Assembly: GCF_008014675.1 (NCBI RefSeq)
Contig: NZ_VOXD01000018.1
Location: 62,001-126,000, forward strand
DNA length: 64,000 nt
Direction of reading: 5' to 3'
DNA from: Neolewinella aurantiaca
Lineage (GTDB): Bacteria > Bacteroidota > Bacteroidia > Chitinophagales > Saprospiraceae
The notes beneath the pieces were generated by a model, which saw only the letters and a list, made by a program, of their open reading frames with translations, did not search any database and was not told the DNA's origin. Below, one piece after another: positions 1 to 64,000 of this stretch. Position numbers and translations under genes: made by a program. Every line of letters starts with the position of its first letter. Position 1 is the first letter of the stretch.

Positions 1-998
1 AGGAAAACAACCGGGATTTCAAAAGCACCATGACTGCTTACCAACGGGCCGTAGGCAGCAAAGACTCCACCTCCATCGAGCAGCAAAGAGAGGCGATGGT
101 CGAACTCGACGACCGCAAGCGGGCGCTGCTGGAAAAGACCAAAACCGAAGACCCGCTCCTGCACCGGGTAGTGACGCTGAACACCTACCTCAACTTCATC
201 AACGAGAACAAAGGTCGTTTCCAAAACGAACTCGACTATTTCGTGAATACTTATTTCCAGTTCGTCGACTTCAAGGATGAAGGTTACGGCGATCTTCCCT
301 GGACGTACGAGGGCAACCGCAACTTTGCCAACACATTGACGGGGGCAGTTCCCGGAGAGCAACTCGCCGACATCCTGGGGGCAATCTACAACAGCTGGCC
401 GGAGGGCAGCCGGGCAAAGTTTTTCGCCATGAGCGGCGGCTTCGCCGCCCTGGCCCAGAAGAAACACCCCGCAACCGTAAAACTGGCCGACGCCATCGAG
501 ACACAGTACGAAGCCGTATACCCTGGCCAGGTGGCTCAGATTTCCGCTCAGGCGGCCACGCTGCGCACTTTTGCCGTAGGAGCCGAGGCTCCGCTCTTTG
601 CCGGCCCTAACCCGGAAGGTGAAGAAATCAGCCTGGAGAGCCTCCGGGGGAAGGTGGTACTGATCGATTTTTGGGCCAGCTGGTGCGGTCCATGCCGCCG
701 CGAGAACCCCAACGTCGTAAAACTCTACGAAGCCTACAAAGACAAGGGCTTCGAAATTCTGGCCGTAAGCCTCGACAAGACGAAGGATCGCTGGGTAAAA
801 GCCATCGCGGACGATAATCTGACCTGGCTCCACATTTCGGACCTGAAAGGATGGAGAAGCCAATACGCTCAGCAATACGGCGTTTCCAGCATCCCCCAAA
901 CCGTCCTGCTGGATCGTGAAGGAAAAATCCTGGCGCGCAATCTCCGGGGCAAGTCCCTGGAAGACAAGCTGGAAGACATCTTTTCTGTAAAAAAATAA
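1..998 (+). CDS. TlpA-like thioredoxin-fold thiol:disulfide protein (5' end missing)
   Basis: The frame is open to the left edge, so the true start lies outside the window; the ATG at 30 is internal. The visible part has a helical N-terminal half of about 180 residues with no recognised motif, then a TlpA/AhpC-type thioredoxin domain with the redox motif WCGPC encoded at 681-695 and the phrase VSSIPQTVLLDREGKI near the end. Proteins of this build in Bacteroidota are exported to the periplasm and reduce or rearrange disulfides, often with a DUF4369 N-terminal domain, but the export signal cannot be seen here. The stop at 996-998 is followed by a 217-base spacer before lspA, in which I see nothing. 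Confidence 0.88.
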   Translation, partial: ENNRDFKSTMTAYQRAVGSKDSTSIEQQREAMVELDDRKRALLEKTKTEDPLLHRVVTLNTYLNFINENKGRFQNELDYFVNTYFQFVDFKDEGYGDLPWTYEGNRNFANTLTGAVPGEQLADILGAIYNSWPEGSRAKFFAMSGGFAALAQKKHPATVKLADAIETQYEAVYPGQVAQISAQAATLRTFAVGAEAPLFAGPNPEGEEISLESLRGKVVLIDFWASWCGPCRRENPNVVKLYEAYKDKGFEILAVSLDKTKDRWVKAIADDNLTWLHISDLKGWRSQYAQQYGVSSIPQTVLLDREGKILARNLRGKSLEDKLEDIFSVKK

Positions 999-1215
999 TG
1001 AGCGGAGTCTACCTCGATGTACTCCGGGAACAAGGAGCCTGCGAAGCGAACATGCATTACCACGGACCTGTGTTCTCCGACGTTCAACCATCCAACAACC
1101 TGGCGCTTAAAGCGACTGCCTGAGGCAACCTGAACAATAAACATCCACTCAAAAAGGCACCGTTACTTCATAGGATAACGGCCCGGGGAATCAGAGTTCG
1201 TGACAAAAAACTGAA

Positions 1216-1791
1216 ATGACAAGAACAAAAAATCAAATAGCCATCGTAGCCGGAGCAATTCTGGTGACTGTAGGTCTCGACCAATGGACCAAGGCGCTGG
1301 CCATAGAGCACCTCGAAGGCCAGCCACCGATCTATTACCTCAACGAGATGTTCAGCCTTACTTTCGCCAAGAACACCGGAGCGTTTCTTTCCCTTGGCGA
1401 AGACCTTGGCCCCGTGCTTAAGCCTATTTTGCTGAACGCTTTGCCCGCATTGCTTTTAGTAGGCCTGCTGTACTTCATCTTCAAAGAAAAGAACCTCAAC
1501 CGGTGGCAAACGCTGGCGTTGTCGCTGATCGTGGCGGGCGGCCTCAGCAACATCATCGACCGGCTGCTGTACGGCCATGTTGTAGACATGCTTCACATTC
1601 AGCTCACAGATTCTATACAAACAGGAATTTTCAACATTGCCGACATGGCCATCATGGCGGGGATGTTCATCATGCTTCCATTCGTATTCAAGAAAGACGA
1701 CTTACCAACCGAAGAGGAAAAGGCAAACCACGTTCCGCTCACTCCGGCGGAAGAAACCGTAGTAGAAGTAAAGCAAGAAGAACGGGAATAG
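1216..1791 (+). CDS. lspA: Signal peptidase II (lipoprotein signal peptidase)
   Basis: Inner-membrane aspartyl protease that cuts the signal peptide from prolipoproteins after lipid attachment to the +1 cysteine. The 191 residues give four membrane segments and the family blocks: DQWTK near residue 22, NTGAF, the GG..NIIDR..YGHVVDM block and IFNIAD. By comparison with the E. coli enzyme the catalytic pair should be D124 (VVDM) and D143 (NIAD). The C-terminus has an acidic, Glu/Lys-rich tail of about 30 residues that is not part of the catalytic fold. Substrates in this window would include the lipoproteins encoded at 26926, 37832, 47159 and 48411. No Shine-Dalgarno sequence precedes the ATG. 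Confidence 0.97.
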   Translation: MTRTKNQIAIVAGAILVTVGLDQWTKALAIEHLEGQPPIYYLNEMFSLTFAKNTGAFLSLGEDLGPVLKPILLNALPALLLVGLLYFIFKEKNLNRWQTLALSLIVAGGLSNIIDRLLYGHVVDMLHIQLTDSIQTGIFNIADMAIMAGMFIMLPFVFKKDDLPTEEEKANHVPLTPAEETVVEVKQEERE

Positions 1792-1949
1792 TACCGTTCT
1801 GGTCATCGATGTTACGTTTAGGCACAAACCTCTGTTCTGCGCCTGAAGAACCGTCTCAGTACGCCACCCCTATCCGGCACCATTGTATTTCGGTTGAGAT
1901 TAGTCGCAACCAACCCGTTGAATCATAGTATATCCCAAGAATAGTATTC

Positions 1950-4172
1950 ATGAAAATTTCACAATCACTCGTAGTGCTGCTATGCCTTGTGTCGGCAACG
2001 CTAACCGCTCAGGTTGAGCAAGCCAACAACTGGCATTTTGGCGATGAGCTCTCCGTAAGTTTCGTGGGAGGCACGCCGGTACTGAACCCACCTTCCGCGA
2101 TGGAAGCCTTCGAGGGTATCGTATCCATGAGTGACGACTCCGGTCAACTGCTGTTTTACACCAACGGTGGTGGCCAGCCGGCGGACCCGATTTTGCCCGA
2201 CGAACTTCAACCCAACCCGGGCATCATCTGGAACCGCAACCACGAAGTAATGTATGACATGCGGGGCGAAGAAGGCGGAGGCTACAGCGCCCGCCAGAGC
2301 TCGATCGCGATGCCCGACCCTGCCGGCGAAGACGGCGTATACTACCTCTTCACGATGGAAGAAGCCGAGTTCAACGTTGGAGGAGCCATCCCCGGTCAGC
2401 CACTCGGGCGCGGACTGTCCTATTTCATCATCGACATGAACCTCAACGGAGGCCTGGGCGGCGTCCGTACGGCAGATCAACGCGTTGTAGTCCCGGCCTA
2501 CGAAGCACTCGATGCCACACCAATGGCTGATGGTTCCGGCTATTGGATCATCTGCCATAACAACGATCAGGGCGATTCGAAATTCATCGTCGTTCCCCTG
2601 ACGGCGGCGGGTACCGGCACTCCCGTGGAATACCCGACAAGCAGGGTTTCCGGAAAGATCAAATTCTCCCCGAACGGCCTGTTTATGTTCAACGACCGCA
2701 AGCTTTACAGCTTCGACAACGAAACGGGTGCTATCGCATCCGACCCCGCTGACATCCCCGGGGTTTCAAATCAGATTACGTGCTTTACTCCGGATAGTCG
2801 CTTCCTCTACACTACAGAAACCCGCGCGGTGATCGGAGAGGTAATCGTACGGTATGACCTTCGCGACCTCAATGAACCGCCCCTGGTACTGGATCGCGTA
2901 AACCTTAGCACCGGGGAGCCCGTGTTTCTTACCGCTAATTTCCAGATTGGCCCGAACGGCAACATTTACTTCTTGGAGCAAACCTTCGACCCTGGAACCC
3001 TCACCCGCTACGGCCTGAGCGAGATCACCTGTGTCTCCGGAGAAAACCCAATGGTAAACCGTTTCATCATCGACCTGCCGGTAGCGGACGGGGCTGACTT
3101 TTTGAGCCAGCACCTCCCCCAGTTTGTAGACGCCATCTTCGCCGTTGAGCCGTCGCCGGATACGATCCGCCTGGACACCACCTTCCTCGCTGCCTGCGAC
3201 GATGAAGTACTGACACTCACCGCCAGAGATTCAGGGACGAATTACTCCTGGACAACGGGTGACACTACGGCGACAACCGTCGTCTCTGCCGCCGGAACTT
3301 ACTGCGTCACCGTGACCGGAGACTGCTTTCCCGTGGTGGACTGTCAGACCGTAACCTACGAGCAGACAGGGATCAACGCTGTGGTTATCGGAGAAGACGA
3401 CCTTGGGTGTGCCGGCTTCCGGTGCGTCGTAGACCTTGATGTTGACGCCGCATTCAGCGGCGTGAAGGTTTCGCTTTACGAGACCAATCCCCTGGGCACC
3501 GAAATTCTGGTCGATGAGTTCTTATCCGCATCAGATACGGTGAGCCTCGACAAACCAGAGGACGGGCAGCAGTACCGAATTGAAGTAACCTACGAAAACT
3601 GTGGCCAGATCGAGTACCCTCTCATCCTCGACTTTCCCGAAGACGACCGCTTCCGGCCAGAACTCAACGTTACCGCCGACGGCGAAATCTGCAACGGTAG
3701 AGACATCACCCTCGAGGTGACCAACGATGATGGCACGCTGGCCATCGCATCCGTCCGTTACGATGACGGGAATACAGATAATCCACGTACCCTTCCTGCT
3801 GCGTTCGAGACCGACATTCCCGTCACGGTTTTCAGTGAATGCGGGGATTCTGTAGTCCTGATCTACACCGGGCCTGTTGCTGAATTTTGTGACTGTGACG
3901 GCGAAATCCCCGAACTGATCACTCCTAACGGAGACAACGTCAATGATGAATTTCGTTTATATTCTGACTGCCCGGCGGAGGATTACACCCTGATGATATT
4001 TAACCGTTGGGGTCAGCCCGTATTTGAAAGTACCAACTACGAACAAGCCTGGGACGGCACTGTAGACGGTTCGCCGCAAAATTCCGATCTTTACCTGTAC
4101 CGGATGGTCTTCAGGTTTACCGACTCGGACGCAGTTATCGTTCGGGAGGGCCAGTTTAGCCTTGTCCGGTAA
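1950..4172 (+). CDS. Secreted surface protein with CHU_C (gliding motility-associated) sorting tail
   Basis: 740 residues with a clear signal peptide (about residues 1-20, ending at LTAQ). Residues 25-400 form a long beta-rich region with repeated WD/propeller-like phrases (IKFSPNGLFMFND, TPDSRFLY, IGPNGNIYF), suggesting a beta-propeller. It is followed by Ig-like or cadherin-like modules with Cys pairs. The last 90 residues (ITPNGDNVNDEF, MIFNRWGQPVFES, WDG, YLYRM) match the CHU_C type B sorting domain that directs export by the type IX secretion system. The protein is therefore expected at the cell surface or released. The function of the propeller is not known. It sits alone between lspA and a TonB receptor. 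Confidence 0.9.
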   Translation: MKISQSLVVLLCLVSATLTAQVEQANNWHFGDELSVSFVGGTPVLNPPSAMEAFEGIVSMSDDSGQLLFYTNGGGQPADPILPDELQPNPGIIWNRNHEVMYDMRGEEGGGYSARQSSIAMPDPAGEDGVYYLFTMEEAEFNVGGAIPGQPLGRGLSYFIIDMNLNGGLGGVRTADQRVVVPAYEALDATPMADGSGYWIICHNNDQGDSKFIVVPLTAAGTGTPVEYPTSRVSGKIKFSPNGLFMFNDRKLYSFDNETGAIASDPADIPGVSNQITCFTPDSRFLYTTETRAVIGEVIVRYDLRDLNEPPLVLDRVNLSTGEPVFLTANFQIGPNGNIYFLEQTFDPGTLTRYGLSEITCVSGENPMVNRFIIDLPVADGADFLSQHLPQFVDAIFAVEPSPDTIRLDTTFLAACDDEVLTLTARDSGTNYSWTTGDTTATTVVSAAGTYCVTVTGDCFPVVDCQTVTYEQTGINAVVIGEDDLGCAGFRCVVDLDVDAAFSGVKVSLYETNPLGTEILVDEFLSASDTVSLDKPEDGQQYRIEVTYENCGQIEYPLILDFPEDDRFRPELNVTADGEICNGRDITLEVTNDDGTLAIASVRYDDGNTDNPRTLPAAFETDIPVTVFSECGDSVVLIYTGPVAEFCDCDGEIPELITPNGDNVNDEFRLYSDCPAEDYTLMIFNRWGQPVFESTNYEQAWDGTVDGSPQNSDLYLYRMVFRFTDSDAVIVREGQFSLVR

Positions 4173-4233
4173 TCCATTACCCCGGCTAATAATTGGCTGA
4201 CCCTGGGCTACCTGCTTATGGAAGGGGAACTTG

Positions 4234-6774
4234 ATGATTAAATACTTTCCCGTGAATTATAGGGCACTTGGCATTTTGCTTACGGTTATTTTCTTTTACA
4301 CTGCGGCCAGCGTAGCTCAGGATACCCTCCGCATTACAGATGCTGCCGGGGTGGCATTGCCCTTCGCCAATGTCCTCCTTTACCCTGAAGAAATCAGTAT
4401 TGGCCCTGCTGATGAAGAAGGTCGGGTGATCCTGAAGGATGATTTTGCTCCCGAGCAGGTATTCCGGATCAGTTACCTGGGCTACGAAGACGTACTGGCG
4501 ATGTACCGGGACCTGCAATTTGCGGGCTTTGTGTACGCTTTCGATGATACCCAAATCACGCTTGCCATGCCGGAAGTGATTGGCCGGCGAAACGAGACAG
4601 CCAGGGACATGCCCTACCAAACCGAAGCCATCGGACGCTCCGTGATCGCCAAAGCGCAATCGCTGACCACCGCCGATGCACTGGCTGACCTAAGCGGAGT
4701 TTTCGTACAAAAATCTCAATTCGGGGGAGGTAGCCCGATTGTGCGCGGCTTTGAGGCCAACCGGGTTTTGCTGGTGGTTGACGGTGTGCGGATGAACAAC
4801 GCTATTTTCCGGAACGGCCACCTCCAGAACGCCATCTCGGTTGATCCACTGGCCCTGGACCGATTGGAACTGATATACGGAGCCGGTGCGCTGGCCTACG
4901 GCAGCGATGCGATAGGTGGAGTGGTTCACTTCAGGACACAGCAACCCGATTTCCATGCGGGAACGCAGGATGCAAAGTGGGGAGTTCAGGGAGCAATGTC
5001 GGTAAGTTCAGCGGCTAAGGCATTTAGCCAGGGAGTAAGAATCGAATATAGCCGCCGCAACTTTGCCGCGCTCACCTTGCTCTCAACGAGCTTCACCTCG
5101 GACCTGCGCGCCGGCGCCCAAAGACCCTCTGAATACCCCGCCTTTGGTCTCCGGAACGAATACGTCAGCAGGATCGACGGCCAGGACCGGATACTGCGAA
5201 ACGAACGGCCCAACGAACAGATCGGCACCGGATACAACCAGTACAATTTCCTCCAAAAACTCCGCTTTCGCCTGAAAAACGAGTTAGAGCTCAACGCCAA
5301 CCTCCAGTACTCCACCACCTCCGACATCCCCCGTTACGACGCCCTGACTGAGCGCCGCAACGACCAGCTCCGCTGGGCCCGCTGGGATTACGGGCCGCAG
5401 GCCCGGGCGCTGGCTTCCCTCCAACTGAGCGACCGCAGGGCTACAAAAATCTATGATATTGCCACCTATCTGATCAGTCATCAATTTATTCAGGAAGACC
5501 GTATACAGCGTCCGTTCGGAGACCCGCAGGAAGAAAACAGCCTCGTTGATGTTCATGCTACAAACCTGCAAACCGATTTCACCAAAGCCCTCAACGAGCT
5601 AACCTTTCATTATGGTTTCGATCTGCGGTACGATCAGGTAAAGAGCGAAACTTTCCTGCGGAACATCGAGACAGGAGACATCACGACTGTTGGCCAGAAT
5701 AGCCGCTACCCCAGCGCCGGAAGCAGTCTTCTCTCGGGCGGGTTGTACGCTGAGGCCAGCCAGCAATTGGGAGCAAACCTCCAGCTGCGCGGAGGTGTGC
5801 GTTGGAGCCGGCAGCGCCTCAACGCCCGCTTCGGGGCGGACGACCCCGTTGCCTGGCCCGAGGCCTACCTCGCGGGCATCAGCAATACCGAAAGCGCGGT
5901 TACCGGTACGCTCGGCCTGATCCACGATACCGGCAACCATCGCCTGCGGACGCTGTTCGCTCAGGGATTCAGGGCACCGAACATCGACGATTTCGCCAAG
6001 TTCCGCGAAAGCAATGGTTTCATTCAGGTTCCCAACCCCGCCCTGCAGCCCGAACGGTCGAATACCCTGGAGGCGGGATACCAATACGTGTCGGCGGACA
6101 ATGCCTTCCGGGCGGGTGCTACGGTGTACCATACCTGGCTCAGCGACGCCATCATACGCCGTGACGGTACGTTACCCGACGGGAGCCGGTCCTTTGTGAG
6201 TCGGGGAGATACACTTTTTGTTCAGACGAACGTAAACGCCGAGCGTGCTAAGGTCTATGGTTTCGACGTCGATGCCTCGCTGAAGTTCATCACCAACTGG
6301 TGGATCGAGACCGCCTTCCACTTTGTCCGCGGCCGCCGCGACCAGCTTGCTCCGGACGGAAACGTACTAACCCTGCCCCAGGACCACATTCCCCCGCCAT
6401 ACGGGAATACAGGGGTCGGCTGGGCCCGTGGCCCCTGGGACCTGAGTTTCCGGCTCCGTTACCAGTTCGCCAAAGAAGTCAAAGACTACGCCGTGGGTGA
6501 AATCTCCGGAAACCTGGCCGACGGGTACATCCTGGACCGTTCCGGAACAGCAGACAATCTTGAACTGACTCCTCTGGCCAGCGACGGTCAGTTCAACTAC
6601 ACGGGAGTCTACAGTTGGTGGACGGCAAACCTGTACGCTGAGTACCGACTCAACGATCACTTTACCTTCCGCATAAAAGGAGAGAACCTGCTGGACCGGC
6701 ATTACCGGACCTTCGGCAGCGGCGTCTCCGCCGCCGGCTTAGACCTTGGGATCGGACTCAGTTGCCAATGGTAA
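4234..6774 (+). CDS. TonB-dependent outer-membrane receptor
   Basis: Outer-membrane beta-barrel that imports a ligand using TonB energy. The chosen ATG at 4234 follows a purine-rich stretch at 4221-4228; a TTG one codon earlier is less likely. Order of parts: signal peptide ending near SVAQ, a carboxypeptidase-regulatory-like beta-sandwich of about 75 residues (TDAAGVALPFANVLL), a plug domain (ADLSGVFVQKSQFGGGSPIVRGFEANRVL, then DGVRMNNAIFRNG), and a barrel of roughly 600 residues that ends in an aromatic residue (SCQW). The barrel carries the family phrases FRAPNIDDFAKFRE and NLLDRHYRTFGSG. This resembles haem/siderophore/cobalamin-type receptors more than SusC. No substrate gene lies beside it, so the ligand is unknown. 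Confidence 0.93.
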   Translation: MIKYFPVNYRALGILLTVIFFYTAASVAQDTLRITDAAGVALPFANVLLYPEEISIGPADEEGRVILKDDFAPEQVFRISYLGYEDVLAMYRDLQFAGFVYAFDDTQITLAMPEVIGRRNETARDMPYQTEAIGRSVIAKAQSLTTADALADLSGVFVQKSQFGGGSPIVRGFEANRVLLVVDGVRMNNAIFRNGHLQNAISVDPLALDRLELIYGAGALAYGSDAIGGVVHFRTQQPDFHAGTQDAKWGVQGAMSVSSAAKAFSQGVRIEYSRRNFAALTLLSTSFTSDLRAGAQRPSEYPAFGLRNEYVSRIDGQDRILRNERPNEQIGTGYNQYNFLQKLRFRLKNELELNANLQYSTTSDIPRYDALTERRNDQLRWARWDYGPQARALASLQLSDRRATKIYDIATYLISHQFIQEDRIQRPFGDPQEENSLVDVHATNLQTDFTKALNELTFHYGFDLRYDQVKSETFLRNIETGDITTVGQNSRYPSAGSSLLSGGLYAEASQQLGANLQLRGGVRWSRQRLNARFGADDPVAWPEAYLAGISNTESAVTGTLGLIHDTGNHRLRTLFAQGFRAPNIDDFAKFRESNGFIQVPNPALQPERSNTLEAGYQYVSADNAFRAGATVYHTWLSDAIIRRDGTLPDGSRSFVSRGDTLFVQTNVNAERAKVYGFDVDASLKFITNWWIETAFHFVRGRRDQLAPDGNVLTLPQDHIPPPYGNTGVGWARGPWDLSFRLRYQFAKEVKDYAVGEISGNLADGYILDRSGTADNLELTPLASDGQFNYTGVYSWWTANLYAEYRLNDHFTFRIKGENLLDRHYRTFGSGVSAAGLDLGIGLSCQW

Positions 6775-6831
6775 GAGGCGATCGATGCCGGCCGGGGAGA
6801 ATAGCACAAGTGGGGTGCGGCAGCACACGTT

Positions 6832-8691
6832 TTACTTATGCAGCAAATCATAGTACCCATCAACGTTGAGGAAACCTTCCTCCTGGATGGAAACCTCCAA
6901 ACCATGTTCTTTGGCTATGGATACCATTTGGGGAGCCTCAATGATACCTTTAGCCGTAAGCTCTTTGCTTAGTGCCTTCAACAGGGGTAAATGCTGAGCG
7001 AGCAGATCGCGGGTTTCCTGTACCAGTCGGACCATCATTGCTTCCACCGCAGCGTCGGTATCCTTCATATCCATCGTGAGGTGGCTGGCCTGCAGGTTGA
7101 CCACCGATTGGAAGCGTTCGTTGAACCCGAAACGCCGTACAAATTCGATGGCTAACGTTGTTGCCTCCTCCCTGTCGTTACTGCGGCCGGTCGAAGCTTT
7201 TTCAGCGCCAAATATTATTTCCTCGGCGATACCGCCAGCAAGGTAAATCCTGATTTTTTTGAGAATGTTTTCTTTTGTCAGGTGCAGTTGGTGAGAGAAA
7301 GTAAAACCTCCCGCCTGGCTGCTCGCGATTTTGCTCTTCAGTTGTAGCGGCACCAGCCCCATCAGGTGCATGTATGCCACGGCGTGGCCAGACTCATGGA
7401 CGGAAATATTCGCTACCACATCCTCCTGATTGCTCCGGCGGATGCTATCGATACGGCCGACGTAGGGGATCGTAATCTTGTGGCTTCCAAAGGAAGCCAG
7501 GATCGCCAGGGCTTCGTCGTCGTAGTCAACAGTGATTTCGTCCTCATCCTTCATGATGGCCTCGAACATAAATTGACTCAGGTTAGACTCCAGAATATCG
7601 ATTACGGAACTGAAAACAGGGCGAACGCCCTGCACTGAGAACACCCCGTTGCGGTAAATCAGCTCGTTGAGCTTTTTTGTGACGTTGACCTTGATGCCAA
7701 TTTTGCGGAACACGTCCTCTTTGACCCTCGCGACTTCTTTTTCGATCAGCTCTTCGAAATCTTTGCGCCGCAAAGAAGTGTAAATGAGGTGGATGTTACC
7801 AAAGCGGGCGACCTGCTCGGGGTAAAACTTCCGGGAGAGCGCATTCTTGATGTCTACTACCGTAATCTTCTTAGTAAAAGCGTGGTAGATATCGGCGTCG
7901 ATGTCCGTTTCGCTCGTATGCGAAGCCATACTGAAGGCTTCATCGAGGTTGCCGGAGATGATGATCAACGTTTTGGAATGGTTAACTGGTTCGTAAATCT
8001 TCTTGCGTCGTTTTACTTCCAGAATCAATTCAATGAGCTCGTCTTCATTCAGGCGGGTGAGCTCAGCTACGGACATGTCTAAGTTGAAAGATTTACGCAA
8101 GCGCTTAGCAGACCATGGATCGAGTTTCTGTTCTTCGACCTCTTCCCCGCGTTTACGGGCAGCTGCATTCTGTTGTTTGGTAGTAGTGTAATTGAAGAGA
8201 AAATTATCGACGTTCTGCTTGGTCTTACGGCTCAAACGGCCGTCGCTCAGGAGTTCCCAGAAATCAGCAAACTGAGTCTTGTGCAGTGGGCTGCCGTCGT
8301 TGTCGATAGTATTGAATCGCTGAATCTCATCGAAGAGTACGATGCCTGGTTGTTCGTCGTTGAGGTCGTTCTCCGCCAGAATCTGGGAGACACTGGACGC
8401 CCAGGTCCCACCGGAAGTATTGCTCAGTTCCACCTCGGCAAAGCGGTCCTGATAATCCAGAAACTTGACCATTTTGCGTACAAGGTCAGTTTTGCCGACT
8501 CCGGTCATTCCCCAAAGATTGAGAATGATCGGTCGGCTTAAGATTTCGGGCATCAGGTACCAAATCTGGATATAATCGATAAGGCTGTCAATGATTGAGT
8601 CTATGCCTACAAATTCTCCTTTGAGGTAGACTTTACAAGCTTCCAGCTTGTTTTTCCGGACGAGCACTTCGGCCTTATCGATCTTTGTCAT
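6832..8691 (-). CDS. Soluble AAA+ ATPase fused to an FtsH-type (M41) zinc metalloprotease
   Basis: 619 residues from the ATG at 8691; an upstream ATG would add 40 residues unlike the family. The N-terminal half is an AAA+ module with Walker A GMTGVGKT (61-68) and Walker B IVLFDE (117-122). Its phrases look more like the ClpA/ClpB C-terminal type than the FtsH ATPase. The C-terminal half has the M41 zinc site HESGH (H432, E433, H436) and the FtsH-like block AGGIAEEIIFG...STGRSNDREEAT, whose Asp is the expected third ligand. Unlike FtsH there are no membrane segments at the N-terminus, so it is probably a cytosolic ATP-dependent protease. It ends in KEHGLEVSIQEEGFL...YYDLLHK. Convergent with the TonB receptor gene; substrate unknown. 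Confidence 0.85.
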   Translation of the reverse strand: MTKIDKAEVLVRKNKLEACKVYLKGEFVGIDSIIDSLIDYIQIWYLMPEILSRPIILNLWGMTGVGKTDLVRKMVKFLDYQDRFAEVELSNTSGGTWASSVSQILAENDLNDEQPGIVLFDEIQRFNTIDNDGSPLHKTQFADFWELLSDGRLSRKTKQNVDNFLFNYTTTKQQNAAARKRGEEVEEQKLDPWSAKRLRKSFNLDMSVAELTRLNEDELIELILEVKRRKKIYEPVNHSKTLIIISGNLDEAFSMASHTSETDIDADIYHAFTKKITVVDIKNALSRKFYPEQVARFGNIHLIYTSLRRKDFEELIEKEVARVKEDVFRKIGIKVNVTKKLNELIYRNGVFSVQGVRPVFSSVIDILESNLSQFMFEAIMKDEDEITVDYDDEALAILASFGSHKITIPYVGRIDSIRRSNQEDVVANISVHESGHAVAYMHLMGLVPLQLKSKIASSQAGGFTFSHQLHLTKENILKKIRIYLAGGIAEEIIFGAEKASTGRSNDREEATTLAIEFVRRFGFNERFQSVVNLQASHLTMDMKDTDAAVEAMMVRLVQETRDLLAQHLPLLKALSKELTAKGIIEAPQMVSIAKEHGLEVSIQEEGFLNVDGYYDLLHK

Positions 8692-8798
8692 TTGGGTTTC
8701 TTTGGGTGATTTTTTGTTGAACGAACAGGCAAGCGGTGAAGTTGCAAACGCTTCCGGGGGCTGTCCGCACGAATAAGAAGCAATAAACATAAAATTAC

Positions 8799-8829
8799 TT
8801 GCAAATCCCATTCTTCGCCACTAGCTTTG
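8799..8829 (+). promoter_or_regulatory. Bacteroidota-type promoter for the membrane protein/regulator pair
   Basis: TTG at 8799-8801, then exactly 20 bases, then TAGCTTTG at 8822-8829, which fits the TAnnTTTG -7 consensus of Bacteroidota. The ATG of the next gene is at 8846, so the 5' leader would be only about 10 bases. The same TTG-N20-TAnnTTTG layout is found in front of the ECF sigma gene on the other strand. Confidence 0.65.
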
Positions 8830-8845
8830 TATTTCAAAGCACTCT

Positions 8846-9496
8846 ATGTCAAAGACGATAGCCACCCCCATTAGTGACCTCCGTGAGATCCGCTCTCTTA
8901 TGGAGCGGAGTCGTTATTTTATGGGTTTGAGTGGTCTTTCCGGAGTTGGAGCGGGATTGTTTGCCCTTGCCGGCTGCTTACTGGTTGTAGCTTACCGTTG
9001 GTCTGCGGGTGAAGGTTTACTCTTCATCAGCCGCTCGGTTTATCTTACGTCAGATCATCCCTGGGGCATTGCGCCTCTACCCTTTCTGGTCGTCACGGCT
9101 GCGGGGGTGCTGCTTGGCGCAGTAGCCTGCGGCTACTTCTTCACGATGAGACGGGCCAGGCGGCTGGGGCAGGAGCTGTTTCATACCAAAACATACAAAC
9201 TTGCCTGGCACTTATTTTTTCCTCTCGCTGTAGGAGGTGTATTCTGTCTTGCGCTTATCTACCACGAGCAAGGCGGCTTCATCGGGCCGGCAACGCTTAT
9301 CTTCTACGGGCTGAGCCTGCTCAACGGCAGCGGCTACGCACGGGAGGAACTCTCCTGGCTCGGTTATATGGAAATCGCCCTCGGCCTGGTCTCCTGTTTT
9401 TTCATCGGGTACGGTTTATACTTCTGGGCCGTAGGCTTCGGGGTACTGCATATCGCTTACGGCATCTGGATGTACCGCAAATATGATCTGAAATGA
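8846..9496 (+). CDS. Integral membrane protein paired with a winged-helix regulator
   Basis: 216 residues, not recognised as a named family. A short cytoplasmic N-terminus (ISDLREIRSLMERSRYF) is followed by about six hydrophobic segments, so it sits in the inner membrane. The stop codon overlaps the start of the next gene (ATGA at 9493-9496), showing tight translational coupling with the HTH protein. In Bacteroidota such membrane protein/winged-helix pairs are common and the regulator is thought to control the pair, but the physiological role is not established. A Bacteroidota-type promoter lies just upstream. Confidence 0.75.
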   Translation: MSKTIATPISDLREIRSLMERSRYFMGLSGLSGVGAGLFALAGCLLVVAYRWSAGEGLLFISRSVYLTSDHPWGIAPLPFLVVTAAGVLLGAVACGYFFTMRRARRLGQELFHTKTYKLAWHLFFPLAVGGVFCLALIYHEQGGFIGPATLIFYGLSLLNGSGYAREELSWLGYMEIALGLVSCFFIGYGLYFWAVGFGVLHIAYGIWMYRKYDLK

Positions 9497-9816
9497 AAAA
9501 TGCTCCAACTATAACCAAAGTATCTATCGGCGGACTGAATAAGCTGTTCAACCACCGCAGCCGGATGGGCATCATGGCCATCCTGATGGTGAACGAATGG
9601 GCCGACTTTGTCTCCCTCCGCGACACCCTGAAGCTAACGGATGGTTCTTTGGCCAGCCACCTCAAAGCACTGGTCAAAGAGAAGCAGATCGAAGTAGAGA
9701 AGAAGTTTGTCGACGATAAACCCAAGACCTCTTACCGAGCAACCACCGAAGGAAGAGAAGCCTTTGAAGCACACCTGGCCGAGCTGGAAGAATTCATCAG
9801 GTTGGTAGACAATTAA
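9493..9816 (+). CDS. Winged-helix transcriptional regulator (HTH_34 / MarR-like)
   Basis: 107 residues forming a single winged-helix domain: LNKLFNHRSRMGIMAIL, then the recognition region SLRDTLKLTDGSLASHLKALVKEKQIEVEKKF and the wing KTSYRATTEGREAFEAHL. This layout is typical of small MarR/PadR-like regulators with a transcriptional-regulator HTH_34 profile. It overlaps the preceding membrane-protein gene by four bases, so the two are one operon, and it probably regulates that operon. No ligand-binding domain is present. The spacer downstream holds a palindromic repeat. Confidence 0.85.
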   Translation: MKNAPTITKVSIGGLNKLFNHRSRMGIMAILMVNEWADFVSLRDTLKLTDGSLASHLKALVKEKQIEVEKKFVDDKPKTSYRATTEGREAFEAHLAELEEFIRLVDN

Positions 9817-9844
9817 TAACTGGTACTGTCTTAGCACCAGCCTT

Positions 9845-10048
9845 ACCCCCCGCAGGGCTGACGCATAGGATTCTATTTTGAGCTTTTAGCTCGAGATCAT
9901 AGTCGCCACCTAAGAGCTTGCAACCCAAAACGCGTAGCGTTTTCACCAGCCCATCCCCCGTGGGACCGCCGAAGGCAGCAGCGAAGCTCACGGGTTGGGT
10001 GGGGATTTAACACGGCCTAACTAGTCTATGCGTTAGCCCTTCACCCCC
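9845..10048. repeat. Nested palindromic intergenic element
   Basis: Outer arms AGGGCTGACGCATAG (9854-9868) and its near-perfect inverse at 10026-10040 (14 of 15) enclose about 160 bases. Inside are a 7-bp hairpin with a GTA loop (9927-9943) and a second imperfect pair of C/G-rich arms (CCCATCCCCCGTG near 9950 against CACGGGTTGGGTGGG near 9990). ACCCCC-type runs flank both outer ends (9845-9851, 10043-10048) and might be a target duplication, but low complexity makes this weak. No ORF lies within. It fills most of the 300-base gap 9817-10117. Confidence 0.6.
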
Positions 10049-10117
10049 GGCCCAGGCCGATTCCTCTGAAAAACCGATCACCAGATTCAATTTACTCACG
10101 ACCAACAACTTTGAAAA

Positions 10118-10237
10118 ATGAAGAACTATCAAATATTAAAAATCCTCGGCGGGATATCTGGACTACTGCTGCTTCTCTACACTACTTACCTGGTGTGGTG
10201 CTTGATCGTTCTCTCCAGTATGAATTTTCCTGACTAA
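10118..10237 (+). CDS. Small single-pass membrane protein, 39 aa
   Basis: Short gene starting with MKNYQILKILGG, followed by one hydrophobic segment (about residues 9-34, rich in Leu, Tyr and Val) and the tail SSMNFPD. It ends 16 bases before the ATG of the DUF4173-like gene, so the two are probably co-transcribed. No known family is recognised. Support comes from the good ATG, the clean membrane segment and the spacing; a chance ORF is the alternative. Confidence 0.5.
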   Translation: MKNYQILKILGGISGLLLLLYTTYLVWCLIVLSSMNFPD

Positions 10238-10253
10238 CCTAAAACCCCATTCA

Positions 10254-11723
10254 ATGAAAACCTCTCTAAAAACCCTGGTGGCTTCCCTTGCCCTTGGCCT
10301 CACTTATGCCTTCCTTTTCTTCCACGCCGAGGCGGGGTTGAATATGTTTCTCTTCGACGCTGTCCTGATCGGTTTGTCGCTGTGGGTACGTCCTGATTTA
10401 GCGAAGCACAAAGCGTTCGTGTGGTCGGTTGGCGGTTTACTATTTGCGGCGGGCAGTGTCGTGATCGTCCATAGCAATGCGGCGATTTTTGCGCATCACC
10501 TGACGTATTTTCTGGTCCTGGGCTTTGCCCAGGCGCGGGAGTTACGCTTCATCTGGTTTGGCCTTCTACTGGGTATAGCCGCGGTGTTGGAAGCACCGGT
10601 CAATGCCTTCCGGCGCTGGCGTATCCTTCGCCGTAAAAAAGCGCGTAAAACCACCTCGCGGGCACTACCCTGGCTGAAGCAGGCCTTGGTTCCAGCCTTC
10701 GTATTGGTACCGTTTCTGTTGCTTTACGCCGGCGGCAACGATAAGTTTGCGGCGGGGCTGGAGCTGTTTTTTGACGCCTTCAGCAATCTATCGCTGAGCG
10801 TAGACGCCTACTGGATGATTGCCCTTACCATCTTCGGCTCGGTGCTTACGCTTGGTTTTTTGCTTCCGCGTCCGGGCACTTCACTTCTGGTGAAACAACA
10901 GTCGGGCTTCCGGGACAAACTGATGCGGGAGCGCAAGGAGCAAAGTCAGGTTAACAACGATGTTCTTTACCCTACACGGCACCTGCGACCGCGCCCCCAT
11001 AAAATGCTCGCCCTGAAGGGTGAATACCTGCAAGCCGTCCTCACCTTTGGCTTGCTCAATTTGTTGCTGGCCGCCGTGAATGCAACCGACCTGCGCTACG
11101 TCTGGCTCAAGACCGGCGAACTCTCGGCCGCCACGCTGAGCAGCTACGTACACACCGGAACCTGGAACCTCGTAATCTCCATCGCACTGGCGATTCTGGT
11201 GGTGCTCTATTACTTCCGGGGCAACCTCAATTTCCTGAAAGTTACGCCCTGGCTGGCGCCACTGGCTAAACTTTGGGTGGCCCAGAACGCTCTGCTGGCG
11301 CTCTCCGTCGGCGTTCGGAATTATCACTATGTCGACGCCTACGGCCTCGCTTTTGGTCGGGTTTACATCGCCTTTGTCCTGCTGCTGATTCTGTTCGGTT
11401 TGTACACCCTCTTCCGGAAAGTCCGCGACAAACTCAGCCTTACTTACCTGCTGCACACTAACGGAATGGCCGCCTGGCTCTGCCTGCTGCTCTTCGCCGC
11501 CGTGAACTGGACGAACGTAATCACCCGGGTAAACCTGAGCACCCAAACCAGCGAAGAAATCGACTGGGAGCACCTGCGCTACCTACCTAACGACAATACG
11601 TTCCTCTTGCTCGACCACCCGGAAGCCGAGATATTGAAACTCTGGAAAGGGCCAAACCCGCCCTATGCGGATTGGCGATCATGGAATTACTCTGACTGGC
11701 GGAATATTCAGGCCTTACAGTAG
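10254..11723 (+). CDS. DUF4173-type multi-pass membrane protein
   Basis: 489 residues with about ten to twelve hydrophobic segments and a short soluble C-terminal tail (EEIDWEHLRYLPNDNTFLLLDHPE). The phrases LNMFLFDAVLIGLSLWVRP near the start, then VPFLLLYAGGNDKF and VHTGTWNLVISIALAILVVLYYFRGN, match my memory of the DUF4173/DUF4153 membrane family, whose function is unknown. One copy of the dispersed 18-mer lies within the gene (10979-10996, coding RHLRPRP). The stop TAG at 11721-11723 is part of the left arm of a 28-bp inverted repeat. Preceded by a 39-residue membrane gene in the same orientation. Confidence 0.8.
   Translation: MKTSLKTLVASLALGLTYAFLFFHAEAGLNMFLFDAVLIGLSLWVRPDLAKHKAFVWSVGGLLFAAGSVVIVHSNAAIFAHHLTYFLVLGFAQARELRFIWFGLLLGIAAVLEAPVNAFRRWRILRRKKARKTTSRALPWLKQALVPAFVLVPFLLLYAGGNDKFAAGLELFFDAFSNLSLSVDAYWMIALTIFGSVLTLGFLLPRPGTSLLVKQQSGFRDKLMRERKEQSQVNNDVLYPTRHLRPRPHKMLALKGEYLQAVLTFGLLNLLLAAVNATDLRYVWLKTGELSAATLSSYVHTGTWNLVISIALAILVVLYYFRGNLNFLKVTPWLAPLAKLWVAQNALLALSVGVRNYHYVDAYGLAFGRVYIAFVLLLILFGLYTLFRKVRDKLSLTYLLHTNGMAAWLCLLLFAAVNWTNVITRVNLSTQTSEEIDWEHLRYLPNDNTFLLLDHPEAEILKLWKGPNPPYADWRSWNYSDWRNIQALQ
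10979..10996 (+). repeat. Dispersed 18-mer, AC variant, inside a coding region
   Basis: GCACCTGCGACCGCGCCC, differing from the commonest form only at one of the two variable middle positions. It lies in the DUF4173-like gene and is read as HLRPRP. Confidence 0.7.
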
Positions 11724-12371
11724 CCGCGGCTTCAGCCGCTGGCTTGGAAAACTGAACTACGATGGACAGAGAACAAATATCTACCTTCTTTTCAATCTCG
11801 CTCGGGATTATCACACCATTTGTCGCCAGCCCACTGGTTTACAATTGGTACTTTGATACAAGTGATTTGAGCATGGTGATCTTATTCCCCTTGCTTGTAA
11901 TATTACTTCCCTCTATTGCTTTTCTGACCGTAATCAACCTCCTGAACGGCTGGAAATGGCCGCTCTTCGGCAATCTGCTTTTCCCGGTACTCACTGGCAC
12001 TTTCTGTGTTGCAAGCATTGGAAACAAGGTTTTGAAAGATTCGCCCACTATCCTGCTTCATGCCAGATATTACAATGAAGAAGGTTTTGATTTATACCTC
12101 AGGGAAAACATGACGGTAAAATGCAAAGAGCACAGCTGGGTTTCCTCAAACGACAAATACGGCACCTATCGACTCAGAAACGACACTGTTTTTCTCCAGG
12201 GGATAAACGTACAGTACGGCTTATCTGAAGTCAGCGACACCTTATACTTCAAAGAAGACAAATTGGTCTTCCGATTAGATAAAGAGTGGAGATCGGTACT
12301 TGAGAGTGCCATGTACATTGAAGAAAACCGACTAAAATAAAAGCCAAACCAACAGCTGAAGCCGTGGCTAC
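11720..12371. repeat. 28-bp inverted-repeat pair bracketing an orphan gene
   Basis: Left arm 11720-11747 and right arm 12344-12371 are inverted copies matching at 24 of 28 positions, all differences being transitions. Each arm has a self-complementary core around AGCCGCGGCT or AGCCACGGCT. The arms enclose a single AT-richer gene (11762-12340). Each arm contains the TAG stop codon of the outer neighbour: 11721-11723 for the DUF4173-like gene and 12368-12370 (minus strand) for the transglutaminase-like gene. This is the structure of a small insertion or cassette, though no transposase is present. Confidence 0.65.
11762..12340 (+). CDS. Orphan membrane-anchored protein within an inverted-repeat cassette
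   Basis: 192 residues, family not recognised. Three hydrophobic stretches lie in the first 95 residues (near 8-28, 38-60 and 68-88), followed by a soluble C-terminal half. That half has alternating polar and hydrophobic residues (YNEEGFDLYLRENMTVKCKEH, YGTYRLRNDTVFLQG, DTLYFKEDKLVFRLD), suggesting a small beta-sandwich as in lipocalin-like or copper-chaperone-like folds. Codon use is more AT-rich than in the flanking genes. The gene lies between two convergent genes and inside a 28-bp inverted repeat, which suggests horizontal acquisition. Function unknown. Confidence 0.65.
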   Translation: MDREQISTFFSISLGIITPFVASPLVYNWYFDTSDLSMVILFPLLVILLPSIAFLTVINLLNGWKWPLFGNLLFPVLTGTFCVASIGNKVLKDSPTILLHARYYNEEGFDLYLRENMTVKCKEHSWVSSNDKYGTYRLRNDTVFLQGINVQYGLSEVSDTLYFKEDKLVFRLDKEWRSVLESAMYIEENRLK

Positions 12372-12898
12372 CGAACAAATTTCACCCCTGAATAATCATA
12401 TAACGTCGCGTCCAGAAAGAACACCTCTCCCGAAATCTTATCCACCACCTTATTATAATCATGATCGCTCCAGAAGGGGTCATTCGTGAGAGCATGCAGC
12501 GACTGCCCGAAGACCGTAAGCCGGCCGATCAGGATCTCCTGATCAAGCTGGCCTTTCGTGTCCGCCTGGTCGAGGATGGCGGCGAAGAGACGGGCGTAGC
12601 CGACGCAGTTGGCCCGTCCGGATGCCATCACGTCGCGCGGGTTGCCAGACGTAGTGCGCATCACAAAGGAAGCATGTTGCGCTGTTTTTCGCCGGGCGAA
12701 GGCGATGATGTCCTTAGCGGAGGCATCGGGGTGCGTAATTGCCCAGCCCGCTGCTCCCCTGCTTATTTCATCCATCTCGTCTAACGGAATAAATAAACGT
12801 GTACCCACTGGTTCGTAGCTGACGCAGAAGCGGAATAGTTGGCCGCGGAGCAAGAAGGCCAGAAAAAGGAAAAACAGAATATAGTATCGTTTTTTCAC
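12368..12898 (-). CDS. Transglutaminase-like cysteine protease-fold protein, membrane anchored
   Basis: 176 residues with an N-terminal membrane segment or signal anchor (residues 5-18). A transglutaminase-like core then follows: SGRANCVGYARLFAAIL (C98), SLHALTND (H135) and VFFLDATLYDY (D163), which gives the Cys-His-Asp triad of the papain-like transglutaminase superfamily. It is short for the family and has no extra domain. Such proteins act in the periplasm as peptidases or amidases; the substrate is unknown. It lies 76 bases downstream of hscA in the same direction. Its TAG stop is inside the right arm of the 28-bp inverted repeat. Confidence 0.75.
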   Translation of the reverse strand: MKKRYYILFFLFLAFLLRGQLFRFCVSYEPVGTRLFIPLDEMDEISRGAAGWAITHPDASAKDIIAFARRKTAQHASFVMRTTSGNPRDVMASGRANCVGYARLFAAILDQADTKGQLDQEILIGRLTVFGQSLHALTNDPFWSDHDYNKVVDKISGEVFFLDATLYDYSGVKFVR

Positions 12899-12974
12899 GG
12901 CAAGTCTGGCGGCTAAACTTTGGTGGCTTTGCGACGTCTGGCTTGATCGCGACGAATGCCGTCGCGGGCGTAAC

Positions 12975-14858
12975 CTATTCCACCTCGTTGCCTTTAATCG
13001 CCGCCGCTACATTCCGGTCCAGTGCCTCGTGCGCGAGCGGCGTGGTGAATTGGTTCAGCTCATCCAGACGTTGGTTGATGGCGTCTTTGTCGTCTCCGGC
13101 AACGGCCGTGGCGAGTTTTTCGGCGTAGCCTTCAATGCTCGTCACTTGGTCGGCTTCCAGCCAGTCAGCGTTTTGTTCAAGGAACTTTTTGGTGCTCAGC
13201 AGTACGTTGTTCGCCTCGTTGCGGGCTTCTACGAGCGCGCGGTTTTTCATGTCCGTTTCGGCGTTGGAGAGGCTGTCGATCAGCATTTCCGCCATGTCTT
13301 CTTCGCTGATGCCGTACTGGCTCTTGATGGTAACACTCTGGCTGGTGTTGCTGCGGTGCTCGATGGCTTTCACCCGCAGGATACCGTCGGCGTCGAGGCC
13401 GAACTGAATCTCAATCTGGGGGATGCCAGCGGGCATCGGGGGGATATTGCCGAGTACGAATTCGCCGAGTTTCCGGTTGTCTTTCACCATATCGCGCTCA
13501 CCCTGGTAGACGGCAACCTTCAGGTTTTTCTGCCCGTCCACACTAGTGGTGTACTTGCGGCCAACGCGGGTAGGAACTTTGGAATTACGAGCGATAATCG
13601 GGTCCATCAGCCCACCAACCGTTTCGATACCGAGGCTGAGGGGTGTAATATCCAGCAGCAACACATCTTTCTGGTTTCCTGCCAGGACATCGGCCTGGAT
13701 GGCGGCGCCAAGCGCCACTACCTGATCGGGGTCGAGGGTATTGTTGACATCCTTGCCGAAGAAAGCAGAAACTTCCTTCTGCACCAGCGGAACGCGGGTC
13801 GAGCCGCCAACCATGATAACGTGATCGATTTCATCGGTCGTCAGTTCAGCGTCTTTCAGGGCGCGGCCGCAGGATGCCAGGGTCCGTTTGATGAGCGGGG
13901 TAAAGAGGACGTTCGCCTGGTCACGATCGAGGTAGAGCGTAATACCATGGAATTCTGCCGTAAAACTGTCCTGATTAGAAAGACGCTTCTTTGCGGCTTC
14001 GGCCAGAAGGCGGATCTCCCCACGCTTTTCCGGAGAGTCAATCTTCAGCGCTTTATCGTTGATCCAGTGGTCAACAATAGCCTGGTCGAGGTCATCACCA
14101 CCGAGGAAGGTATCTCCGTTAGTAGAAAGCACCTCGAAGATGCCCAGTTCGATGCGCAGGATGGAGACATCGAACGTTCCGCCACCGAGGTCGTAAACAG
14201 CGATGGTCCGCCCTTCATCCTCATCTTTCAGCCCGATGCCGTAGGCTAGACTGGAAGCCGTTGGCTCGTTGACAATACGAAGGACATCCAGGCCGGCCAG
14301 TCGGCCGGCATCGCGGGTAGCCTGCCGTTGTGAGTCGTTGAAATAGGCAGGAACGGTAATCACTGCCCGGCTTACTTCGTTTCCGATCTCTGCCTCGATC
14401 CGGGCTTTCAGCGCTTTCAGTATTTCTGCCGACAATTCAATCGGGCTGTAGAATTTGTCTTTACCGCCTGGCCCCGGCACGGCAATCTTTACCAGACGGT
14501 CTTCGTCTTCGTCGATGATACGGTAGCCGAAGCGATTCTGGACCGACGTCAGGTCGCCGTAACTTTTACCGAGTAGTCGCTTGACAGAATAGATCGTCCG
14601 CTCAGGAGCAGTAGTGAGGTAAGGCTTGGCATCGTCGCCCACAAGAACGGTACCGTCGTCGGCGAAGTGCACGATACTCGGCACCAGAACGTTCTTTCCG
14701 TCTGCACCGGCCACGGCTTCTGCTTTTCCGTCGGAAACAATTGCAACGAGGCTATTCGTGGTACCAAGGTCGATACCAACAATAGTCTGCCCTACTGAGC
14801 TTACCGTCTTATCTTCTTTTACCTTGCCCGCCTGAAGGTCGATGCTGAATTTTGCCAT
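12975..14858 (-). CDS. hscA: Hsp70-family chaperone, HscA-like
   Basis: 627-residue Hsp70. The ATPase domain opens with TIVGIDLGTTNSLVAIV, which is the HscA-style start, and includes AVITVPAYFNDSQRQATRDAG, VNEPTASSLAYGIG, AVYDLGGGTFDVSIL and MVGGSTRVPLVQ. The substrate domain begins at ITPLSLGIETVGGLMDPIIARNSKVP. The length and the short C-terminal lid without a DnaK-type Gly/Glu tail fit HscA (iron-sulfur cluster assembly) better than DnaK. No isc or hscB gene is nearby, so the assignment rests on sequence alone; a second DnaK paralogue is the alternative. Read from 14858; the transglutaminase-like gene follows. Confidence 0.82.
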   Translation of the reverse strand: MAKFSIDLQAGKVKEDKTVSSVGQTIVGIDLGTTNSLVAIVSDGKAEAVAGADGKNVLVPSIVHFADDGTVLVGDDAKPYLTTAPERTIYSVKRLLGKSYGDLTSVQNRFGYRIIDEDEDRLVKIAVPGPGGKDKFYSPIELSAEILKALKARIEAEIGNEVSRAVITVPAYFNDSQRQATRDAGRLAGLDVLRIVNEPTASSLAYGIGLKDEDEGRTIAVYDLGGGTFDVSILRIELGIFEVLSTNGDTFLGGDDLDQAIVDHWINDKALKIDSPEKRGEIRLLAEAAKKRLSNQDSFTAEFHGITLYLDRDQANVLFTPLIKRTLASCGRALKDAELTTDEIDHVIMVGGSTRVPLVQKEVSAFFGKDVNNTLDPDQVVALGAAIQADVLAGNQKDVLLLDITPLSLGIETVGGLMDPIIARNSKVPTRVGRKYTTSVDGQKNLKVAVYQGERDMVKDNRKLGEFVLGNIPPMPAGIPQIEIQFGLDADGILRVKAIEHRSNTSQSVTIKSQYGISEEDMAEMLIDSLSNAETDMKNRALVEARNEANNVLLSTKKFLEQNADWLEADQVTSIEGYAEKLATAVAGDDKDAINQRLDELNQFTTPLAHEALDRNVAAAIKGNEVE

Positions 14859-14941
14859 TATGGTTCGTTAGGGAGTTTGGGTAGGAACGTGTAAGACGAG
14901 AGGATGGTTGTGAAAAGGGCGCAGCTTCCCCGATTCATTAT

Positions 14942-14989
14942 AAACCCGCTTATTCCCTCCGACCGTAGCCGGAGGGAATAAGCGGGTTT
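14942..14989 (-). terminator. 20-bp perfect hairpin between NYN gene and hscA
   Basis: Arms at 14942-14961 and 14970-14989 pair perfectly over 20 bp with an 8-base loop. It lies 31 bases past the stop of the minus-strand NYN gene. Neither side has a long T run, as is common for terminators in this phylum. Confidence 0.7.
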
Positions 14990-15019
14990 TGCCATCACTT
15001 CCAGGGGTTGAACACCAGC

Positions 15020-16021
15020 TTACTGCTCTTCTTCGAGCTTACTGTTGAGTTCTTCATGTAAGGCCTTCAGGCGGTCTGCAGATTCATCCGCACCGGTAAG
15101 TGCGATACTGAGTGCGGAGTAATCCGTTGGTTCACGCAGGTTATTCGCGATGCGCTTGAGCATCAGTTCGAAGTAACAATCCTCGATATCGGCGAGGGTT
15201 TGAATATCCTCCTGAAAGCTGATAAGCCCGTCTTCACTGGGCCTGAAGAGGTAGCACTTGAAGAGCACCTGACGGATTTTTTTAACTTCGGTCATGGTAG
15301 CTCCGGGTACATCCTGCGAAAGCTGGTTGTAACACTCGTCATCCAGTTCCTTGAAGGAATGGAACTGCCCGAAGTCACGGAGGAAAGAAGCGTAGATATC
15401 TATCCCGATCCACATGATTTTGGGCGGGGGCATCCTGACGCCCTGCTGTGCAGCAACTCTCAGGTAGAACTTGGGTAAATCCTGGGATCGACTTCCGGAA
15501 GGAGCGTTTGGCCGCTTAATTCCAGGCAACTCGTAATAATCTTTGAATTCGTCGCACACTTCACGGAGCACATCATCCTTCAGAGAGTCTGTTCCGAGGC
15601 CATGGACATGGCACCCGAGCTTCTTCAGGTCTTCGACCAATTGAACGCAATCATCATCCATTCCGACGAGGACTACGTTGGTAACGTCCTCGTTGTCCTG
15701 AATGAAGCGTTTGACCCGGGCGACCATTTGCGGAAAAACATCAGCCGGGGTGTATTGATCTTCGGGAAAGACGTGAAACAAAGTCGTCTCTTCCAGAGCG
15801 AGTGGCTGTTGGTAACGGGCCATCCAGTGCCAGTTTCCAAAAGCTTCATTGGTCAACACTTGTCCGAAGGATCGTGCAAAATCCATGACGGCTTCCACAT
15901 TCACCATCTTCGGCTGAAGGCGTCCATTAGCTTTTTTATGGCCAGAATGTCCGTGCTTGTCAAGCATCAATGCTTGGTGAAAGTGTTCGAAATCCCAAAA
16001 AACGGCAACAATATCAGACAT
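15020..16021 (-). CDS. NYN-domain (PIN-like) putative RNase
   Basis: 333 residues from the ATG at 16021; a longer frame to 16099 adds residues unlike the family. The N-terminal half is an NYN/PIN-like domain: VAVFWDFEHFHQAL near residue 5 with D10 as the first acidic ligand, VVLVGMDDDCVQLVEDLKKLGCHVHGLGTDSLKDDVLREVCDEF as the second acidic cluster. This fold is a metal-dependent RNase. The C-terminal half (IYASFLRDFGQFHSFKELDDECYNQL...IRQVLFKCYLFR) looks like a winged-helix of the OST-HTH/LOTUS kind, which would bind RNA, but I cannot confirm it. The tail is rich in Glu. Flanked by strong hairpins on both sides, so probably a single-gene transcript. Confidence 0.75.
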   Translation of the reverse strand: MSDIVAVFWDFEHFHQALMLDKHGHSGHKKANGRLQPKMVNVEAVMDFARSFGQVLTNEAFGNWHWMARYQQPLALEETTLFHVFPEDQYTPADVFPQMVARVKRFIQDNEDVTNVVLVGMDDDCVQLVEDLKKLGCHVHGLGTDSLKDDVLREVCDEFKDYYELPGIKRPNAPSGSRSQDLPKFYLRVAAQQGVRMPPPKIMWIGIDIYASFLRDFGQFHSFKELDDECYNQLSQDVPGATMTEVKKIRQVLFKCYLFRPSEDGLISFQEDIQTLADIEDCYFELMLKRIANNLREPTDYSALSIALTGADESADRLKALHEELNSKLEEEQ

Positions 16022-16143
16022 GGGTAATTTAGAACTTGCTATAGTAACGGTAAAACGTAAAGTTAGCATATAAGTTACAACAAATACAAAAGTCGCCACT
16101 TATAAAGTAAAGGACCAGGTGCAAACAGTACGGTCTGAACACA

Positions 16144-16180
16144 TGAAGACCCCTAAGTGATAACCATTTAGGGGTCTTCA
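16144..16180 (-). terminator. 13-bp perfect hairpin after the sigma factor gene
   Basis: Arms 16144-16156 and 16168-16180 pair perfectly with an 11-base loop, 30 bases past the stop of the minus-strand ECF sigma gene. It has no clear U-tract, but its position fits a terminator. Confidence 0.65.
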
Positions 16181-16209
16181 TTAGACAGAATCTATTCTTC
16201 CAGACAAAG

Positions 16210-16746
16210 TTAAGCAACGCTTCGCTCACGCATAGCTTCTTCGTACATTTTCTGAAGTTTTTTACGCGCAAAGAAAATACGCGACTTGATGGTACCAAGC
16301 GGGCTGCCCAGTTGCTCCGCGATTTCGTCGTACTTGTAGCCTTGGTAAGCCATAAGGAACGGAACCCTGAAATCATCCGGCAGGCGATCTACCAACTCCT
16401 GAAGTTCATTAAAAGTAACCTCACTTTCACCATCATTGAGTACGGTTTTATTACCGCTGTTGATGTAGTAATTGTTCGGGGTTTGATCAATAATAAGGTT
16501 ACGACGAACTTTCTTACGGTAGTTGTTGATGAAGATATTACGCATAATAGTAACCGCCCAGGCCTTAAAATTGGTCCCGGGGTTATATTTTTCAGCGTTT
16601 GTCATGATCCGCAGTGCAGTATCCTGGTAGAGATCTTCTGCATCGTTCATGTTACCGGTAAGTTTCAGGCTGAAAGCACGAAGACTGTTCGTAATGGTGC
16701 TCAGGAGATCCTGAATATCTTTCTGTTGCTTCTTTGTAGCTTTCAT
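16210..16746 (-). CDS. ECF-type RNA polymerase sigma factor
   Basis: 178 residues with sigma-70 region 2 (LRAFSLKLTGNMNDAEDLYQDTALRIM, then FKAWAVTIMRNIFINNYRK) and region 4 (LPDDFRVPFLMAYQGYKYDEIAEQLGSPLGTIKSRIFFARKKLQ). It lacks regions 1 and 3, as expected for an ECF factor. No anti-sigma gene is adjacent, which is unusual for classical ECF groups but common in Bacteroidota. A promoter with TTG-N20-TACTTTTG and an overlapping dyad lies just upstream, suggesting repression or autoregulation. The regulon is unknown. Divergent from an XRE regulator. Confidence 0.93.
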   Translation of the reverse strand: MKATKKQQKDIQDLLSTITNSLRAFSLKLTGNMNDAEDLYQDTALRIMTNAEKYNPGTNFKAWAVTIMRNIFINNYRKKVRRNLIIDQTPNNYYINSGNKTVLNDGESEVTFNELQELVDRLPDDFRVPFLMAYQGYKYDEIAEQLGSPLGTIKSRIFFARKKLQKMYEEAMRERSVA

Positions 16747-16767
16747 TTTCAGTTTTTTTGGTCACAA

Positions 16768-16815
16768 TTGTAAAAAATCTTTACAAAAGTAAGCTTTATT
16801 GACAATCGGCACAAG
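16768..16815 (-). promoter_or_regulatory. Promoter and candidate operator of the ECF sigma gene
   Basis: On the minus strand CTTG (16812-16815) is followed after 20 bases by TACTTTTG (16784-16791), a good TAnnTTTG -7 box. A dyad TTGTAAA-N5-TTTACAA (16768-16786) overlaps the end of the -7 box and the expected transcription start, 22 bases before the ATG at 16746. Its position is that of a repressor site. Confidence 0.6.
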
Positions 16816-16960
16816 TTCTTTTTGCCCCATTTACACATAATACGTACAAAAGGTGTGCCATGGTTCGGCCAAAACGAATATAAACGTAAAAAAATTTGAC
16901 ACAGAGCAACCATTTTTGTCAATGAGTTGTAAACATGGTGTAATCAGTTCTTAAGACCAT

Positions 16961-17482
16961 ATGAAAACCAAGGAAGCCATAAAGCCTGCCACACAGGCCT
17001 TACCTAATTTTATCGCCTCCAACCTGAAAGTCCTTCGCAACCGGAAGGGATGGTCCCAGTCTGAGCTGGCAGAGAAAGTGAATCTAAACCGGGGAAACAT
17101 TGCCAGTTATGAGAGTGGATCGGCCGAACCAAGCATATGCAAATTACTAAGAATCAGCAACTTACTTCAAGTTCACCCCCGAGATATTACCCGCCGCGAC
17201 CTTAGTGACCCCAACGAATTACTGCTGGCTCAGCTCGCTCACGACGAGCGACAGACGGAAAAGAACGAACGCCTTGCCCAGCTCCGCCATCGGGCTATAG
17301 AGCTGACCGAACTGGTACAATCCTCCCGGAAGCTTTTTGAGTACAAAAAGCGTAACCTGGGTACCCCTTGCAAAGAAACCGCACTGTTTGCCGCTCAGTA
17401 CGAGCAACTCTACGAAGTAACTCAGCAATTACTGGAAGAACACCGCGAATTGCTCGGTGAAGTCGGTTGCCAGTGTGACTAG
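16961..17482 (+). CDS. XRE-family helix-turn-helix regulator
   Basis: 173 residues. An N-terminal Cro/C1-type HTH spans about residues 18-75 (LKVLRNRKGWSQSELAEKVNLNRGNIASYESGSAEPSICKLLRISNLLQV). A mostly helical C-terminal region (residues 85-170) is rich in Glu, Gln and Leu and may form a coiled coil for dimerisation. It ends in CQCD. It is divergent from the ECF sigma gene across a 214-base spacer. That spacer also holds a second dyad, TTGACA (16896-16901) and TGTCAA (16917-16922), 39 bases before this ATG, which might be its own site. Target genes unknown. Confidence 0.88.
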   Translation: MKTKEAIKPATQALPNFIASNLKVLRNRKGWSQSELAEKVNLNRGNIASYESGSAEPSICKLLRISNLLQVHPRDITRRDLSDPNELLLAQLAHDERQTEKNERLAQLRHRAIELTELVQSSRKLFEYKKRNLGTPCKETALFAAQYEQLYEVTQQLLEEHRELLGEVGCQCD

Positions 17483-17749
17483 ACAATATGTCCGACGCAG
17501 CGCCATAATGTCCGGCTGTTTCAATTATCTGAGTATAATTGTCAGGCAACCACCCCTGACTCATATCCCTTCGCTACTGACCGGTGACGGCCAGGATGGA
17601 ACAAAATGATACTCTGGTTCGCGGGGGCCTCCTGCGCCAATGATCAGGACAGCAGACGCTGGTACAAACAACCGGTTGAGAATAAGATCGCAGGTTCAAC
17701 ATTCGACCCTGCAATGGCGTTCCTACTCCATAACACTCAATCTACACAC

Positions 17750-18094
17750 ATGGAACTCTACGACATTAATCGCGTTGCCCTCATCATTTCGCCCAGTGAA
17801 GCCCTGCTGAAGTGGGCCATAAGCGAAGACCCAAGTCTTGCGGAAGAGATCGACCTCGATGATCCGTCGGACCTGAGCACCGTTTACCTGCTACCCGATT
17901 TCGATGATATCGAAGAAGCAGACGACTGGATTGAGGACAACTACCTGCCGATTCTGGAAACGCTGCTCGAGGAGTGGATTCCTGACGACAACTGGCCTGA
18001 ACGACTGGAGTTTACGCACCTTGAAAAGTACGCCGAGTACTCCTTCAGTAACGTTGTAATCGACACCGTTGACCCGTCGTACGACGAAGATTAG
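17750..18094 (+). CDS. Conserved-looking acidic protein of unknown function
   Basis: 114 residues from the ATG at 17750; the longer frame from 17606 is not credible as coding because its first 48 residues lack family character. The protein is strongly acidic (EEIDLDDPSDLST, DFDDIEEADDWIEDNY, DTVDPSYDED) and lacks a signal peptide or membrane segment, so it should be cytoplasmic. It resembles short hypothetical proteins in Bacteroidota and Proteobacteria that start with NRVALIISPSEALLKW, but I cannot give a function. It stands alone, with a 267-base spacer in front where I see nothing definite. Confidence 0.65.
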   Translation: MELYDINRVALIISPSEALLKWAISEDPSLAEEIDLDDPSDLSTVYLLPDFDDIEEADDWIEDNYLPILETLLEEWIPDDNWPERLEFTHLEKYAEYSFSNVVIDTVDPSYDED

Positions 18095-18144
18095 ATCATC
18101 ATCCCAGTCACTTTCTGAAACGGCCTGCACTTATGCTTTCCATA

Positions 18145-18162
18145 GCACCTGCGGCCGCGCCC
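18145..18162 (+). repeat. Dispersed 18-mer, GC form, intergenic
   Basis: GCACCTGCGGCCGCGCCC in the spacer between the acidic protein and the S9 peptidase, 79 bases before the peptidase start. Confidence 0.75.
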
Positions 18163-18240
18163 ATACATTAGCTTGCCCCATCAGACTCACACAGAGTTGA
18201 GGAGCAGAAAAGCTAAGCATCCAAATAATACAAGCTCCCT

Positions 18241-20580
18241 TTGACTTACCAGACACCTTCCCCGGCGATTGCTTCGCTTGTGAATCTGAAACCCGACCCT
18301 CTCCTCTTTTTCGGTCCGGACCGCAACCTCATGCTGATTGCCGAACGGCCAAGCTATCCATCAATTGAGGAGCTTCGCGAGCCAAAGTTGAAACTGGCGG
18401 GCCGCCAGATCAACCCGGCTACTTATACTCCTTACGGGCACCGTGGTTACCACGCGCCGCGCCTGCGCGACCTGCGAACCGGCGAGGAAACTCCGTTGAA
18501 AAACCTTCCCGAAAATGGAACCTTCCGCTCCTTCACCTGGTCTCCCAGCGGCACGCGCATTGCTTTTTGCCTGAACACACCAACCGGTTTGCAGCTATGG
18601 AGTTGCCCGACAGAGACCCTGGAATGCACGCCTCACGGGCCCGCAGACCTTAACAACAGCCTTGGCGGGTACACTTTCGAGTTTGTCTCTGACGATGTGG
18701 TCATGACCAAGCGGCGTATTCCTAACAGTGGGGAATCTCCCGACGAAGCGGTGGTTACCGGACCCAACGTGCAAGACACCAGTGGCAAAGAAGGTCGTAA
18801 CCGAACCTATACCAATCTGCTTCAGAGCCAACACGACGTCGAGGTATTCCGGTACTACGCCACAGCGCAAATATGGTTGGTTAACTTAGCAACGGGCGAA
18901 GAAAAAAAATGGGGAGAACCGGGCATTATTTCCGGTGTAAAATCCAGCCCGGACAAGAAATACTTCGTTGCTGTACGGATTACGGAGCCCTTTAGCTTTA
19001 GTGTTCCTTTTGAGAAATTTGCTGACCGGATCGAAATCCTCGATGCAGAAGGGAACCTGATCAGGCTCCTGTGCGAGCGCCCCGCCCGCGAGCACATTCC
19101 TGCTCCGTTTGATGCCGTGGCGAGTACGCCCCGCCGCTTCAGCTGGCGCAGCGACCACCCTGCACAGCTCTACTGGTCGGTGGCTCAGGATGGCGGAGAC
19201 ACCCGCAATGAAGCTGAATTCCGGGACCAGCTCTTTTACCTGGAGCCTCCTTTCACCGGCGAGCCACAGCCAAGTATAAAAATGCCCCTCCGCTACGGCG
19301 CGATCCGTTGGGGCAGAGGCGACCTGGCCATCTTTATCGACTGGAGTTACAAGGACCGCCGCCAGGTAACACGGCGCTGGTGGCCCGACTCTCCCGACCG
19401 ACCCGCCGAAGTGATCTTTGACCAGAACTGGGAAGATGACTACAATGACCCGGGCAACTTCATGACCATCACTCAGCGCAACGACCATTCGGTGTTGCTC
19501 ACCAGAGACGAAGGCACCAAACTGGTTCTCGCCGGCATCGGCCACGGCCCCGAGGGGAGCCAGCCTTTCATCGATACCTACGAAATCGCTACGGGAAACA
19601 TCAACCGGCTCTGGCAGTCTACCCCGCCCCTGTTCGAATACCCCGGCTACTTCCTCGACGAACACCCCGACTGGTTCTTCATGGGCCGAGAGCAAACCAC
19701 TGAGCGGCCAAACTTCTTTCTGCGCAACCTGATCACCGGCGAAGAAATTCAACTGACCGATTACGAGCATCCCTACCCACAACTGCGGGATGCCAACCTG
19801 GAAAAACTGGAATACCTGCGCGAAGACGGCGTTCAACTGAGGGGAGACCTCCACACACCGCAGGGATTCGTAGCGGGCGAAAGCGACCCACTGCCCGTCT
19901 TCATGTGGGCCTACCCGCAGGAATACAAAGATGCCGAAAAGGCCGGCCAGGTAACAACGAGTCCGCATCAGTTCACCCGGATATCGCCGCTCAGCCCCCT
20001 ACCCTTCCTAGCGGCAGGGTTTGCGGTTTTCGACGATTTTGCGATGCCAATCGTAGGTGAGGGCGATCAGGAACCCAACGAGACCTTTATTGAGCAGGTT
20101 CAGCTCAACGCCAAGGCTGCGGTCGAAAAACTGATTGAGTTGGGCGTTGCTGATCCGGAACGGATTTACGTAGGCGGCCACAGCTACGGCGCATTTATGA
20201 CGGCCCACCTGCTGGCCCATACCGACCTGTTTGCCGGAGGCATAGCGCGTTCCGGTGCCTACAACCGCACCCTGACGCCCTTTGGCTTCCAGGCCGAAGA
20301 ACGCTCCTTCTGGGAGGTTCCCGATACGTACATCAAGCTCTCACCTTTTGTCCACGCCGACAAAATTGATGCGCCCTTGCTTCTGATTCACGGCGAAGAA
20401 GACGCTAACTCGGGCACCTACCCGGTGCAGAGCAAGCGTCTGTTTGCCGCCCTGAACTCACTCGGTAAAACGGCCCGGCTTTGCCTCCTGCCCCACGAAG
20501 ACCACAGCTACGCTGCGGAAGAATCGATCCTGCACATGCTTTGGGAAATGGAGCGATGGATGACGAAAGAGGAAGCCTGA
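18241..20580 (+). CDS. Prolyl oligopeptidase-family (S9) serine peptidase, probable TTG start
   Basis: 779 residues. A beta-propeller (about 1-530) is followed by an alpha/beta-hydrolase domain with GGHSYGAF (S648), HGEEDANSG (D721) and PHEDHSY (H755), the S9 triad order. It resembles the glutamyl endopeptidase-like branch, whose mature part opens with a phrase like YQTPPKAIADLV; here the matching YQTPSPAIASLV follows directly on the TTG at 18241. An in-frame stop lies only 13 bases upstream (18226-18228), so no signal peptide can be added. The protein is thus either cytoplasmic or has lost its export signal. It probably cleaves oligopeptides. Confidence 0.85.
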   Translation: MTYQTPSPAIASLVNLKPDPLLFFGPDRNLMLIAERPSYPSIEELREPKLKLAGRQINPATYTPYGHRGYHAPRLRDLRTGEETPLKNLPENGTFRSFTWSPSGTRIAFCLNTPTGLQLWSCPTETLECTPHGPADLNNSLGGYTFEFVSDDVVMTKRRIPNSGESPDEAVVTGPNVQDTSGKEGRNRTYTNLLQSQHDVEVFRYYATAQIWLVNLATGEEKKWGEPGIISGVKSSPDKKYFVAVRITEPFSFSVPFEKFADRIEILDAEGNLIRLLCERPAREHIPAPFDAVASTPRRFSWRSDHPAQLYWSVAQDGGDTRNEAEFRDQLFYLEPPFTGEPQPSIKMPLRYGAIRWGRGDLAIFIDWSYKDRRQVTRRWWPDSPDRPAEVIFDQNWEDDYNDPGNFMTITQRNDHSVLLTRDEGTKLVLAGIGHGPEGSQPFIDTYEIATGNINRLWQSTPPLFEYPGYFLDEHPDWFFMGREQTTERPNFFLRNLITGEEIQLTDYEHPYPQLRDANLEKLEYLREDGVQLRGDLHTPQGFVAGESDPLPVFMWAYPQEYKDAEKAGQVTTSPHQFTRISPLSPLPFLAAGFAVFDDFAMPIVGEGDQEPNETFIEQVQLNAKAAVEKLIELGVADPERIYVGGHSYGAFMTAHLLAHTDLFAGGIARSGAYNRTLTPFGFQAEERSFWEVPDTYIKLSPFVHADKIDAPLLLIHGEEDANSGTYPVQSKRLFAALNSLGKTARLCLLPHEDHSYAAEESILHMLWEMERWMTKEEA

Positions 20581-20595
20581 AAACGCTGACGGCAC

Positions 20596-21429
20596 TTACT
20601 CCACCCTTATTTCCACCCGGCGGTTTTCGGCCTTGACTTTGCTCAGTGGTTGTTCCTCGCCCATTCCGATGACCACAAATTCCAACGAGGATTCGCCTAG
20701 CTTTTCCCGCAGGAACCCGGCGACGGCCTCCGCTCTGCGCAACGACAAGCGCTGGTTGTATTCGGGCGGTCCATCCGCGTCGGTATGCCCGGTAACGATC
20801 ACTTTCCCGGAACGACGGCCGGCCAGGCGGGCAGCAAAAACGTTGAGTCCGGCGATGGCGCCGGGGCGCAGACGGGATTGATCAGCCTCGAAAAGAGTTG
20901 CCGCAGGCAAACTTACCGGCGGTAAAGCACAGAGATTGCCGTTGGGCAATCGTTCTGCCTTCAGCGCGAGCCCCATCAGCGGAATGTAGGCATTGAAGTA
21001 CCAGACCCGGACCGGAAACGCTCCGGGTTCGAACCAGCTTGTATCTCTTTTTACGCGCCATTGGTGGGGCCCGCCGTTGTTGATAACCAGGGAATCAGAA
21101 ATCCATAGCCGGGAACCATCGTCGCTGGCCAGGGTAAAAACATGGCAGCCGGCGGTGTCGACGGTGAGGGTGGAACTGAGCAGAAAACCAAAAGCAGACG
21201 GCAACGTAACCCCGGGAAAATTGACTTCGGTCTCCCGGGGCAAAAAATCGAGCGCGGGAAAACTGATTTGCCCGAGCACCTCCATCATATCAGGATAGTG
21301 ATCGAAGCCGTAACGAAAGGCTTTCTCTTCAATTTTGAGCAGGTCTCCGGAGAAAGCGCTGAACGATTGGGCGCGGCCGCAGGTGCAAAGAGAGGTTATC
21401 AGAAACAGGCTTAACAGGGTATTGTGCAT
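20596..21429 (-). CDS. Exported OmpA-family protein with a PA14-like N-terminal domain
   Basis: 277 residues from the ATG at 21429. It has a signal peptide (HNTLLSLFLITSLCTCGRAQS) with a Cys that could instead make it a lipoprotein. A PA14-like beta-barrel spans about 35-165 (HVFTLASDDGSRLWISDSLVINNGGPHQW is the typical core). A C-terminal OmpA-like peptidoglycan-binding domain follows (VIVTGHTDADGPPEYNQRLSLRRAEAVAGFL...ENRRVEIRV). It should sit in the periplasm or outer membrane, tethering to peptidoglycan while PA14 binds a glycan. An exact copy of the dispersed 18-mer forms the end of the signal-peptide coding sequence. Convergent with the S9 peptidase gene, 15 bases apart. Confidence 0.82.
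   Translation of the reverse strand: MHNTLLSLFLITSLCTCGRAQSFSAFSGDLLKIEEKAFRYGFDHYPDMMEVLGQISFPALDFLPRETEVNFPGVTLPSAFGFLLSSTLTVDTAGCHVFTLASDDGSRLWISDSLVINNGGPHQWRVKRDTSWFEPGAFPVRVWYFNAYIPLMGLALKAERLPNGNLCALPPVSLPAATLFEADQSRLRPGAIAGLNVFAARLAGRRSGKVIVTGHTDADGPPEYNQRLSLRRAEAVAGFLREKLGESSLEFVVIGMGEEQPLSKVKAENRRVEIRVE
21369..21386 (-). repeat. Dispersed 18-mer, exact GC form, inside a signal-peptide coding region
   Basis: On the minus strand this reads GCACCTGCGGCCGCGCCC, coding the CTCGRAQ end of the signal peptide of the OmpA/PA14-like protein. Confidence 0.75.
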
Positions 21430-21677
21430 CGGGTGTAGGGTTTCAATTACCACAAACCCTGATCTGCGATTTCAAGGTATTCAGGCAGTCCTTTTTAACT
21501 CTTCGTCGCAACGGACAGCCAGGCAGAGGCTCCCCCACCGTACGGAATTTGCGCTTAAAACATAACAATGAGTACCCGCCTTAGCACCGCCGGACGGAGC
21601 GAACCTGCCGTTTTGGTGCTCCGTTGCAGTAAGCGTACGCAGAATTATTCTGTGTCGATTATTGTAAACCTATATTA

Positions 21678-22592
21678 ATGAGTGCCATGAATTATTCCTC
21701 CGAAAATCGTTTAAAAAAACAAAATCCTCAAACCCAATATCCCCAGCCCCCTTTCCCCCGGCAGCCGCAGGAGCGCCCGGGAACAGTAGAAGACATGACG
21801 CCCCGGCCCGACCACGGGGAAGAGTCCTACAAAGGCAATAACCGATTGGAGGGCCGGAAAGCCCTGATCACTGGTGGCGACTCTGGTATCGGTCGTGCTG
21901 CAGCCATTGCTTTTGCCCGCGAAGGCGCGGATGTAGCCATCAACTACCTCCCCGAAGAGGAAGCGAACGCCAAACAGGTAATCAAACTGATTGAAGCCGA
22001 AGGCAGAACTGCCGTGGCCATCCCTGGTGACATCATCAAGGAGGAATTCTGCGAAGAGCTCGTGGCTACCGCCGTCGAAAAGATGGGAGGGCTCGACATT
22101 TTGGTCAATAACGCCGGTCGGCAGACCGCCCAGAAGTTTATCACAGACATCACTACCGAGCAGTTCGACAACACCTTTAAAGTCAACGTTTACGCTCTTT
22201 TCTGGATTACACGTGCGGCGATGCCGCACCTCAAAGAAGGCGCATCCATCATCAACACCGCCTCGATTCAGTCTTTTGATCCTTCGGCGAACCTGCTCGA
22301 CTACGCCCAGACCAAAGCCTGTATTGTCTCCTTCACCAAGTCATTGGCGGCGCAGGTGGCCGATAAGGGAATCCGGGTCAACGCCGTAGCTCCCGGCCCG
22401 TTCTGGACACCGCTGCAACCGTCCGGAGGGCAGCCTCAGGATAAGATCGAAGAATTTGGCAGCAGCACCCTTCTCAAGCGTCCGGGGCAACCAGTGGAAT
22501 GCGCTCCGGTGTACGTTCTGCTGGCCAGCCAGGAAGCCAGTTACATCACGGGGGAGACCATGGGCCTCTCCGGCGGAACCATGCCCTTTTAA
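21678..22592 (+). CDS. SDR-family oxidoreductase (general stress protein type)
   Basis: 304 residues. A proline-rich N-terminal extension of about 55 residues (QPPFPRQPQERPGTVEDMTPRPDHGEESY) precedes a classical short-chain dehydrogenase. It has TGGDSGIG (65-72) for NAD(P), NNAG, the catalytic S196 (NTASIQS), and Y209/K213 in YAQTK, and it ends in TGETMGLSGG. The extension and motif set match the YhxC/YdaD general-stress dehydrogenases, whose natural substrate is not settled. ATG codons at 21678 and 21687 are both possible starts. A strong terminator follows 25 bases after the stop, so this is a single-gene unit. Confidence 0.9.
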   Translation: MSAMNYSSENRLKKQNPQTQYPQPPFPRQPQERPGTVEDMTPRPDHGEESYKGNNRLEGRKALITGGDSGIGRAAAIAFAREGADVAINYLPEEEANAKQVIKLIEAEGRTAVAIPGDIIKEEFCEELVATAVEKMGGLDILVNNAGRQTAQKFITDITTEQFDNTFKVNVYALFWITRAAMPHLKEGASIINTASIQSFDPSANLLDYAQTKACIVSFTKSLAAQVADKGIRVNAVAPGPFWTPLQPSGGQPQDKIEEFGSSTLLKRPGQPVECAPVYVLLASQEASYITGETMGLSGGTMPF

Positions 22593-22617
22593 CCTACTAT
22601 CAGGAGTATAACACCGA

Positions 22618-22650
22618 GCCCGCAGACGATCAGTTCGTCTGCGGGCTTTT
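22618..22650 (+). terminator. Rho-independent terminator after the SDR gene
   Basis: Perfect 12-bp stem (22618-22629 with 22635-22646), a 5-base loop, then TTTT. Confidence 0.85.
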
Positions 22651-22743
22651 GCATTGACCGCCACTATTCCTGACTCCGGGAACCATGAACAAGCTGATTG
22701 TCAGGCGTTGCTCTCTGGTCCCTTGCGTTATCCAACCGTCATT

Positions 22744-22761
22744 GCACCTGCGGCCGCGCCC
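22744..22761 (+). repeat. Dispersed 18-mer, GC form, intergenic
   Basis: GCACCTGCGGCCGCGCCC in the 260-base spacer between the SDR terminator and mlaE. Confidence 0.75.
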
Positions 22762-22852
22762 CGGCTACTCTATTTAGCCTTCCTGAACATCAAACTATAA
22801 CGCAACCCACTACGTTACTCCTCCAGCCAACGCTCATTTCACCCGGCCAAGC

Positions 22853-23599
22853 ATGCTGATAGATACTTTCCTTTATAAATTCGGGCAATACGTCCTCTTA
22901 TTGAAAACCGCCGTAGCCAAGCCTGAGCGGTTCTCGATGTACTACAAAGAGACGATACGCCAAATGGATGCGATCGGCGTTGGCTCGGTCTTCATCGTAA
23001 TCCTGATTTCGATGTTTATCGGGATGGTGACCGCCGTTCAGTTCGCTGATCAGCTGGGAGACAGTTTTGTACCAACTTACTACATCGGCTACATCGTACG
23101 CGACATCACCATCATCGAAATGGCGCCTACCATAACCTGTCTCGTTCTTGCCGGAAAAGTCGGCTCTAACCTTGCGGCTGAAATTGGGGGGATGCGCCAA
23201 AAAGAGCACATTGACGCCATGGAAATAATGGGCGTCAACACCGCTGCGTACCTGATAATGCCTAAGCTTATCGCCGCTGTAATCGTGATTCCGCTGTTGG
23301 TGGCCATTTCTGCCTTCGTTTCCATCATTGGCGGGTACGTAGCAACCGTACTGCCAGGTACGCTGTCGCACACTGAGTATGTGTTGGGGCTGCGGTCGTA
23401 CTTTGTACCGCGTTACGTCTTCATGATGTTCGTAAAGGCTTCGGTGTTCGCGTTCCTGCTGACCTCGGTAAGCTGCTACCTTGGCTACTACGTTAAAGGA
23501 GGAAGCATCGAACTGGGAGAAGCCAGTACCAACGCGGTAGTGGTTTCGAATGTCCTGATCCTCCTTTTTGATTTCATCATCGCACTGTTGCTGACCTAA
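22853..23599 (+). CDS. mlaE: MlaE-family ABC transporter permease
   Basis: 248 residues with about five membrane segments and the MlaE core: MFIGMVTAVQFADQLGDSF, IIEMAPTITCLVLAGKVGSNLAAEIGGMRQKEHIDAMEIMGVN, LIMPKLIAAV. MlaE forms the inner-membrane channel of the Mla-type system that moves phospholipids between inner and outer membrane. Here it is followed by the ATPase gene with 22 bases between, so the two are an operon. The substrate-binding MCE protein MlaD is not in this stretch and must be encoded elsewhere. Confidence 0.93.
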   Translation: MLIDTFLYKFGQYVLLLKTAVAKPERFSMYYKETIRQMDAIGVGSVFIVILISMFIGMVTAVQFADQLGDSFVPTYYIGYIVRDITIIEMAPTITCLVLAGKVGSNLAAEIGGMRQKEHIDAMEIMGVNTAAYLIMPKLIAAVIVIPLLVAISAFVSIIGGYVATVLPGTLSHTEYVLGLRSYFVPRYVFMMFVKASVFAFLLTSVSCYLGYYVKGGSIELGEASTNAVVVSNVLILLFDFIIALLLT

Positions 23600-23621
23600 T
23601 AGCCCTCATAGAATATCCGTT

Positions 23622-24398
23622 ATGATCCGTACGATCGACATCGAAAAGTCCTTTGGGGAGAACCACGTACTTAAAGGTATTACCACCGAATTTTACTCCG
23701 GGAAACCGAACCTGATCATTGGTAGCTCGGGAGCAGGAAAGACCGTGCTGCTCAAGTTGCTGATTGGCCTGTTTACGCCCAATTCCGGGCAGGTCCTGTA
23801 CGACGACGTCAATATCTTCGAGCTCGACAAGAAAGAACTTCGCCAAATACGGATGAAGATCGGGATGCTTTTTCAGGGCAACGCCCTTTTCGACTCCATG
23901 ACGGTAGGCGAAAATATTCGTTTCCCGATGGACATGTTTACCCGCCGCTCCATGAAAGAAAAGCAGATGCGGGTAGACGAGTGCCTGGAGATGGTAAACA
24001 TGGAAGGCATCAACAACCGCTACCCCTCCGAAGTTTCCGGTGGTATGCAGAAGCGCGTCGGTATCGCCCGCGCAATGGTGTTGGAGCCCAAGTACCTGTT
24101 TTGCGACGAGCCCAACTCCGGCCTTGATCCCCAAACTTCTATCCTGATCGATGAGCTCATCTGTGACCTCACCACCCGGAACGACATTACGACCGTCATC
24201 AATACCCACGACATGAATTCAGTTATGGGAATCGGCGACAATATCCTGCTAATGAAGAACGGACACGTGGCCTGGCGGGGCGACAAGTCTCAGGTACTGG
24301 AAAGTGACAACGAGGTCCTGGAGGACTTCATCTTCGCGAGTCCGTTTTTACAACGTCTGCGGGAAGATGCCCTTAAATTGCGGCACGGAGGCCAGTGA
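23622..24398 (+). CDS. mlaF: MlaF-type ABC transporter ATP-binding protein
   Basis: 258 residues, a single nucleotide-binding domain: Walker A IGSSGAGKTVLLK, Q-loop GMLFQGNALFDSMTVGENI, signature VSGGMQKRVGIARAM, Walker B YLFCDEPNSGLDPQ and H-switch INTHDMNS. The phrase GNALFDSMTVGENI is typical of MlaF. It powers the MlaE permease encoded directly before it. The C-terminal tail (FLQRLREDALKLRHGGQ) is as in the family. No mlaB or mlaD gene follows; the next 389 bases are a spacer with a palindromic element. Confidence 0.93.
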   Translation: MIRTIDIEKSFGENHVLKGITTEFYSGKPNLIIGSSGAGKTVLLKLLIGLFTPNSGQVLYDDVNIFELDKKELRQIRMKIGMLFQGNALFDSMTVGENIRFPMDMFTRRSMKEKQMRVDECLEMVNMEGINNRYPSEVSGGMQKRVGIARAMVLEPKYLFCDEPNSGLDPQTSILIDELICDLTTRNDITTVINTHDMNSVMGIGDNILLMKNGHVAWRGDKSQVLESDNEVLEDFIFASPFLQRLREDALKLRHGGQ

Positions 24399-24487
24399 TT
24401 CAGTAGCTCGTTTGCTGCGGCAAAAGAGCACTGCTGAAAGATCACCGCAGGTGATTTCCGGCACTACTACCGCCTCTTCGGAGATGA

Positions 24488-24592
24488 CCGCCCCGTAAGG
24501 GAGCAAACCACATTATCGCTTTTAGGCCCCCTGGCCCCCAGTTGGGGGGAAGAAGAGCGACAATTTGGTTTGCTCCCCCTCCTAAGGGGGTG
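24488..24592. repeat. MITE-like palindromic element, family 1, copy A
   Basis: Inverted arms at 24499-24520 and 24556-24577 match at 20 of 22 positions and share the core GCAAACCAnATTGTCGC with the element at 58399-58504. A C-run/G-run inner hairpin fills the loop. The outermost bases (CCCCGTAAGG / CCTAAGGGGG) also pair loosely. No coding capacity. It lies in the 389-base spacer between mlaF and the MATE gene; the remainder of that spacer (24593-24775) shows no gene. Confidence 0.7.
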
Positions 24593-24775
24593 AGACTTAT
24601 GGCTCCGCATTACATTCTTTTGAAGAGGGACGGTTAATTTTGTGCCTCCTCCCGGTGGTTTCGTACCACGAAATTGCTTCCGTTTCTCCTTAAACGTTCA
24701 GGTTTTAGTTGATAAGAAAGTCATGCACTGCGCATAACGAGTAGTACCGACTACGCTACTACAACCCTGCGTTAC

Positions 24776-24783
24776 TATCTTTG
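24776..24783 (+). promoter_or_regulatory. Candidate -7 box for the MATE gene
   Basis: TATCTTTG fits TAnnTTTG exactly but ends only 4 bases before the GTG start at 24788, so the transcript would be nearly leaderless. No TTG is found at the usual upstream distance, so confidence is limited. Confidence 0.4.
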
Positions 24784-24787
24784 CTAC

Positions 24788-26116
24788 GTGAAATTAACCA
24801 CCTCCTACCGCGACATCTGGAAGGTTTCCCTGCCCATTATCATCGGCAGCGCTGCCCAGAATGTGGTAGCGATGACGGACAGTGTTTTCCTGTACTATAC
24901 TGGCGAGGAAGACTTTGCCGCCATCGGCTTCGTGGCGGCTTTCTACCTGATTGTAGCAGCCATCGGCTTTGGCTTCAGCCGGGGCGGACAGATCATGATG
25001 GCCCGCAGAGCGGGCCAGGGCAAACCGGACGAAGTAGGGCGTGTGTTTTACTCCACGGTTTACTTTGAGCTGGCCCTTGCGATAATCATGTTTCTGTTCA
25101 TGACCCACGGAGCCTACTGGCTTTTTGCCAGCCTTGTGGACTCGGATGTGATCTTTTACAAATCGTTGGAATACCTCGAAATGCGAAAATGGGGTGTTTT
25201 TGCCAGTTATTTCGGGGTAGCATGCATCGCGTTGTATACGGGAATTGCCCGGCCGCTCTTCATCATTCTGGATACCTTTTTGCTCGCAGCAACGAATATT
25301 TTCCTGGACCGGGCCCTGATTTTCGGCATGTACGGCTTCCCGGAAATGGGCATTGCGGGTGCTGGCCTGGCCAGCACGATTGCCGAATACGTTGCTTTGC
25401 TGGTATTTCTGATCTATATGGTTCTGGACCGCAAAAACAGGGTCTACAACATCTTCAAATTACCGAAGTGGGATCCAGTAATCATCCGTGAGATAGTCGG
25501 CCTCTCTGTCCCTATCGTAGCGATGTCTGTGGTTGGCCTCGGTAGTGGCTTCATCTTTTTCGGGTTAGTGGATAACTTCGGAGAACGAGCCCTTGCGACC
25601 ACCAACATTGTACGCATTGCCTACCTCATTCTGAGTATTCCCGCCTGGGGCTTTTGCACCGGCATCAATACCATGGCAAGTTACTTCGTTGGTGCTAACC
25701 AGCCCGAAAACGTACGTACGGTACTCTGGAAGACATCCTTCCTCTGTCTTGGGATTACGACCCTGATGATCGTTCCCCTGCTGGCTTTTCCACGCTACTT
25801 CCTCTACCCCATCCTGGGCGACGAAAGGGCTTATCTTATCGATGCCGCCTACCCCGTTTTCTGGGTTTTGTGGGGTATCCTCAGCACTTTCAGTTTTGGG
25901 AGTATCTTCTTCAACGGGCTCATTGGCGCGGGCGAAACCCGTTTTGCTCTGAAAATACAAACCCTTGTAGCCGTGCTCTACGTTGTCCTTATCTTTCTGG
26001 TAGTTCACTCTGAATGGGGAACAATGTCGCTGGCCTGGGCGGTAGAAATACTCTACTGGATCGCTATTTTTGTTGTGGCCTGGCTGTTTTTCCGCAAGCC
26101 CAAATGGAGCCGGTAA
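24788..26116 (+). CDS. MATE-family efflux transporter
   Basis: 442 residues with twelve predicted membrane segments in two pseudo-symmetric halves. It opens with SYRDIWKVSLPIIIGSAAQNVVAMTDSVFLYYTGEEDFAAIGF and has GFGFSRGGQIMMARRAGQG in the first half, both typical of the DinF/NorM-like MATE family that exports drugs or cations in exchange for H+ or Na+. The start is GTG at 24788; no nearby ATG keeps the first conserved helix. It is a single-gene unit. The substrate cannot be predicted. Confidence 0.9.
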   Translation: MKLTTSYRDIWKVSLPIIIGSAAQNVVAMTDSVFLYYTGEEDFAAIGFVAAFYLIVAAIGFGFSRGGQIMMARRAGQGKPDEVGRVFYSTVYFELALAIIMFLFMTHGAYWLFASLVDSDVIFYKSLEYLEMRKWGVFASYFGVACIALYTGIARPLFIILDTFLLAATNIFLDRALIFGMYGFPEMGIAGAGLASTIAEYVALLVFLIYMVLDRKNRVYNIFKLPKWDPVIIREIVGLSVPIVAMSVVGLGSGFIFFGLVDNFGERALATTNIVRIAYLILSIPAWGFCTGINTMASYFVGANQPENVRTVLWKTSFLCLGITTLMIVPLLAFPRYFLYPILGDERAYLIDAAYPVFWVLWGILSTFSFGSIFFNGLIGAGETRFALKIQTLVAVLYVVLIFLVVHSEWGTMSLAWAVEILYWIAIFVVAWLFFRKPKWSR

Positions 26117-26180
26117 TTCGATAGGGCTGCGAGCCCCTGAATGCGCACATCACGGTGCTTTCAGAGGCCCGCAGCAGGGC

Positions 26181-26675
26181 TCAACAAACTTTATCGGCAC
26201 AGGCCGAGCTGGCAAAAGCGTCGGGCTTCGCCTTGAACACAAAGCCCATACCCAGAATATAGCCCATGGCCTCCTTGAGGGCAACGTTAGACTCGAAAGA
26301 GGGATCGGTATTGATGTCAGCGTGAACTTCCAGTTCCACCCCATGTTCGTCGAGCAGGTTACAGAGTGCGTAGGCAATCTCTACGGAGCGGCCTACCTCG
26401 AGGATCATCCGCTCGCGGATGGACATCTTCTGCTCCGTTTTGTAATTGGCGATGAACATGAAGCCTCCTTTCTTTTCGCGCAGGAATACGATGACGGTAG
26501 CGAATTCGGTGGTTTTGCCGCGTACCTGGCTATCGGTCCCAATACAGACCTTGAGCCGGTGACCGGCTTCTTTTTCCCGGATGAGGGTGGCGCGCACGGC
26601 GTCGGCGATCGGCAGGTCGATGGAGCGGCCATCGAAGCGACGCCATTTCATATCGGTCAGAGCGATTTGGTTCAT
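26181..26675 (-). CDS. YkuK-family RNase H-like protein
   Basis: 164 residues from the ATG at 26675; the longer frame from 26720 adds 15 unlikely residues. The phrases VCIGTDSQVRGKTTEFATVIVFLREKKGGFMFIANYK and VEVHADINTDPSFESNVALKEAMGYILGMGFVFKAKPDAFASSACADK match my recollection of the DUF458/YkuK family, which has an RNase H-like fold with acidic residues at the expected places (GTDSQ, HADIN). The activity and role are not known. It is convergent with the MATE gene, and a 250-base spacer separates it from the divergent hexosaminidase. Confidence 0.82.
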   Translation of the reverse strand: MNQIALTDMKWRRFDGRSIDLPIADAVRATLIREKEAGHRLKVCIGTDSQVRGKTTEFATVIVFLREKKGGFMFIANYKTEQKMSIRERMILEVGRSVEIAYALCNLLDEHGVELEVHADINTDPSFESNVALKEAMGYILGMGFVFKAKPDAFASSACADKVC

Positions 26676-26873
26676 GATTGAGGTTTTGATTACGGGTTGG
26701 AGAAATGCTTTGCTTGCCAAGATAACCTTAAGCTGGCGTGAAAAAGTTGCGAAGCGCTTGTTTCGCCCAAATTTAATCCTGACTTAACGCGCTCGTTATC
26801 AGCTACTAGCTACTTACCTTAAGGTCTGCAATTGAGATCTCCGGCGCCAACTTGCTTCCTAAAACCGGCCCTG

Positions 26874-26891
26874 GCACCTGCGTTCGCGCCC
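26874..26891 (+). repeat. Dispersed 18-mer, TT variant, upstream of the hexosaminidase gene
   Basis: GCACCTGCGTTCGCGCCC, 34 bases before the ATG at 26926 and just upstream of a possible weak -7 box (TATCTTGC, 26898-26905). Confidence 0.7.
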
Positions 26892-26925
26892 GCGTTGTAT
26901 CTTGCCCTCCTGCAAAATATCGATC

Positions 26926-28404
26926 ATGCGCTACATTCTTCCTTTATTGTTGTTTACCCTCTTTTTTGCCTGCGGCGACACTCCACCACCACCAGCGATG
27001 CCGCCGCTGAGCGACCTCCCGCTGGTACCATTGCCCGTTGAAATTTCGAATTCGGAAGGCTACCTGTACGTTGACCCTGCGGAGGTGATCAATAATGAGG
27101 GCGCAGACGCAGGTGCAGTGGCTTACCTGAAGAGCAAAGAAGTTCCGGCCCTGCCACTGACCACCAACATGGACCCTGCGCTGCGGTTATCCGACGGTGC
27201 CTACTCTCTGCAAATTGCTTCTGAGGGTGTAACAATCACCGCCAAAGACCAGGCCGGTCTCCTCAACGGCGCGATCACTCTGGAGCAGGTTGTGGCCTTC
27301 AGTCCCGACACCGAACGCGGGCTTTTCCTGCCCGCCGGCACCATTACCGATCAGCCCCGCTACGCCTACCGAGGCTATATGCTCGACGTTGCCCGGACCT
27401 TCTTCGGCGTAGATACCGTAAAGCAGGTAATTGACCGCATTTCGACTTACAAGATCAACCATCTCCACCTTCACCTCAGCGACGATCAGGGGTGGCGGAT
27501 CGAGATCAAATCCTGGCCGGGGCTGGCCCAAATAGGAGGTATGTTTGAAGTCGACGGTACCCCCGGAGGTTACTACACGCAGGAAGACTACAAAGAGATC
27601 GTCCGCTATGCAGCGGCGCAGGGCATCACCATCGTGCCGGAAATCGACATGCCCGGGCATACCAATGCAGCCCTGAATGCCTACGCAGAACTCAATCTGG
27701 ACGGTAAGGCCCGCGACCCTTACTTCGGCACCAAAGTGGGCTTCAGTACTTTAGACGCCAACAAAGAAATAACCTACGAATTTATAGACGCGGTGGTCGG
27801 CGAAATCGCCGCCATCACGCCTGGTCCGTACTTCCACATTGGCGGCGACGAAAGCGCCGTTACGCCACACGACGACTACGTGAAGCTGATCCGTCGCGCT
27901 CAGGAAATCGTGATTTCTCACGGTAAGAAATCCATCGGTTGGGACGAAGTCGCCGTTGCCGGCCTGGACGAAGGCTCCATCGCCCAACTCTGGAACCACT
28001 CTGAATACGCCCTAATGGCCAAAAAGGAAGGCAATCAGGTGCTGTTCAGCCCGGCTACCCGCACTTATCTGGATATGCAGTACGACAGCCTGAGCCGGCT
28101 TGGGCTTCACTGGGCAGCCTACATCGAAGTCGATTCCGCTTACCTCTGGGATCCTAAAGCGATGGTAGACGGCATCACCGATGCCGATATCATGGGCGTT
28201 GAAGCACCACTGTGGGGCGAGACTATCCGCAGCATCGAAGACATCGACTACCTCACCTTCCCCCGCCTGCTCGCCCTGGCCGAGGTAGGCTGGACGCCAC
28301 AACCCAAACGCAACTACGAAGACTTCCTGCGGCGCCTGCGGGCACAGCAAACCTGGCTAAAAGAGAAAGGAATCGGAACGTACGATACGCGGGTACTCCG
28401 CTAG
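26926..28404 (+). CDS. Beta-N-acetylhexosaminidase lipoprotein (GH20)
   Basis: 492 residues from the ATG at 26926, which gives a lipoprotein signal (RYILPLLLFTLFFACGD, Cys at residue 17). A GH20b beta-sandwich spans about 30-150, then the GH20 TIM barrel: YRGYMLDVARTFFGVDTVKQVID, HLHLSDDQGWRIEIKSWP, VPEIDMPGHTNAAL and the catalytic pair HIGGDES (D308, E309). It cleaves terminal GlcNAc or GalNAc from chitin oligomers or glycans outside the inner membrane. A weak copy of the dispersed 18-mer lies in the coding region (27099-27116). A hairpin array starts 8 bases after the stop. Confidence 0.93.
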   Translation: MRYILPLLLFTLFFACGDTPPPPAMPPLSDLPLVPLPVEISNSEGYLYVDPAEVINNEGADAGAVAYLKSKEVPALPLTTNMDPALRLSDGAYSLQIASEGVTITAKDQAGLLNGAITLEQVVAFSPDTERGLFLPAGTITDQPRYAYRGYMLDVARTFFGVDTVKQVIDRISTYKINHLHLHLSDDQGWRIEIKSWPGLAQIGGMFEVDGTPGGYYTQEDYKEIVRYAAAQGITIVPEIDMPGHTNAALNAYAELNLDGKARDPYFGTKVGFSTLDANKEITYEFIDAVVGEIAAITPGPYFHIGGDESAVTPHDDYVKLIRRAQEIVISHGKKSIGWDEVAVAGLDEGSIAQLWNHSEYALMAKKEGNQVLFSPATRTYLDMQYDSLSRLGLHWAAYIEVDSAYLWDPKAMVDGITDADIMGVEAPLWGETIRSIEDIDYLTFPRLLALAEVGWTPQPKRNYEDFLRRLRAQQTWLKEKGIGTYDTRVLR

Positions 28405-28411
28405 TGGCCGA

Positions 28412-28536
28412 CGCACGCTCCGCGTGCGAGCGGCCCGCGAACTCTCCGAGTTCGCCCCAGCATTCGCGCCCGGAGGACGCTCAAACCGGGCGCACGTGGA
28501 ACGTGCTTAGGCCGGCTCACGGAGTGAGCCGGGGCC
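28412..28536. repeat. Array of five short hairpins with TCC or GGA loops (copy 1)
   Basis: Hairpins at 28412-28428 (7-bp stem, loop TCC), 28437-28455 (8 bp, TCC), 28466-28480 (imperfect, GGA), 28492-28506 (6 bp, GGA) and 28512-28532 (9 bp, GGA). An alternative larger pairing joins 28466-28473 with 28486-28493. The last 71 bases (28466-28536) recur at 29494-29564 with 67 of 71 identical. It begins just after the stop of the hexosaminidase gene, so it lies in the 3' untranslated region. Confidence 0.75.
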
Positions 28537-28605
28537 GGGTGTTAATGCGTAGCGGCACCATAATAACGGGGAAATAATTATTGTTTCGTTTGAAACCCAC
28601 CTCCT

Positions 28606-29493
28606 ATGTCCAGAACTTATGCCGTTGCGCTCATCTTTGCAATCCTCACTTTATTTGGAGGTCTTTTTTACGGGCAGTACCTGTACTTCATGGAGCGGGA
28701 AGCGGAGGTTTCAACTCGCTATTCTGAAGTACATGAATCGGTGATTACTCAAAAAAGGGACGAAATCCGCTTCTTAGAGAAACAACTTCGTTATCGGTTG
28801 TCTGATGACAGCAAGGCTCGATTCAGACCATTACTTGAAATTTTTGACATAGCGAATGAGGAGGAAATTACATTGACTGACATGTTCAATAAATCCATTG
28901 ACTCCCCTGAGCAAATCACTATTAAGATGTTACGCGATCAAACATCAGCGAGCATTTTATCCGTTTACGACGCCTGGAGTCGTGACCTCGAAGTAAACCA
29001 TCAAATTTACGATTTACGAACAGCTGACTTTGAAGAAAAAGTAAAAAAACTGGAAAAAACAGTTGTTTCAGCTTTAAATAAAATTCAAAACTTCAGGCCC
29101 GTTGATTTTCAGTCTGAGCGAAATGTACTGATGCTCATTTATCTTTCCACTCTTCAGGAAATCTTGAGCGAATTGAGTTGGATGGGCAGTTCATGCGGCT
29201 TGGTTGTAGATCAATATTACCCAGTGATTATTGATCCACTCGACTATCTTGATCCAGCATCTCCAGCCAAAATCCGGATAGGTGTAGGAACTTACGCCTC
29301 GTCCATGAATCCTAAGAACGTCAAGTTGAGCGTTAACGGACAACTCCTGAAAGTTGGATACGATGGCCTTGCGGAATACATAATCCCTTCTCAACCTCGT
29401 GGGAAGCAACGGTTGGAACTCGAATGCGAGATCACAAATCCACTTACTGAAGAAACCCAGCGAGGCTCTAGTACTTATTGGTACAAACGATAA
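28606..29493 (+). CDS. Membrane-anchored GldM-like orphan protein
   Basis: 295 residues. One N-terminal membrane helix (about 5-27), then a long charged helical region (30-190, likely coiled coil in 115-160), and a C-terminal beta domain (200-295). In the last part, YYPVIIDPLDYLDPASPAKI, NVKLSVNGQLLKV and GLAEYIIPSQPRGKQRLELE resemble the periplasmic domains of GldM/PorM, the type IX secretion motor stator; this is from memory and rests on short phrases. True GldM is longer and sits in a gldKLMN operon. This copy is alone, is clearly AT-richer than its neighbours, and is flanked on both sides by copies of the 71-base hairpin array. Signs of transfer are therefore strong, function uncertain. 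Confidence 0.6.
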   Translation: MSRTYAVALIFAILTLFGGLFYGQYLYFMEREAEVSTRYSEVHESVITQKRDEIRFLEKQLRYRLSDDSKARFRPLLEIFDIANEEEITLTDMFNKSIDSPEQITIKMLRDQTSASILSVYDAWSRDLEVNHQIYDLRTADFEEKVKKLEKTVVSALNKIQNFRPVDFQSERNVLMLIYLSTLQEILSELSWMGSSCGLVVDQYYPVIIDPLDYLDPASPAKIRIGVGTYASSMNPKNVKLSVNGQLLKVGYDGLAEYIIPSQPRGKQRLELECEITNPLTEETQRGSSTYWYKR

Positions 29494-29564
29494 GCGCCCG
29501 GAGGGCGCTCAAACCGGGCGCATGCGGAGCGTGCTTAGGCCGGCTCACGGAGTGAGCCGGGGCC
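29494..29564. repeat. Array of three short GGA-loop hairpins (copy 2)
   Basis: Second copy of the 71-base block, beginning at the base after the TAA stop of the GldM-like gene. Hairpins at 29494-29508, 29520-29534 and 29540-29560 each have a GGA loop. Of the four differences from copy 1, a T-A pair in the middle hairpin is replaced by C-G, so pairing is kept. Confidence 0.75.
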
Positions 29565-29596
29565 AAAAAACCAGTAGGTTTTTTAAACTTTATCAT

Positions 29597-29637
29597 TTAG
29601 ACGTTTGTCTAACTATCAAACTAAAGAACTATCTTTA
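29597..29637 (+). promoter_or_regulatory. Candidate SdpR operator and promoter
   Basis: A perfect dyad TTAGAC-N4-GTCTAA (29597-29612) overlaps TTTG (29604-29607), which could be a -33 box; TATCTTTA (29630-29637) is one base off the TAnnTTTG -7 box. The ATG of the ArsR-type regulator follows at 29640. The arrangement suggests autorepression. Confidence 0.5.
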
Positions 29638-29639
29638 TT

Positions 29640-29894
29640 ATGGACGAAGTCTTCAAGGCCCTGAAAGACCCTACCCGCCGCAAAATCCTTCAGCTGCTGA
29701 AACGGGGGAGTATGACCGCCGGAGAGATAGCCGAGGCCTTCGATATTTCCAAGCCCAGTATTTCTCACCATCTGGACTTGCTGAAGCGGGCCGACCTCAT
29801 CACCGTAGAACGCCGTGGCCAGTTCCTGCACCACCACCTCAACACCACCGTTGTCGAAAATCTGCTAGCGTGGGTTATCGACCTCAAAGAATAG
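29640..29894 (+). CDS. sdpR: SdpR/ArsR-family autorepressor
   Basis: 84 residues, a single ArsR-type winged helix: FKALKDPTRRKILQLLKRGSMTAGEIAEAFDISKPSISHHLDLLKRADLITVERRGQFLHHHLNTTVVENLLAW. The compact size, the lack of metal-binding Cys pairs, and the SdpI-like gene that follows after 39 bases all point to the SdpR subgroup, which represses the sdpRI operon and is sequestered by SdpI in Bacillus. A dyad overlapping the likely promoter lies directly upstream. Confidence 0.88.
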   Translation: MDEVFKALKDPTRRKILQLLKRGSMTAGEIAEAFDISKPSISHHLDLLKRADLITVERRGQFLHHHLNTTVVENLLAWVIDLKE

Positions 29895-29933
29895 AATGTC
29901 ACGGGTGCCAAGCCATCCACAAACCCTCCTGTC

Positions 29934-30575
29934 ATGAAAAACATTCATCTGATCACCTCCCTTCTGTTCGTCTTTCTGCCCTTCATCTATCTCGCTTCGA
30001 TCTACGGGGGGTTGCCCGAGCAAATCCCGATTCATTTCGACTGGCGGGGCCAGCCCGACGGCTGGGGGCCTAAGTATATTTTGTGGCTGCTGCCCACAAT
30101 AATGGTTCCGATGGTGATGCTCATTATGGCCGCCATCCAGAAAAAGATTGCGAAGAGAGAAGCGCCCGAAAAGTCACGCGCCATCGGGACCATCACCCTA
30201 ATTTTCGTGTCGCTGATCACCTGCTACATCATTCACGGAGCAGAAGCCGGAAGCTACGCCGGGCTCGGTGGTCTTTCGGTTCTGATGGGTTTATTCTTCG
30301 GAGCGATGGGTAATTACCTGCCGGTTTTACGGAAGAATCCATACATCGGCATTCGGGTACCGCCGACGATGAGCAGCGAAGAAAAGTGGACGAAGACCCA
30401 CCGTTTTGCCGGTCCGTTGTTCCTGCTTGGCGGCGTACTGATGGTTATCAACGGATTGCTTTTGGGAGGAGGGACGGTAACGGTGGTGCTGCTGATAATC
30501 GTTGGCGCCATCACACTGATTCCGGTTGTTTACGCTTACCGCTTGCCCGACGAAGAGGACGGTGACCTTGTTTGA
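29934..30575 (+). CDS. sdpI: SdpI-family membrane protein
   Basis: 213 residues with about six membrane segments. The start (LPFIYLASIYGGLPEQIPIHFDWRGQPDGWGPK) is the DUF1648 module and the later NPYIGIRVPPTMSSEEKWTKTHRFAGPLFLLGGVLM is the SdpI module. In Bacillus SdpI gives immunity to the SdpC toxin and senses it for SdpR. No sdpC gene is seen here, so in this organism the pair may answer to foreign toxins or another envelope signal. It forms an operon with the regulator just upstream. Confidence 0.88.
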   Translation: MKNIHLITSLLFVFLPFIYLASIYGGLPEQIPIHFDWRGQPDGWGPKYILWLLPTIMVPMVMLIMAAIQKKIAKREAPEKSRAIGTITLIFVSLITCYIIHGAEAGSYAGLGGLSVLMGLFFGAMGNYLPVLRKNPYIGIRVPPTMSSEEKWTKTHRFAGPLFLLGGVLMVINGLLLGGGTVTVVLLIIVGAITLIPVVYAYRLPDEEDGDLV

Positions 30576-30636
30576 AGTCAATCGTCCGAACAGCGAACAA
30601 TTTCCTCGTGTTCCCTGCTTTCAAAAAACCTGCTCT

Positions 30637-30653
30637 GCACCGGCGTTCGCGCC
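30637..30653 (+). repeat. Dispersed 18-mer, divergent TT variant
   Basis: GCACCGGCGTTCGCGCC, differing from the consensus outside the variable pair at one position, 20 bases before the hydrolase start at 30673. Confidence 0.5.
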
Positions 30654-30672
30654 TAAAAAATATTTCCTGCTA

Positions 30673-32103
30673 ATGCGTACTTTCTTTACTGTTCTCCTTT
30701 TGCCCTTACTGCTTTCCACGCTCTCTGCTCAGGATATTTCCGGAAACTGGTATACCATTCTCGATGCAATGGGAACCAAACTACCGCTTGGCCTGGAAAT
30801 AAAAGCCGAAGGCGGCGCGTACGCAGGTGCAATGAAAAGCCCTTCGCAAACCAAGGTTAAAATCCCTTTAACCTCGGTTACTTTCGACGGTAAAAAATTC
30901 ACCGCAAAGGAGGCTCAAACGGGGGTAACCATCGACGGTGTACTGAACGGTAAAGAGCTGCGCGGCATTTTCAACCAGGCCAATCAGGATTTCCCCGTTA
31001 TTTTTACCCGCCACCGCCCACAGGCATACCCCATTGAAGAAGGACCGATCACGATAACCGCACGCCCACAGGACCCCGTGGACTTTCCGTACGAACGCTC
31101 TGCGGTCAATTTCCCCGGCGGAGCCGACGGCGTCGTTATCGCCGGCGAGCTCACCATGCCGGCAAAAGGCAAACCTAAAGCCGCCATTGTGCTCGTTTCC
31201 GGTTCCGGCCCTCAGGACCGCAACGCTTACCTGGGCAGCCAAATCAACCACAGCCCTTTTCTGGTGCTCAGCGATTACCTGACCCGCAAGGGCTACGCAG
31301 TGCTGCGCTACGACGACCGGGGTGTAGGTGAGTCTACCGGGGAATTCCGCTCCGCTACTTCCGATGATTTCGCCCTCGACGCAACCGCCGCCGTAGCGTA
31401 CCTGCGCTCCCTCAAAGAGCTAAAGAAGGTTCCCATCGGCGTTGCCGGACATTCCGAAGGCGGCATGATTGCTCCCGTTGTTGCCTCCCGGGATGAAGAA
31501 CTCGATTTCGTTATCCTCATGGCCGCTCCCGCTGTATCCATCGACAGCCTCATGCTGGAACAACGCCGCCAGGTCGGCCTCTCGATGGGACAACCCGAAA
31601 TGCTTATCCGCCGCGACGAACCCACCCTGCGCGCCGCCTACGCCTGGATCAAAGACAACCCGGACCTCAGCCAGGAAGATTACGTTGAAGGTCTTTACGG
31701 AGTATTCGAAGAACAATTGAAGAACCTGCCCCCGGCGTTGCAGAAAAGCATCGTCGATCCCCGTGCGTTCAACGCACAATACGTAAAACCACTTTCGTCG
31801 CCCTGGATGCGCCGCTTCATCGCCTTTGAGCCAAAAGATTTCCTGAGCCAACTTTCGATTCCCGTACTCGCCATCAATGGCCTGCTGGACACCCAGGTGG
31901 ATGGCATGACGAACCTCAATGCGATCGCAGAGACGATGGCCATTAACGGCAATAAAGACGTAACAATCACGCCCCTGCTTGGTCTCAACCACCTGTTTCA
32001 GCCCGCCGAAACAGGAAGCCCTACTGAATACGGCACCATCGAAGTAACCTTTGACCCAACGGCGCTGGAAGCCATTGGAAGATGGTTGGACGAACGGTAT
32101 TAA
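30673..32103 (+). CDS. Secreted alpha/beta hydrolase
   Basis: 476 residues from the ATG at 30673, giving a signal peptide (RTFFTVLLLPLLLSTLSAQ); a longer frame from 30526 overlaps sdpI and lacks it. Residues 20-125 form a beta-rich N-terminal domain (ISGNWYTILDAMGTKLPLGLEIKAEGGAYAGAM). An alpha/beta-hydrolase domain follows: VLVSGSGPQDRN (oxyanion loop), RYDDRGVGES, VAGHSEGGMIAP with nucleophile S261, INGLLDTQV for the acid and LGLNHLFQ for the His. It resembles the S9-like/EstA hydrolases found in Bacteroidota. It should act on ester or peptide bonds in the periplasm; substrate unknown. Confidence 0.87.
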   Translation: MRTFFTVLLLPLLLSTLSAQDISGNWYTILDAMGTKLPLGLEIKAEGGAYAGAMKSPSQTKVKIPLTSVTFDGKKFTAKEAQTGVTIDGVLNGKELRGIFNQANQDFPVIFTRHRPQAYPIEEGPITITARPQDPVDFPYERSAVNFPGGADGVVIAGELTMPAKGKPKAAIVLVSGSGPQDRNAYLGSQINHSPFLVLSDYLTRKGYAVLRYDDRGVGESTGEFRSATSDDFALDATAAVAYLRSLKELKKVPIGVAGHSEGGMIAPVVASRDEELDFVILMAAPAVSIDSLMLEQRRQVGLSMGQPEMLIRRDEPTLRAAYAWIKDNPDLSQEDYVEGLYGVFEEQLKNLPPALQKSIVDPRAFNAQYVKPLSSPWMRRFIAFEPKDFLSQLSIPVLAINGLLDTQVDGMTNLNAIAETMAINGNKDVTITPLLGLNHLFQPAETGSPTEYGTIEVTFDPTALEAIGRWLDERY

Positions 32104-32247
32104 ACGCTGCTTTTTCCGGGTCGCTCTTAATTGCGCTTCCTCACCGGTAGCCAACCTAAGCGGGTTTATGTTTCCCTGGTGACCAACGTGGAAATTGATT
32201 CATCCAAATTCCAAGTGGGGTGTTGATTACCGTAAGCCCCTCTTAAG

Positions 32248-33174
32248 ATGAATGAATCGACCAACAGCCACATACCGCTCCTGTCTACCATTACCGAGTT
32301 CTACCGGGCATTCGGTATCGGGACGCCGCAGTCTGACCAGTTTTCGGTTATGCGGATCGAAGACCAGCCGATGGACAAACGGAGATTGATGCCTCTCTTT
32401 CGAAGCAACTTCTACCGTTTAATTCTCTTTACGTCTCCCGGTGTCGAATTCATGGACAGCGGGCGCAAGCTGTCCTCCAGCGGCAACTCGATGTACTTTG
32501 CCTATCCGGGAAAACTTGAGAGCTGGCAAGTGATCGCTCCGGTTGTTCATGGTTACGCGATTTGCTTCACCGCAGAGTTTGCCCAGTTGGATCCTCAGGC
32601 GGGGGATTTTGCGACCCGCTTCCCTTTCTTTCGTTTCGATACCGACAACCTCAGCCATTTCTCTGCGCCGGAGAGCGAACCCCTCGAAACGACTGCGGAA
32701 CTGATGCTGGCCGAGATCAAAAATCCTACCGCAGAACGTTTCGACATCCTGAAGCACCTCCTGCACATCTACCTCCTCCAGAGCAGGCGTTTGTTCAAGG
32801 AATGTGAAGACTGCAAATCTGCCGAAGATCAGCGCGCCGCGCTCGTTCACGCGCGGTTCCTTTCCGCCATCGATAACCAGTTGGAACGGATAGCCAGGGG
32901 ATTATCCGATGAGCAACCAACCGTAGCCAGTATTGCGGCCGAACTGAACCTGCACCCGAGCTACCTCAACGATCTGCTAAAAAAACTTACCGGGAGCACT
33001 GCCTCCTCCATCATCCAGCGCAAGATCATTCTTGAAGCGAAAAGCTACCTGCAAAACACCGAGTTACAGGTAGCCGAAGTTGCTTACCAATTGGGCTTCA
33101 CCTCCGCCAATTACTTTTCCCGCTACTTCAAACAGCACGCCGGTTCTACCCCTAACAGTTTTCGGCGAGCCTGA
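32248..33174 (+). CDS. AraC-family transcriptional regulator
   Basis: 308 residues. The N-terminal 170 residues form the cupin-like effector domain (LILFTSPGVEFMDSGRKLSSSGNSMYFAYPGKLESWQ). The C-terminal 100 residues have the paired AraC HTH: PTVASIAAELNLHPSYLNDLLKKLTG and VAEVAYQLGFTSANYFSRYFKQHAGSTPNSFR. A CxxC pair (CEDCKS) lies between the domains. It stands 130 bases upstream of the RND efflux operon in the same direction, and regulators in this position usually control that operon. Confidence 0.92.
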   Translation: MNESTNSHIPLLSTITEFYRAFGIGTPQSDQFSVMRIEDQPMDKRRLMPLFRSNFYRLILFTSPGVEFMDSGRKLSSSGNSMYFAYPGKLESWQVIAPVVHGYAICFTAEFAQLDPQAGDFATRFPFFRFDTDNLSHFSAPESEPLETTAELMLAEIKNPTAERFDILKHLLHIYLLQSRRLFKECEDCKSAEDQRAALVHARFLSAIDNQLERIARGLSDEQPTVASIAAELNLHPSYLNDLLKKLTGSTASSIIQRKIILEAKSYLQNTELQVAEVAYQLGFTSANYFSRYFKQHAGSTPNSFRRA

Positions 33175-33304
33175 TTTTTTCGCCTATCTGTGATATGTGC
33201 ATATTCTGCTTGAATACGTCCTACCGCAATGAGAGAGAACGCCACCACCTTTGCATGCTCAGGAGCCAACCACTCCGTCTCATTTGTAACTAACCACAAG
33301 CAAA

Positions 33305-34495
33305 ATGTCTAAACGTACCAAAACCTTCATTTCTGTAGGGGGAATATTTGCCATATTGGCAATAGCCGTTTTTTTCTTTATTTCCGCTGCCGGGCCCAAG
33401 TCTCAACCAGCAACTACTGCACCACCTCCCAAACCCGTAGAATTCGTTAACCCAACCATCGATACCATTCAGAGTTGGGATGAATATTCCGGCCGTTTCG
33501 AGGCCAGCCAGCGGGTAGATGTCCGTGCCAGAGTTGGTGGTTTTATCGACCGCGTTCATTTCCGCGATGGTCAAATCGTAAAAAAAGGTCAGGTCTTGTA
33601 TACCATTGATCAACGTCCGTTTCAGATTGAAGTAGACCGCGCAAAAGCCGATCTTTTACAGGCCAGAACTGCATTGTTGCAATCGGAAAACAATTTTAGC
33701 CGTGTTGAAAACCTGAAGGAATCCGGAGCGGTATCTCTGGAGGAGTACGATCAGCGCGAGCAAGCCGTTTCGGTGGCGCGGGCGCAGGTGCAAAGTATGG
33801 AAACCAGGGTCAGAGCCGCAGAGCTGGAACTGAGCTGGACTCAGGTAAAAGCCCCCATCACCGGTCGTATAAGCCGGGATTTAGTCAACGCCGGCAATAT
33901 TGTCAGCGGTGGAAATTCCAACGCTACCGTCCTGACATCTATTGTGGCAACGAGTCCGTTGTACTTCTACTTCTCCGTTCCGGAAGATGACTACCTCCGG
34001 TACGCACGGCAGGCGCCAGGCTCTGGCCACAGCGGTTCGGTTCCCGTACGGGTAGAACTGGCCGACGAGAATGGGTTCTCACATACCGGCTCCGTGGATT
34101 TTGTAAACAATGAAGTAAACCGCAGTACGGGCGCTATGCAGTTCCGCGCTACGTTCAAAAACGACGATGGTTTGCTGGAGCCAGGCCTCTACGGCCGGGC
34201 TCAGTTCCTGAGTCGCCCCGACTACCCGGCAACCATGATACCGGACAAAGCGATTGGTACAAACCAAACCGTAAAATTTGTCTACACCATTGGCGCAGAC
34301 TCTACCGTACAGGTAACCCCCATCGAGCCCGGACGCCTCTACAAAGGCAGTGAGCGGATCGTCACCTCCGGTCTTGCGCCCGACGCGCGGGTGATAACCT
34401 CCAACCTCGGTGCAATTGCACCGGGCATGAAGGTTGCGCCACGCAGCACTGCTTCTTCATCCACCTCCCCTGCACCTGCGGCCGCGCTAAAATAG
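33305..34495 (+). CDS. RND efflux periplasmic adaptor (membrane fusion protein)
   Basis: 396 residues. Signal or anchor at 8-28, a proline-rich linker, then the adaptor order: biotinyl-lipoyl half (RVDVRARVGGFIDRVHFRDGQIVKKGQVLYTID), alpha-hairpin (KADLLQARTALLQSENNFSRVENLKESGAVSLEEYDQ), second lipoyl half (TQVKAPITGRISRDLVNAGNIVSGG), beta-barrel and membrane-proximal domain. It bridges the inner-membrane pump to the outer-membrane channel. First gene of the tripartite operon. Two copies of the dispersed 18-mer occur in the gene, one of them forming the last codons (PAPAAALK). Confidence 0.95.
   Translation: MSKRTKTFISVGGIFAILAIAVFFFISAAGPKSQPATTAPPPKPVEFVNPTIDTIQSWDEYSGRFEASQRVDVRARVGGFIDRVHFRDGQIVKKGQVLYTIDQRPFQIEVDRAKADLLQARTALLQSENNFSRVENLKESGAVSLEEYDQREQAVSVARAQVQSMETRVRAAELELSWTQVKAPITGRISRDLVNAGNIVSGGNSNATVLTSIVATSPLYFYFSVPEDDYLRYARQAPGSGHSGSVPVRVELADENGFSHTGSVDFVNNEVNRSTGAMQFRATFKNDDGLLEPGLYGRAQFLSRPDYPATMIPDKAIGTNQTVKFVYTIGADSTVQVTPIEPGRLYKGSERIVTSGLAPDARVITSNLGAIAPGMKVAPRSTASSSTSPAPAAALK
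33773..33790 (-). repeat. Dispersed 18-mer, CC variant, inside the adaptor gene
   Basis: Minus strand GCACCTGCGCCCGCGCCA. It is read on the plus strand as part of VARAQVQ in the alpha-hairpin region, where such a sequence may also arise by chance. Confidence 0.5.
34472..34488 (+). repeat. Dispersed 18-mer at the 3' end of the adaptor gene
   Basis: GCACCTGCGGCCGCGCT, coding APAAAL just before the stop codon of the adaptor; the last base departs from the consensus. Confidence 0.65.
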
Positions 34496-34603
34496 TCCTG
34501 CCCGAATAGCCTGAGCTACGGCTTGGAAGAACTTCACCGACCGGCGGTGAACGGCCTTAACCATGCCTGTTCCCAACGGATTACCGGACCAAAAAACTAA
34601 CCA

Positions 34604-37600
34604 ATGAATATCTCCCACACCTTCATAGACCGGCCAATTCTGGCCACGGTCATTGCCATCTTTATTATGCTGGTGGGTGGCTTGTCTTACTCCAGCCTGC
34701 CAACCGCACAGTACCCCGAAGTGGCTCCTCCCACCATCAATGTATCGGGAAATTACCCCGGTGCCAATGCTGAAACGGTAGCGGCTACCGTAGCAACCCC
34801 TCTTGAGCAGGAGATCAACGGCGTTGAAAACATGCTTTACATGACGAGCCAGAGCACCTCTGATGGTTCGGTCTCCATTAATGTAACCTTCAAACAGGGA
34901 ACCGATATCGACCAGGCGCAGGTACTCGTTCAAAACCGGGTTGCCAGTGCGAGCCCGCGCCTTCCTGCGCAGGTAAGCCAGGTCGGAATAACCACCAATA
35001 AGGTTTCTCCCGACCTCCTGCTGGTGGTCAACCTCTTCAGTCCGGATGAAAGCTTCGACCAGACCTACATCGCCAACTACGCCGTACTGAACATGCGCGA
35101 CCGTATTTCGCGCCTCGATGGTGTTGGTAATGTTCGTCTGTTTGGTGCTACGGCTTACTCCATGCGGATCTGGATCGACCCGTCCAAACTGGAAGCGCGA
35201 GGAATTACCGCAACGGAAGTTATCGCTCAGCTCCGGGCACAAAATGTTCAGGTCTCCGGCGGAACGCTGAACCAGTCTCCCAGTACCGAGCAAAGCGCGT
35301 TTGAACTCAGCATCCAGACCAAAGGGCGTCTTGAAACATCTACTGAATTTGAAGACATAATTCTTAAAACGGGTGAGGATGGCAGTGTTGTCCGCGTCCG
35401 CGACATTGGTCGGGTAGAAATTGGATCAGAAAGCTACGTGACCCGGGGATTACTGGACGGCCGCAACGCAGTAGCGATGCCCATCAGCCAGCGCCCCGGC
35501 TCAAATGCGATTGAAACGGCAGACGCCATTAAGGAACTGATGACGGAGATGTCTCAGGATTTTCCGGAAGGCATGGCGTACGAGATTGCCTACAACCCGA
35601 CCACCTTCGTGGAAGAATCCATCGTTGAGGTGCAGCATACTATTTACGAAGCTGTTTTTCTGGTTATACTCGTAATCCTCTTGTTTTTGCACTCGTGGCG
35701 TGCTGCGATTATTCCTATCGTTGCAATTCCGATTTCGCTGATCGGAACGTTTGCGGTGATGTCTGCCATGGGTTTCTCGCTCAACAACCTCTCTCTGTTT
35801 GGTCTTGTCCTGGCAATCGGGATTGTGGTAGACGATGCGATCGTGGTGGTAGAGAATATGGAACGTTGGCTGGAGGAAGGGCTGAGCCCCCGGGACGCTG
35901 CGCGTAAGACAATGACCGAGGTGGGAGGAGCCCTGATTGCAATGGGCCTGGTTCTTGTTGCCGTTTTCCTTCCAACAATGTTCATCGATGGTATTGCCGG
36001 CTCTTTTTACCAGCAGTTCGGCCTTACGATCGCAACGGCGACGATTATTTCCGTATTTGTTTCGCTGACACTCTCTCCGGCACTGGCCCGGTTGCTGTTG
36101 CGGCACAAGCCCAAGGCAAAAACCGACAAACCGTGGTACAAGCGCCCACTGGGCGCTTTCGCAAATTCGTTCGACCGCGGGATGAACAAGATGGCCGGCC
36201 GCTACGGTAACATCGTAGGTAAATTCATCCGCCGGACAGCCATTATTGGATTCGTTTACCTGGGTTTACTCGCCCTGACGGCCTTCGAATACGACCGGGT
36301 CCCTTCTGGCTTCATTCCTGATCAGGATCAGGGCTATTTTATCACCGTAATACAATTACCCGCGGGTGCGAGCCTTAGCCGGACGGAAGAAGTCGTAAAG
36401 GCGACTTCGGATAAAATTATGGCAGTAGACGGTGTCAGTCACGCCATTGCCTTTTCCGGCTTTGACGGTGCAACCCGGACCATCGCCAGTCATACTGCGG
36501 CAATCTTCAGCCCTTTGGAACCCTTCGAGGAACGGAACGCGAAAGGAATAAACTACGAGGACTTACTGACAAACGTCCGTACAGCCGTAGGTGGAAACCC
36601 GGACGCGAACGTATTTACCATTACTCCCCCGCCCATCCGCGGAATTGGCAATGGTGGAGGTTTTAAGATGATGGTCCAGGACCGGGAAGGTAAGGGCGTT
36701 CACGAGTTAGCCGAAGCTACCCGGGCCCTTGCTGCTGCGGCCAATGCAGACCCGCGACTCAGCGCAGTATTTACCGTTTTCAACACCAATACGCCCCAGC
36801 TCTTCCTTGATGTTGACCGCGAAAAAGCGGAACGCCTCGGCGTTCCGGTCAGCGACGTCTTTTCTACCCTGGCCACCTTTATCGGTTCCAGTTACGTCAA
36901 CGACTTCAACTACCTGGGACGGACCTACCGTGTTACCGCCCAGGCCGACGCCGAGTTCCGGGCAGAGCCGGATGATGTAGAACGACTTCAGGTAAGGAAC
37001 AAACAGGGCGAACTGGTTCCGCTGGGAACCGTAGCGAATTTTGAAACAGTAGCCGGGCCGAGCCGGGTACAGCGTTACAACCTGTTTACCGCCGCAGGCC
37101 TCCAGGGTGTTCCTGCCCCCGGAGTCAGCTCGGGCGAAGCACTGGCAGCCATGGAAGAAATTGCCGCACAAACACTGCCCGACGGCTTCAGTTTCGAGTG
37201 GACAGAACTGGCCTATCAGCAAAAGCAATCTTCCGGCACCGCCGGAATAGCTTTCCTGCTGGCGGTTCTGTTCGTTTTTCTTTTGCTTGCAGCTCAATTT
37301 GAATCCTGGGTACTGCCGCTGGCAGTCATTATGGTAGTTCCGATGGCTTTGTTCTCAGCCCTGATCGGCCTTGATGTTTTCTCTTTCCCGAACGACGTCC
37401 TTACACAGATCGGGATGATCGTGCTCATCGGCCTCGCCAGTAAGAATGCCATCCTGATCGTAGAATTTGCCAAACAAAAAGAAGACGAGGGAATGTCGCT
37501 GCTGGAAGCAGCAAAGGAAGGCGCAGCGCTCCGCCTGCGGCCCATCCTGATGACTTCGTTTGCGTTCATTCTGGGTACTGTTCCGCTGGTGATTGCAACT

Positions 37601-37789
37601 GGTGCCGGTTCCGAGATGCGCAACTCTCTCGGTACAGCTGTATTCATCGGGATGATCGGGGTTACCATTTTCGGCCTGTTTCTGACGCCGGTCTTCTACG
37701 TGGTAAGTCGCCGCCTCGGAATGATCAGGCTTCCCCCAAAACCAGCGCAGCCTACTGTACCGACGACTTCCGTCGACCTGCCCGGCTAA
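34604..37789 (+). CDS. RND multidrug efflux permease (AcrB-like, HAE1)
   Basis: 1061 residues with the twelve membrane segments and two large periplasmic loops of the HAE1 group. It opens with NISHTFIDRPILATVIAIFIMLVGGLSYSSLPTAQYPEVAPPTI. TM4 carries GIVVDDAIVVVENMERWLEEG with the two proton-relay Asp residues, and TM10-11 carries ASKNAILIVEFAKQKEDEG. It exports hydrophobic drugs or similar compounds using the proton gradient, together with the adaptor (upstream, 108 bases) and the outer-membrane channel (downstream, 42 bases). The substrate range cannot be read from sequence. Confidence 0.96.
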   Translation: MNISHTFIDRPILATVIAIFIMLVGGLSYSSLPTAQYPEVAPPTINVSGNYPGANAETVAATVATPLEQEINGVENMLYMTSQSTSDGSVSINVTFKQGTDIDQAQVLVQNRVASASPRLPAQVSQVGITTNKVSPDLLLVVNLFSPDESFDQTYIANYAVLNMRDRISRLDGVGNVRLFGATAYSMRIWIDPSKLEARGITATEVIAQLRAQNVQVSGGTLNQSPSTEQSAFELSIQTKGRLETSTEFEDIILKTGEDGSVVRVRDIGRVEIGSESYVTRGLLDGRNAVAMPISQRPGSNAIETADAIKELMTEMSQDFPEGMAYEIAYNPTTFVEESIVEVQHTIYEAVFLVILVILLFLHSWRAAIIPIVAIPISLIGTFAVMSAMGFSLNNLSLFGLVLAIGIVVDDAIVVVENMERWLEEGLSPRDAARKTMTEVGGALIAMGLVLVAVFLPTMFIDGIAGSFYQQFGLTIATATIISVFVSLTLSPALARLLLRHKPKAKTDKPWYKRPLGAFANSFDRGMNKMAGRYGNIVGKFIRRTAIIGFVYLGLLALTAFEYDRVPSGFIPDQDQGYFITVIQLPAGASLSRTEEVVKATSDKIMAVDGVSHAIAFSGFDGATRTIASHTAAIFSPLEPFEERNAKGINYEDLLTNVRTAVGGNPDANVFTITPPPIRGIGNGGGFKMMVQDREGKGVHELAEATRALAAAANADPRLSAVFTVFNTNTPQLFLDVDREKAERLGVPVSDVFSTLATFIGSSYVNDFNYLGRTYRVTAQADAEFRAEPDDVERLQVRNKQGELVPLGTVANFETVAGPSRVQRYNLFTAAGLQGVPAPGVSSGEALAAMEEIAAQTLPDGFSFEWTELAYQQKQSSGTAGIAFLLAVLFVFLLLAAQFESWVLPLAVIMVVPMALFSALIGLDVFSFPNDVLTQIGMIVLIGLASKNAILIVEFAKQKEDEGMSLLEAAKEGAALRLRPILMTSFAFILGTVPLVIATGAGSEMRNSLGTAVFIGMIGVTIFGLFLTPVFYVVSRRLGMIRLPPKPAQPTVPTTSVDLPG

Positions 37790-37831
37790 CCGCCTGTGAG
37801 TTTCCTTTATTAACCCCTGAACCAACCAACC

Positions 37832-39280
37832 ATGAAATATATATTTCATTTATCGATCGCCTTCCTCCTAGTTGGGTGTGCGACCTCAAAACGTAGCTAC
37901 GACAACGTATCCGGCACTTCAGATTTGCCTGAAAAAGCAGCTGAGGCAGCCTGGACACTAGATACAGATAGCCTTTATCAAACCAGCGCCAAGCCCATTG
38001 CCGATTGGTGGACCGCATTCAACGATCCGGCGCTCGACCAGTTGATCGATGGCGCACGACGTGGAAACCGTGAACTGGCCGTGGCGGCAGCGAATTTAAC
38101 CGCATCCCGAGCTGAGCTAAGTCGTGCTAAAGTAGATTATCTGCCCAACGTAGGCACCACCGCCGGCTATACCCGCCAACGGCTGGGAGAGAACGTTTTT
38201 GCTCAGGGTGAGAACGCCAACCTGGAGTACTCTACTTACGATGTCCTCGGTAACGTTACCTGGGAGACCAACCTCTTCGGCCGGGTGACCGACCGGAACC
38301 GCTTAGCACAGGCAGGCCTTGAACGGGCTTCGGCCGAGTTGCAATCTGTTCACGTCAGCCTCTTTGCCGAGGTTGCCCGCAACTATCTGGAATTACGTGG
38401 TGCGCAGTACCTCCGCAGCATTGCGGTTCAGAACATGGAAGAGCAAAACCAGGCATTAGAAGTAACGCAACTCCTGGTAGACTCCGGAACGAGCAACAGC
38501 CTAAACGTTGAGCGCGCTAAAGCACTGCGGGAGTCGACCGCCGCTTTGCTGCCACAACTGGATGCCCGCATTGCCGCGCTGCGCAACGCCCTGAGCACTC
38601 TTTCCGGAGAACTTCCCGGAGAACTTGATGCGCCCGCGCTCGATGAGTTTCGTCCTCTGCCAAGTTTACCTCCTTCGGTTGCCATCGGCAACCCCGTAGA
38701 ATTGCTCCGTCGCCGGCCCGATATACTAATGGCCGAAGCGGCTTTACTCGAGCAGACCGCCCGGTACAACCTGGCGGTGGACGAACTGTACCCAAGTATT
38801 CAGTTTGGCGGAAACATCGGTTTTTCGGCTATTGACTTTGCCAGCCTGGGCACCGGAGGTGCCTTTACCTGGGCCCTCATGCCCCGTATCAACTGGTCAG
38901 CCTTTAACCTTGGCCGGGTGCGTCGGCAAATCGAAGCCGAAGATGCCCGTGCTCTGGCCGCTCTGAACCAGTACGAGCAAACTGTTCTCCTTGCTCTCGA
39001 AGAGGTCAACACCGCCCTGTCCAATTACAGCGGCGAACTTGAGCGGCGGGATATTCTGCGCCGAAGTGCGCTGGCCAGTGAAACTGCTGCCGCTCTGGCA
39101 AAAGACCGTTATGAGGCCGGACTCGACAATTTCCTCGATTACCTGGTGGCCAACCGCGACCTGCTCGAAGCACAGCGCCAGCTCGCCGAAAGTGAGATCG
39201 GGACCACCACGACACTCGTAAGCATTTACCGTGCTTTGGGTGGCGGCTGGTCATTGGAAGAAACAGATTCACTGAAGTAA
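37832..39280 (+). CDS. Outer-membrane efflux channel lipoprotein (NodT/OprM family)
   Basis: 482 residues. Lipoprotein signal with LVGC (Cys at residue 16), then two repeated TolC-type OEP modules: PIADWWTAFNDPALDQLIDGARRGNRELAVAAANLTASRAELSRAKVDYLPNVG and the second from about residue 260 (PVELLRRRPDILMAEAALLEQTARYNLAVDELYPSIQFGG). It ends with YRALGGGWSLEE. It forms the trimeric outer-membrane duct of the pump and closes the operon; a terminator follows. Confidence 0.95.
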   Translation: MKYIFHLSIAFLLVGCATSKRSYDNVSGTSDLPEKAAEAAWTLDTDSLYQTSAKPIADWWTAFNDPALDQLIDGARRGNRELAVAAANLTASRAELSRAKVDYLPNVGTTAGYTRQRLGENVFAQGENANLEYSTYDVLGNVTWETNLFGRVTDRNRLAQAGLERASAELQSVHVSLFAEVARNYLELRGAQYLRSIAVQNMEEQNQALEVTQLLVDSGTSNSLNVERAKALRESTAALLPQLDARIAALRNALSTLSGELPGELDAPALDEFRPLPSLPPSVAIGNPVELLRRRPDILMAEAALLEQTARYNLAVDELYPSIQFGGNIGFSAIDFASLGTGGAFTWALMPRINWSAFNLGRVRRQIEAEDARALAALNQYEQTVLLALEEVNTALSNYSGELERRDILRRSALASETAAALAKDRYEAGLDNFLDYLVANRDLLEAQRQLAESEIGTTTTLVSIYRALGGGWSLEETDSLK

Positions 39281-39382
39281 AGATTGGCCACGTCCACATC
39301 TGCGCTGGTTAGTGCGTCCGGTTGACAACCATCCGATTGGTTATCGGGGTAGTGGTTACTTCCTGATGGTGGCGGCCCTTTC

Positions 39383-39414
39383 GGCCCCGGCAGATTTTTC
39401 TGTCGGGGCCTTTT
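39383..39414 (+). terminator. Rho-independent terminator after the efflux operon
   Basis: 12-bp stem with one G-U pair (39383-39394 with 39399-39410), 4-base loop, followed by TTTT. It also lies just past the stop of the minus-strand coiled-coil gene and may serve both. Confidence 0.8.
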
Positions 39415-39431
39415 GTGTTTCGGTTAGTCGG

Positions 39432-40475
39432 TTATTCAAAAAATGAATCGTAGCCCGAGGATTTCCCCCGGGTCTGCACGTCTTTTTCCCGACGTGGAAT
39501 AGCATCGAGGTCCAGAATGTCTTCAGTCCCCGTCTTCTTGGCCACTTTATCCACTTCAATGTGCCCTCCGGCGAGCATGAGGTCAGACTTTTGCTCCCAC
39601 TCTTCGAGCATCCGTAATCCTTCGTCGGCAAATACACCATTTTGTAAGTCTACCGAAGACATGAACTCGTTGGACAGGTCCATCATCCGTTCCATCTCTC
39701 CTACTTTATTGGCTACATCTTCGGCAATTCCCTCCATCGCAGCGTCGAACATTGCCCGCTGATCCGGATTTCCGTTGATGACCGACATAGCTGAAGACAT
39801 CGCGCCATGACTGGCGCGGATGGCCTTACGCTCTACGATACGCAGCTCCACCTGATCGCGTGTGTCTTCCAGCAGAATCTCTGAGTTGTCGTGCATCTTG
39901 TTGAGCACGCGGCTGAGAACGTCCATCTTGGTCAGTAAAACCTCGTATTTCTGGTTGCTCTCGCGCAGGCGGGCAGCCTTGCGGCTGCTGAGAATCATCT
40001 GCTGGCGCTTATCGCGCTCTTTGGCCAACTTGGCCAGTTTCAGTTGCTTGTTGATTTCCGTTTCGTTCGTTTCTACCAGGGTTTTCAGGTGGCGAATCTG
40101 ACCGCGCAGTTTGCCGATCTGTTTTCGCATATCCTGAAGGTTGTTTTCGAGGCTCTCGATGTAAGATTTGAGAATACCGATGGGATCGATATTTACGAAA
40201 ACCCCGGTTATGGCTCTCATCGCGCTCTTGTACATGTACCCGAACAAGGCCCTGGTACGGGGGTCGAGAACAGAGAAAAGAATAGTACCCAATACAGCTA
40301 CCGATACGACGATGCCTGCGGTAGTTGCCAGAAAGGACCCGACAAGGGTCCAGAAAGTCGAAAGTAAAAAGGCGCCGCCAGCTATTAGGGCAACAAGAAA
40401 AATCAGTCCGGTAACGCCCTCAGGGCGTTGCCAAAATGATTTCTTCGGAGTAACATCGGGTGGAAATTGTGGCAT
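39432..40475 (-). CDS. Membrane-anchored coiled-coil protein
   Basis: 347 residues, no named family recognised. Two adjacent membrane segments lie at about 22-45 and 48-70, then a long helical region (100-290) rich in Lys, Glu, Arg and Met (IESLENNLQDMRKQIGKLRGQIRHLKTLVETNETEINKQLKLAKLAKERDKRQQ). That region resembles the PspA/IM30 type of coiled coil in character, though not in clear motifs. The C-terminal tail is acidic and ends in SSGYDSFFE. It follows the other coiled-coil gene by 70 bases on the same strand, so the pair is probably an operon for an envelope-linked structure. Function unknown. Confidence 0.65.
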   Translation of the reverse strand: MPQFPPDVTPKKSFWQRPEGVTGLIFLVALIAGGAFLLSTFWTLVGSFLATTAGIVVSVAVLGTILFSVLDPRTRALFGYMYKSAMRAITGVFVNIDPIGILKSYIESLENNLQDMRKQIGKLRGQIRHLKTLVETNETEINKQLKLAKLAKERDKRQQMILSSRKAARLRESNQKYEVLLTKMDVLSRVLNKMHDNSEILLEDTRDQVELRIVERKAIRASHGAMSSAMSVINGNPDQRAMFDAAMEGIAEDVANKVGEMERMMDLSNEFMSSVDLQNGVFADEGLRMLEEWEQKSDLMLAGGHIEVDKVAKKTGTEDILDLDAIPRREKDVQTRGKSSGYDSFFE

Positions 40476-40545
40476 CAGGAAAAAAGATTATCGAAAAGCA
40501 AAATTGAGAATAAGAAAGCGAAGCACCAGGAGCAGCATTATGCCA

Positions 40546-41097
40546 TTAGCCCAGTACACGCGTGATATCCGCGACATCTGACCGGATAGCGGAGGTGATC
40601 ACTTCCAGCGCATCGTCGAATCCCTGTTGGTTCATGGTTGCTTTTTCCTTAGCGTTACTGATGAGTTCATCGGCAGAGTCGATTTTGGCTTTGGCTTTGG
40701 CAACTTCCGCCTGCAATTGCTCGATCTTTGCTTCCCAGTTCGCAATCTTCTTTTTCAACTCTCCTGTTTCCTTGGCTTTGCCCTCTACATTGCTCATGAG
40801 GTGCTTTTCCATGGAATTCATGAACTTGGACTTCTCGTCCTGCAACACTTCAGTATAGTACTTGGCGGTTTTCACCAGCTTTTCCAGCGTAAGCCCAACG
40901 GTAGATCCGGTACCAAAAGCAGCACGGATGGCCGTGTCGTGGTCCATTCCTATCTCTTCCATCTTAGCAACAGATTGCTTGAATTCGAGATAATCAAAGC
41001 CTTCAAGGTTCTTATCCTCCAGGGCCTTCATTAAAACGTTGGCAAAACGGTCATCTTCTTGTGACATAGTATTGAAAGCTTTAGCTAAATTGGACAT
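40546..41097 (-). CDS. Soluble coiled-coil protein, partner of the membrane coiled-coil gene
   Basis: 183 residues without signal or membrane segment. The first 80 residues are a small helical domain (SQEDDRFANVLMKALEDKNLEGFDYLEFKQSVAKMEEIGMDHDTAIRAAFGTGSTVGLTLEKLV). The rest is a long heptad coiled coil (ELKKKIANWEAKIEQLQAEVAKAKAKIDSADELISNAKEK). It reads as the cytoplasmic partner of the protein encoded next. The promoter region is the 236-base spacer shared with the divergent aminotransferase. No family name can be given with confidence. Confidence 0.65.
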   Translation of the reverse strand: MSNLAKAFNTMSQEDDRFANVLMKALEDKNLEGFDYLEFKQSVAKMEEIGMDHDTAIRAAFGTGSTVGLTLEKLVKTAKYYTEVLQDEKSKFMNSMEKHLMSNVEGKAKETGELKKKIANWEAKIEQLQAEVAKAKAKIDSADELISNAKEKATMNQQGFDDALEVITSAIRSDVADITRVLG

Positions 41098-41333
41098 TGG
41101 GTAGTGTTAGATTCGTAGAATGACAAATGTAAGGTTCAGTAAGCGAAAATTATTGTGGCATAGATAGAGGAGCCTGTTCTTTAGACAAATGCCCCTGATT
41201 ATAAGTTCGGCAGAGTCCTGCCCGGCATTATTTCCCCGTTTCAGCAGGAAATCATCCTTATCACGGCCAACGAAACATTCACCTCAGGAAGTGTTTACAG
41301 GATAACACACAAACAGCCTAAAAGACGAATTCA

Positions 41334-42644
41334 ATGTCTCTTTCTCAGCGCGGCAAGTCTGCCGCCAACCAACCTTTACGTGCAGACCTCGACGCTTTCT
41401 ACGAAGCGATGGACGACAAATACGACGCACAGGATAATCCTGAAGGCAAGTTCACCCTCACCATAGCCGAAAACTGCCTGAGCTGGCCGCAATTGAGGGA
41501 TAAGTTCCGAAGGATTCAGGCAGAGAACGAAACCCCAGGCTGGGTGGCCTCCTACACTTCTATACTCGGAGCTCCCGAGCTGCGCGAAGCCGCAGCGGCC
41601 TTTCTTCAACGGCATTTTTCGGGATGCCCGCTCAACCCCGAACGGCTCGGCGTCGCCGCTGGCGCGGCGGCAATTATTGAAATGACTGCTCTCCTACTGG
41701 GCGACCCGGGCGATGTGGCCGTAATCCCCGGTCCGGCCTACATGGCTTACACCCCCGATATTGGCGCAAAGGCCGGCATGGAACGCTATGACCTCCAACA
41801 CCAGCCGACAGCCGGAGAACCCGACAGTCGATTTCGCTTCCCGACCTATTTTCAGCATACCACTGCAGACCTTGATCGCGCTTATGCTGAACTCGGCAAC
41901 CGCTTCCGCGTCCTCATCCTGACCCAGCCCAACAACCCAACCGGTCAGGTTTTTACCGAAAGCCAGATCCTTGCTTTTGCCGACTGGTGCGAAGCACATA
42001 AAGTACACCTGGTCGTCAATGAAATTTACGGCCTTTCGCTAATCGACCAGGACCACGAAGACCTCATCGACGATTACGGCGAGCGGAGATGGTTCACCTC
42101 CGTACTGCCCCTTCTCGAAAGCCGCAAGAGCGAATATTTCCACTGGTGGTATTCGTTCAGCAAAGACTTTGGCATCTCCGGATTCCGGATGGGAATGATT
42201 TATTCTCACAATGAGCAAATGCTGGAAGCATGGGGCAATATCGGCTCCACCTCGATGGCCTCTAACCATAGCCAGTGGCTTGTGCAACGGATGCTTGAGG
42301 ATGAAGACTGGGTCAGAGAATACATCTCCGACAACAGCCGCCGGCTAACGGAGAGCTATGCGCTCGTGGTCCGTACACTCCGGGCTGCCAACATTGCATA
42401 CGCACCCGCCGCGGGCAGCCTCTTCGTTTGGTTCGATTTGAGCAACTTTCTTCGTGCTGACACCGCTGAAGCAGAAATGGAGCTATGGCAGCGCGTCTAC
42501 GATGAAACAGGGATTCTGCTTACCTCGCCCGTAGGCCAGGGCAGTCCGGAACGCGGCTGGTACCGGATGGTCTATTCCTGTGTATCTTACGCGGAGCTGG
42601 AGGTGGCAATGGAGCGCTTGAAAAGCTTTTTGCAGCAGGCATAA
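41334..42644 (+). CDS. Class I/II PLP-dependent aminotransferase, ACC synthase-like
   Basis: 436 residues with the fold-type I landmarks: TLTIAENCLSWPQL near the start, ILTQPNNPTGQVF, VVNEIYGLS for the Asp/Tyr pair that holds the cofactor, and SFSKDFGISGFRMGMIYS, where K277 binds PLP. The opening phrase and the SKDFGISGFR box resemble 1-aminocyclopropane-1-carboxylate synthase-like aminotransferases more than aspartate aminotransferase. True ACC synthase activity is rare in bacteria, so an amino-acid aminotransferase role is more likely. It stands 60 bases upstream of murF-alr but has no evident link with cell-wall synthesis. Confidence 0.88.
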   Translation: MSLSQRGKSAANQPLRADLDAFYEAMDDKYDAQDNPEGKFTLTIAENCLSWPQLRDKFRRIQAENETPGWVASYTSILGAPELREAAAAFLQRHFSGCPLNPERLGVAAGAAAIIEMTALLLGDPGDVAVIPGPAYMAYTPDIGAKAGMERYDLQHQPTAGEPDSRFRFPTYFQHTTADLDRAYAELGNRFRVLILTQPNNPTGQVFTESQILAFADWCEAHKVHLVVNEIYGLSLIDQDHEDLIDDYGERRWFTSVLPLLESRKSEYFHWWYSFSKDFGISGFRMGMIYSHNEQMLEAWGNIGSTSMASNHSQWLVQRMLEDEDWVREYISDNSRRLTESYALVVRTLRAANIAYAPAAGSLFVWFDLSNFLRADTAEAEMELWQRVYDETGILLTSPVGQGSPERGWYRMVYSCVSYAELEVAMERLKSFLQQA

Positions 42645-42704
42645 AAGCACTGATTCAGAAAAAAGAGCGCCTTCCGGCCTTTCGCAAAAGCTTACCTTAC
42701 TACT

Positions 42705-45086
42705 GTGACTGAATACACGATTTCTGCTCTCTACACGAAGTACAAAGACTTCGACCTCGTAGTGGATTCCCGCCGGCTGACCCGGCCGGAGCGTACTTTG
42801 TTTTTTGCCTTGCCGGGCGAACGTACAGACGGGCACGACTTCATTCCTGAGCTGTTCCGCTCGGGAGTCCGCCACTTCGTAGTCATGGAGAATTTCGGGG
42901 CGCGGCCGCAGGTGCAGGGTGAGCTTTCCGAGGAGCAATGGGCGCAGGCCAGCCTCCTCCGGGTGGAGCGCCCGCTGGCTTTGCTGCAGGCCCTGGCCGC
43001 CCACCACCGCCAGCAATTCGACATCCCCGTACTCGCCATCACCGGTTCCAACGGTAAAACGATCGTTAAAGACTGGCTCGCCCAGATTCTCAGCCGGCGA
43101 TTTAACGTCTGCGCGAGTCCGCGCTCCTTCAATTCACAAATAGGAGTGCCGCTGTCGGTATGGCGCCTGCGGCGCGAGCACCAGCTCGCCGTTTTCGAAG
43201 CCGGCGTTAGCGAGTCTGGTGAAATGGCCCGCCTGGAAGCGATCATTAAACCTACCTGCGGTTTATTCACGATGCTTGGCAGTGCCCACGATGCAGGTTT
43301 CCCAGACCGGGAGACCAAACATCGTGAAAAGCTCAGCCTCTTCAAAGGTGCAGAATGGGTAGCCGTCTCCGCCGACGACACCGACAGTGTCCGCCTGTTG
43401 CGGATGGCAGACATCCACCCTCTCACCTACCTCGGCGTAGAAGGCCGTTTTCTGGAGGTAGACGAAGAAGCAATCCGGATCGACTTCCCCGACCTGCCCC
43501 GTATTTACCTCGAAAACGCCTACGCCACCGCTGCGGTGGCTTATGAATCAGGTATCGACAAATCCACGCTGCGCAGCGAAATACCGAAGTTACGGCCGCT
43601 CAGCAACCGCCTCGAACAACGCGAAGGGCGCCGTGGTGGCGTCGTCATTAACGATAGCTACAGCAACGACCTCAGCGCACTCGCTGCTGCAATCGACTTC
43701 GCCGTAACGCAGAACCCGTTTGAGCATCTAACCCTGATTCTGGGCACGCTTCAACCCGGCTCCTTCAACCAACCCGGCACCCGCGGCCGCGCCCAAATGA
43801 CCGAACTGGAGCAACTCCTCGCCGGGCGGGTAGACCGGCTGATTACCGTTGGAGAAAGCTACGCCGCTACCGACGGACACCTGCACTACCCCACCCCCGA
43901 GGCGCTTCTTGCTGCGCTCGACGAGCTGGACACGAGCCCGGAAACCATCCTCGTAAAGGGCGCCAGCTACGAACGTCTCGACCGGATTGCCGACGCATTG
44001 AGCCGCAAACAACATCAGACACTTTTGCGGCTCGACCTGACCGCTTTGCGCCATAACTTCCAGGTGTATCAACGCTCCGTAGACGCAGGAATGATCGTGA
44101 TGGTGAAAGCATCGGCTTACGGCGGTGGCAGCCTGCCCGTGGCCCGGGCGCTCGCAGCAGCAGGCGCTGAGCGCCTGGCCGTCGCTTATCCGGACGAAGG
44201 CCGCACCCTCCGCGAAGGAGGCTTGTTGTTGCCTATAATGGTTCTCAACGCCGAGGCTGCTACTTTCGGTCGCTGCGCGACCGACAAACTCGAACCCGTG
44301 GTCCATCAGGCCCGCGATCTCCGCCGCGCCCGCGCTGCCGGGCTGTCGGTCCACCTCGAAATAGACACGGGGATGGCCCGGCTCGGCTTTCAGGCCGACG
44401 ACCTCGACGCCCTGATCAACGAGTTGCAAAATGAAGATTACGGCCCGACCATTGCTTCTGTATTTACCCACCTCGCTGCTGCCGAAGACCAGGCCCACGA
44501 TGGTTTCACAAGGGGACAAATTGAGACCTTCGATGCCGCCTACGCCAGAATTGCCGCAGTGCTTCCGGCTCCGCCACCCCGCCACGTTCTCAACACCAAC
44601 GGTATTTCCCGTTTCCCGGATTTCGCCTACGAGTTTGTCCGGCTGGGCATTGGCCTCTATGGCATCGGTGATGCGTCTAAAGCCGATGAATTACGCCCTG
44701 CGCTGCGTTTGGTTACCCACATTACCCGTATTTACGACCGGCCTTCGGGCAGCAGCGTGGGTTACGGTCGCCGGGGAAAACTCAGCCGGCAAAGTCGTAT
44801 CGCGGTGCTGCCCGTAGGTTACGCTGATGGCCTGCCTCGCCTTGCCGGAGAAGGTCGCTTCCGGGTGAAAACGGTCAGCGGTACCGCACCCACCGTTGGG
44901 TCGATATGCATGGACATGACCACCATCGACGTAACGGACCTGCCCGCAGTTCGCGCCGGAGACGAAGTGACCCTCTTTGGGCCCAACCACCCCATCGAAA
45001 TACTTGCTGCTGCCGCCCAAACGATTCCCTACGAAATCCTGACTGGCATCGGGCCGCGGGTTCACCGGGTTTATTCAGAAGAATAG
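42705..45086 (+). CDS. murF-alr: Bifunctional MurF ligase / alanine racemase
   Basis: 793 residues from the GTG at 42705. The N-terminal half (about 1-440) is a UDP-MurNAc-tripeptide:D-Ala-D-Ala ligase with P-loop ITGSNGKT (K118), FEAGVSESGEMARLEAI and VINDSYSNDLSAL. The C-terminal half (about 445-793) is alanine racemase: RLDLTALRHNFQVY, the PLP lysine K468 in VMVKASAYGGG, IDTGMARLGF, VGYGRRGKL and VLPVGYADGLPR. The fused enzyme is typical of Bacteroidota and both makes D-Ala and ligates D-Ala-D-Ala. The racemase PLP motif differs from the usual VKANAYGHG at three places. Two copies of the dispersed 18-mer lie in the gene (42898, 43777). Confidence 0.95.
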   Translation: MTEYTISALYTKYKDFDLVVDSRRLTRPERTLFFALPGERTDGHDFIPELFRSGVRHFVVMENFGARPQVQGELSEEQWAQASLLRVERPLALLQALAAHHRQQFDIPVLAITGSNGKTIVKDWLAQILSRRFNVCASPRSFNSQIGVPLSVWRLRREHQLAVFEAGVSESGEMARLEAIIKPTCGLFTMLGSAHDAGFPDRETKHREKLSLFKGAEWVAVSADDTDSVRLLRMADIHPLTYLGVEGRFLEVDEEAIRIDFPDLPRIYLENAYATAAVAYESGIDKSTLRSEIPKLRPLSNRLEQREGRRGGVVINDSYSNDLSALAAAIDFAVTQNPFEHLTLILGTLQPGSFNQPGTRGRAQMTELEQLLAGRVDRLITVGESYAATDGHLHYPTPEALLAALDELDTSPETILVKGASYERLDRIADALSRKQHQTLLRLDLTALRHNFQVYQRSVDAGMIVMVKASAYGGGSLPVARALAAAGAERLAVAYPDEGRTLREGGLLLPIMVLNAEAATFGRCATDKLEPVVHQARDLRRARAAGLSVHLEIDTGMARLGFQADDLDALINELQNEDYGPTIASVFTHLAAAEDQAHDGFTRGQIETFDAAYARIAAVLPAPPPRHVLNTNGISRFPDFAYEFVRLGIGLYGIGDASKADELRPALRLVTHITRIYDRPSGSSVGYGRRGKLSRQSRIAVLPVGYADGLPRLAGEGRFRVKTVSGTAPTVGSICMDMTTIDVTDLPAVRAGDEVTLFGPNHPIEILAAAAQTIPYEILTGIGPRVHRVYSEE
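42898..42915 (-). repeat. Dispersed 18-mer, exact GC form, inside the MurF part
   Basis: Minus strand GCACCTGCGGCCGCGCCC, exact, read on the plus strand as ARPQVQ within the MurF part. Confidence 0.75.
43777..43794 (+). repeat. Dispersed 18-mer with one C for T, inside the MurF part
   Basis: GCACCCGCGGCCGCGCCC, one base off the commonest form, read as GTRGRAQ in the MurF part. Confidence 0.55.
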
Positions 45087-45232
45087 CGCCTGAATTATTA
45101 GTAGTCGCAAATAACAGCAGACTCGTCGATAATATGCAGGCATTTCCGGGAGTGCTCGTAGTTTCCCTTTATTGCCCGTCGCTACTAAGCCGGGACGCAT
45201 TTCACACACCAATCTAAAACACTCATTTTATC

Positions 45233-45937
45233 ATGTCGCACTTCTTTCTCCGCTCCAAACATTACGTACTTTTTGTCCCGCTTTTCCTCACAACCCTTAC
45301 TACCTGGATTTTCCAGGGTATGTACAGCCAAAGCATTCAGGAATGGTCGACGGAGGCGCAAATGGGTGGAGATTTTGACTTCAGCGGCTTCGACCTCGCA
45401 GACTACAACGTGTACTTCTACGCATTCATCGGCGTGATGCTGCTCTCCCTTCTGACCCAGGTCGGCTGGTACAGGAGTGTTGGTCAGGACCTTAAGCGTT
45501 ATCTCCCGGACCACCTTGATCTTCAGGATAAAACTTTCAAGGTAACCATCCCTCTTCAGGTAATTACCACCTTCGCAATAATTGCAATTTACTGGTACGG
45601 CTGGAACTGGGCGAGCGACAACCTTACTGCCCTGATCGACAACGAAGGCATTGGTTCCGGAACGCCGCAGGATTTCCTGATGACCATGCTCAAATTCCTC
45701 GGCATGTTCAGCCTGGTGGGGATCATTGGTTTTGCAGCGACCATCTACAACTGTTACTTCGCGGGGAAAACCCTGAAATCAATCGAAGAAGGACGGCCGG
45801 TTAAAGGCGGTGAGGTTGTAGGCTACGTAATTCTTTCTTACTTCCTCGTAGTCGGTGTGTGGATCATGCAGCCAAAGATCAACCGCCTGGTTGAAACAGG
45901 CAGCATGGATAAGGCCGAAGACAACGAAGCCTGGTAG
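45233..45937 (+). CDS. Multi-pass membrane protein of unknown function
   Basis: 234 residues with four membrane segments: about 11-31 after RSKHYVLFVPLFLT, then 60-85, 105-125 and 155-180, with a further one near 200-220. Between the first two lies an acidic loop (STEAQMGGDFDFSGFDLADYNV). I do not recognise the family. No neighbouring gene points to a role; it is flanked upstream by murF-alr (146 bases, no signal seen) and followed by a 12-bp hairpin. It is probably an inner-membrane protein. Confidence 0.7.
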   Translation: MSHFFLRSKHYVLFVPLFLTTLTTWIFQGMYSQSIQEWSTEAQMGGDFDFSGFDLADYNVYFYAFIGVMLLSLLTQVGWYRSVGQDLKRYLPDHLDLQDKTFKVTIPLQVITTFAIIAIYWYGWNWASDNLTALIDNEGIGSGTPQDFLMTMLKFLGMFSLVGIIGFAATIYNCYFAGKTLKSIEEGRPVKGGEVVGYVILSYFLVVGVWIMQPKINRLVETGSMDKAEDNEAW

Positions 45938-45944
45938 TTCATAT

Positions 45945-45975
45945 CGTTAGCCTGGCGCTACGAGCCAGGCTAACG
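45945..45975 (+). terminator. Bidirectional hairpin between convergent genes
   Basis: Perfect 12-bp stem (45945-45956 with 45964-45975) and a 7-base loop, placed between the stop codons of two convergent genes. No U-tract. Confidence 0.65.
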
Positions 45976-45992
45976 ACCCGACACCAACTATT

Positions 45993-47159
45993 TTATTCGA
46001 CCTCTAAGCGGACGATGCCTTCCCCTTCGACGGAGGCGTAGATGTAACCGTCCGGGCCCATCCGGACGTCGCGAACGCGGCCCATGTTGTTGATGAGTTT
46101 CTGCTCACCTACAACCTCCTTGCCGTCGAGTTGAACGTGCTGGAGGCGCATGAATTTCAGGCTACCAACCACCAGGTCACCTTCCCAACCAGGATACTTA
46201 TCGCCGGTGATGAAAGCCATACCGCTCGGCGCGATGCTTGGCACCCAGTAGTGCAGCGGCTGCTCCATGCCGGCTTTGCCCGTCAGTTCTGTGAATTGAG
46301 TGCCGCTGTAATTGATGCCATAGCTGATTACGGGCCAGCCGTAGTTTTTGCCGCCTTCGATGATGTTGATTTCGTCGCCGCCACGGGGGCCGTGCTCCGT
46401 TTCCCAGATCTCACCGGTTTCCGGGTGGATGGTCAGGCTTTGCGGATTACGATGCCCGTAGGAGAAGATTGCCTTTTTAGCGTTCGCGTAGTCGACGAAC
46501 GGGTTGTCCTCGGGGATTGATCCGTCGGCAGCGATGCGGTAGACCTTTCCGTGGTCGCGGGTGCTGTCCTGCGGATTGTTATCGCGGTCACCGCGATCAC
46601 CGATGGTGAAGTAGAGGTGGCCATCCTTTGGTCCCCAGGCCATACGGCTTCCGTAGTGGTAGGGCTTATCGGTCCGTGGTCCGGCTTCGTAGAGTACTTC
46701 GAAATTTTCGAGGCTGGTTTCGTCGTCGGCCAGGCGGCCACGGCCAACGGCCGTGCTGGCGTTTTCCTGATCGTCGGGCATACTCCAGGTGAGGTACACC
46801 ATCCGGTCGGTGGCAAAATCGTTGCTGAGGATAACATCCAGCAAACCTCCCTGGCCGACATTCTTGACGGGGGGGATGCCTTCGGTGATTTCGGTGCTCT
46901 GTCCTTCTTTATCTATGAGCAGCAATTTTCCGGACTTATCGGTGGCGATCATCCGTCCGTCGGGCAGGAACCGGAAGCCCCACAGGATGTCTTCGTACTC
47001 GAAGGCGATTACCGGATTGATTGCAGCGGGCGTCAGAGCCATGTGGCCTTCGGCCGCAGCGGCTGCCCGCTCCGGAGCGGGTGTGGAAGTAGACGTTGTT
47101 TCTGTAGAAGCATCACAGGCCGTCAGGGCCAGCAGGCAGAAAAATACTAGGTAGCGCAT
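45993..47159 (-). CDS. PQQ-dependent sugar dehydrogenase-like lipoprotein
   Basis: 388 residues. Lipoprotein signal with LTAC (Cys at residue 15) and a Thr/Ser-rich linker, then a six-bladed propeller of the soluble aldose sugar dehydrogenase (YliI/Asd) type: EDILWGFRFLPDGRMIATDKSGKLLLIDKEG, VGQGGLLDVILSNDFATDRMVYLTWS, YHYGSRMAWGPKDGHLYFTIGDRGD, YSYGHRNPQSLTIHPETGEIWETEHGPRGGDEINI and NYGWPVISYG. Members oxidise sugars with PQQ as cofactor in the periplasm. Whether this organism makes PQQ cannot be told from this window. Single gene on the minus strand. Confidence 0.9.
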   Translation of the reverse strand: MRYLVFFCLLALTACDASTETTSTSTPAPERAAAAAEGHMALTPAAINPVIAFEYEDILWGFRFLPDGRMIATDKSGKLLLIDKEGQSTEITEGIPPVKNVGQGGLLDVILSNDFATDRMVYLTWSMPDDQENASTAVGRGRLADDETSLENFEVLYEAGPRTDKPYHYGSRMAWGPKDGHLYFTIGDRGDRDNNPQDSTRDHGKVYRIAADGSIPEDNPFVDYANAKKAIFSYGHRNPQSLTIHPETGEIWETEHGPRGGDEINIIEGGKNYGWPVISYGINYSGTQFTELTGKAGMEQPLHYWVPSIAPSGMAFITGDKYPGWEGDLVVGSLKFMRLQHVQLDGKEVVGEQKLINNMGRVRDVRMGPDGYIYASVEGEGIVRLEVE

Positions 47160-47230
47160 ATTAATGGATGGATTGTACTGGAGGATACGCTGATTTTCCG
47201 GTTTGGTTCGCTCCGGGGCGTTTAAAAAAA

Positions 47231-47247
47231 GGCGCGATCGCGGGTGC
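47231..47247 (-). repeat. Weak relative of the dispersed 18-mer
   Basis: Minus strand GCACCCGCGATCGCGCC, 14 of 17 positions alike the commonest form, 75 bases upstream of the sugar dehydrogenase ATG. Possibly a decayed copy or chance. Confidence 0.35.
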
Positions 47248-47310
47248 GGAGATGGTTTTTAAAAAACCGGCTCTGCTTCCTGCAATGCTTGTCTCTGCTC
47301 CCGGCCCGGC

Positions 47311-48411
47311 TCACTCTCCTTCCCGGAACCAATCAAATTCCTCGCCGTCGTAGCGGCCAACTCCGTTAAGACTGCCCAGCCAGATGCCACCATCTTTATC
47401 TTCGGTAATGCCAAAAAACATATCTCTGCGCTGAAGGATAACGGCGGGTTTTACCGGGTCACCGTCCAAACCGTTAGCGTCGTAGCGCGACAATCTCCAT
47501 TCATCAGGTTTACCGGGCGCAGCAGAGCTGGTCCAGATATTACCCTGTGTGTCTTCGTAAATGTAGCCGATAAACTCTGTAGCAAACTGCGTCAGTTCAC
47601 CGTCGGTACGGTAGCGCCACAAACCACCGTTGCCACCAAACCACACATTCCCTTTTTTGTCCTCGATTACGCTGCGGGTGTTGTAGAACGCTTCACCGTT
47701 TTGATCTGATGTTGTTCTATTCTTCTCATCATTTACGCGAACGATACTAAATGTCAGTCCGTCGTATACGCATAGTGCCCCGCTGGAAGCGATCCAGAAT
47801 TTCCCGGAGCGGTCTTCGAGGATGGAATTGGCAGCGTTATCGGGCAGTCCGTCTTTTGTAGAAATTGTCCGGTAAGAACTTCCGTTATAGATGCTGATAC
47901 CGCCTACGGTACCGATCCATATTTTTCCGCTGCGGTCCTGATAGAGACAAAGCTGTTTGTCGTGGGCCAGGCCGTCTTCGGTAGTGATGTTGGTAAAGGC
48001 CGTACCGTCGTAGCGGTAACCACCGGCACCAATGGTGCCGAACCAGAGCTTCCCGTCGCGGTCTTCCATTGCTGAGAAAACGTGGTAGCGCCTCAGCCTG
48101 TCCTTATTGGTGAAATTGGTGAACGAGGTTCCGTCGTAGCGGATGATACCTTCCCAGGTTGCGAGCCATACGTCTCCGTTGCGATCCTGGATGATGTTTC
48201 GGGTAATGCTTTTGGGGCCAAACTCCGAAGAGACCGAAGCAGTAGGGCTGAAGTAAGGGTCGAAATCTGCGGGCTTTGTCGTCTTCGGCTTTACTTCGTT
48301 TGAGATTACGGGAGGAGACATCTCCGATTGACCGTTACAGGCAGCAAGGGCAAACATTACCAGCAGTAAAAGGCCAGCCGGAACCAGTAGTTGAATGAAA
48401 CTCTTGATCAT
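47311..48411 (-). CDS. Two-component regulator propeller lipoprotein
   Basis: 366 residues from the ATG at 48411; the longer frame to 48516 adds residues with no signal character. Lipoprotein signal with LAAC (Cys at residue 25). Repeats of the Reg_prop type follow: IIQDRNGDVWLATWEGIIRYDG, AMEDRDGKLWFGTIGAGGYRYDG, LYQDRSGKIWIGTVGGISIYNG, ILEDRSGKFWIASSGALCVYDG, VIEDKKGNVWFGGNGGLWRY and TEDKDGGIWLGSLNGVGRYDG. Each is a propeller blade. In hybrid sensor kinases this module senses glycans, but here it has no kinase domain, so it is a free-standing surface or periplasmic propeller of unknown ligand. Confidence 0.85.
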   Translation of the reverse strand: MIKSFIQLLVPAGLLLLVMFALAACNGQSEMSPPVISNEVKPKTTKPADFDPYFSPTASVSSEFGPKSITRNIIQDRNGDVWLATWEGIIRYDGTSFTNFTNKDRLRRYHVFSAMEDRDGKLWFGTIGAGGYRYDGTAFTNITTEDGLAHDKQLCLYQDRSGKIWIGTVGGISIYNGSSYRTISTKDGLPDNAANSILEDRSGKFWIASSGALCVYDGLTFSIVRVNDEKNRTTSDQNGEAFYNTRSVIEDKKGNVWFGGNGGLWRYRTDGELTQFATEFIGYIYEDTQGNIWTSSAAPGKPDEWRLSRYDANGLDGDPVKPAVILQRRDMFFGITEDKDGGIWLGSLNGVGRYDGEEFDWFREGE

Positions 48412-48535
48412 GAAGGGGAAGATTTGTTTTCGGTCCTCAATAAACGCCCGCGCTTTGTTTTGGAATGTAAAAGCTTGTAAAACCGGAAAGACGCCCCCTC
48501 CCCGCCGGAGGAGCATCTTTCAAAAACCTGTTATT

Positions 48536-48552
48536 GCACCTGCGTCCCCGCC
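48536..48552 (+). repeat. Dispersed 18-mer, TC variant with changed end
   Basis: GCACCTGCGTCCCCGCC in the 274-base spacer between the propeller gene and the DUF983 gene. Confidence 0.5.
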
Positions 48553-48685
48553 TTATTGAACAGAAATGGCATGCCGCACAAAATCTCTTCTTCGCCAGAC
48601 GGTAATAAACGCCTTTTTCCAAATCTTTACTACTGTTTGAAGGTTTACCAGATGTTTACTCCAAACAGAATTTAAAGACGATTCA

Positions 48686-49108
48686 ATGCCATCATTACTG
48701 GGATCTATTTTTGGGATGACTTGCCCCAAGTGCCGCCGGGGCGACCTGTTCCCCACCAGCTCCTTTGGTTTCGATAAACCATTCATGCAGTACGAGCACT
48801 GCCCCGAATGTGGCAACAGCTACTTTCCCGAACCCGGTTTCTATTACGGAGCAATGTTCATTTCTTATATCGGATCTGCCTTCTTCAGCATGGGGTTCGT
48901 GATGCTTCTGCATTGGGTTTTCGGGTGGTCTACCCTGGCCTCTTTTCTTGCCTTACTCGTAGTTGCTGGCCTCTTCTTTGTCTGGTGGTTCCGGTTTTCA
49001 CGTTCAGTATATTTTCACCTTGTATCGAAATACCACCCCGAGGTCACCAAGGCTGTCGATGCCGGAGAACTACACGTTCCAACACCCGAAGCAACCAGTA
49101 GAAACTGA
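48686..49108 (+). CDS. DUF983 small membrane protein with zinc ribbon
   Basis: 140 residues. Two CxxC pairs near the start (TCPKC, Cys13/16; HCPEC, Cys39/42) should bind one zinc. Two membrane segments follow (about 52-78 and 82-102), and a short C-terminal tail ends the protein. The order and the phrase MTCPKCRRGDLFP fit DUF983, a family of unknown function often found near cytochrome oxidase genes in Alphaproteobacteria. No oxidase gene is present here. Single gene. Confidence 0.88.
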   Translation: MPSLLGSIFGMTCPKCRRGDLFPTSSFGFDKPFMQYEHCPECGNSYFPEPGFYYGAMFISYIGSAFFSMGFVMLLHWVFGWSTLASFLALLVVAGLFFVWWFRFSRSVYFHLVSKYHPEVTKAVDAGELHVPTPEATSRN

Positions 49109-49316
49109 TTTACAGACCGGTGCAAAGTTAGGGTGACAACTTTAAGGCTTTTTCGTCTACTTTTACGTCAGAAACTTCTGTAATAAGCTCATCCCCCGCC
49201 CGTTGCAACCCGCAAACAGTACCAGCAGGAGCATGGACAACCGGGGCTCTCCGGATATCGAATATTACTAAAGCCAGTTGCGGCAAATTCAACGACTACT
49301 TGAACAGCACAATTAT

Positions 49317-52300
49317 ATGCGTTACTTTTTATGCGCTCTGACCGTTTGGGCCATTGCGCTTTCACTGAACGGACAAGCCTGGGCGGACACAGATATTTAC
49401 GACGTAAGAGGCAAACATCAGCTCACCCCCAAAACTGCCCGTGGCCTCATTGCAGACACAGAAGCGCTCCGCAGCGCCCTCAAGGCGGCGCCCCACGAAA
49501 CCAATTCTACCGCCGAGAGCAGCCCCGCCATCCTTCTGCTCCCCTCTCCCGACGGCGAAACCTCCTCGTTCCGCATCGTAACCTACGACGCCGTCGGAGA
49601 CCCGGATCGCTACCCCGACATCCGTACCTGGTACGGGATCAATACCGATGACTTCAGCCAAACTATTTTTCTGGACTGGACCAAGCAAGGTTTTCATGCA
49701 TCCGTTCGTGGTGGCAAGAACCCACCCTGGTACATCGACCCCGTAATTTCCGGCGACCTTACGCTCTACCAGGCTTATTTCCGCAAAGACCTGACGGACA
49801 ACACACCCTCCTTTGGTTGTTCCACCAAGACGGACGAAGCTCCCGGCCTGCTGGACAACCAGACCGGCAAAAGCGCAGGCGACTGCGTACTGCGGCAGTA
49901 CCGCGTTGCCATTACCGCAACGCCCCAGTACAGCAATTACCACGGTGCGTTTACGGGAATTCAGTCGGGGCTTATTCAGTCCGCCATCGTAACAACCGTT
50001 AACCGGATCAACCAGATTTACACCCAGGAGCTGAGCATCAGGCTGCAACTGATTGCAGAAAACGACAAGTTGTACTTCTACGACGAAGCTACTTCGCCCT
50101 TCAGTTCCAACCTCGTTGCCGACCTGGTGAATGAGAACATTGCGGTTCAGGAAGACCGTATTCCGCTCGCAGACTTCGACCTTGGCCATGTTTACACCAA
50201 AGGCATCAACAACGGGCGCGCCTTCCCGCGCGCCAGCTGCGTTGACGCACTAAAGTCAGGTGGTGCCACCAGTCGGGTCGACCCCATAGGAGACCCCTTC
50301 ACTATCGATTACGTCGCCCACGAGATGGGCCATCAGTTCGGGGCTTTCCATACCCAAAACAACCTCTGCAATTACAGTGCAGACTCCGGTATGGAACCAG
50401 GCAGTGGTAGCACGATCATGGGTTACGCCGGTATTTGCTTCCCGAACGTTCAGCTGGCCAGCGATGACTACTTCCACGGCCGCAGTATCGAGGAGATTAC
50501 GAACTTCACCGAAAACCCCTTTACCGGGGGCATCTGCGCCGAAGAGATTGACAACAGCCTGTTCAACCCTCAGGTGGGTAGCGTCCCCGACCGGACGATC
50601 CCGCAGGGAACGCCATTTAGACTGACGGGGCAGGCCAGCGGTGCAGGACGGATTTCCTACAACTGGGAGCAATACGACCCTGAACTCGGAACAATGCCTC
50701 CCCAGGCAGACAACAAAGAAGGTCCCCTCTTCCGGAGCTTTCCGCCATCTGCCGATCCGCACCGCTATTTCCCCGTGTTCTCCGCCGTACTGAACAACAC
50801 AGACCCCGAGTGGGAAACACTACCGGAGGTAGGCCGCGAAATGAACTTCCGCCTGACCGTTAACCACTCCACCGCAGCCTACGGCTGCGCGGGCGAGGAG
50901 GATGTAAAAATCACCGTAGATGATGACTTCGGTCCCTTCGTAGTGTCTGACCCCGCCGATACAAATCAGTGGAGCATCGGCCAGATCGCTCAGATACAAT
51001 GGGAAGTTGCAGGCACCGATTCTCCGGTTTTCACCTCTCCAAAGGTCGACGTCTTGATCTCTACCGACAACGGGCAGACATTCATCCCCCTGGCGCCCGG
51101 CCTCCCGAACAACGGCCTTGCTGAAGTAAGGGTTCCGCAAACAGAGACCGACAGCGCCCGCATCATGGTGCGCAGTTCAGGCAACTACTTCTATAATGTC
51201 AGCCCTCAACCTTTCCGGATCATCGACTCTGTTGGTCCTCCGTCTCTCTCCATCGCGCCGGTTAGCCCGGCAGCAATAGGAGATTGTTTCTCGGCGACCG
51301 ATGAGGTTACGTTCGATTTTCTGCTTACCGGTGCCGGAGGGGCGACAGACTCATTGGAAATGACCGTTACCGGCCTTCCGGAGGAGCTGACAGCGAGCTT
51401 TCACCCCACCACCCCACGGCCCGGAGGCCGGGTCCGGCTAACTGTTTCGGGAATGAGCGACCAATCGCTGGGCGTTTACGAAGGGCTTGTTTCCGGGGTG
51501 AGCGCCGACGGAACAGTGAGCCAGGTCATCTCTATTACCAAATATTCAGGTGAACCCGACAGGGGCCCCGAACTGAACGGGCCTTCGGGGCTACTCCCCG
51601 ACATCCGGCCGACCCTCCGGGTACGGAGCAGCATGACCGACCTTTACCAATTTCAGGTATCCGAACAGTCGGATTTCAGTACCTTACTCTACGATGAATC
51701 GACCGACCAGCCCTTTTTCACGCTGCCGGCATACCTTTCTCCGGACAGCCGGTATTTTTGGCGGGCGCGGACGCGGGATGCAAACGGAGGTTGCGGAATA
51801 TCAAAATGGACCTCATCGGAATTCATCACCGGCGATTGCCCCGTCTTTTCTACCGCCAGCTCACCGGCAACTATTTCCACCGGGCCACCGATTCAGTCGG
51901 TAGAGATGACGCTGGACATCAGCCGGTTCGGAGAAATCACCGACCTGGACCTCGTAATGCTCGACCTCGAGCACTCCTACCTCAACGACGTGGAGGTAGA
52001 CCTGGAGAGCCCCTCCGGGGTTATCGTCCCCATCTTCGACCGCAGTTGCGGCGGTAACGACGACATTCTGCTCAACTTCGACGATGAGGCCGGGGCCGCC
52101 GAACTCTTTTGTCCGCCGGTAGCACCCGACGCTTTTGTCCGGCCTCCTTCCACTCCCCTCGCTGCTTACGACGGCGACCAGCTGAGAGGAAGCTGGACGC
52201 TCCACGTCCGGGACCGTGCCAATCAGGATGGAGGCCAGCTCAATGGCTTCAGCATCAAGGCTTGTCTGTTTCAGGAAGCCCTGCCCGTTACGTGGCTTTC

Positions 52301-52808
52301 GTTTACCGCCACCGGCCGCAAAGCAGACATTTTGCTCGAATGGTCCACAGAATCAGAGACAGCGAACGACGGTTTCTACCTCGAGCGTGCACCTGCTGCC
52401 GAGCCCACGAACTGGGAAGAGATCGGCTTTGTGGGAGCAGGCAATGATTACTCCTTCGTGGACATTACCGCCCTCCCCGGTACAGATTATTACTTCCGGC
52501 TTCGCCAGACTGATCAGGATGGCCGCGTGAGCTACAGCGAAATCCGTTCTGCCCGGATCGGGCAGGCTGCTACCGACGGCCTTCACCTGTTCCCAAACCC
52601 TACTGCCGACCGCGTTCGTTACCGCTGGACGACACCTGAAGGACTACGCTCCGACCGGTTGTATTCGCTGACCGACAGCCAGGGCAGGCTCTTGCAGGAA
52701 GGCCAATTGCACGCTTCCGGCGGTTCGCTCAGTATCAGTACCCTACCCGCCGGGGTCTACTTCCTACGGGTGACGGGGCTGAAAGCAATGCGGGTCGTAC
52801 GCCTTTAG
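49317..52808 (+). CDS. Secreted reprolysin-like zinc metalloprotease with P-domain and type IX sorting tail
   Basis: 1163 residues from the ATG at 49317. Signal peptide, propeptide of about 190 residues, then a metzincin catalytic domain: HEMGHQFGAFHT (H335, E336, H339, H345) and the Met-turn STIMGYAG. Fibronectin/Ig-like modules follow, then a proprotein convertase P-domain near residues 850-985 (DLDLVMLDLEHSYLNDVEVDLESPSG, LRGSWTLHVRDRANQDGGQLNGFSI). A type A T9SS sorting domain ends the protein (HLFPNPTADRVRY, LPAGVYFLRVTG). It is exported to the surface or medium, where it would cut proteins. Architecture as in many Bacteroidota exoproteases. Confidence 0.93.
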   Translation: MRYFLCALTVWAIALSLNGQAWADTDIYDVRGKHQLTPKTARGLIADTEALRSALKAAPHETNSTAESSPAILLLPSPDGETSSFRIVTYDAVGDPDRYPDIRTWYGINTDDFSQTIFLDWTKQGFHASVRGGKNPPWYIDPVISGDLTLYQAYFRKDLTDNTPSFGCSTKTDEAPGLLDNQTGKSAGDCVLRQYRVAITATPQYSNYHGAFTGIQSGLIQSAIVTTVNRINQIYTQELSIRLQLIAENDKLYFYDEATSPFSSNLVADLVNENIAVQEDRIPLADFDLGHVYTKGINNGRAFPRASCVDALKSGGATSRVDPIGDPFTIDYVAHEMGHQFGAFHTQNNLCNYSADSGMEPGSGSTIMGYAGICFPNVQLASDDYFHGRSIEEITNFTENPFTGGICAEEIDNSLFNPQVGSVPDRTIPQGTPFRLTGQASGAGRISYNWEQYDPELGTMPPQADNKEGPLFRSFPPSADPHRYFPVFSAVLNNTDPEWETLPEVGREMNFRLTVNHSTAAYGCAGEEDVKITVDDDFGPFVVSDPADTNQWSIGQIAQIQWEVAGTDSPVFTSPKVDVLISTDNGQTFIPLAPGLPNNGLAEVRVPQTETDSARIMVRSSGNYFYNVSPQPFRIIDSVGPPSLSIAPVSPAAIGDCFSATDEVTFDFLLTGAGGATDSLEMTVTGLPEELTASFHPTTPRPGGRVRLTVSGMSDQSLGVYEGLVSGVSADGTVSQVISITKYSGEPDRGPELNGPSGLLPDIRPTLRVRSSMTDLYQFQVSEQSDFSTLLYDESTDQPFFTLPAYLSPDSRYFWRARTRDANGGCGISKWTSSEFITGDCPVFSTASSPATISTGPPIQSVEMTLDISRFGEITDLDLVMLDLEHSYLNDVEVDLESPSGVIVPIFDRSCGGNDDILLNFDDEAGAAELFCPPVAPDAFVRPPSTPLAAYDGDQLRGSWTLHVRDRANQDGGQLNGFSIKACLFQEALPVTWLSFTATGRKADILLEWSTESETANDGFYLERAPAAEPTNWEEIGFVGAGNDYSFVDITALPGTDYYFRLRQTDQDGRVSYSEIRSARIGQAATDGLHLFPNPTADRVRYRWTTPEGLRSDRLYSLTDSQGRLLQEGQLHASGGSLSISTLPAGVYFLRVTGLKAMRVVRL

Positions 52809-52858
52809 CTTCGTGTTTCCTTAAGCCCTATTTTTGCCCAACCAAACCACCCGCTAAA

Positions 52859-53266
52859 ATGGCCAAGAAGAAAAAGCAGTCTTACTCGACCGGTAATGCA
52901 CCGGACCCCGACAATCCGTTCGCAGCGCTGGCTGGCCTTGGGGCCAGCCTCCCTCCACCGCCCGACAACCTTCCGGAACCGGAAGAGGACGAAGAACACG
53001 GACTGAGCAAAGCCGAAAAAGCCAGCATGTCGTTGCGCATCCACCTCGACCGCAAGAACAGAAGAGGAAACGAGGCAACCATCATCACGGGATTTACCGG
53101 ACCGGAAGACGAAATGAAAGCGCTCGGAAAACTACTGAAAACCAAATGTGGCGTTGGTGGCTCCGCTAAAGGAGAAGAAATCATCGTGCAGGGCAACAAG
53201 CGCGATAAGGTATTGGAAATACTGCTGAGCGAAGGATATAAAGGAGCCAGGAAAGCAGGGGGGTAA
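52859..53266 (+). CDS. yciH: SUI1/eIF1-like translation factor (YciH)
   Basis: 135 residues. A low-complexity N-terminus rich in Lys then Pro and Glu (MAKKKKQSYSTG, LPPPPDNLPEPEEDEE) precedes the SUI1 domain, about residues 57-135 (LRIHLDRKNRRGNEATIITGFTGPEDEMKALGKLLKTKCGVGGSAKGEEIIVQGNKRDKVLEILLSEGYKGARKAGG). The TKCGVGGSAK and VQGN boxes are the family signature. In bacteria YciH influences start-codon fidelity in vitro; its physiological role is not firmly established. Single gene. Confidence 0.92.
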   Translation: MAKKKKQSYSTGNAPDPDNPFAALAGLGASLPPPPDNLPEPEEDEEHGLSKAEKASMSLRIHLDRKNRRGNEATIITGFTGPEDEMKALGKLLKTKCGVGGSAKGEEIIVQGNKRDKVLEILLSEGYKGARKAGG

Positions 53267-53386
53267 TCCGTTACTCTACCGCCTTTCGGGCCCGCGAGCG
53301 CCTACATCCTTTAAAGCTTAGCAGGTTCACCGCACCTATGGGAGAAAAAACCGTTACACCAGAATACTACTGACTAACTTGCTCTC

Positions 53387-54382
53387 ATGCTTCTAACCTG
53401 GATCGGCTTTTTCGTCTTCGTGGCGTTGCTACTCTTCCTCGACCTTTTTGTCCTGAACAAAAAGGACCACGTTCCCCGTACCCGGGAGGCATTGCTGTGG
53501 ACCGCGATGTGGACCACCATTGGTTTGGGTTTCAGTGGTTTCATTTACCTCGCCTACCAAAACGGATGGGTCGATTCGAACCTGGAACCCAAGCAAGCTG
53601 TGATCACTTACCTGACCGGATACCTGGTAGAGCTCAGCCTGAGCATGGACAATGTGTTTGTGATTGCCCTCATTTTCGCGTACTTCAAAGTGCCGGCGAT
53701 CTACCAACACCGCGTTTTATTCTGGGGCATCATGGGCGCCGTTTTCTTCCGGTTGGCGATGATTCTGGCGGGAGTCTACCTGCTGGAGAAGTTCGACTGG
53801 ATGTTTTACGTTTTCGGACTATTACTCCTGTACAGTGCCGTGAAGATGCTGGGAGAATCGGCCGACATTCACCCCTCAGACAACCCGATCATCAAGTTTG
53901 TGAAAAGGATGATCCCCGTAACGGACGATTACCACGGGCACGACTTTTTCGTACATATCGATGGCAAGCGGGCGGCTACCCCACTCTTCATCGCGCTCAT
54001 CATTGTGGAGACGACCGACGTGATTTTCGCGGTAGACTCCATCCCCGCCATTCTGGGCATAACGACAGACTCCTTTCTGGTTTTCAGTTCAAACATCCTG
54101 GCTATACTGGGTCTGCGGTCGCTTTACTTTGTCCTTAGTTCGATGATTGACAAGTTCGAATACCTGAAGTACAGCCTGGCGCTGATTCTGGCTTTCGTAG
54201 GGGTAAAAATGCTGCTGCATGAAGTTTGGCACCCCGAAGACTGGCTTTCGCTGGTGGTTATTTTCGGTCTGCTCGCTGCCGGGATACTGATCTCATTAAC
54301 CCGCCCTGCACCTGCGCCCGCGCCCAAAGACCCAATAAAGAACCCGATGATCGACGAAGTACCCGAAGATCGCCAAATCTAA
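53387..54382 (+). CDS. TerC-family membrane protein
   Basis: 331 residues with about eight to nine membrane segments. The family boxes are SLSMDNVFVIALIFAYFKVPAIYQHRVLFWGIMGA and IIVETTDVIFAVDSIPAILGITTDSFLVFSSNILAILGLRSLYF, with Asp residues inside membrane segments. TerC proteins act in metal-ion export (manganese) and membrane-linked folding of exported proteins; the name comes from tellurite resistance, which cannot be assumed. The C-terminal tail is Pro/Ala-rich (RPAPAPAPKDPIKN) and this stretch is a copy of the dispersed 18-mer, so the repeat adds to the tail. Confidence 0.93.
   Translation: MLLTWIGFFVFVALLLFLDLFVLNKKDHVPRTREALLWTAMWTTIGLGFSGFIYLAYQNGWVDSNLEPKQAVITYLTGYLVELSLSMDNVFVIALIFAYFKVPAIYQHRVLFWGIMGAVFFRLAMILAGVYLLEKFDWMFYVFGLLLLYSAVKMLGESADIHPSDNPIIKFVKRMIPVTDDYHGHDFFVHIDGKRAATPLFIALIIVETTDVIFAVDSIPAILGITTDSFLVFSSNILAILGLRSLYFVLSSMIDKFEYLKYSLALILAFVGVKMLLHEVWHPEDWLSLVVIFGLLAAGILISLTRPAPAPAPKDPIKNPMIDEVPEDRQI
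54308..54325 (+). repeat. Dispersed 18-mer, CC variant, at the 3' end of the TerC gene
   Basis: GCACCTGCGCCCGCGCCC, coding APAPAP in the C-terminal tail of the TerC-family protein. Confidence 0.65.
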
Positions 54383-54444
54383 AGCAGCCCTGAAGATTTT
54401 TTTTGCCCAGGAAAGGATTCGACGCAAAGATGCTATTTTGCACC

Positions 54445-56121
54445 ATGCAACGTATCCTGATTCCCCTCCTCTTACTGGCTCCGACTTTCTTCCTCTTTGC
54501 TCAGTCAGACTCGATACTTCTGGTAAAAGCAATGGAAGAATTTGCCGACTGGAACCCGCAGAGCAATGGCTTGATGTGGTCGGCAACCGATGCGAATTCC
54601 GCCTCTGCTGAAGTTAAAGAACTACGTGCGCTAAGAGACAGAATCCCTCCTGAAACAGCTCTCTCCCCGAGCAGTCGCCTGAACCGGAACATTCTGCTCC
54701 ACATTCTCGACGACGAGATTTTCCGAAGGGAATTCGGGGCGTATCAGTTTCCGCTGGATGCCGAAGGGGGCTTTCTGGCGGGCATCGTTTACCGCGTGAT
54801 CGGGCAACGGGTAAGAGGAAAGGAATCGCTGGAACGCTACACCAAACTGATCGAACAGGTCAGCCCCTGGTTCGATCGCCAAATTGCCTCCATGCGCGCG
54901 GGCCTGGCCGCGGGCAAAACCGATCCCCGCCTCGTGGTGGAAAATTGTATCGCCCAGATCGACCGGCAACTCGCTACTCCGGTCGACGAGAGTATCTTTT
55001 TGCAACCCGTTCGCAACGATGCGGCGCACACGCAGGTGCTGAGCAAGTTGGTGGAGCAAAGTACTTACCCCGCATACCGTCGCCTCCGGAAATTCCTTGC
55101 CGAAGACTACCTGCCCAACCTTCGCGCCGGCATCGGTATATCAGAAATCACCGATGGAAAAGCGTTCTACCGCCAACGCGTCCGCTTTTTCACTACCGAT
55201 GATGTGACTCCGGAGGAAGTCTTTGCCACCGGACAGGCCGAGGTCGCCCGCATCCGGGCCGAAATGGAAGCCATCATCACCAAAACCGGCTTCGAAGGCT
55301 CCTTCGCCGATTTCTTACAGTTCCTTCGTACCGATGAGCAGTTCTACCCCAAGAGCGCCGAAGAACTCCTGAGCCGTGCCGCCTGGATCACGAAACGAAT
55401 GGAAGGCAAACTTCCCCAATACTTTAATCATCTGCCACGGATGCCCCTCACGGTCAGCCCGGTCCCCTCTGCGCTCGCCCCCAATTACACTACCGGCCGG
55501 TACAGCCCGGGGAGCTACCGGAGCCGTAAAGCGGGAGCGTTCTGGGTAAACACTTACAACCTCCCCAGTCGGCCCTACTATGTTTTGCCAGCTCTTGCCC
55601 TCCACGAGGGCGTGCCCGGTCATCACACCCAGATGATGCTCGCCGCAGAGATGGAAGACGTGCCCGCTTTTCGTCAAAACCTCTACCTCTCCGCCTTCGG
55701 CGAAGGTTGGGCGCTCTACTGCGAGTACCTGGGTAAGGAAGCAGGGATGTACGAAACAGACTACGAGGAGTTTGGCCGCCTCGTCTACGAAATGTGGCGT
55801 GCCTGCCGCCTGGTCGTAGATCCCGGAATGCACTACTTTGGTTGGAGCCGCGATGAAGCAGTAGACTTTCTTACCTCCAACACCGCTCTTTCCCTCCACG
55901 AAGTCAATACCGAGATCGACCGTTACATCGGCTGGCCCGGACAGGCTGTGTCCTACAAAATGGGGGAACTGAAAATCCGGGAGCTGCGCAAAATGGCGGA
56001 GGCCGAGTTGGGAGAAAAATTCGACCTGCCATCTTTTCACGACCTGGTCCTCAGCAACGGAGCAGTTACGATGCAGGGGCTGGAAGGTTTGGTGCGGGAA
56101 TGGATTGAGGGTAGGAATTAG
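54445..56121 (+). CDS. DUF885 family exported metallohydrolase-like protein
   Basis: 558 residues from the ATG at 54445, giving a signal peptide (RILIPLLLLAPTFFLFAQ). The family core is ALHEGVPGHHTQMMLAAE (H387, E388, H392, H393), whose HExxxGHH pattern is the DUF885 hallmark and resembles a metal-binding site. Other typical phrases are FGEGWALYCEYLGKEAGMY and YIGWPGQAVSYKMGELKIRELR. Probable periplasmic peptidase, but activity is not proven for most members. The stop codon TAG (56119-56121) and the two codons before it lie within the first units of the CTAG repeat array, so the natural C-terminus may have been changed by that insertion. Confidence 0.88.
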   Translation: MQRILIPLLLLAPTFFLFAQSDSILLVKAMEEFADWNPQSNGLMWSATDANSASAEVKELRALRDRIPPETALSPSSRLNRNILLHILDDEIFRREFGAYQFPLDAEGGFLAGIVYRVIGQRVRGKESLERYTKLIEQVSPWFDRQIASMRAGLAAGKTDPRLVVENCIAQIDRQLATPVDESIFLQPVRNDAAHTQVLSKLVEQSTYPAYRRLRKFLAEDYLPNLRAGIGISEITDGKAFYRQRVRFFTTDDVTPEEVFATGQAEVARIRAEMEAIITKTGFEGSFADFLQFLRTDEQFYPKSAEELLSRAAWITKRMEGKLPQYFNHLPRMPLTVSPVPSALAPNYTTGRYSPGSYRSRKAGAFWVNTYNLPSRPYYVLPALALHEGVPGHHTQMMLAAEMEDVPAFRQNLYLSAFGEGWALYCEYLGKEAGMYETDYEEFGRLVYEMWRACRLVVDPGMHYFGWSRDEAVDFLTSNTALSLHEVNTEIDRYIGWPGQAVSYKMGELKIRELRKMAEAELGEKFDLPSFHDLVLSNGAVTMQGLEGLVREWIEGRN

Positions 56122-56213
56122 GGAACTAGGAACTAGGGAACTAGGAATTAGGGAACTAGGGAACTAGGGAACTAGGAATTAGGGAACTAGGAAACTAGGA
56201 ACTAGGGAATTGA
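56112..56213 (+). repeat. Left CTAG heptad/octad array
   Basis: Twelve units containing CTAG or TTAG begin at 56118 and recur at 7- or 8-base steps to 56205 (typical units GAACTAG and GGAACTAG). The array starts inside the last codons of the DUF885 gene. Confidence 0.85.
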
Positions 56214-56409
56214 GGGGGGGGTAACGGAGACATTACAACTTCTACAACCTCAACAAAAAAACGACATAAACACCTAACCATCAATATTTTATACCCTAAA
56301 AAAGAGACTGTAAAGTCGTTTATAAACGCATATATACGTTAGTATTCGTTTAAATGACGACTAAATGGATTCCTTTATCGGATGTTTGCGTAACACCAAT
56401 ACATTCACC

Positions 56410-56790
56410 ATGCATTCGATGAATAGCTTCACAGACTGGCTGGCTTTTTCAAAAGGAGAGGACTTAGCCCATGATGTTTTCTTACTGAGTAAGCACTTTC
56501 CTAAAGAGGAAACATACAGTCTGTCGAGCCAAATCCGAAGATCAACACGATCTGTATGTAGTAACCTTGCCGAGAGTCATGCAAAAAGACGTTACCCCAA
56601 ACACTTTTACGCCAAATTAACCGATGCCTTAGGAGAGAACAATGAAACACTAGTCTGGCTAAGGTTCGCACGACGATGTAAGTATATTGACAATAAACAA
56701 TACCGGCAATTCGAGGCGAAAAACGCAGAAGTCGGTAAACTGCTGAACTACATGATTACCAACCCCAAAAAATTTGGCCTCCACCAGTAA
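56410..56790 (+). CDS. Four-helix-bundle protein of the 23S rRNA-intervening-sequence (S23/IVP) family
   Basis: 126 residues from the ATG at 56410; a further ATG at 56419 fits the usual family start (MNSFTDWLAFSKGEDLAHDVF). Core phrases: LLSKHFPKEETYSLSSQIRRSTRSVCSNLAESHAKRRYPKHFYAKLTDALGENNETLVWLRFARRC. These match the S23-type family first found inside 23S rRNA intervening sequences, and related to the Avd accessory protein of diversity-generating retroelements. The protein forms a bundle of four helices and is basic; it may bind nucleic acid. No reverse transcriptase is present. The gene is AT-richer than its neighbours and enclosed by inverted CTAG arrays. Confidence 0.88.
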   Translation: MHSMNSFTDWLAFSKGEDLAHDVFLLSKHFPKEETYSLSSQIRRSTRSVCSNLAESHAKRRYPKHFYAKLTDALGENNETLVWLRFARRCKYIDNKQYRQFEAKNAEVGKLLNYMITNPKKFGLHQ

Positions 56791-56800
56791 AGCCTGGTTC

Positions 56801-56927
56801 TCCAGCTCCTAGTTCCCTAGTTTCTAGTTCCCTAGTTTCCAGTTTCTAGTTCCCTAGTTTCTAACTCCTAGCTCCCTAGTTTCTAGTTCGCTAGTTTCTA
56901 GTTCCCTAGCTTCCAGTTCCTAGCTCC
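56801..56927 (-). repeat. Right CTAG heptad/octad array
   Basis: Sixteen units with CTAG (or CCAG/CTAA variants) at 7- or 8-base steps from 56809 to 56920, inverse in sense to the left array. It ends 7 bases before the stop codon of the convergent TRAP-binding gene. Confidence 0.85.
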
Positions 56928-56933
56928 TTCCCG

Positions 56934-58040
56934 CTACATCATTTCGCCGTAGAAGACCGACTCCGTCATGGTTGCCCACGGTACAGCTTTCCGCCGAAAC
57001 TCCTGAATGGAAGCGTAGACTTTTTCAGCAAAGGGGTCCGAGGCGGCGTATTCCCCGATAACTTCATCGGCCGCGATGCGGGCGGCGTCGATCAGTTCCT
57101 TTGGGAAGTTGGCTATTGTAACTCCGTCGGTGGCTTCTATCTTTTCCAGGTACTCCGCGTTTTTTGCTTCGAGTTCCGAGAGCGTGAACATGTTGATGTA
57201 ATGCGTAGCTACTTCGAATATCCGCTGGAGGTCTTCCGGTAGTTCTTCGTACTTCTCTTTATTCACGAAAAACTCGAAATTGGTGCCCGGCTCATGCCAG
57301 CCGGGCGAGTAGTAATACTTTGCGATTTCATGGAATCCCATCACATAATCGTGGTAAGGCCCAACCCACTCCGTTGCGTCAATGATGCCACGCTCGAGAC
57401 CGGTATACAACTCACCGGCGGGAAGCAACACCGGTGTGCCGCCCAGGCGCTCCAGCACCCGGCCGCCCAGGCCGGGCATCCGCATCTTCAGTCCTTTAAA
57501 GTCTTCTACAGAATCGATCCGCCGGTTGAACCAGCCGCCCATCTGAACGCCGGTGTTACCACCGGCGAACGGAACGAGGTTGTAACCTGCGTAGAGTTCC
57601 CGCCACAGCTCCATCCCACCGCCACTGAGCAACCAAGCGTTCATTTGCTGTGCGTTAAAACCAAAGGGGAAACCAGCAAAAAACTGAGCCGCAGGTGCTT
57701 TTCCTGCCCAGTAGTAAGGGCATCCGCTGCCAATTTCAGCAGCGCCCTGACGGACAGCATCGAACGCTTGTAAAGGCGGTACAAGTTCACCGCCGCCGTA
57801 AACGGTGATATTCAATCGTCCGCCAGACATAGTACGGCACATATCCGCCAGCATCTGGCAGCCCTCCCCCAGCACAGGGAAGCCGGGAGGCCATGTAGTT
57901 ACCATTTTCCAGTTATAGACCTGGCCGCTCACCGTAGCGGCTCCCGTCTGAGCGTGGCCTTTGCCACCGATTAAACGAAGGAAAAGCGGCAGACCGATGG
58001 TACCGGCCGCAAGAGACTTAAAAAAGGTAGAACGTTGCAT
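56934..58040 (-). CDS. TRAP transporter substrate-binding protein (TakP-like)
   Basis: 368 residues from the ATG at 58040; the longer frame to 58118 has no signal character. The signal peptide (RSTFFKSLAAGTIGLPLFL) resembles a twin-arginine-less variant of the usual one. The DctP fold is shown by WKMVTTWPPGFPVLGEGCQMLADM, GGGELVPPLQAFDAVRQGAAEIGSGCPYYWAGKAPAAQFFAGFPFGF, GNTGVQMGGWFNR, LKMRMPGLGGRVLERLGGTPVLLPAGELYTGLERGIIDATEWVGPYHDYVMGF and YYYSPGWHEPGTNFEFFVN. This is close to the TakP type, which binds 2-oxo acids. The DctQ and DctM membrane genes are not here, so the transporter is incomplete in this window. Last gene before the cassette region. Confidence 0.9.
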   Translation of the reverse strand: MQRSTFFKSLAAGTIGLPLFLRLIGGKGHAQTGAATVSGQVYNWKMVTTWPPGFPVLGEGCQMLADMCRTMSGGRLNITVYGGGELVPPLQAFDAVRQGAAEIGSGCPYYWAGKAPAAQFFAGFPFGFNAQQMNAWLLSGGGMELWRELYAGYNLVPFAGGNTGVQMGGWFNRRIDSVEDFKGLKMRMPGLGGRVLERLGGTPVLLPAGELYTGLERGIIDATEWVGPYHDYVMGFHEIAKYYYSPGWHEPGTNFEFFVNKEKYEELPEDLQRIFEVATHYINMFTLSELEAKNAEYLEKIEATDGVTIANFPKELIDAARIAADEVIGEYAASDPFAEKVYASIQEFRRKAVPWATMTESVFYGEMM

Positions 58041-58169
58041 GACGCTGAGCTTGTGAAGAGGGCGACTAACCTGGTTGGCGCCCTGTGAAGATGTGCAATC
58101 TACGGATTTTCGTGGCACTGTTTACAGTCCACTTAGGCGTCCATATCTCTACGAAAACAAATCTTTCCG

Positions 58170-58187
58170 GGGCGGGCACGCAGGTGC
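58170..58187 (-). repeat. Dispersed 18-mer, TG variant
   Basis: Minus strand GCACCTGCGTGCCCGCCC. The same TG-CCCGCC form occurs at 63081-63098, suggesting a sub-type. Confidence 0.5.
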
Positions 58188-58259
58188 CAGGTACGTTTCA
58201 AAGGAGGATGTCGTGCTCCGTATACACCAGTTGAGCGGACTATATCCGACAAACCCGGT

Positions 58260-58380
58260 GGCGTATACCATACTACTCTACATTTTTGATTTTCCACCTC
58301 TCCCCTTTCCTCTCCAACAAGCTTCGCCTAAGGCTCAGCGGAGAGGGAGCCAAAAATGTAGAGTAGTGTGGGCGTATACC
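58260..58380. mobile_element. MITE-like insertion with 10-bp flanking duplication (element B)
   Basis: GGCGTATACC occurs exactly at 58260-58269 and again at 58371-58380. Between them, 101 bases start and end with inverted arms that pair perfectly over 17 bp (58272-58288 with 58351-58367) and imperfectly further out. The middle holds a pyrimidine-rich stretch and a CCTCTCC/GGAGAGG hairpin. It carries no ORF. The flanking duplication is the classical sign of a transposition event. Confidence 0.75.
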
Positions 58381-58398
58381 TGAAAGTAGCTTGGGTAT

Positions 58399-58504
58399 AA
58401 TCAACGGGTGCAAACCAGATTGTCGCGATTGCTCCTCCCCAGCGCAGCGGTGTGGGGAGGCAGGGAGGGGATCGAGCGACAATCTGATTTGCGCCCAATC
58501 AACG
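58399..58504. mobile_element. MITE-like insertion, family 1, copy C
   Basis: Arms at 58406-58426 and 58476-58496 match at 19 of 21 positions and contain GCAAACCAGATTGTCGC or a close relative, shared with copy A at 24488-24592. AATCAACG flanks both sides (58399-58406 and 58497-58504), consistent with a 7- or 8-bp target duplication. An inner 8-bp hairpin CCTCCCCA/TGGGGAGG lies at 58434-58459. It stands 18 bases from element B. Together with the rest of 58041-58680, this spacer holds no gene; 58505-58680 is AT-rich and empty. Confidence 0.75.
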
Positions 58505-58680
58505 TCAGTATTTTGTTACGCTCAATGAATACGCCACCTTATAAAAAATATTATTTTTTTTCATTAAAAACCGAACGTAGAATATTAGCCCTGCGTTTTA
58601 TTACCAAAGAAACCGCGGTTATTAACCCGCTGAACTTCAAAGCATTAGTAAACAGGCACATCGCCAAAAATTCAGATAAA

Positions 58681-59136
58681 ATGAGTACCTCAAGTAATCA
58701 AATCAAAACACTTAATCACCTTATCACCACCCTGTATGATGGCGAGAACGGATATAAAGAAGCGGCTGAAGAAGTAGAAAGCCCTACCCTGTCCACCCGC
58801 TTCCGTCAGTTGGCGCAACAGCGCTACGATTTCGGTCACGAGATCAAGCCTTACATCAAGTCGCTCGGAGGCGAAGTGGATAAAGGTGGCAGTGTAAGCG
58901 CTAATCTCCACCGCGTCTGGATGGACCTCAAAAGTGCCGTTAGCGGTAATGATGAAGCTGCCATCCTCAACGAATGTATCCGCGGAGAAGAGAGCGCCGT
59001 CAAAGCCTACGCCGAAGCTCTGGAGGGCGACACGCTCACCGGCCCGGTCCGTGAAACGGTATCTAACCAGATGACGAAGATTTCTTCTACGCTGGCCGAC
59101 ATTCGCAGAATGGCCGATTCTTTCGAGAAAGTATAA
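58681..59136 (+). CDS. PA2169/DUF2383 family four-helix-bundle protein
   Basis: 151 residues from the ATG at 58681; a longer open frame from 58408 runs through the MITE-like repeat and is not credible. The core is LNHLITTLYDGENGYKEAAEEV, FRQLAQQRYDFGHEIKPYIKSLGGEV, SVSANLHRVWMDLKSAVSGNDEAAILNECIRGEESAVKAYAEAL. This is the ferritin-like, DUF2383 type found in stress-response genes; some carry metal-binding residues (E, E, H) within the helices. A good terminator follows, so it is a single-gene unit. Role in stress is inferred from the family. Confidence 0.9.
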   Translation: MSTSSNQIKTLNHLITTLYDGENGYKEAAEEVESPTLSTRFRQLAQQRYDFGHEIKPYIKSLGGEVDKGGSVSANLHRVWMDLKSAVSGNDEAAILNECIRGEESAVKAYAEALEGDTLTGPVRETVSNQMTKISSTLADIRRMADSFEKV

Positions 59137-59166
59137 TCGCCAGTATCCCTAAGGATTTAAGAATTT

Positions 59167-59196
59167 GCCCCTCGTGCTCTGCGCGAGGGGCTTTTT
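59167..59196 (+). terminator. Rho-independent terminator after the PA2169-type gene
   Basis: 8-bp GC-rich stem GCCCCTCG/CGAGGGGC (59167-59174 with 59184-59191), then TTTTT. Confidence 0.9.
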
Positions 59197-59273
59197 GTTT
59201 GGGAGAAGTCCGGGGTAACAAAGGAAGAGTGCCTAAAAGCCTATCTTCGCCTTCCTAAAATTATCTCTTTCCC

Positions 59274-60131
59274 GTGTCCCAAAGTGCTATTCTCCTCATC
59301 CATTGTCCGGACCAGCCCGGCCTGGTCGCCCTCGTCACCGAATTCGTTCATAAAAACCGGGGAAATATTCTGGATCTCGACCAACACGTGGATCAGGACC
59401 TAAACCATTTTTTCATGCGCATCGAATGGGACCTGACCAACTTCGTAATCCCACGGGAAAAAATAAACGATTACTTCGAAACCCTGATCGGGGCTGCTTA
59501 CGACATGAAATGGTCGCTCAAGTTCACCGACAGAAAGCCCCGGATCGCGCTTTTTGTAAGCAAGGCAAGCCACTGCCTTTACGACATCCTGCAGCGCCAT
59601 GGTACCGGAGAATTCGACTGTGAAATCCCCGCCATCATCTCTAACCACGAACAACTCCGTTACATTGCCGAGCGGTTTGAGATTCCCTTTTACCACATCC
59701 CGATCACCAAAGAAACAAAAGCAGCGCAGGAAGCCAAAACCAAAGAGCTGCTCGAAGATTTCGACGTTGACTTTATAGTCCTTGCCCGGTACATGCAGAT
59801 CTTATCAGATGACTTCTGCACTCATTTCAGTCATCGGATCATCAACATCCATCATTCTTTCCTGCCGGCATTTAAAGGTGCCCGACCGTATCATAGTGCC
59901 TTCACCCGTGGCGTTAAACTCATCGGAGCTACCAGCCACTACGTTACCGCCGACCTTGACGAAGGCCCTATCATCGCTCAGGATGTAGCCAGAGTAAGCC
60001 ACCGCGACGGCATCAACGACCTCAAGCGGATTGGTAAGGATGTAGAAAAGCGCGTGCTCAGCCGCGCGATTTACCTCCAGCTCAAGCACCGTGTACTACC
60101 CTTCGGTAACCGGACCGTAATCTTCAACTAA
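59274..60131 (+). CDS. purU: Formyltetrahydrofolate deformylase
   Basis: 285 residues from the GTG at 59274. An N-terminal ACT domain ([36 protein letters not shown]) is followed by a formyltransferase domain: [20 protein letters not shown], and the catalytic Asn-His-Asp set N191, H193 ([10 protein letters not shown]) and D229 (ADLDEGPII). It splits 10-formyl-THF to formate and THF and supplies formate for purine synthesis and one-carbon balance. Single gene ahead of lolD, with 37 bases between, so the two may be co-transcribed, without a functional link. Confidence 0.95.
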
Positions 60132-60168
60132 TCCGGACCATCCGGTGTCACTATCCAACAGACCAAAC

Positions 60169-60816
60169 ATGATCTCTGCAAAAAACATCACAAAATCCTA
60201 CGGTAGCCTGCAGGTACTCCGAGGCGTAGACCTACAGGTAGGGAAGGGAGAAATTGTAAGTATCGTCGGAAAGTCAGGTGCAGGCAAGAGTACCCTGCTC
60301 CACATTCTCGGCACGCTGGACCGGCCTGATGGCGGAAGCCTCAGCATTGGCGGGCAAGATGTATTTGGGCTCAACGACCGGCAACTCGCTGCTTTCCGCA
60401 ATAAAGAAATCGGCTTCGTCTTCCAGTTCCACCACCTCTTACCTGAATTCACCGCGCTTGAAAACGTATGTATTCCGGCATACATCGCTAAGACGGATCC
60501 TGGCGCAGCCCAAGAGAAAGCCATGGAATTGCTTGACTACCTCGGTCTTGCCGACCGTGCTCAGCATAAGCCCAATCAAATGAGCGGTGGTGAACAGCAA
60601 CGCGTGGCTGTAGCCCGTGCGCTCATCAACTCGCCTGCCGTCGTCTTCGCCGACGAACCTACCGGCAATCTCGACTCCGGCAGCTCAGATGAACTCCACA
60701 AGCTCCTCTTTCAACTTCGCGACGACTTCGGCCAGTCTTTCATCATCGTTACCCACAACGAAGAGCTTGCCCGCATCAGCGACCGCAGGCTGGAAATGGT
60801 AGACGGGCTTTTATAA
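60169..60816 (+). CDS. lolD: LolD-type ABC transporter ATP-binding protein
   Basis: 215 residues from the ATG at 60169; a GTG at 60145 would add 8 residues. A MacB/LolD-type nucleotide-binding domain: [56 protein letters not shown]-loop [19 protein letters not shown], signature [15 protein letters not shown], Walker [13 protein letters not shown] and H-switch [10 protein letters not shown]. LolD drives release of outer-membrane lipoproteins from the inner membrane with LolC/E. Those membrane genes are not here, as is usual in Bacteroidota. Confidence 0.92.
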
Positions 60817-60921
60817 GCCCGCTCCTGTTTTTTGTCGTTTGCTTCATCCCGAGCAATTTTCTCTGAAGGGAAATGATTGTTACACCGCAAGACTATCGGC
60901 CCGCCTTACTATCTTGCCCCC

Positions 60922-62346
60922 ATGTTATCAGAAGCAGATAAAACAGGCAGTACCGAAGTGACGCCTGGCCAGAGCATCAGCAAATGGTTTAAGGATTTCA
61001 TGGACCTTCGCGAAGGCAGCGATCGGGCAGGTGCCACTGAATCAATATCGAACGGTAAACTCATGCGTGGCTCCAACGCCTGGATGCTTGTTTGCTCGAT
61101 CATGATCGCCAGTCTCGGACTTAACCTCAACTCCGGAGCAGTAATCATCGGCGCGATGCTCATCTCCCCCCTGATGAATCCCATCCTGGGGGTAGGGCTC
61201 GCCATTGCAACCAACGATCGGGAAATGTTGTGGCAGTCACTCAAAAATTTTGGAATAGCGATAGCTATTGCTCTGATTACCAGCATTGTCTACTTCGCAC
61301 TCACGCCCATAGACATCTTCACGGAAGAAATGCAGGCCCGGACAGAACCAACCATCCTTGATGCCCTGGTAGCCGTTTTTGGTGGCCTGGCCGGTATTAT
61401 TTCCGTGACCCGGCTAGACAAGACGAACGCCATTCCCGGTGTAGCCATCGCAACCGCTTTGATGCCTCCGCTCTGCGTCGCCGGCTACGGAATAGTACTT
61501 GCTTTCTCCGACCCTGCTCAGGGTTTATCGGTATTTTGGAGAGCAGGTTACCTCTTCTTCCTCAACTCTTTCTTCATCGCAGTAATGGCGTATCTCATCA
61601 TCCGCCTGCTGCGCTTCCCTTACCGGAAATACGTCAATGCAGAGGATAAGCGCCGAAGTAAGGTCATAATCGGGCTCATTAGTGTACTTATGATTTTACC
61701 CGGAGCGTACGTTTTGAAGGGTGTTATCGCCGATTTACGTATGGACCGTTCCGCCCGCGAGTTTACCCTGAAGTACTTCCCCAGTAGCAAATCAACCTAT
61801 CTGTTCAACCGCGAAACGCCCGAACAGCCCCTCCTCATTTTCCCCCTGAAAGACCGATTGCTTGATCGGGACAGCTTAGAGTACTACTCTAACCTGTTGC
61901 GTAACCCACCCTACAACCTGCAGGGAGCCCGGATCGTCACCGACACCAGCTTCACGGCATCACAAATGGCGGGCATTCAGAGTAAGCTCAATACGATGGA
62001 CAATCAGTCTACCCGGCTCAACGCAGTAGAACAACGGCTCGGATTCGTTATCGCACGGCAGGAACAATTACGGGAGGAGGTAAGTAATAAGCTTAGTGAT
62101 TCGCTGCGGTACCAAGAACTGACCACCCGCCTGAAACTGGCCTTCCCCAGCGTAGAATCCGTCTTTGTCGCAGAGAGAGGGCAGCGGGATTCTACCGCCA
62201 CAATCCCCCTGGTAGCCCTGCGCCGTAGCCTCTCCGGGCGCAGGCCGCCCGCATCAGTTGCCGCTGCAGAGCGCGAAAGAATGGACAAATACCTCCGCAG
62301 CGAATTGGCCGCAGACTCTATCGTTTTGGTCATAGAAGACCTCTAG
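60922..62346 (+). CDS. DUF389 membrane protein
   Basis: 474 residues from the ATG at 60922. The DUF389 core begins near residue 45: NAWMLVCSIMIASLGLNLNSGAVIIGAMLISPLMNPILGVGLAIATNDREMLWQSLKNFGIAIAIALITS, with about six membrane segments to residue 270. The C-terminal 200 residues are soluble, beginning with YLFNRETPEQPLLIFPLKDRLLD, and include a probable coiled coil (AVEQRLGFVIARQEQLREEVSNKL). The function of DUF389 is unknown. Single gene. Confidence 0.9.
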   Translation: MLSEADKTGSTEVTPGQSISKWFKDFMDLREGSDRAGATESISNGKLMRGSNAWMLVCSIMIASLGLNLNSGAVIIGAMLISPLMNPILGVGLAIATNDREMLWQSLKNFGIAIAIALITSIVYFALTPIDIFTEEMQARTEPTILDALVAVFGGLAGIISVTRLDKTNAIPGVAIATALMPPLCVAGYGIVLAFSDPAQGLSVFWRAGYLFFLNSFFIAVMAYLIIRLLRFPYRKYVNAEDKRRSKVIIGLISVLMILPGAYVLKGVIADLRMDRSAREFTLKYFPSSKSTYLFNRETPEQPLLIFPLKDRLLDRDSLEYYSNLLRNPPYNLQGARIVTDTSFTASQMAGIQSKLNTMDNQSTRLNAVEQRLGFVIARQEQLREEVSNKLSDSLRYQELTTRLKLAFPSVESVFVAERGQRDSTATIPLVALRRSLSGRRPPASVAAAERERMDKYLRSELAADSIVLVIEDL

Positions 62347-62366
62347 CAGAAACTCCTGTACCGGGC

Positions 62367-62400
62367 AAAAAAAAACGCGGAAGTACCAACTGGTACTTCC
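62367..62400 (-). terminator. Terminator of the Hsp20 gene
   Basis: A 10-bp stem (62379-62388 with 62391-62400) with an A-run at 62367-62375, which on the minus strand is a U-tract of nine. It lies 84 bases past the Hsp20 stop and just after the DUF389 stop on the other strand. Confidence 0.85.
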
Positions 62401-62484
62401 ACGCTTTATTAATGCCGATATAGTGCAACTACTCTGTTCAGGTCAACAACCATACACAGAAAGGCATATAAATCAATCTGATCC

Positions 62485-62928
62485 TTACGCAACTGCAATC
62501 TGGCGGGGAGCCTTAGGCAGTGCTTCTTCACGCTTAGGCAGTGCCAGGCGCAGTACTCCGTCTACGTAAGACGCGTCGATGGCATCAACATCGATGACTT
62601 TGTCATCAAGCTGGAAGCGACGGGTGAAGTCTACCAAACGGAATTCACGACGGCGAAAATCAGGCGTAGAGGCTTCTTTGTCCTCAGAAGCAGGATCAGG
62701 AGTTGGGGTTGTATAAGTGATCTCCAGTGTGCCCTCATTGAACGCTACATTGAAGTTCTCCTTAGCACGACCGGGAGCCAAAACCTCAAGCTCGAAAGCA
62801 TTATCGGTTTCAACGATGTTTACGGCCGGACGATGGGCAGTACCAAACTGATTGGCTTTGGTAGCATGATCATCGAAAAAGCGGAAAAAGTTCGAAGGCA
62901 TTGGGCGGTTATAAGTGGTAAGTTTCAT
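62485..62928 (-). CDS. Hsp20 / alpha-crystallin small heat-shock protein
   Basis: 147 residues. The alpha-crystallin domain spans about 37-140: HRPAVNIVETDNAFELEVLAPGRAKENFNVAFNEGTLEITYTTPTPDP and RREFRLVDFTRRFQLDDKVIDVDAIDASYVDGVLRLALPKREEA. The YVDGVLRLALPK block is the family's A-x-x-x-n-G-v-L box. It binds unfolding proteins in large oligomers without ATP. A 6-bp dyad CGTCCG/CGGACG (62951-62956 with 62967-62972) lies 23 bases upstream of the ATG and might be an RNA or operator structure. Confidence 0.95.
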   Translation of the reverse strand: MKLTTYNRPMPSNFFRFFDDHATKANQFGTAHRPAVNIVETDNAFELEVLAPGRAKENFNVAFNEGTLEITYTTPTPDPASEDKEASTPDFRRREFRLVDFTRRFQLDDKVIDVDAIDASYVDGVLRLALPKREEALPKAPRQIAVA

Positions 62929-63080
62929 GGTTGGACTTATTTAAGGTTAGCGTCCGTAATTATTTGCGGACGGTCTATTTAAAGCAAACCGTAAGCCAAA
63001 CCGAAAAAAGCTCCAAAAAGACTGACAAAATTTCACCCGCAACACAAAAAAGGACGACAATTTGTCGCTACACCCATTTT

Positions 63081-63179
63081 CGGCGGGCACGCAGGTGCAG
63101 GGTAAGTTTGAGGAGTGAGTTAAGTATATGCAGGAATGCCCGTACTCATCTAACTGTCGTTGCACCTGCGGTCGCGCCC
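63081..63179. repeat. Inverted pair of dispersed 18-mers between bL17 and Hsp20
   Basis: Minus-strand copy at 63081-63098 (TG variant) and plus-strand copy at 63162-63179 (GT variant) face each other across 63 bases. They lie in the 320-base spacer 62929-63248, which otherwise holds the Hsp20 leader dyad, the bL17 terminator and no gene. Confidence 0.6.
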
Positions 63180-63188
63180 AAAACGCAG

Positions 63189-63222
63189 AAACCCGAAAGC
63201 GCCAACTGGCACTTCCGGGTTT
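63189..63222 (-). terminator. Terminator of the rplQ gene
   Basis: 15-bp stem with two mismatches that are G-U pairs on the minus strand (63189-63203 with 63208-63222), followed on that strand by a U-rich stretch. The hairpin shares the CCAACTGG core and ACTTCC with the Hsp20 terminator. Confidence 0.7.
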
Positions 63223-63248
63223 CGGTAGATTCGTATGTGGGAGGAAGA

Positions 63249-63728
63249 CTACTCTTCCTCAGTAGCCGGAGCTTCCGGAGTGGTAGCAGCAGCTTTAGAA
63301 GAACCACCACCACGGCGGCTACGACGGGTCTTACCGCTTTTCTTACCTGCAGCACCTTTGGTGTACACATCGTTGAAGTCAACGAATTCGATCATTGCAG
63401 TTTCAGCACCATCACCAAGGCGGAAGCCGGTCTTGATGATACGCAGATAACCACCGGGGCGGTCACCAACCTTAGCTGCAACGTTACCGAAGAGCTCGGT
63501 TGTTGCTTCTTTGTTCTGGAGGTAGCTGAAAACGACACGACGGTTGTGCATGTCGTTGGTTTTAGCCTTAGTGATCAGCGGCTCAGCGAAAACGCGGAGT
63601 GCTTTGGCTTTTGCCAGGGTCGTGTTGATACGCTTGTGCGTGATCAGAGCGATGACCATGTTGCGAAGCGTAGCTTTGCGGTGGGCGCTTTTACGACCCA
63701 GGTGGTTGAATTTCTTACCGTGACGCAT
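63249..63728 (-). CDS. rplQ: Large ribosomal subunit protein bL17
   Basis: 159 residues. The family core is [56 protein letters not shown], then [35 protein letters not shown]-terminal tail of about 35 residues ([32 protein letters not shown]) exceeds the E. coli protein and is common in Bacteroidota. It lies downstream of rpoA on the same strand, as in most bacteria. The spacer to rpoA is 199 bases, longer than usual. Confidence 0.97.
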
Positions 63729-63865
63729 GTCTCAGTGGTTTTGCCGGCAACACATCTTCGCTTACTTACGCAGATCGGGCATCTGCTGGCTTGCGACCGT
63801 TATTACCGTTTTGAATTTAATATTGTCCGGGTTTCGGACAGCCCTTTTATCGAGTCAGAAATCTT

Positions 63866-63912
63866 GAAGTCTGGAGTCTGGGACCAAATACGACCCCTGA
63901 CTCCAAACTCCC
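63866..63912. repeat. Short inverted heptad pair in the rpoA-rplQ spacer
   Basis: GAAGTCT GGAGTCT GGGA (63866-63883) faces an inverse CCCTGACTCC AAACTCCC (63895-63912). Each side has two units of seven to eight bases. It recalls the inverted heptad arrays at 56112-56927 in form, though the unit is different and there is no gene between. Confidence 0.4.
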
Positions 63913-63927
63913 TTATTTCAGGTTCTT

Positions 63928-64000
63928 TTATTCTTCGTCCAGCTTGTACTTGCTGAGGTCCATACCGAAGGTAAGCCCTTTCTCGACGAGCAGCTCTTCG
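63928..64000 (-). CDS. rpoA: RNA polymerase alpha subunit, C-terminal end (partial)
   Basis: Only the last 24 codons are inside the window. On the minus strand they read EELLVEKGLTFGMDLSKYKLDEE followed by TAA, matching the usual alpha-subunit C-terminus in Bacteroidota. The position upstream of rplQ supports this. The rest of the gene lies to the right of the window. Confidence 0.9.
   Translation of the reverse strand, partial: EELLVEKGLTFGMDLSKYKLDEE

Follow-up and report, generated by a model that had tools for sequence, protein, structure and literature searches.

Several described systems resemble parts of the locus reported here. In REP/BIME elements with RAYT proteins, gene-less inverted units are dispersed, mostly in intergenic DNA, and a protein gene is enclosed by the same repeats. 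The intervening sequences (IVS) of 23S rRNA genes in Coxiella and Leptospira hold one S23 ORF between inverted ends able to form a long stem. The Coxiella IVS carries tandem heptamers (GACAGAT) upstream of its ORF, with a copy number that varies between strains, and a mobile role has been proposed for the IVS ORF (Ralph and McClelland 1993, as cited in PMC4990558); the available text of PMC4990558 describes the function of S23-bearing rRNA elements as unclear. Heptamer arrays, which likewise lie between genes, have long been reported with no known source, among them GGGAATC in Xanthomonas, GGGGA(T/C)T in Nostoc and TAACTGA in Beggiatoaceae, Cyanobacteria and Bacteroidetes. Xanthomonas campestris has 186 heptamer arrays, with 70 convergent cases and a mean distance of 28 nt from the 5′ ORF (PMC4692102, available text), and the available text of PMC4679880 reports no transfer mechanism for TAACTGA. 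S23 or four-helix-bundle genes are not named in the main text of either paper (0 matches).

In the window, a 64,000-nucleotide stretch of the Neolewinella aurantiaca genome, convergent 7/8-bp arrays enclose a single S23/IVP ORF (PF05635). We read this block, with a probability of roughly 0.7, as one copy of a single-gene mobile element: its S23 protein would recognise the array word, and its gene-less arrays would spread in trans. The features are as follows.

53387 to 54382, forward strand: upstream gene, presumably TerC-like
54403 to 56121, forward strand: DUF885 flanking gene (Pfam PF05960), whose TAG stop and last codons lie within the left array
56112 to 56216, forward strand: left array, 13 units anchored on TAG and spaced 7 or 8 bp apart, inward-reading strand G-rich
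56315 to 56361, forward strand: AT-rich imperfect palindrome GTCGTTTATAAACGCATATATACG...CGTTTAAATGACGAC immediately 5′ of the ORF, read by eye
56365 to 56790, forward strand: S23/IVP four-helix-bundle ORF, 141 aa counted from the first ATG
56793 to 56927, forward strand: right array, inverted relative to the left one and C-rich on this strand, with 17 anchors spaced 7 or 8 bp apart
56934 to 58118, reverse strand: convergent flanking gene for a DctP-type substrate-binding protein (Pfam PF03480)

The real start of the S23 ORF may be a later ATG. By eye, other S23 genes in the genus are also preceded by a motif resembling the palindrome. The left array begins within the final codons of the DUF885 gene (stop codon 56119-56121) and the right array ends 6 nt short of the stop codon of the DctP gene (56934-56936).

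A sequence-only reading had described convergent arrays around one S23/IVP gene, and this description agrees with the sequence, a repeat search and TRF. Anchored on TAG or CTA/CCAG, each of its 12 left and 16 right steps is 7 or 8 bases. CTAG does recur in both arrays, nine times in the left and 13 times in the right one, so that its placement in nearly every unit was slightly too strong. The best TRF score was 148 for the left array (periods 8, 15 and 23) and 175 for the right array at 56801-56927 (periods 15, 22, 37 and 52), where the inverted similarity extends from 56793; all remaining TRF rows of the window scored below 50. A score of 60 was reached by 12 regions in 463 kb of the genome, window included, five of which have periods of 7, 8 or 14, namely both window arrays and three of another word. 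The first-listed inverted pair of the block is 45 nt long with 84% identity.

The ORF matched the profiles PF05635 (E 9.6e-29), bAvd-like PF22296 (E 1.5e-10) and TIGR02436. No recognised catalytic domain is present in S23. R-x4-H is the motif of HEPN-type RNases. The window protein has this spacing at R75-H80, and an RNase of this type was dropped as a candidate because the cyanobacterial proteins inspected keep the arginines and have no matching histidine.

S23 genes are common: of 296 genomes sampled from the phylum, 232 had them. The sequence-only reading had held that S23 genes elsewhere generally lacking such arrays would speak against a mobile cassette; a strong inverted match between the flanks was found at 101 of 198 scored S23 loci (36/50 within the genus), with no strong match in the flanks examined at the other 97. 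Flank autocorrelation peaked at lags of 7, 8 and 14 on both sides, peaks that were absent from the coding sequence and the far flanks. When the left-right match of each of 91 loci was scored against 90 swapped partners, 47 loci topped all 90 in the inverted orientation and 61 exceeded the swap 95th percentile, compared with 17/91 in the direct orientation. The corresponding numbers above the 95th percentile in a second set, of named genomes, were 21/65 inverted and 0/65 direct. In the first set, 73 of the 74 strong loci have more G than C in the left array; the second set shows a weaker polarity (21/27), at a score of 33 that falls short of its swap 95th percentile of 35. By eye, both arrays of the cyanobacterial locus L145 are G-rich in the same orientation, and no inverted match was found at the cyanobacterial locus L149. 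The elements lie behind stop codons: their start is within 60 nt of the stop of a co-directional ORF at 76/101 strong loci and within 20 nt at 68/101 (control positions, 7.8%). The S23 gene is under purifying selection: dN/dS, computable for nine of 14 pairs, ranged from 0.03 to 0.34, with dS above 1.8 in four of these nine.

The array words vary from locus to locus yet track the S23 protein and not the genome, also at unrelated sites. Between genomes, word similarity correlated with protein similarity (rho 0.288, 2649 pairs), a value reached in none of 500 permutations, and no extra word similarity was seen among 52 within-genome pairs. For pairs at different sites under strict sorting, the word cosine was 0.20 when the proteins were 60-80% identical (n=81) and 0.036 when they were less than 35% identical (n=1441); with cyanobacteria left out it was 0.17 (68 pairs) against 0.038. 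These comparisons indicate that the word follows the S23 protein clade.

Five words searched for in 21 congeneric genomes were present in 4, 2, 4, 1 and 7 of them, respectively, and of two advance predictions on word occurrence one was met exactly and the other in part. Counting against the mobile-element reading, some words occurred with no cognate among the S23 genes retrieved: CTAGTT in genome G008, GTTGCTGG in G015, G016 and G013, and GGTTGCAG in G010, which is 55% complete. The word is altered in concert on both sides at some shared sites. One left array of the same-site group L112/L118/L124 is closer to the right array of a sister than to its own, and own pairing was best in only two of four loci of the group L006/L008/L009/L010. 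In the window's own genome the CTAG word recurs at 11 further places, nine of them inverted pairs as judged by eye. Movement in trans, which the sequence-only reading had raised, may be read from this distribution of words.

The proposal of a mobile cassette gains support from filled and empty sites of relatives on Nostocales plasmids, which are not sites of the window copy. Two of these are clean. Site A is filled in Nostoc MS1, and in three relatives the same genes stand 11-12 bp apart; site B is filled in three cases and empty in two. The picture at sites C and D is less clear-cut. Gene-less arrays also vary between cyanobacterial plasmid relatives, at two places within one ORF. Mobility is thereby shown for these relatives. 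Sites A to D showed no recognisable target-site duplication, and there are additional bases beyond the right array. Next to S23 at sites B and C lies an integrase gene, either the one interrupted or a neighbour, which the empty relatives also have.

Finding the same gene and arrays at the orthologous position in every relative would, according to the sequence-only reading, refute a mobile cassette; neither this nor its other refuting condition was borne out. The TerC-like gene, together with DctP, marks the orthologous locus in Neolewinella agarilytica (tblastn 77% over 300 aa), where the window element is absent and a relic of another S23 clade is present instead. No clean empty site was found for the window copy because DctP adjoins DUF885 in no other genome of the genus examined (within 1.5 kb at 0/14 other DUF885 loci). 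A phage vehicle was dropped, since no S23 relative was found among 50,697 phage records and none of 34 pattern matches in viral contigs was confirmed.

We infer that S23, a four-helix bundle that is probably pentameric, would bind the 7/8-bp-phased word at both ends and so bring the convergent arrays into contact. An enzyme outside the element, able to cut and join DNA, would then transfer or copy the whole unit of array, gene and inverted array to another site. Its usual landing place would be just 3′ of a co-directional stop codon, where S23 could be expressed by read-through transcription, and gene-less inverted arrays of the same word would be mobilised in trans, dispersing over the genome like MITEs or REPs.

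An unlikely alternative is that the two arrays pair in the RNA into a stem enclosing the S23 ORF, which RNase III cuts as in the 23S rRNA IVS, and that the unit spreads through RNA and reverse transcriptase. The sense RNA of the block does fold into one long left-right stem of about 100 bp (z -12.15, 20 shuffles; antisense z -9.47), the Coxiella IVS has a 28-bp terminal stem, is excised by RNase III and has its tandem heptamers upstream of S23p (PMC4990558, available text), and profile matches relate S23 to the Avd protein of diversity-generating retroelements. Duplex energies, though, show no strand preference, the sense strand being stronger in 50/101 elements and the antisense strand in 44/101 (p 0.16), with 7/18 for solo arrays, so that the sequence-only suggestion of RNA folding sites is not supported. 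G.U outnumbers A.C mismatches by 114 to 78, which looks mildly positive for selection on RNA structure, but the per-locus signs (23 to 15, with 16 ties) and the duplex energies do not support it. Such strand-neutral pairing argues against an RNA-selected stem, and the left-right pairing appears to be kept as DNA repeats. The block contains no reverse transcriptase, and an RVT_1 match is absent from 21 of 40 genomes (its own and 39 relatives), including the S23-rich G001, G007, G011, G016, G020 and G032; a resident reverse transcriptase was thus rejected as a necessary partner.

It is distinctly unlikely that the cassette is passive, its heptamer arrays being spread by slippage, recombination and gene conversion with S23 riding between them in another role. 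Heptamer arrays have been ascribed to slippage as simple-sequence repeats (Mrazek, cited in the available text of PMC4679880), and the orthologous loci L023 and L024 differ in array length by eye, L024 being cut at the right by a contig end. Slippage does not, however, extend to matched inverted words on left and right, an inward G-rich strand, words that track the S23 clade and not the genome, or words restricted to the one or two genomes that hold the cognate.

We consider it quite improbable that a resident transposase, Y1 (RAYT/IS200-type) or other, mobilises the arrays with S23 as an accessory, although the dispersed gene-less inverted units 3′ of genes resemble REP/BIME with RAYT and Y1_Tnp is present in 35 of the 40 genomes. 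Five lack it, among them four S23-bearing genomes more than 90% complete (G018, G027 with six S23 matches, G031 and G037), and a resident Y1 transposase was rejected as a necessary partner on this ground. The only ORF of the window unit has no transposase domain in Pfam and NCBIfam profiles, and the integrase of sites B and C is shared with empty relatives. Very improbable is a role of the arrays as terminators or other expression signals next to an immobile S23 gene: most strong loci lie directly behind stop codons and some solo arrays adjoin or enclose a terminator-like hairpin (L035 and L303, by eye), but similar places hold different words, arrays are present or absent between relatives, and solo arrays occur in frame within an ORF.

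A broader proposal, which we hold at even odds, is that S23/IVP proteins would confer specificity in a new class of mobile DNA, each protein clade recognising a phased array of its own 7/8-bp word, that a large share of the heptamer arrays dispersed in Bacteroidota, Cyanobacteria, Xanthomonas and Beggiatoaceae would be gene-less derivatives, and that rRNA IVS with S23 would be copies landed in rRNA genes. The link makes both the origin of the heptamer arrays and the function of S23 testable: the DNA on either side of an S23 gene reveals the word of its protein, and the S23 genes present in a genome allow a forecast of how many gene-less arrays it has. The link further suggests a mobile element with no known recombinase, transposase or reverse transcriptase inside, and offers a reason for S23 ORFs within rRNA intervening sequences.

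Compared with known systems, the window unit has the tandem units of a long simple-sequence heptamer repeat (7 bp there, 7 or 8 bp here), differing in that its word is tied to an S23 protein. Filled and empty sites, seen for relatives and not for the window copy, are as in MITEs and insertion sequences, and the only ORF of the element has no transposase domain; an enzyme may act on it in trans. Avd is a related four-helix-bundle protein (DivGenRetAVD E 7.1e-8), and the window S23 scores 32.7 bits, under the Avd cut-off of 80 bits, in a block that, unlike a diversity-generating retroelement, has no reverse transcriptase to accompany it. As in an rRNA IVS, there is an S23/IVP ORF between complementary stem-forming ends; in contrast to an IVS, the unit lies between protein genes (DUF885 and DctP) and not inside a 23S rRNA gene, with no Rfam match in 53000-60000, its ends are long phased arrays, gene-less arrays of the same word are dispersed in the genome, and relatives have filled and empty sites. 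The open-licence literature, outside which most subscription papers fall, yielded no account of such an element and, for IVS, no description of a pairing between word and protein with dispersed arrays. The element is set apart as a new kind because no such description was found for IVS and because the rRNA location, Y1 transposase, other transposase and reverse transcriptase are all absent; it would be an IVS variant if any unit of S23 and stem counts as an IVS. With REP/BIME-RAYT it shares dispersed gene-less inverted repeats and a protein gene within the same repeats, whereas the protein here is S23 and not a cognate Y1 transposase, and the ends are 7/8-bp tandem arrays and not single palindromes. 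The nearest known systems are the S23-bearing rRNA IVS and REP/RAYT, and the window element departs from each in a defining feature.

The sequence-only reading placed an S23/IVP gene between convergent 7/8-base arrays, and inspection of the window bears this out, every step being 7 or 8 bp (12/12 on the left, 16/16 on the right). The features are as follows.

56112-56216: left array of 7/8-bp units, convergent with the right array
56315-56361: AT-rich imperfect palindrome ahead of the S23 gene
56365-56790: S23/IVP ORF (PF05635, E 9.6e-29)
56793-56927: right array of 7/8-bp units, convergent with the left array

The left array contains the last codons and stop of the DUF885 gene, the right array ends 6 nt from the stop of the convergent DctP gene, and every repeat of the window outside the two arrays has a TRF score <50. 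The AT-rich palindrome, which might act as a promoter or an additional binding site, has repeated ACG-TATA-CGT blocks, as do its counterparts upstream of S23 genes in genomes at or next to Neolewinella (hereafter the genus), including loci L001, L023 and L028.

The first set of relatives comprised 94 S23 loci from the own genome (G000) and relatives, 34 retrieved automatically and 60 chosen mostly by E-value order, with a few skipped and weaker places left out (seven of these, retrieved later, lie outside the present counts). All flanks were re-oriented to the S23 strand. Autocorrelation at lags 7, 8 and 14 was 0.28-0.30 in the flanks and 0.25-0.26 in coding sequence and far flanks; lags 15 and 21 were also raised, but codon periodicity in the far flanks blurs that comparison. 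When the upstream flank of each of 91 two-flank loci was aligned to the reverse complement of its own downstream flank and to those of 90 swapped partners, the own match exceeded all partners in 47/91, and 61/91 lay above the swap 95th percentile in the inverted orientation versus 17/91 in the direct one. Four loci (L081, L083, L109 and L113) have flanks that are very strongly similar in the direct, not the inverted, sense.

A score of 33, between the swap 95th (25) and 99th (36) percentiles of this test, was taken as the cut-off for a strong locus. It was reached by 74 of the 133 loci scored in an enlarged first set of 134, which included 10 cyanobacterial plasmid loci and 30 from a phylum-wide search, and by 27/65 in a second set (80 named loci, less 6 duplicates and 9 with short flanks or no hit). 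The second set's swap 95th percentile was higher (35), plausibly owing to words common to related genes, and was exceeded by 21/65 inverted and 0/65 direct matches. Arrays of this kind thus extend to S23 genes elsewhere, with 101/198 loci strong overall, 36/50 in the genus and 9/10 in cyanobacteria, the atypical L145 among them. G outnumbers C in the left array of 73/74 strong loci in the first set and 21/27 in the second, so the G-rich strand points inward. Short palindromes such as GCTTCGC break up some arrays (L090, L030, L107, L117 and L126), and in L117 different palindromes occupy the same point of the left and right arrays.

The words vary by locus, with CTAGGGAA in the window and GGAGTCG, GGTTGCAG, GGTCTTT, GCAGGGG and others elsewhere. 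Among 74 strong loci, S23 identity and word similarity were correlated between genomes (rho 0.288, 2649 pairs, 0/500 permutations as high), more weakly below 50% identity (rho 0.098, 1/500 permutations), and 52 within-genome pairs had no extra word likeness over between-genome pairs at equal protein identity. Pairs with 60-80% identity and dissimilar outer flanks had a mean word cosine of 0.20 (81 pairs) versus 0.036 below 35% identity (1441 pairs); without cyanobacteria the values were 0.17 (68 pairs) and 0.038 (1148 pairs). Since related S23 genes at dissimilar sites keep alike words, sequence comparison indicates that the gene and its two arrays move jointly. Among loci that occupy a common site, the left and right words can switch together. 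Own left-right matches were best in L158, L162 and L177 (36, 40 and 36; off-diagonal ≤26); in L112/L118/L124 one left array was closer to a sister's right array than to its own, in L034/L117/L126 two members tied, and in L006/L008/L009/L010 the own right array was preferred by only 2/4.

At the window locus itself, DUF885 and DctP genes lay within 1.5 kb of each other in 0/14 other DUF885-bearing genus genomes. In N. agarilytica (G002) a 64-aa S23 relic with a GTTGC-type right array lies between TerC (77% aa) and DctP (81% aa) homologues, and its eight best matches are proteins of the GTTGC clade or their sister L133. The window element is therefore not shared at the TerC-DctP site of G002, and the spot has gained S23 units of two clades.

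Filled and empty sites were found on cyanobacterial plasmids. At site A, a GCAGGGG...S23...CCCCTGC unit of Nostoc sp. MS1 plasmid pNSMS101 (L143) separates two genes whose spacing is 11-12 bp in three relatives, Trichormus variabilis ATCC 29413, Nostoc NIES-3756 and N. cf. commune SO-36. At site B, the unit of three plasmids (L144, L185 and L186) interrupts an integrase gene just within its 5' end, the gene resuming from a new ATG downstream of the unit; in two other plasmids (L183 and L184) the integrase gene lacks such a unit. The S23 gene of L185 is annotated as a 222-bp ORF only, and its match is split in two. At both sites ~30-60 bp past the right array are likewise extra. Sites C and D also vary among relatives, with less clean junctions, and no target duplication was recognised at the compared sites. 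One plasmid ORF of MS1 contains a gene-less array copy (solo) in frame, lacking there in T. variabilis and NIES-3756, which have solos at another point of the ORF, where MS1 has unrelated sequence.

Solos are also dispersed in the own genome, where the window word gave 31 pattern matches, including the window, versus 2 for a reversed control. It occurs at 11 other places (by eye, 9 inverted pairs and 2 one-sided), none overlapping the genome's five S23 places. In 463 kb of this genome, the remaining three 7- or 14-bp arrays all have CGACTCC, which is the word of S23 locus L003, or the complementary sequence. A census of exact two-unit words in 21 genus genomes found CGACTCC only in G000 (111) and G011 (24), both of which own an S23 gene adjoining such an array (L003; L089, array G011:C74:5039-5080, gene at 5217). 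GGTTGCAG was counted in G002 (77), G003 (177), G005 (170) and G010 (46); intact cognates, i.e. S23 genes flanked by the word, occur in G003 (L121) and G005 (L110 and L120), and a relic in G002. CTAGTT was counted in G000 (19), G008 (11), G005 (2) and G010 (1). GGTCTTTG, predicted beforehand for N. antarctica (G019) alone, had 50 matches there and 0 in the other 20 genomes. The prediction of GTTGCTGG for G001 held only in part, the word being present there (24) and also in G015 (44), G016 (36), G020 (12), G013 (6), G005 (1) and N. xylanilytica (G007; 1). Among the S23 genes retrieved, which are part of those in the genomes, there was no cognate of CTAGTT in G008 or of GTTGCTGG in G015, G016 and G013. 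G008 also carries a GTTGC-clade relic with a CAGTTGT-type word (L291, contig C252). At L298 (G000:C10:82600-83450), CGACTCC arrays together with a GC-rich spacer make up a ~100-bp composite that is present in several tandem copies. Two solos (L035 and L303) lie beside or around a hairpin that resembles a terminator and has a run of T.

Units tend to follow genes. The start lies ≤60 nt from the stop of a co-directional frame (stop-to-stop, about 120 codons or more) in 76/101 strong loci, and ≤20 nt in 68, against 7.8% at control positions 450-1000 nt upstream. Several units split gene pairs that are otherwise compact: NADH dehydrogenase chain 3/20-kDa subunit (L014), MraY/MurD (L012) and enoyl-CoA hydratase/thiolase (L008 and L010). 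A thiolase gene follows S23 in four genomes (L008 and L010 by Pfam, L006 and L009 by eye), where S23 is perhaps a long-resident orthologue.

The S23 gene is under purifying selection, with dN/dS of 0.03-0.34 in 9/14 pairs, which are not independent and in four of which dS is >1.8; dS is saturated in the other five. In 200 aligned domains Q56, E70 and E94 are 99% and S63, R59 and N67 93-96% conserved, five of the six being spaced 3-4 apart on one stretch, as would fit a polar helix face. The solved relatives 2rld and 2gsc are each listed with five chains, consistent with the pentamer formed by Avd.

The inward polarity, the pairing of word and protein and the dispersed solos are consistent with a protein that would recognise its own array word and draw two convergent arrays together, while an enzyme from outside the element would cut and join. 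No RVT_1 match was found in 21/40 genomes and no Y1 transposase in 5/40, four of them S23-bearing; judging from these genomes, neither a resident reverse transcriptase nor a resident Y1 transposase would be needed everywhere. The window transcript has a very stable predicted fold (z -12.15 sense, -9.47 antisense). No strand preference was found in left-right pairing, so array complementarity seems to be maintained as DNA rather than RNA. A search of phage records yielded no S23 gene, and none was confirmed in viral contigs.

No published link between S23 genes and heptamer arrays was found in the open-licence literature searched. Heptamer arrays are described in Xanthomonas, including convergent pairs, and in Nostoc (PMC4692102), and TAACTGA heptamer arrays in other bacteria (PMC4679880); the main text of neither names S23. 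S23 ORFs have been reported from rRNA intervening sequences, and mobility of such ORFs was suggested in work cited there (PMC4990558). The same source describes, in the Coxiella rRNA intervening sequence, tandem heptamers adjoining an S23 ORF.
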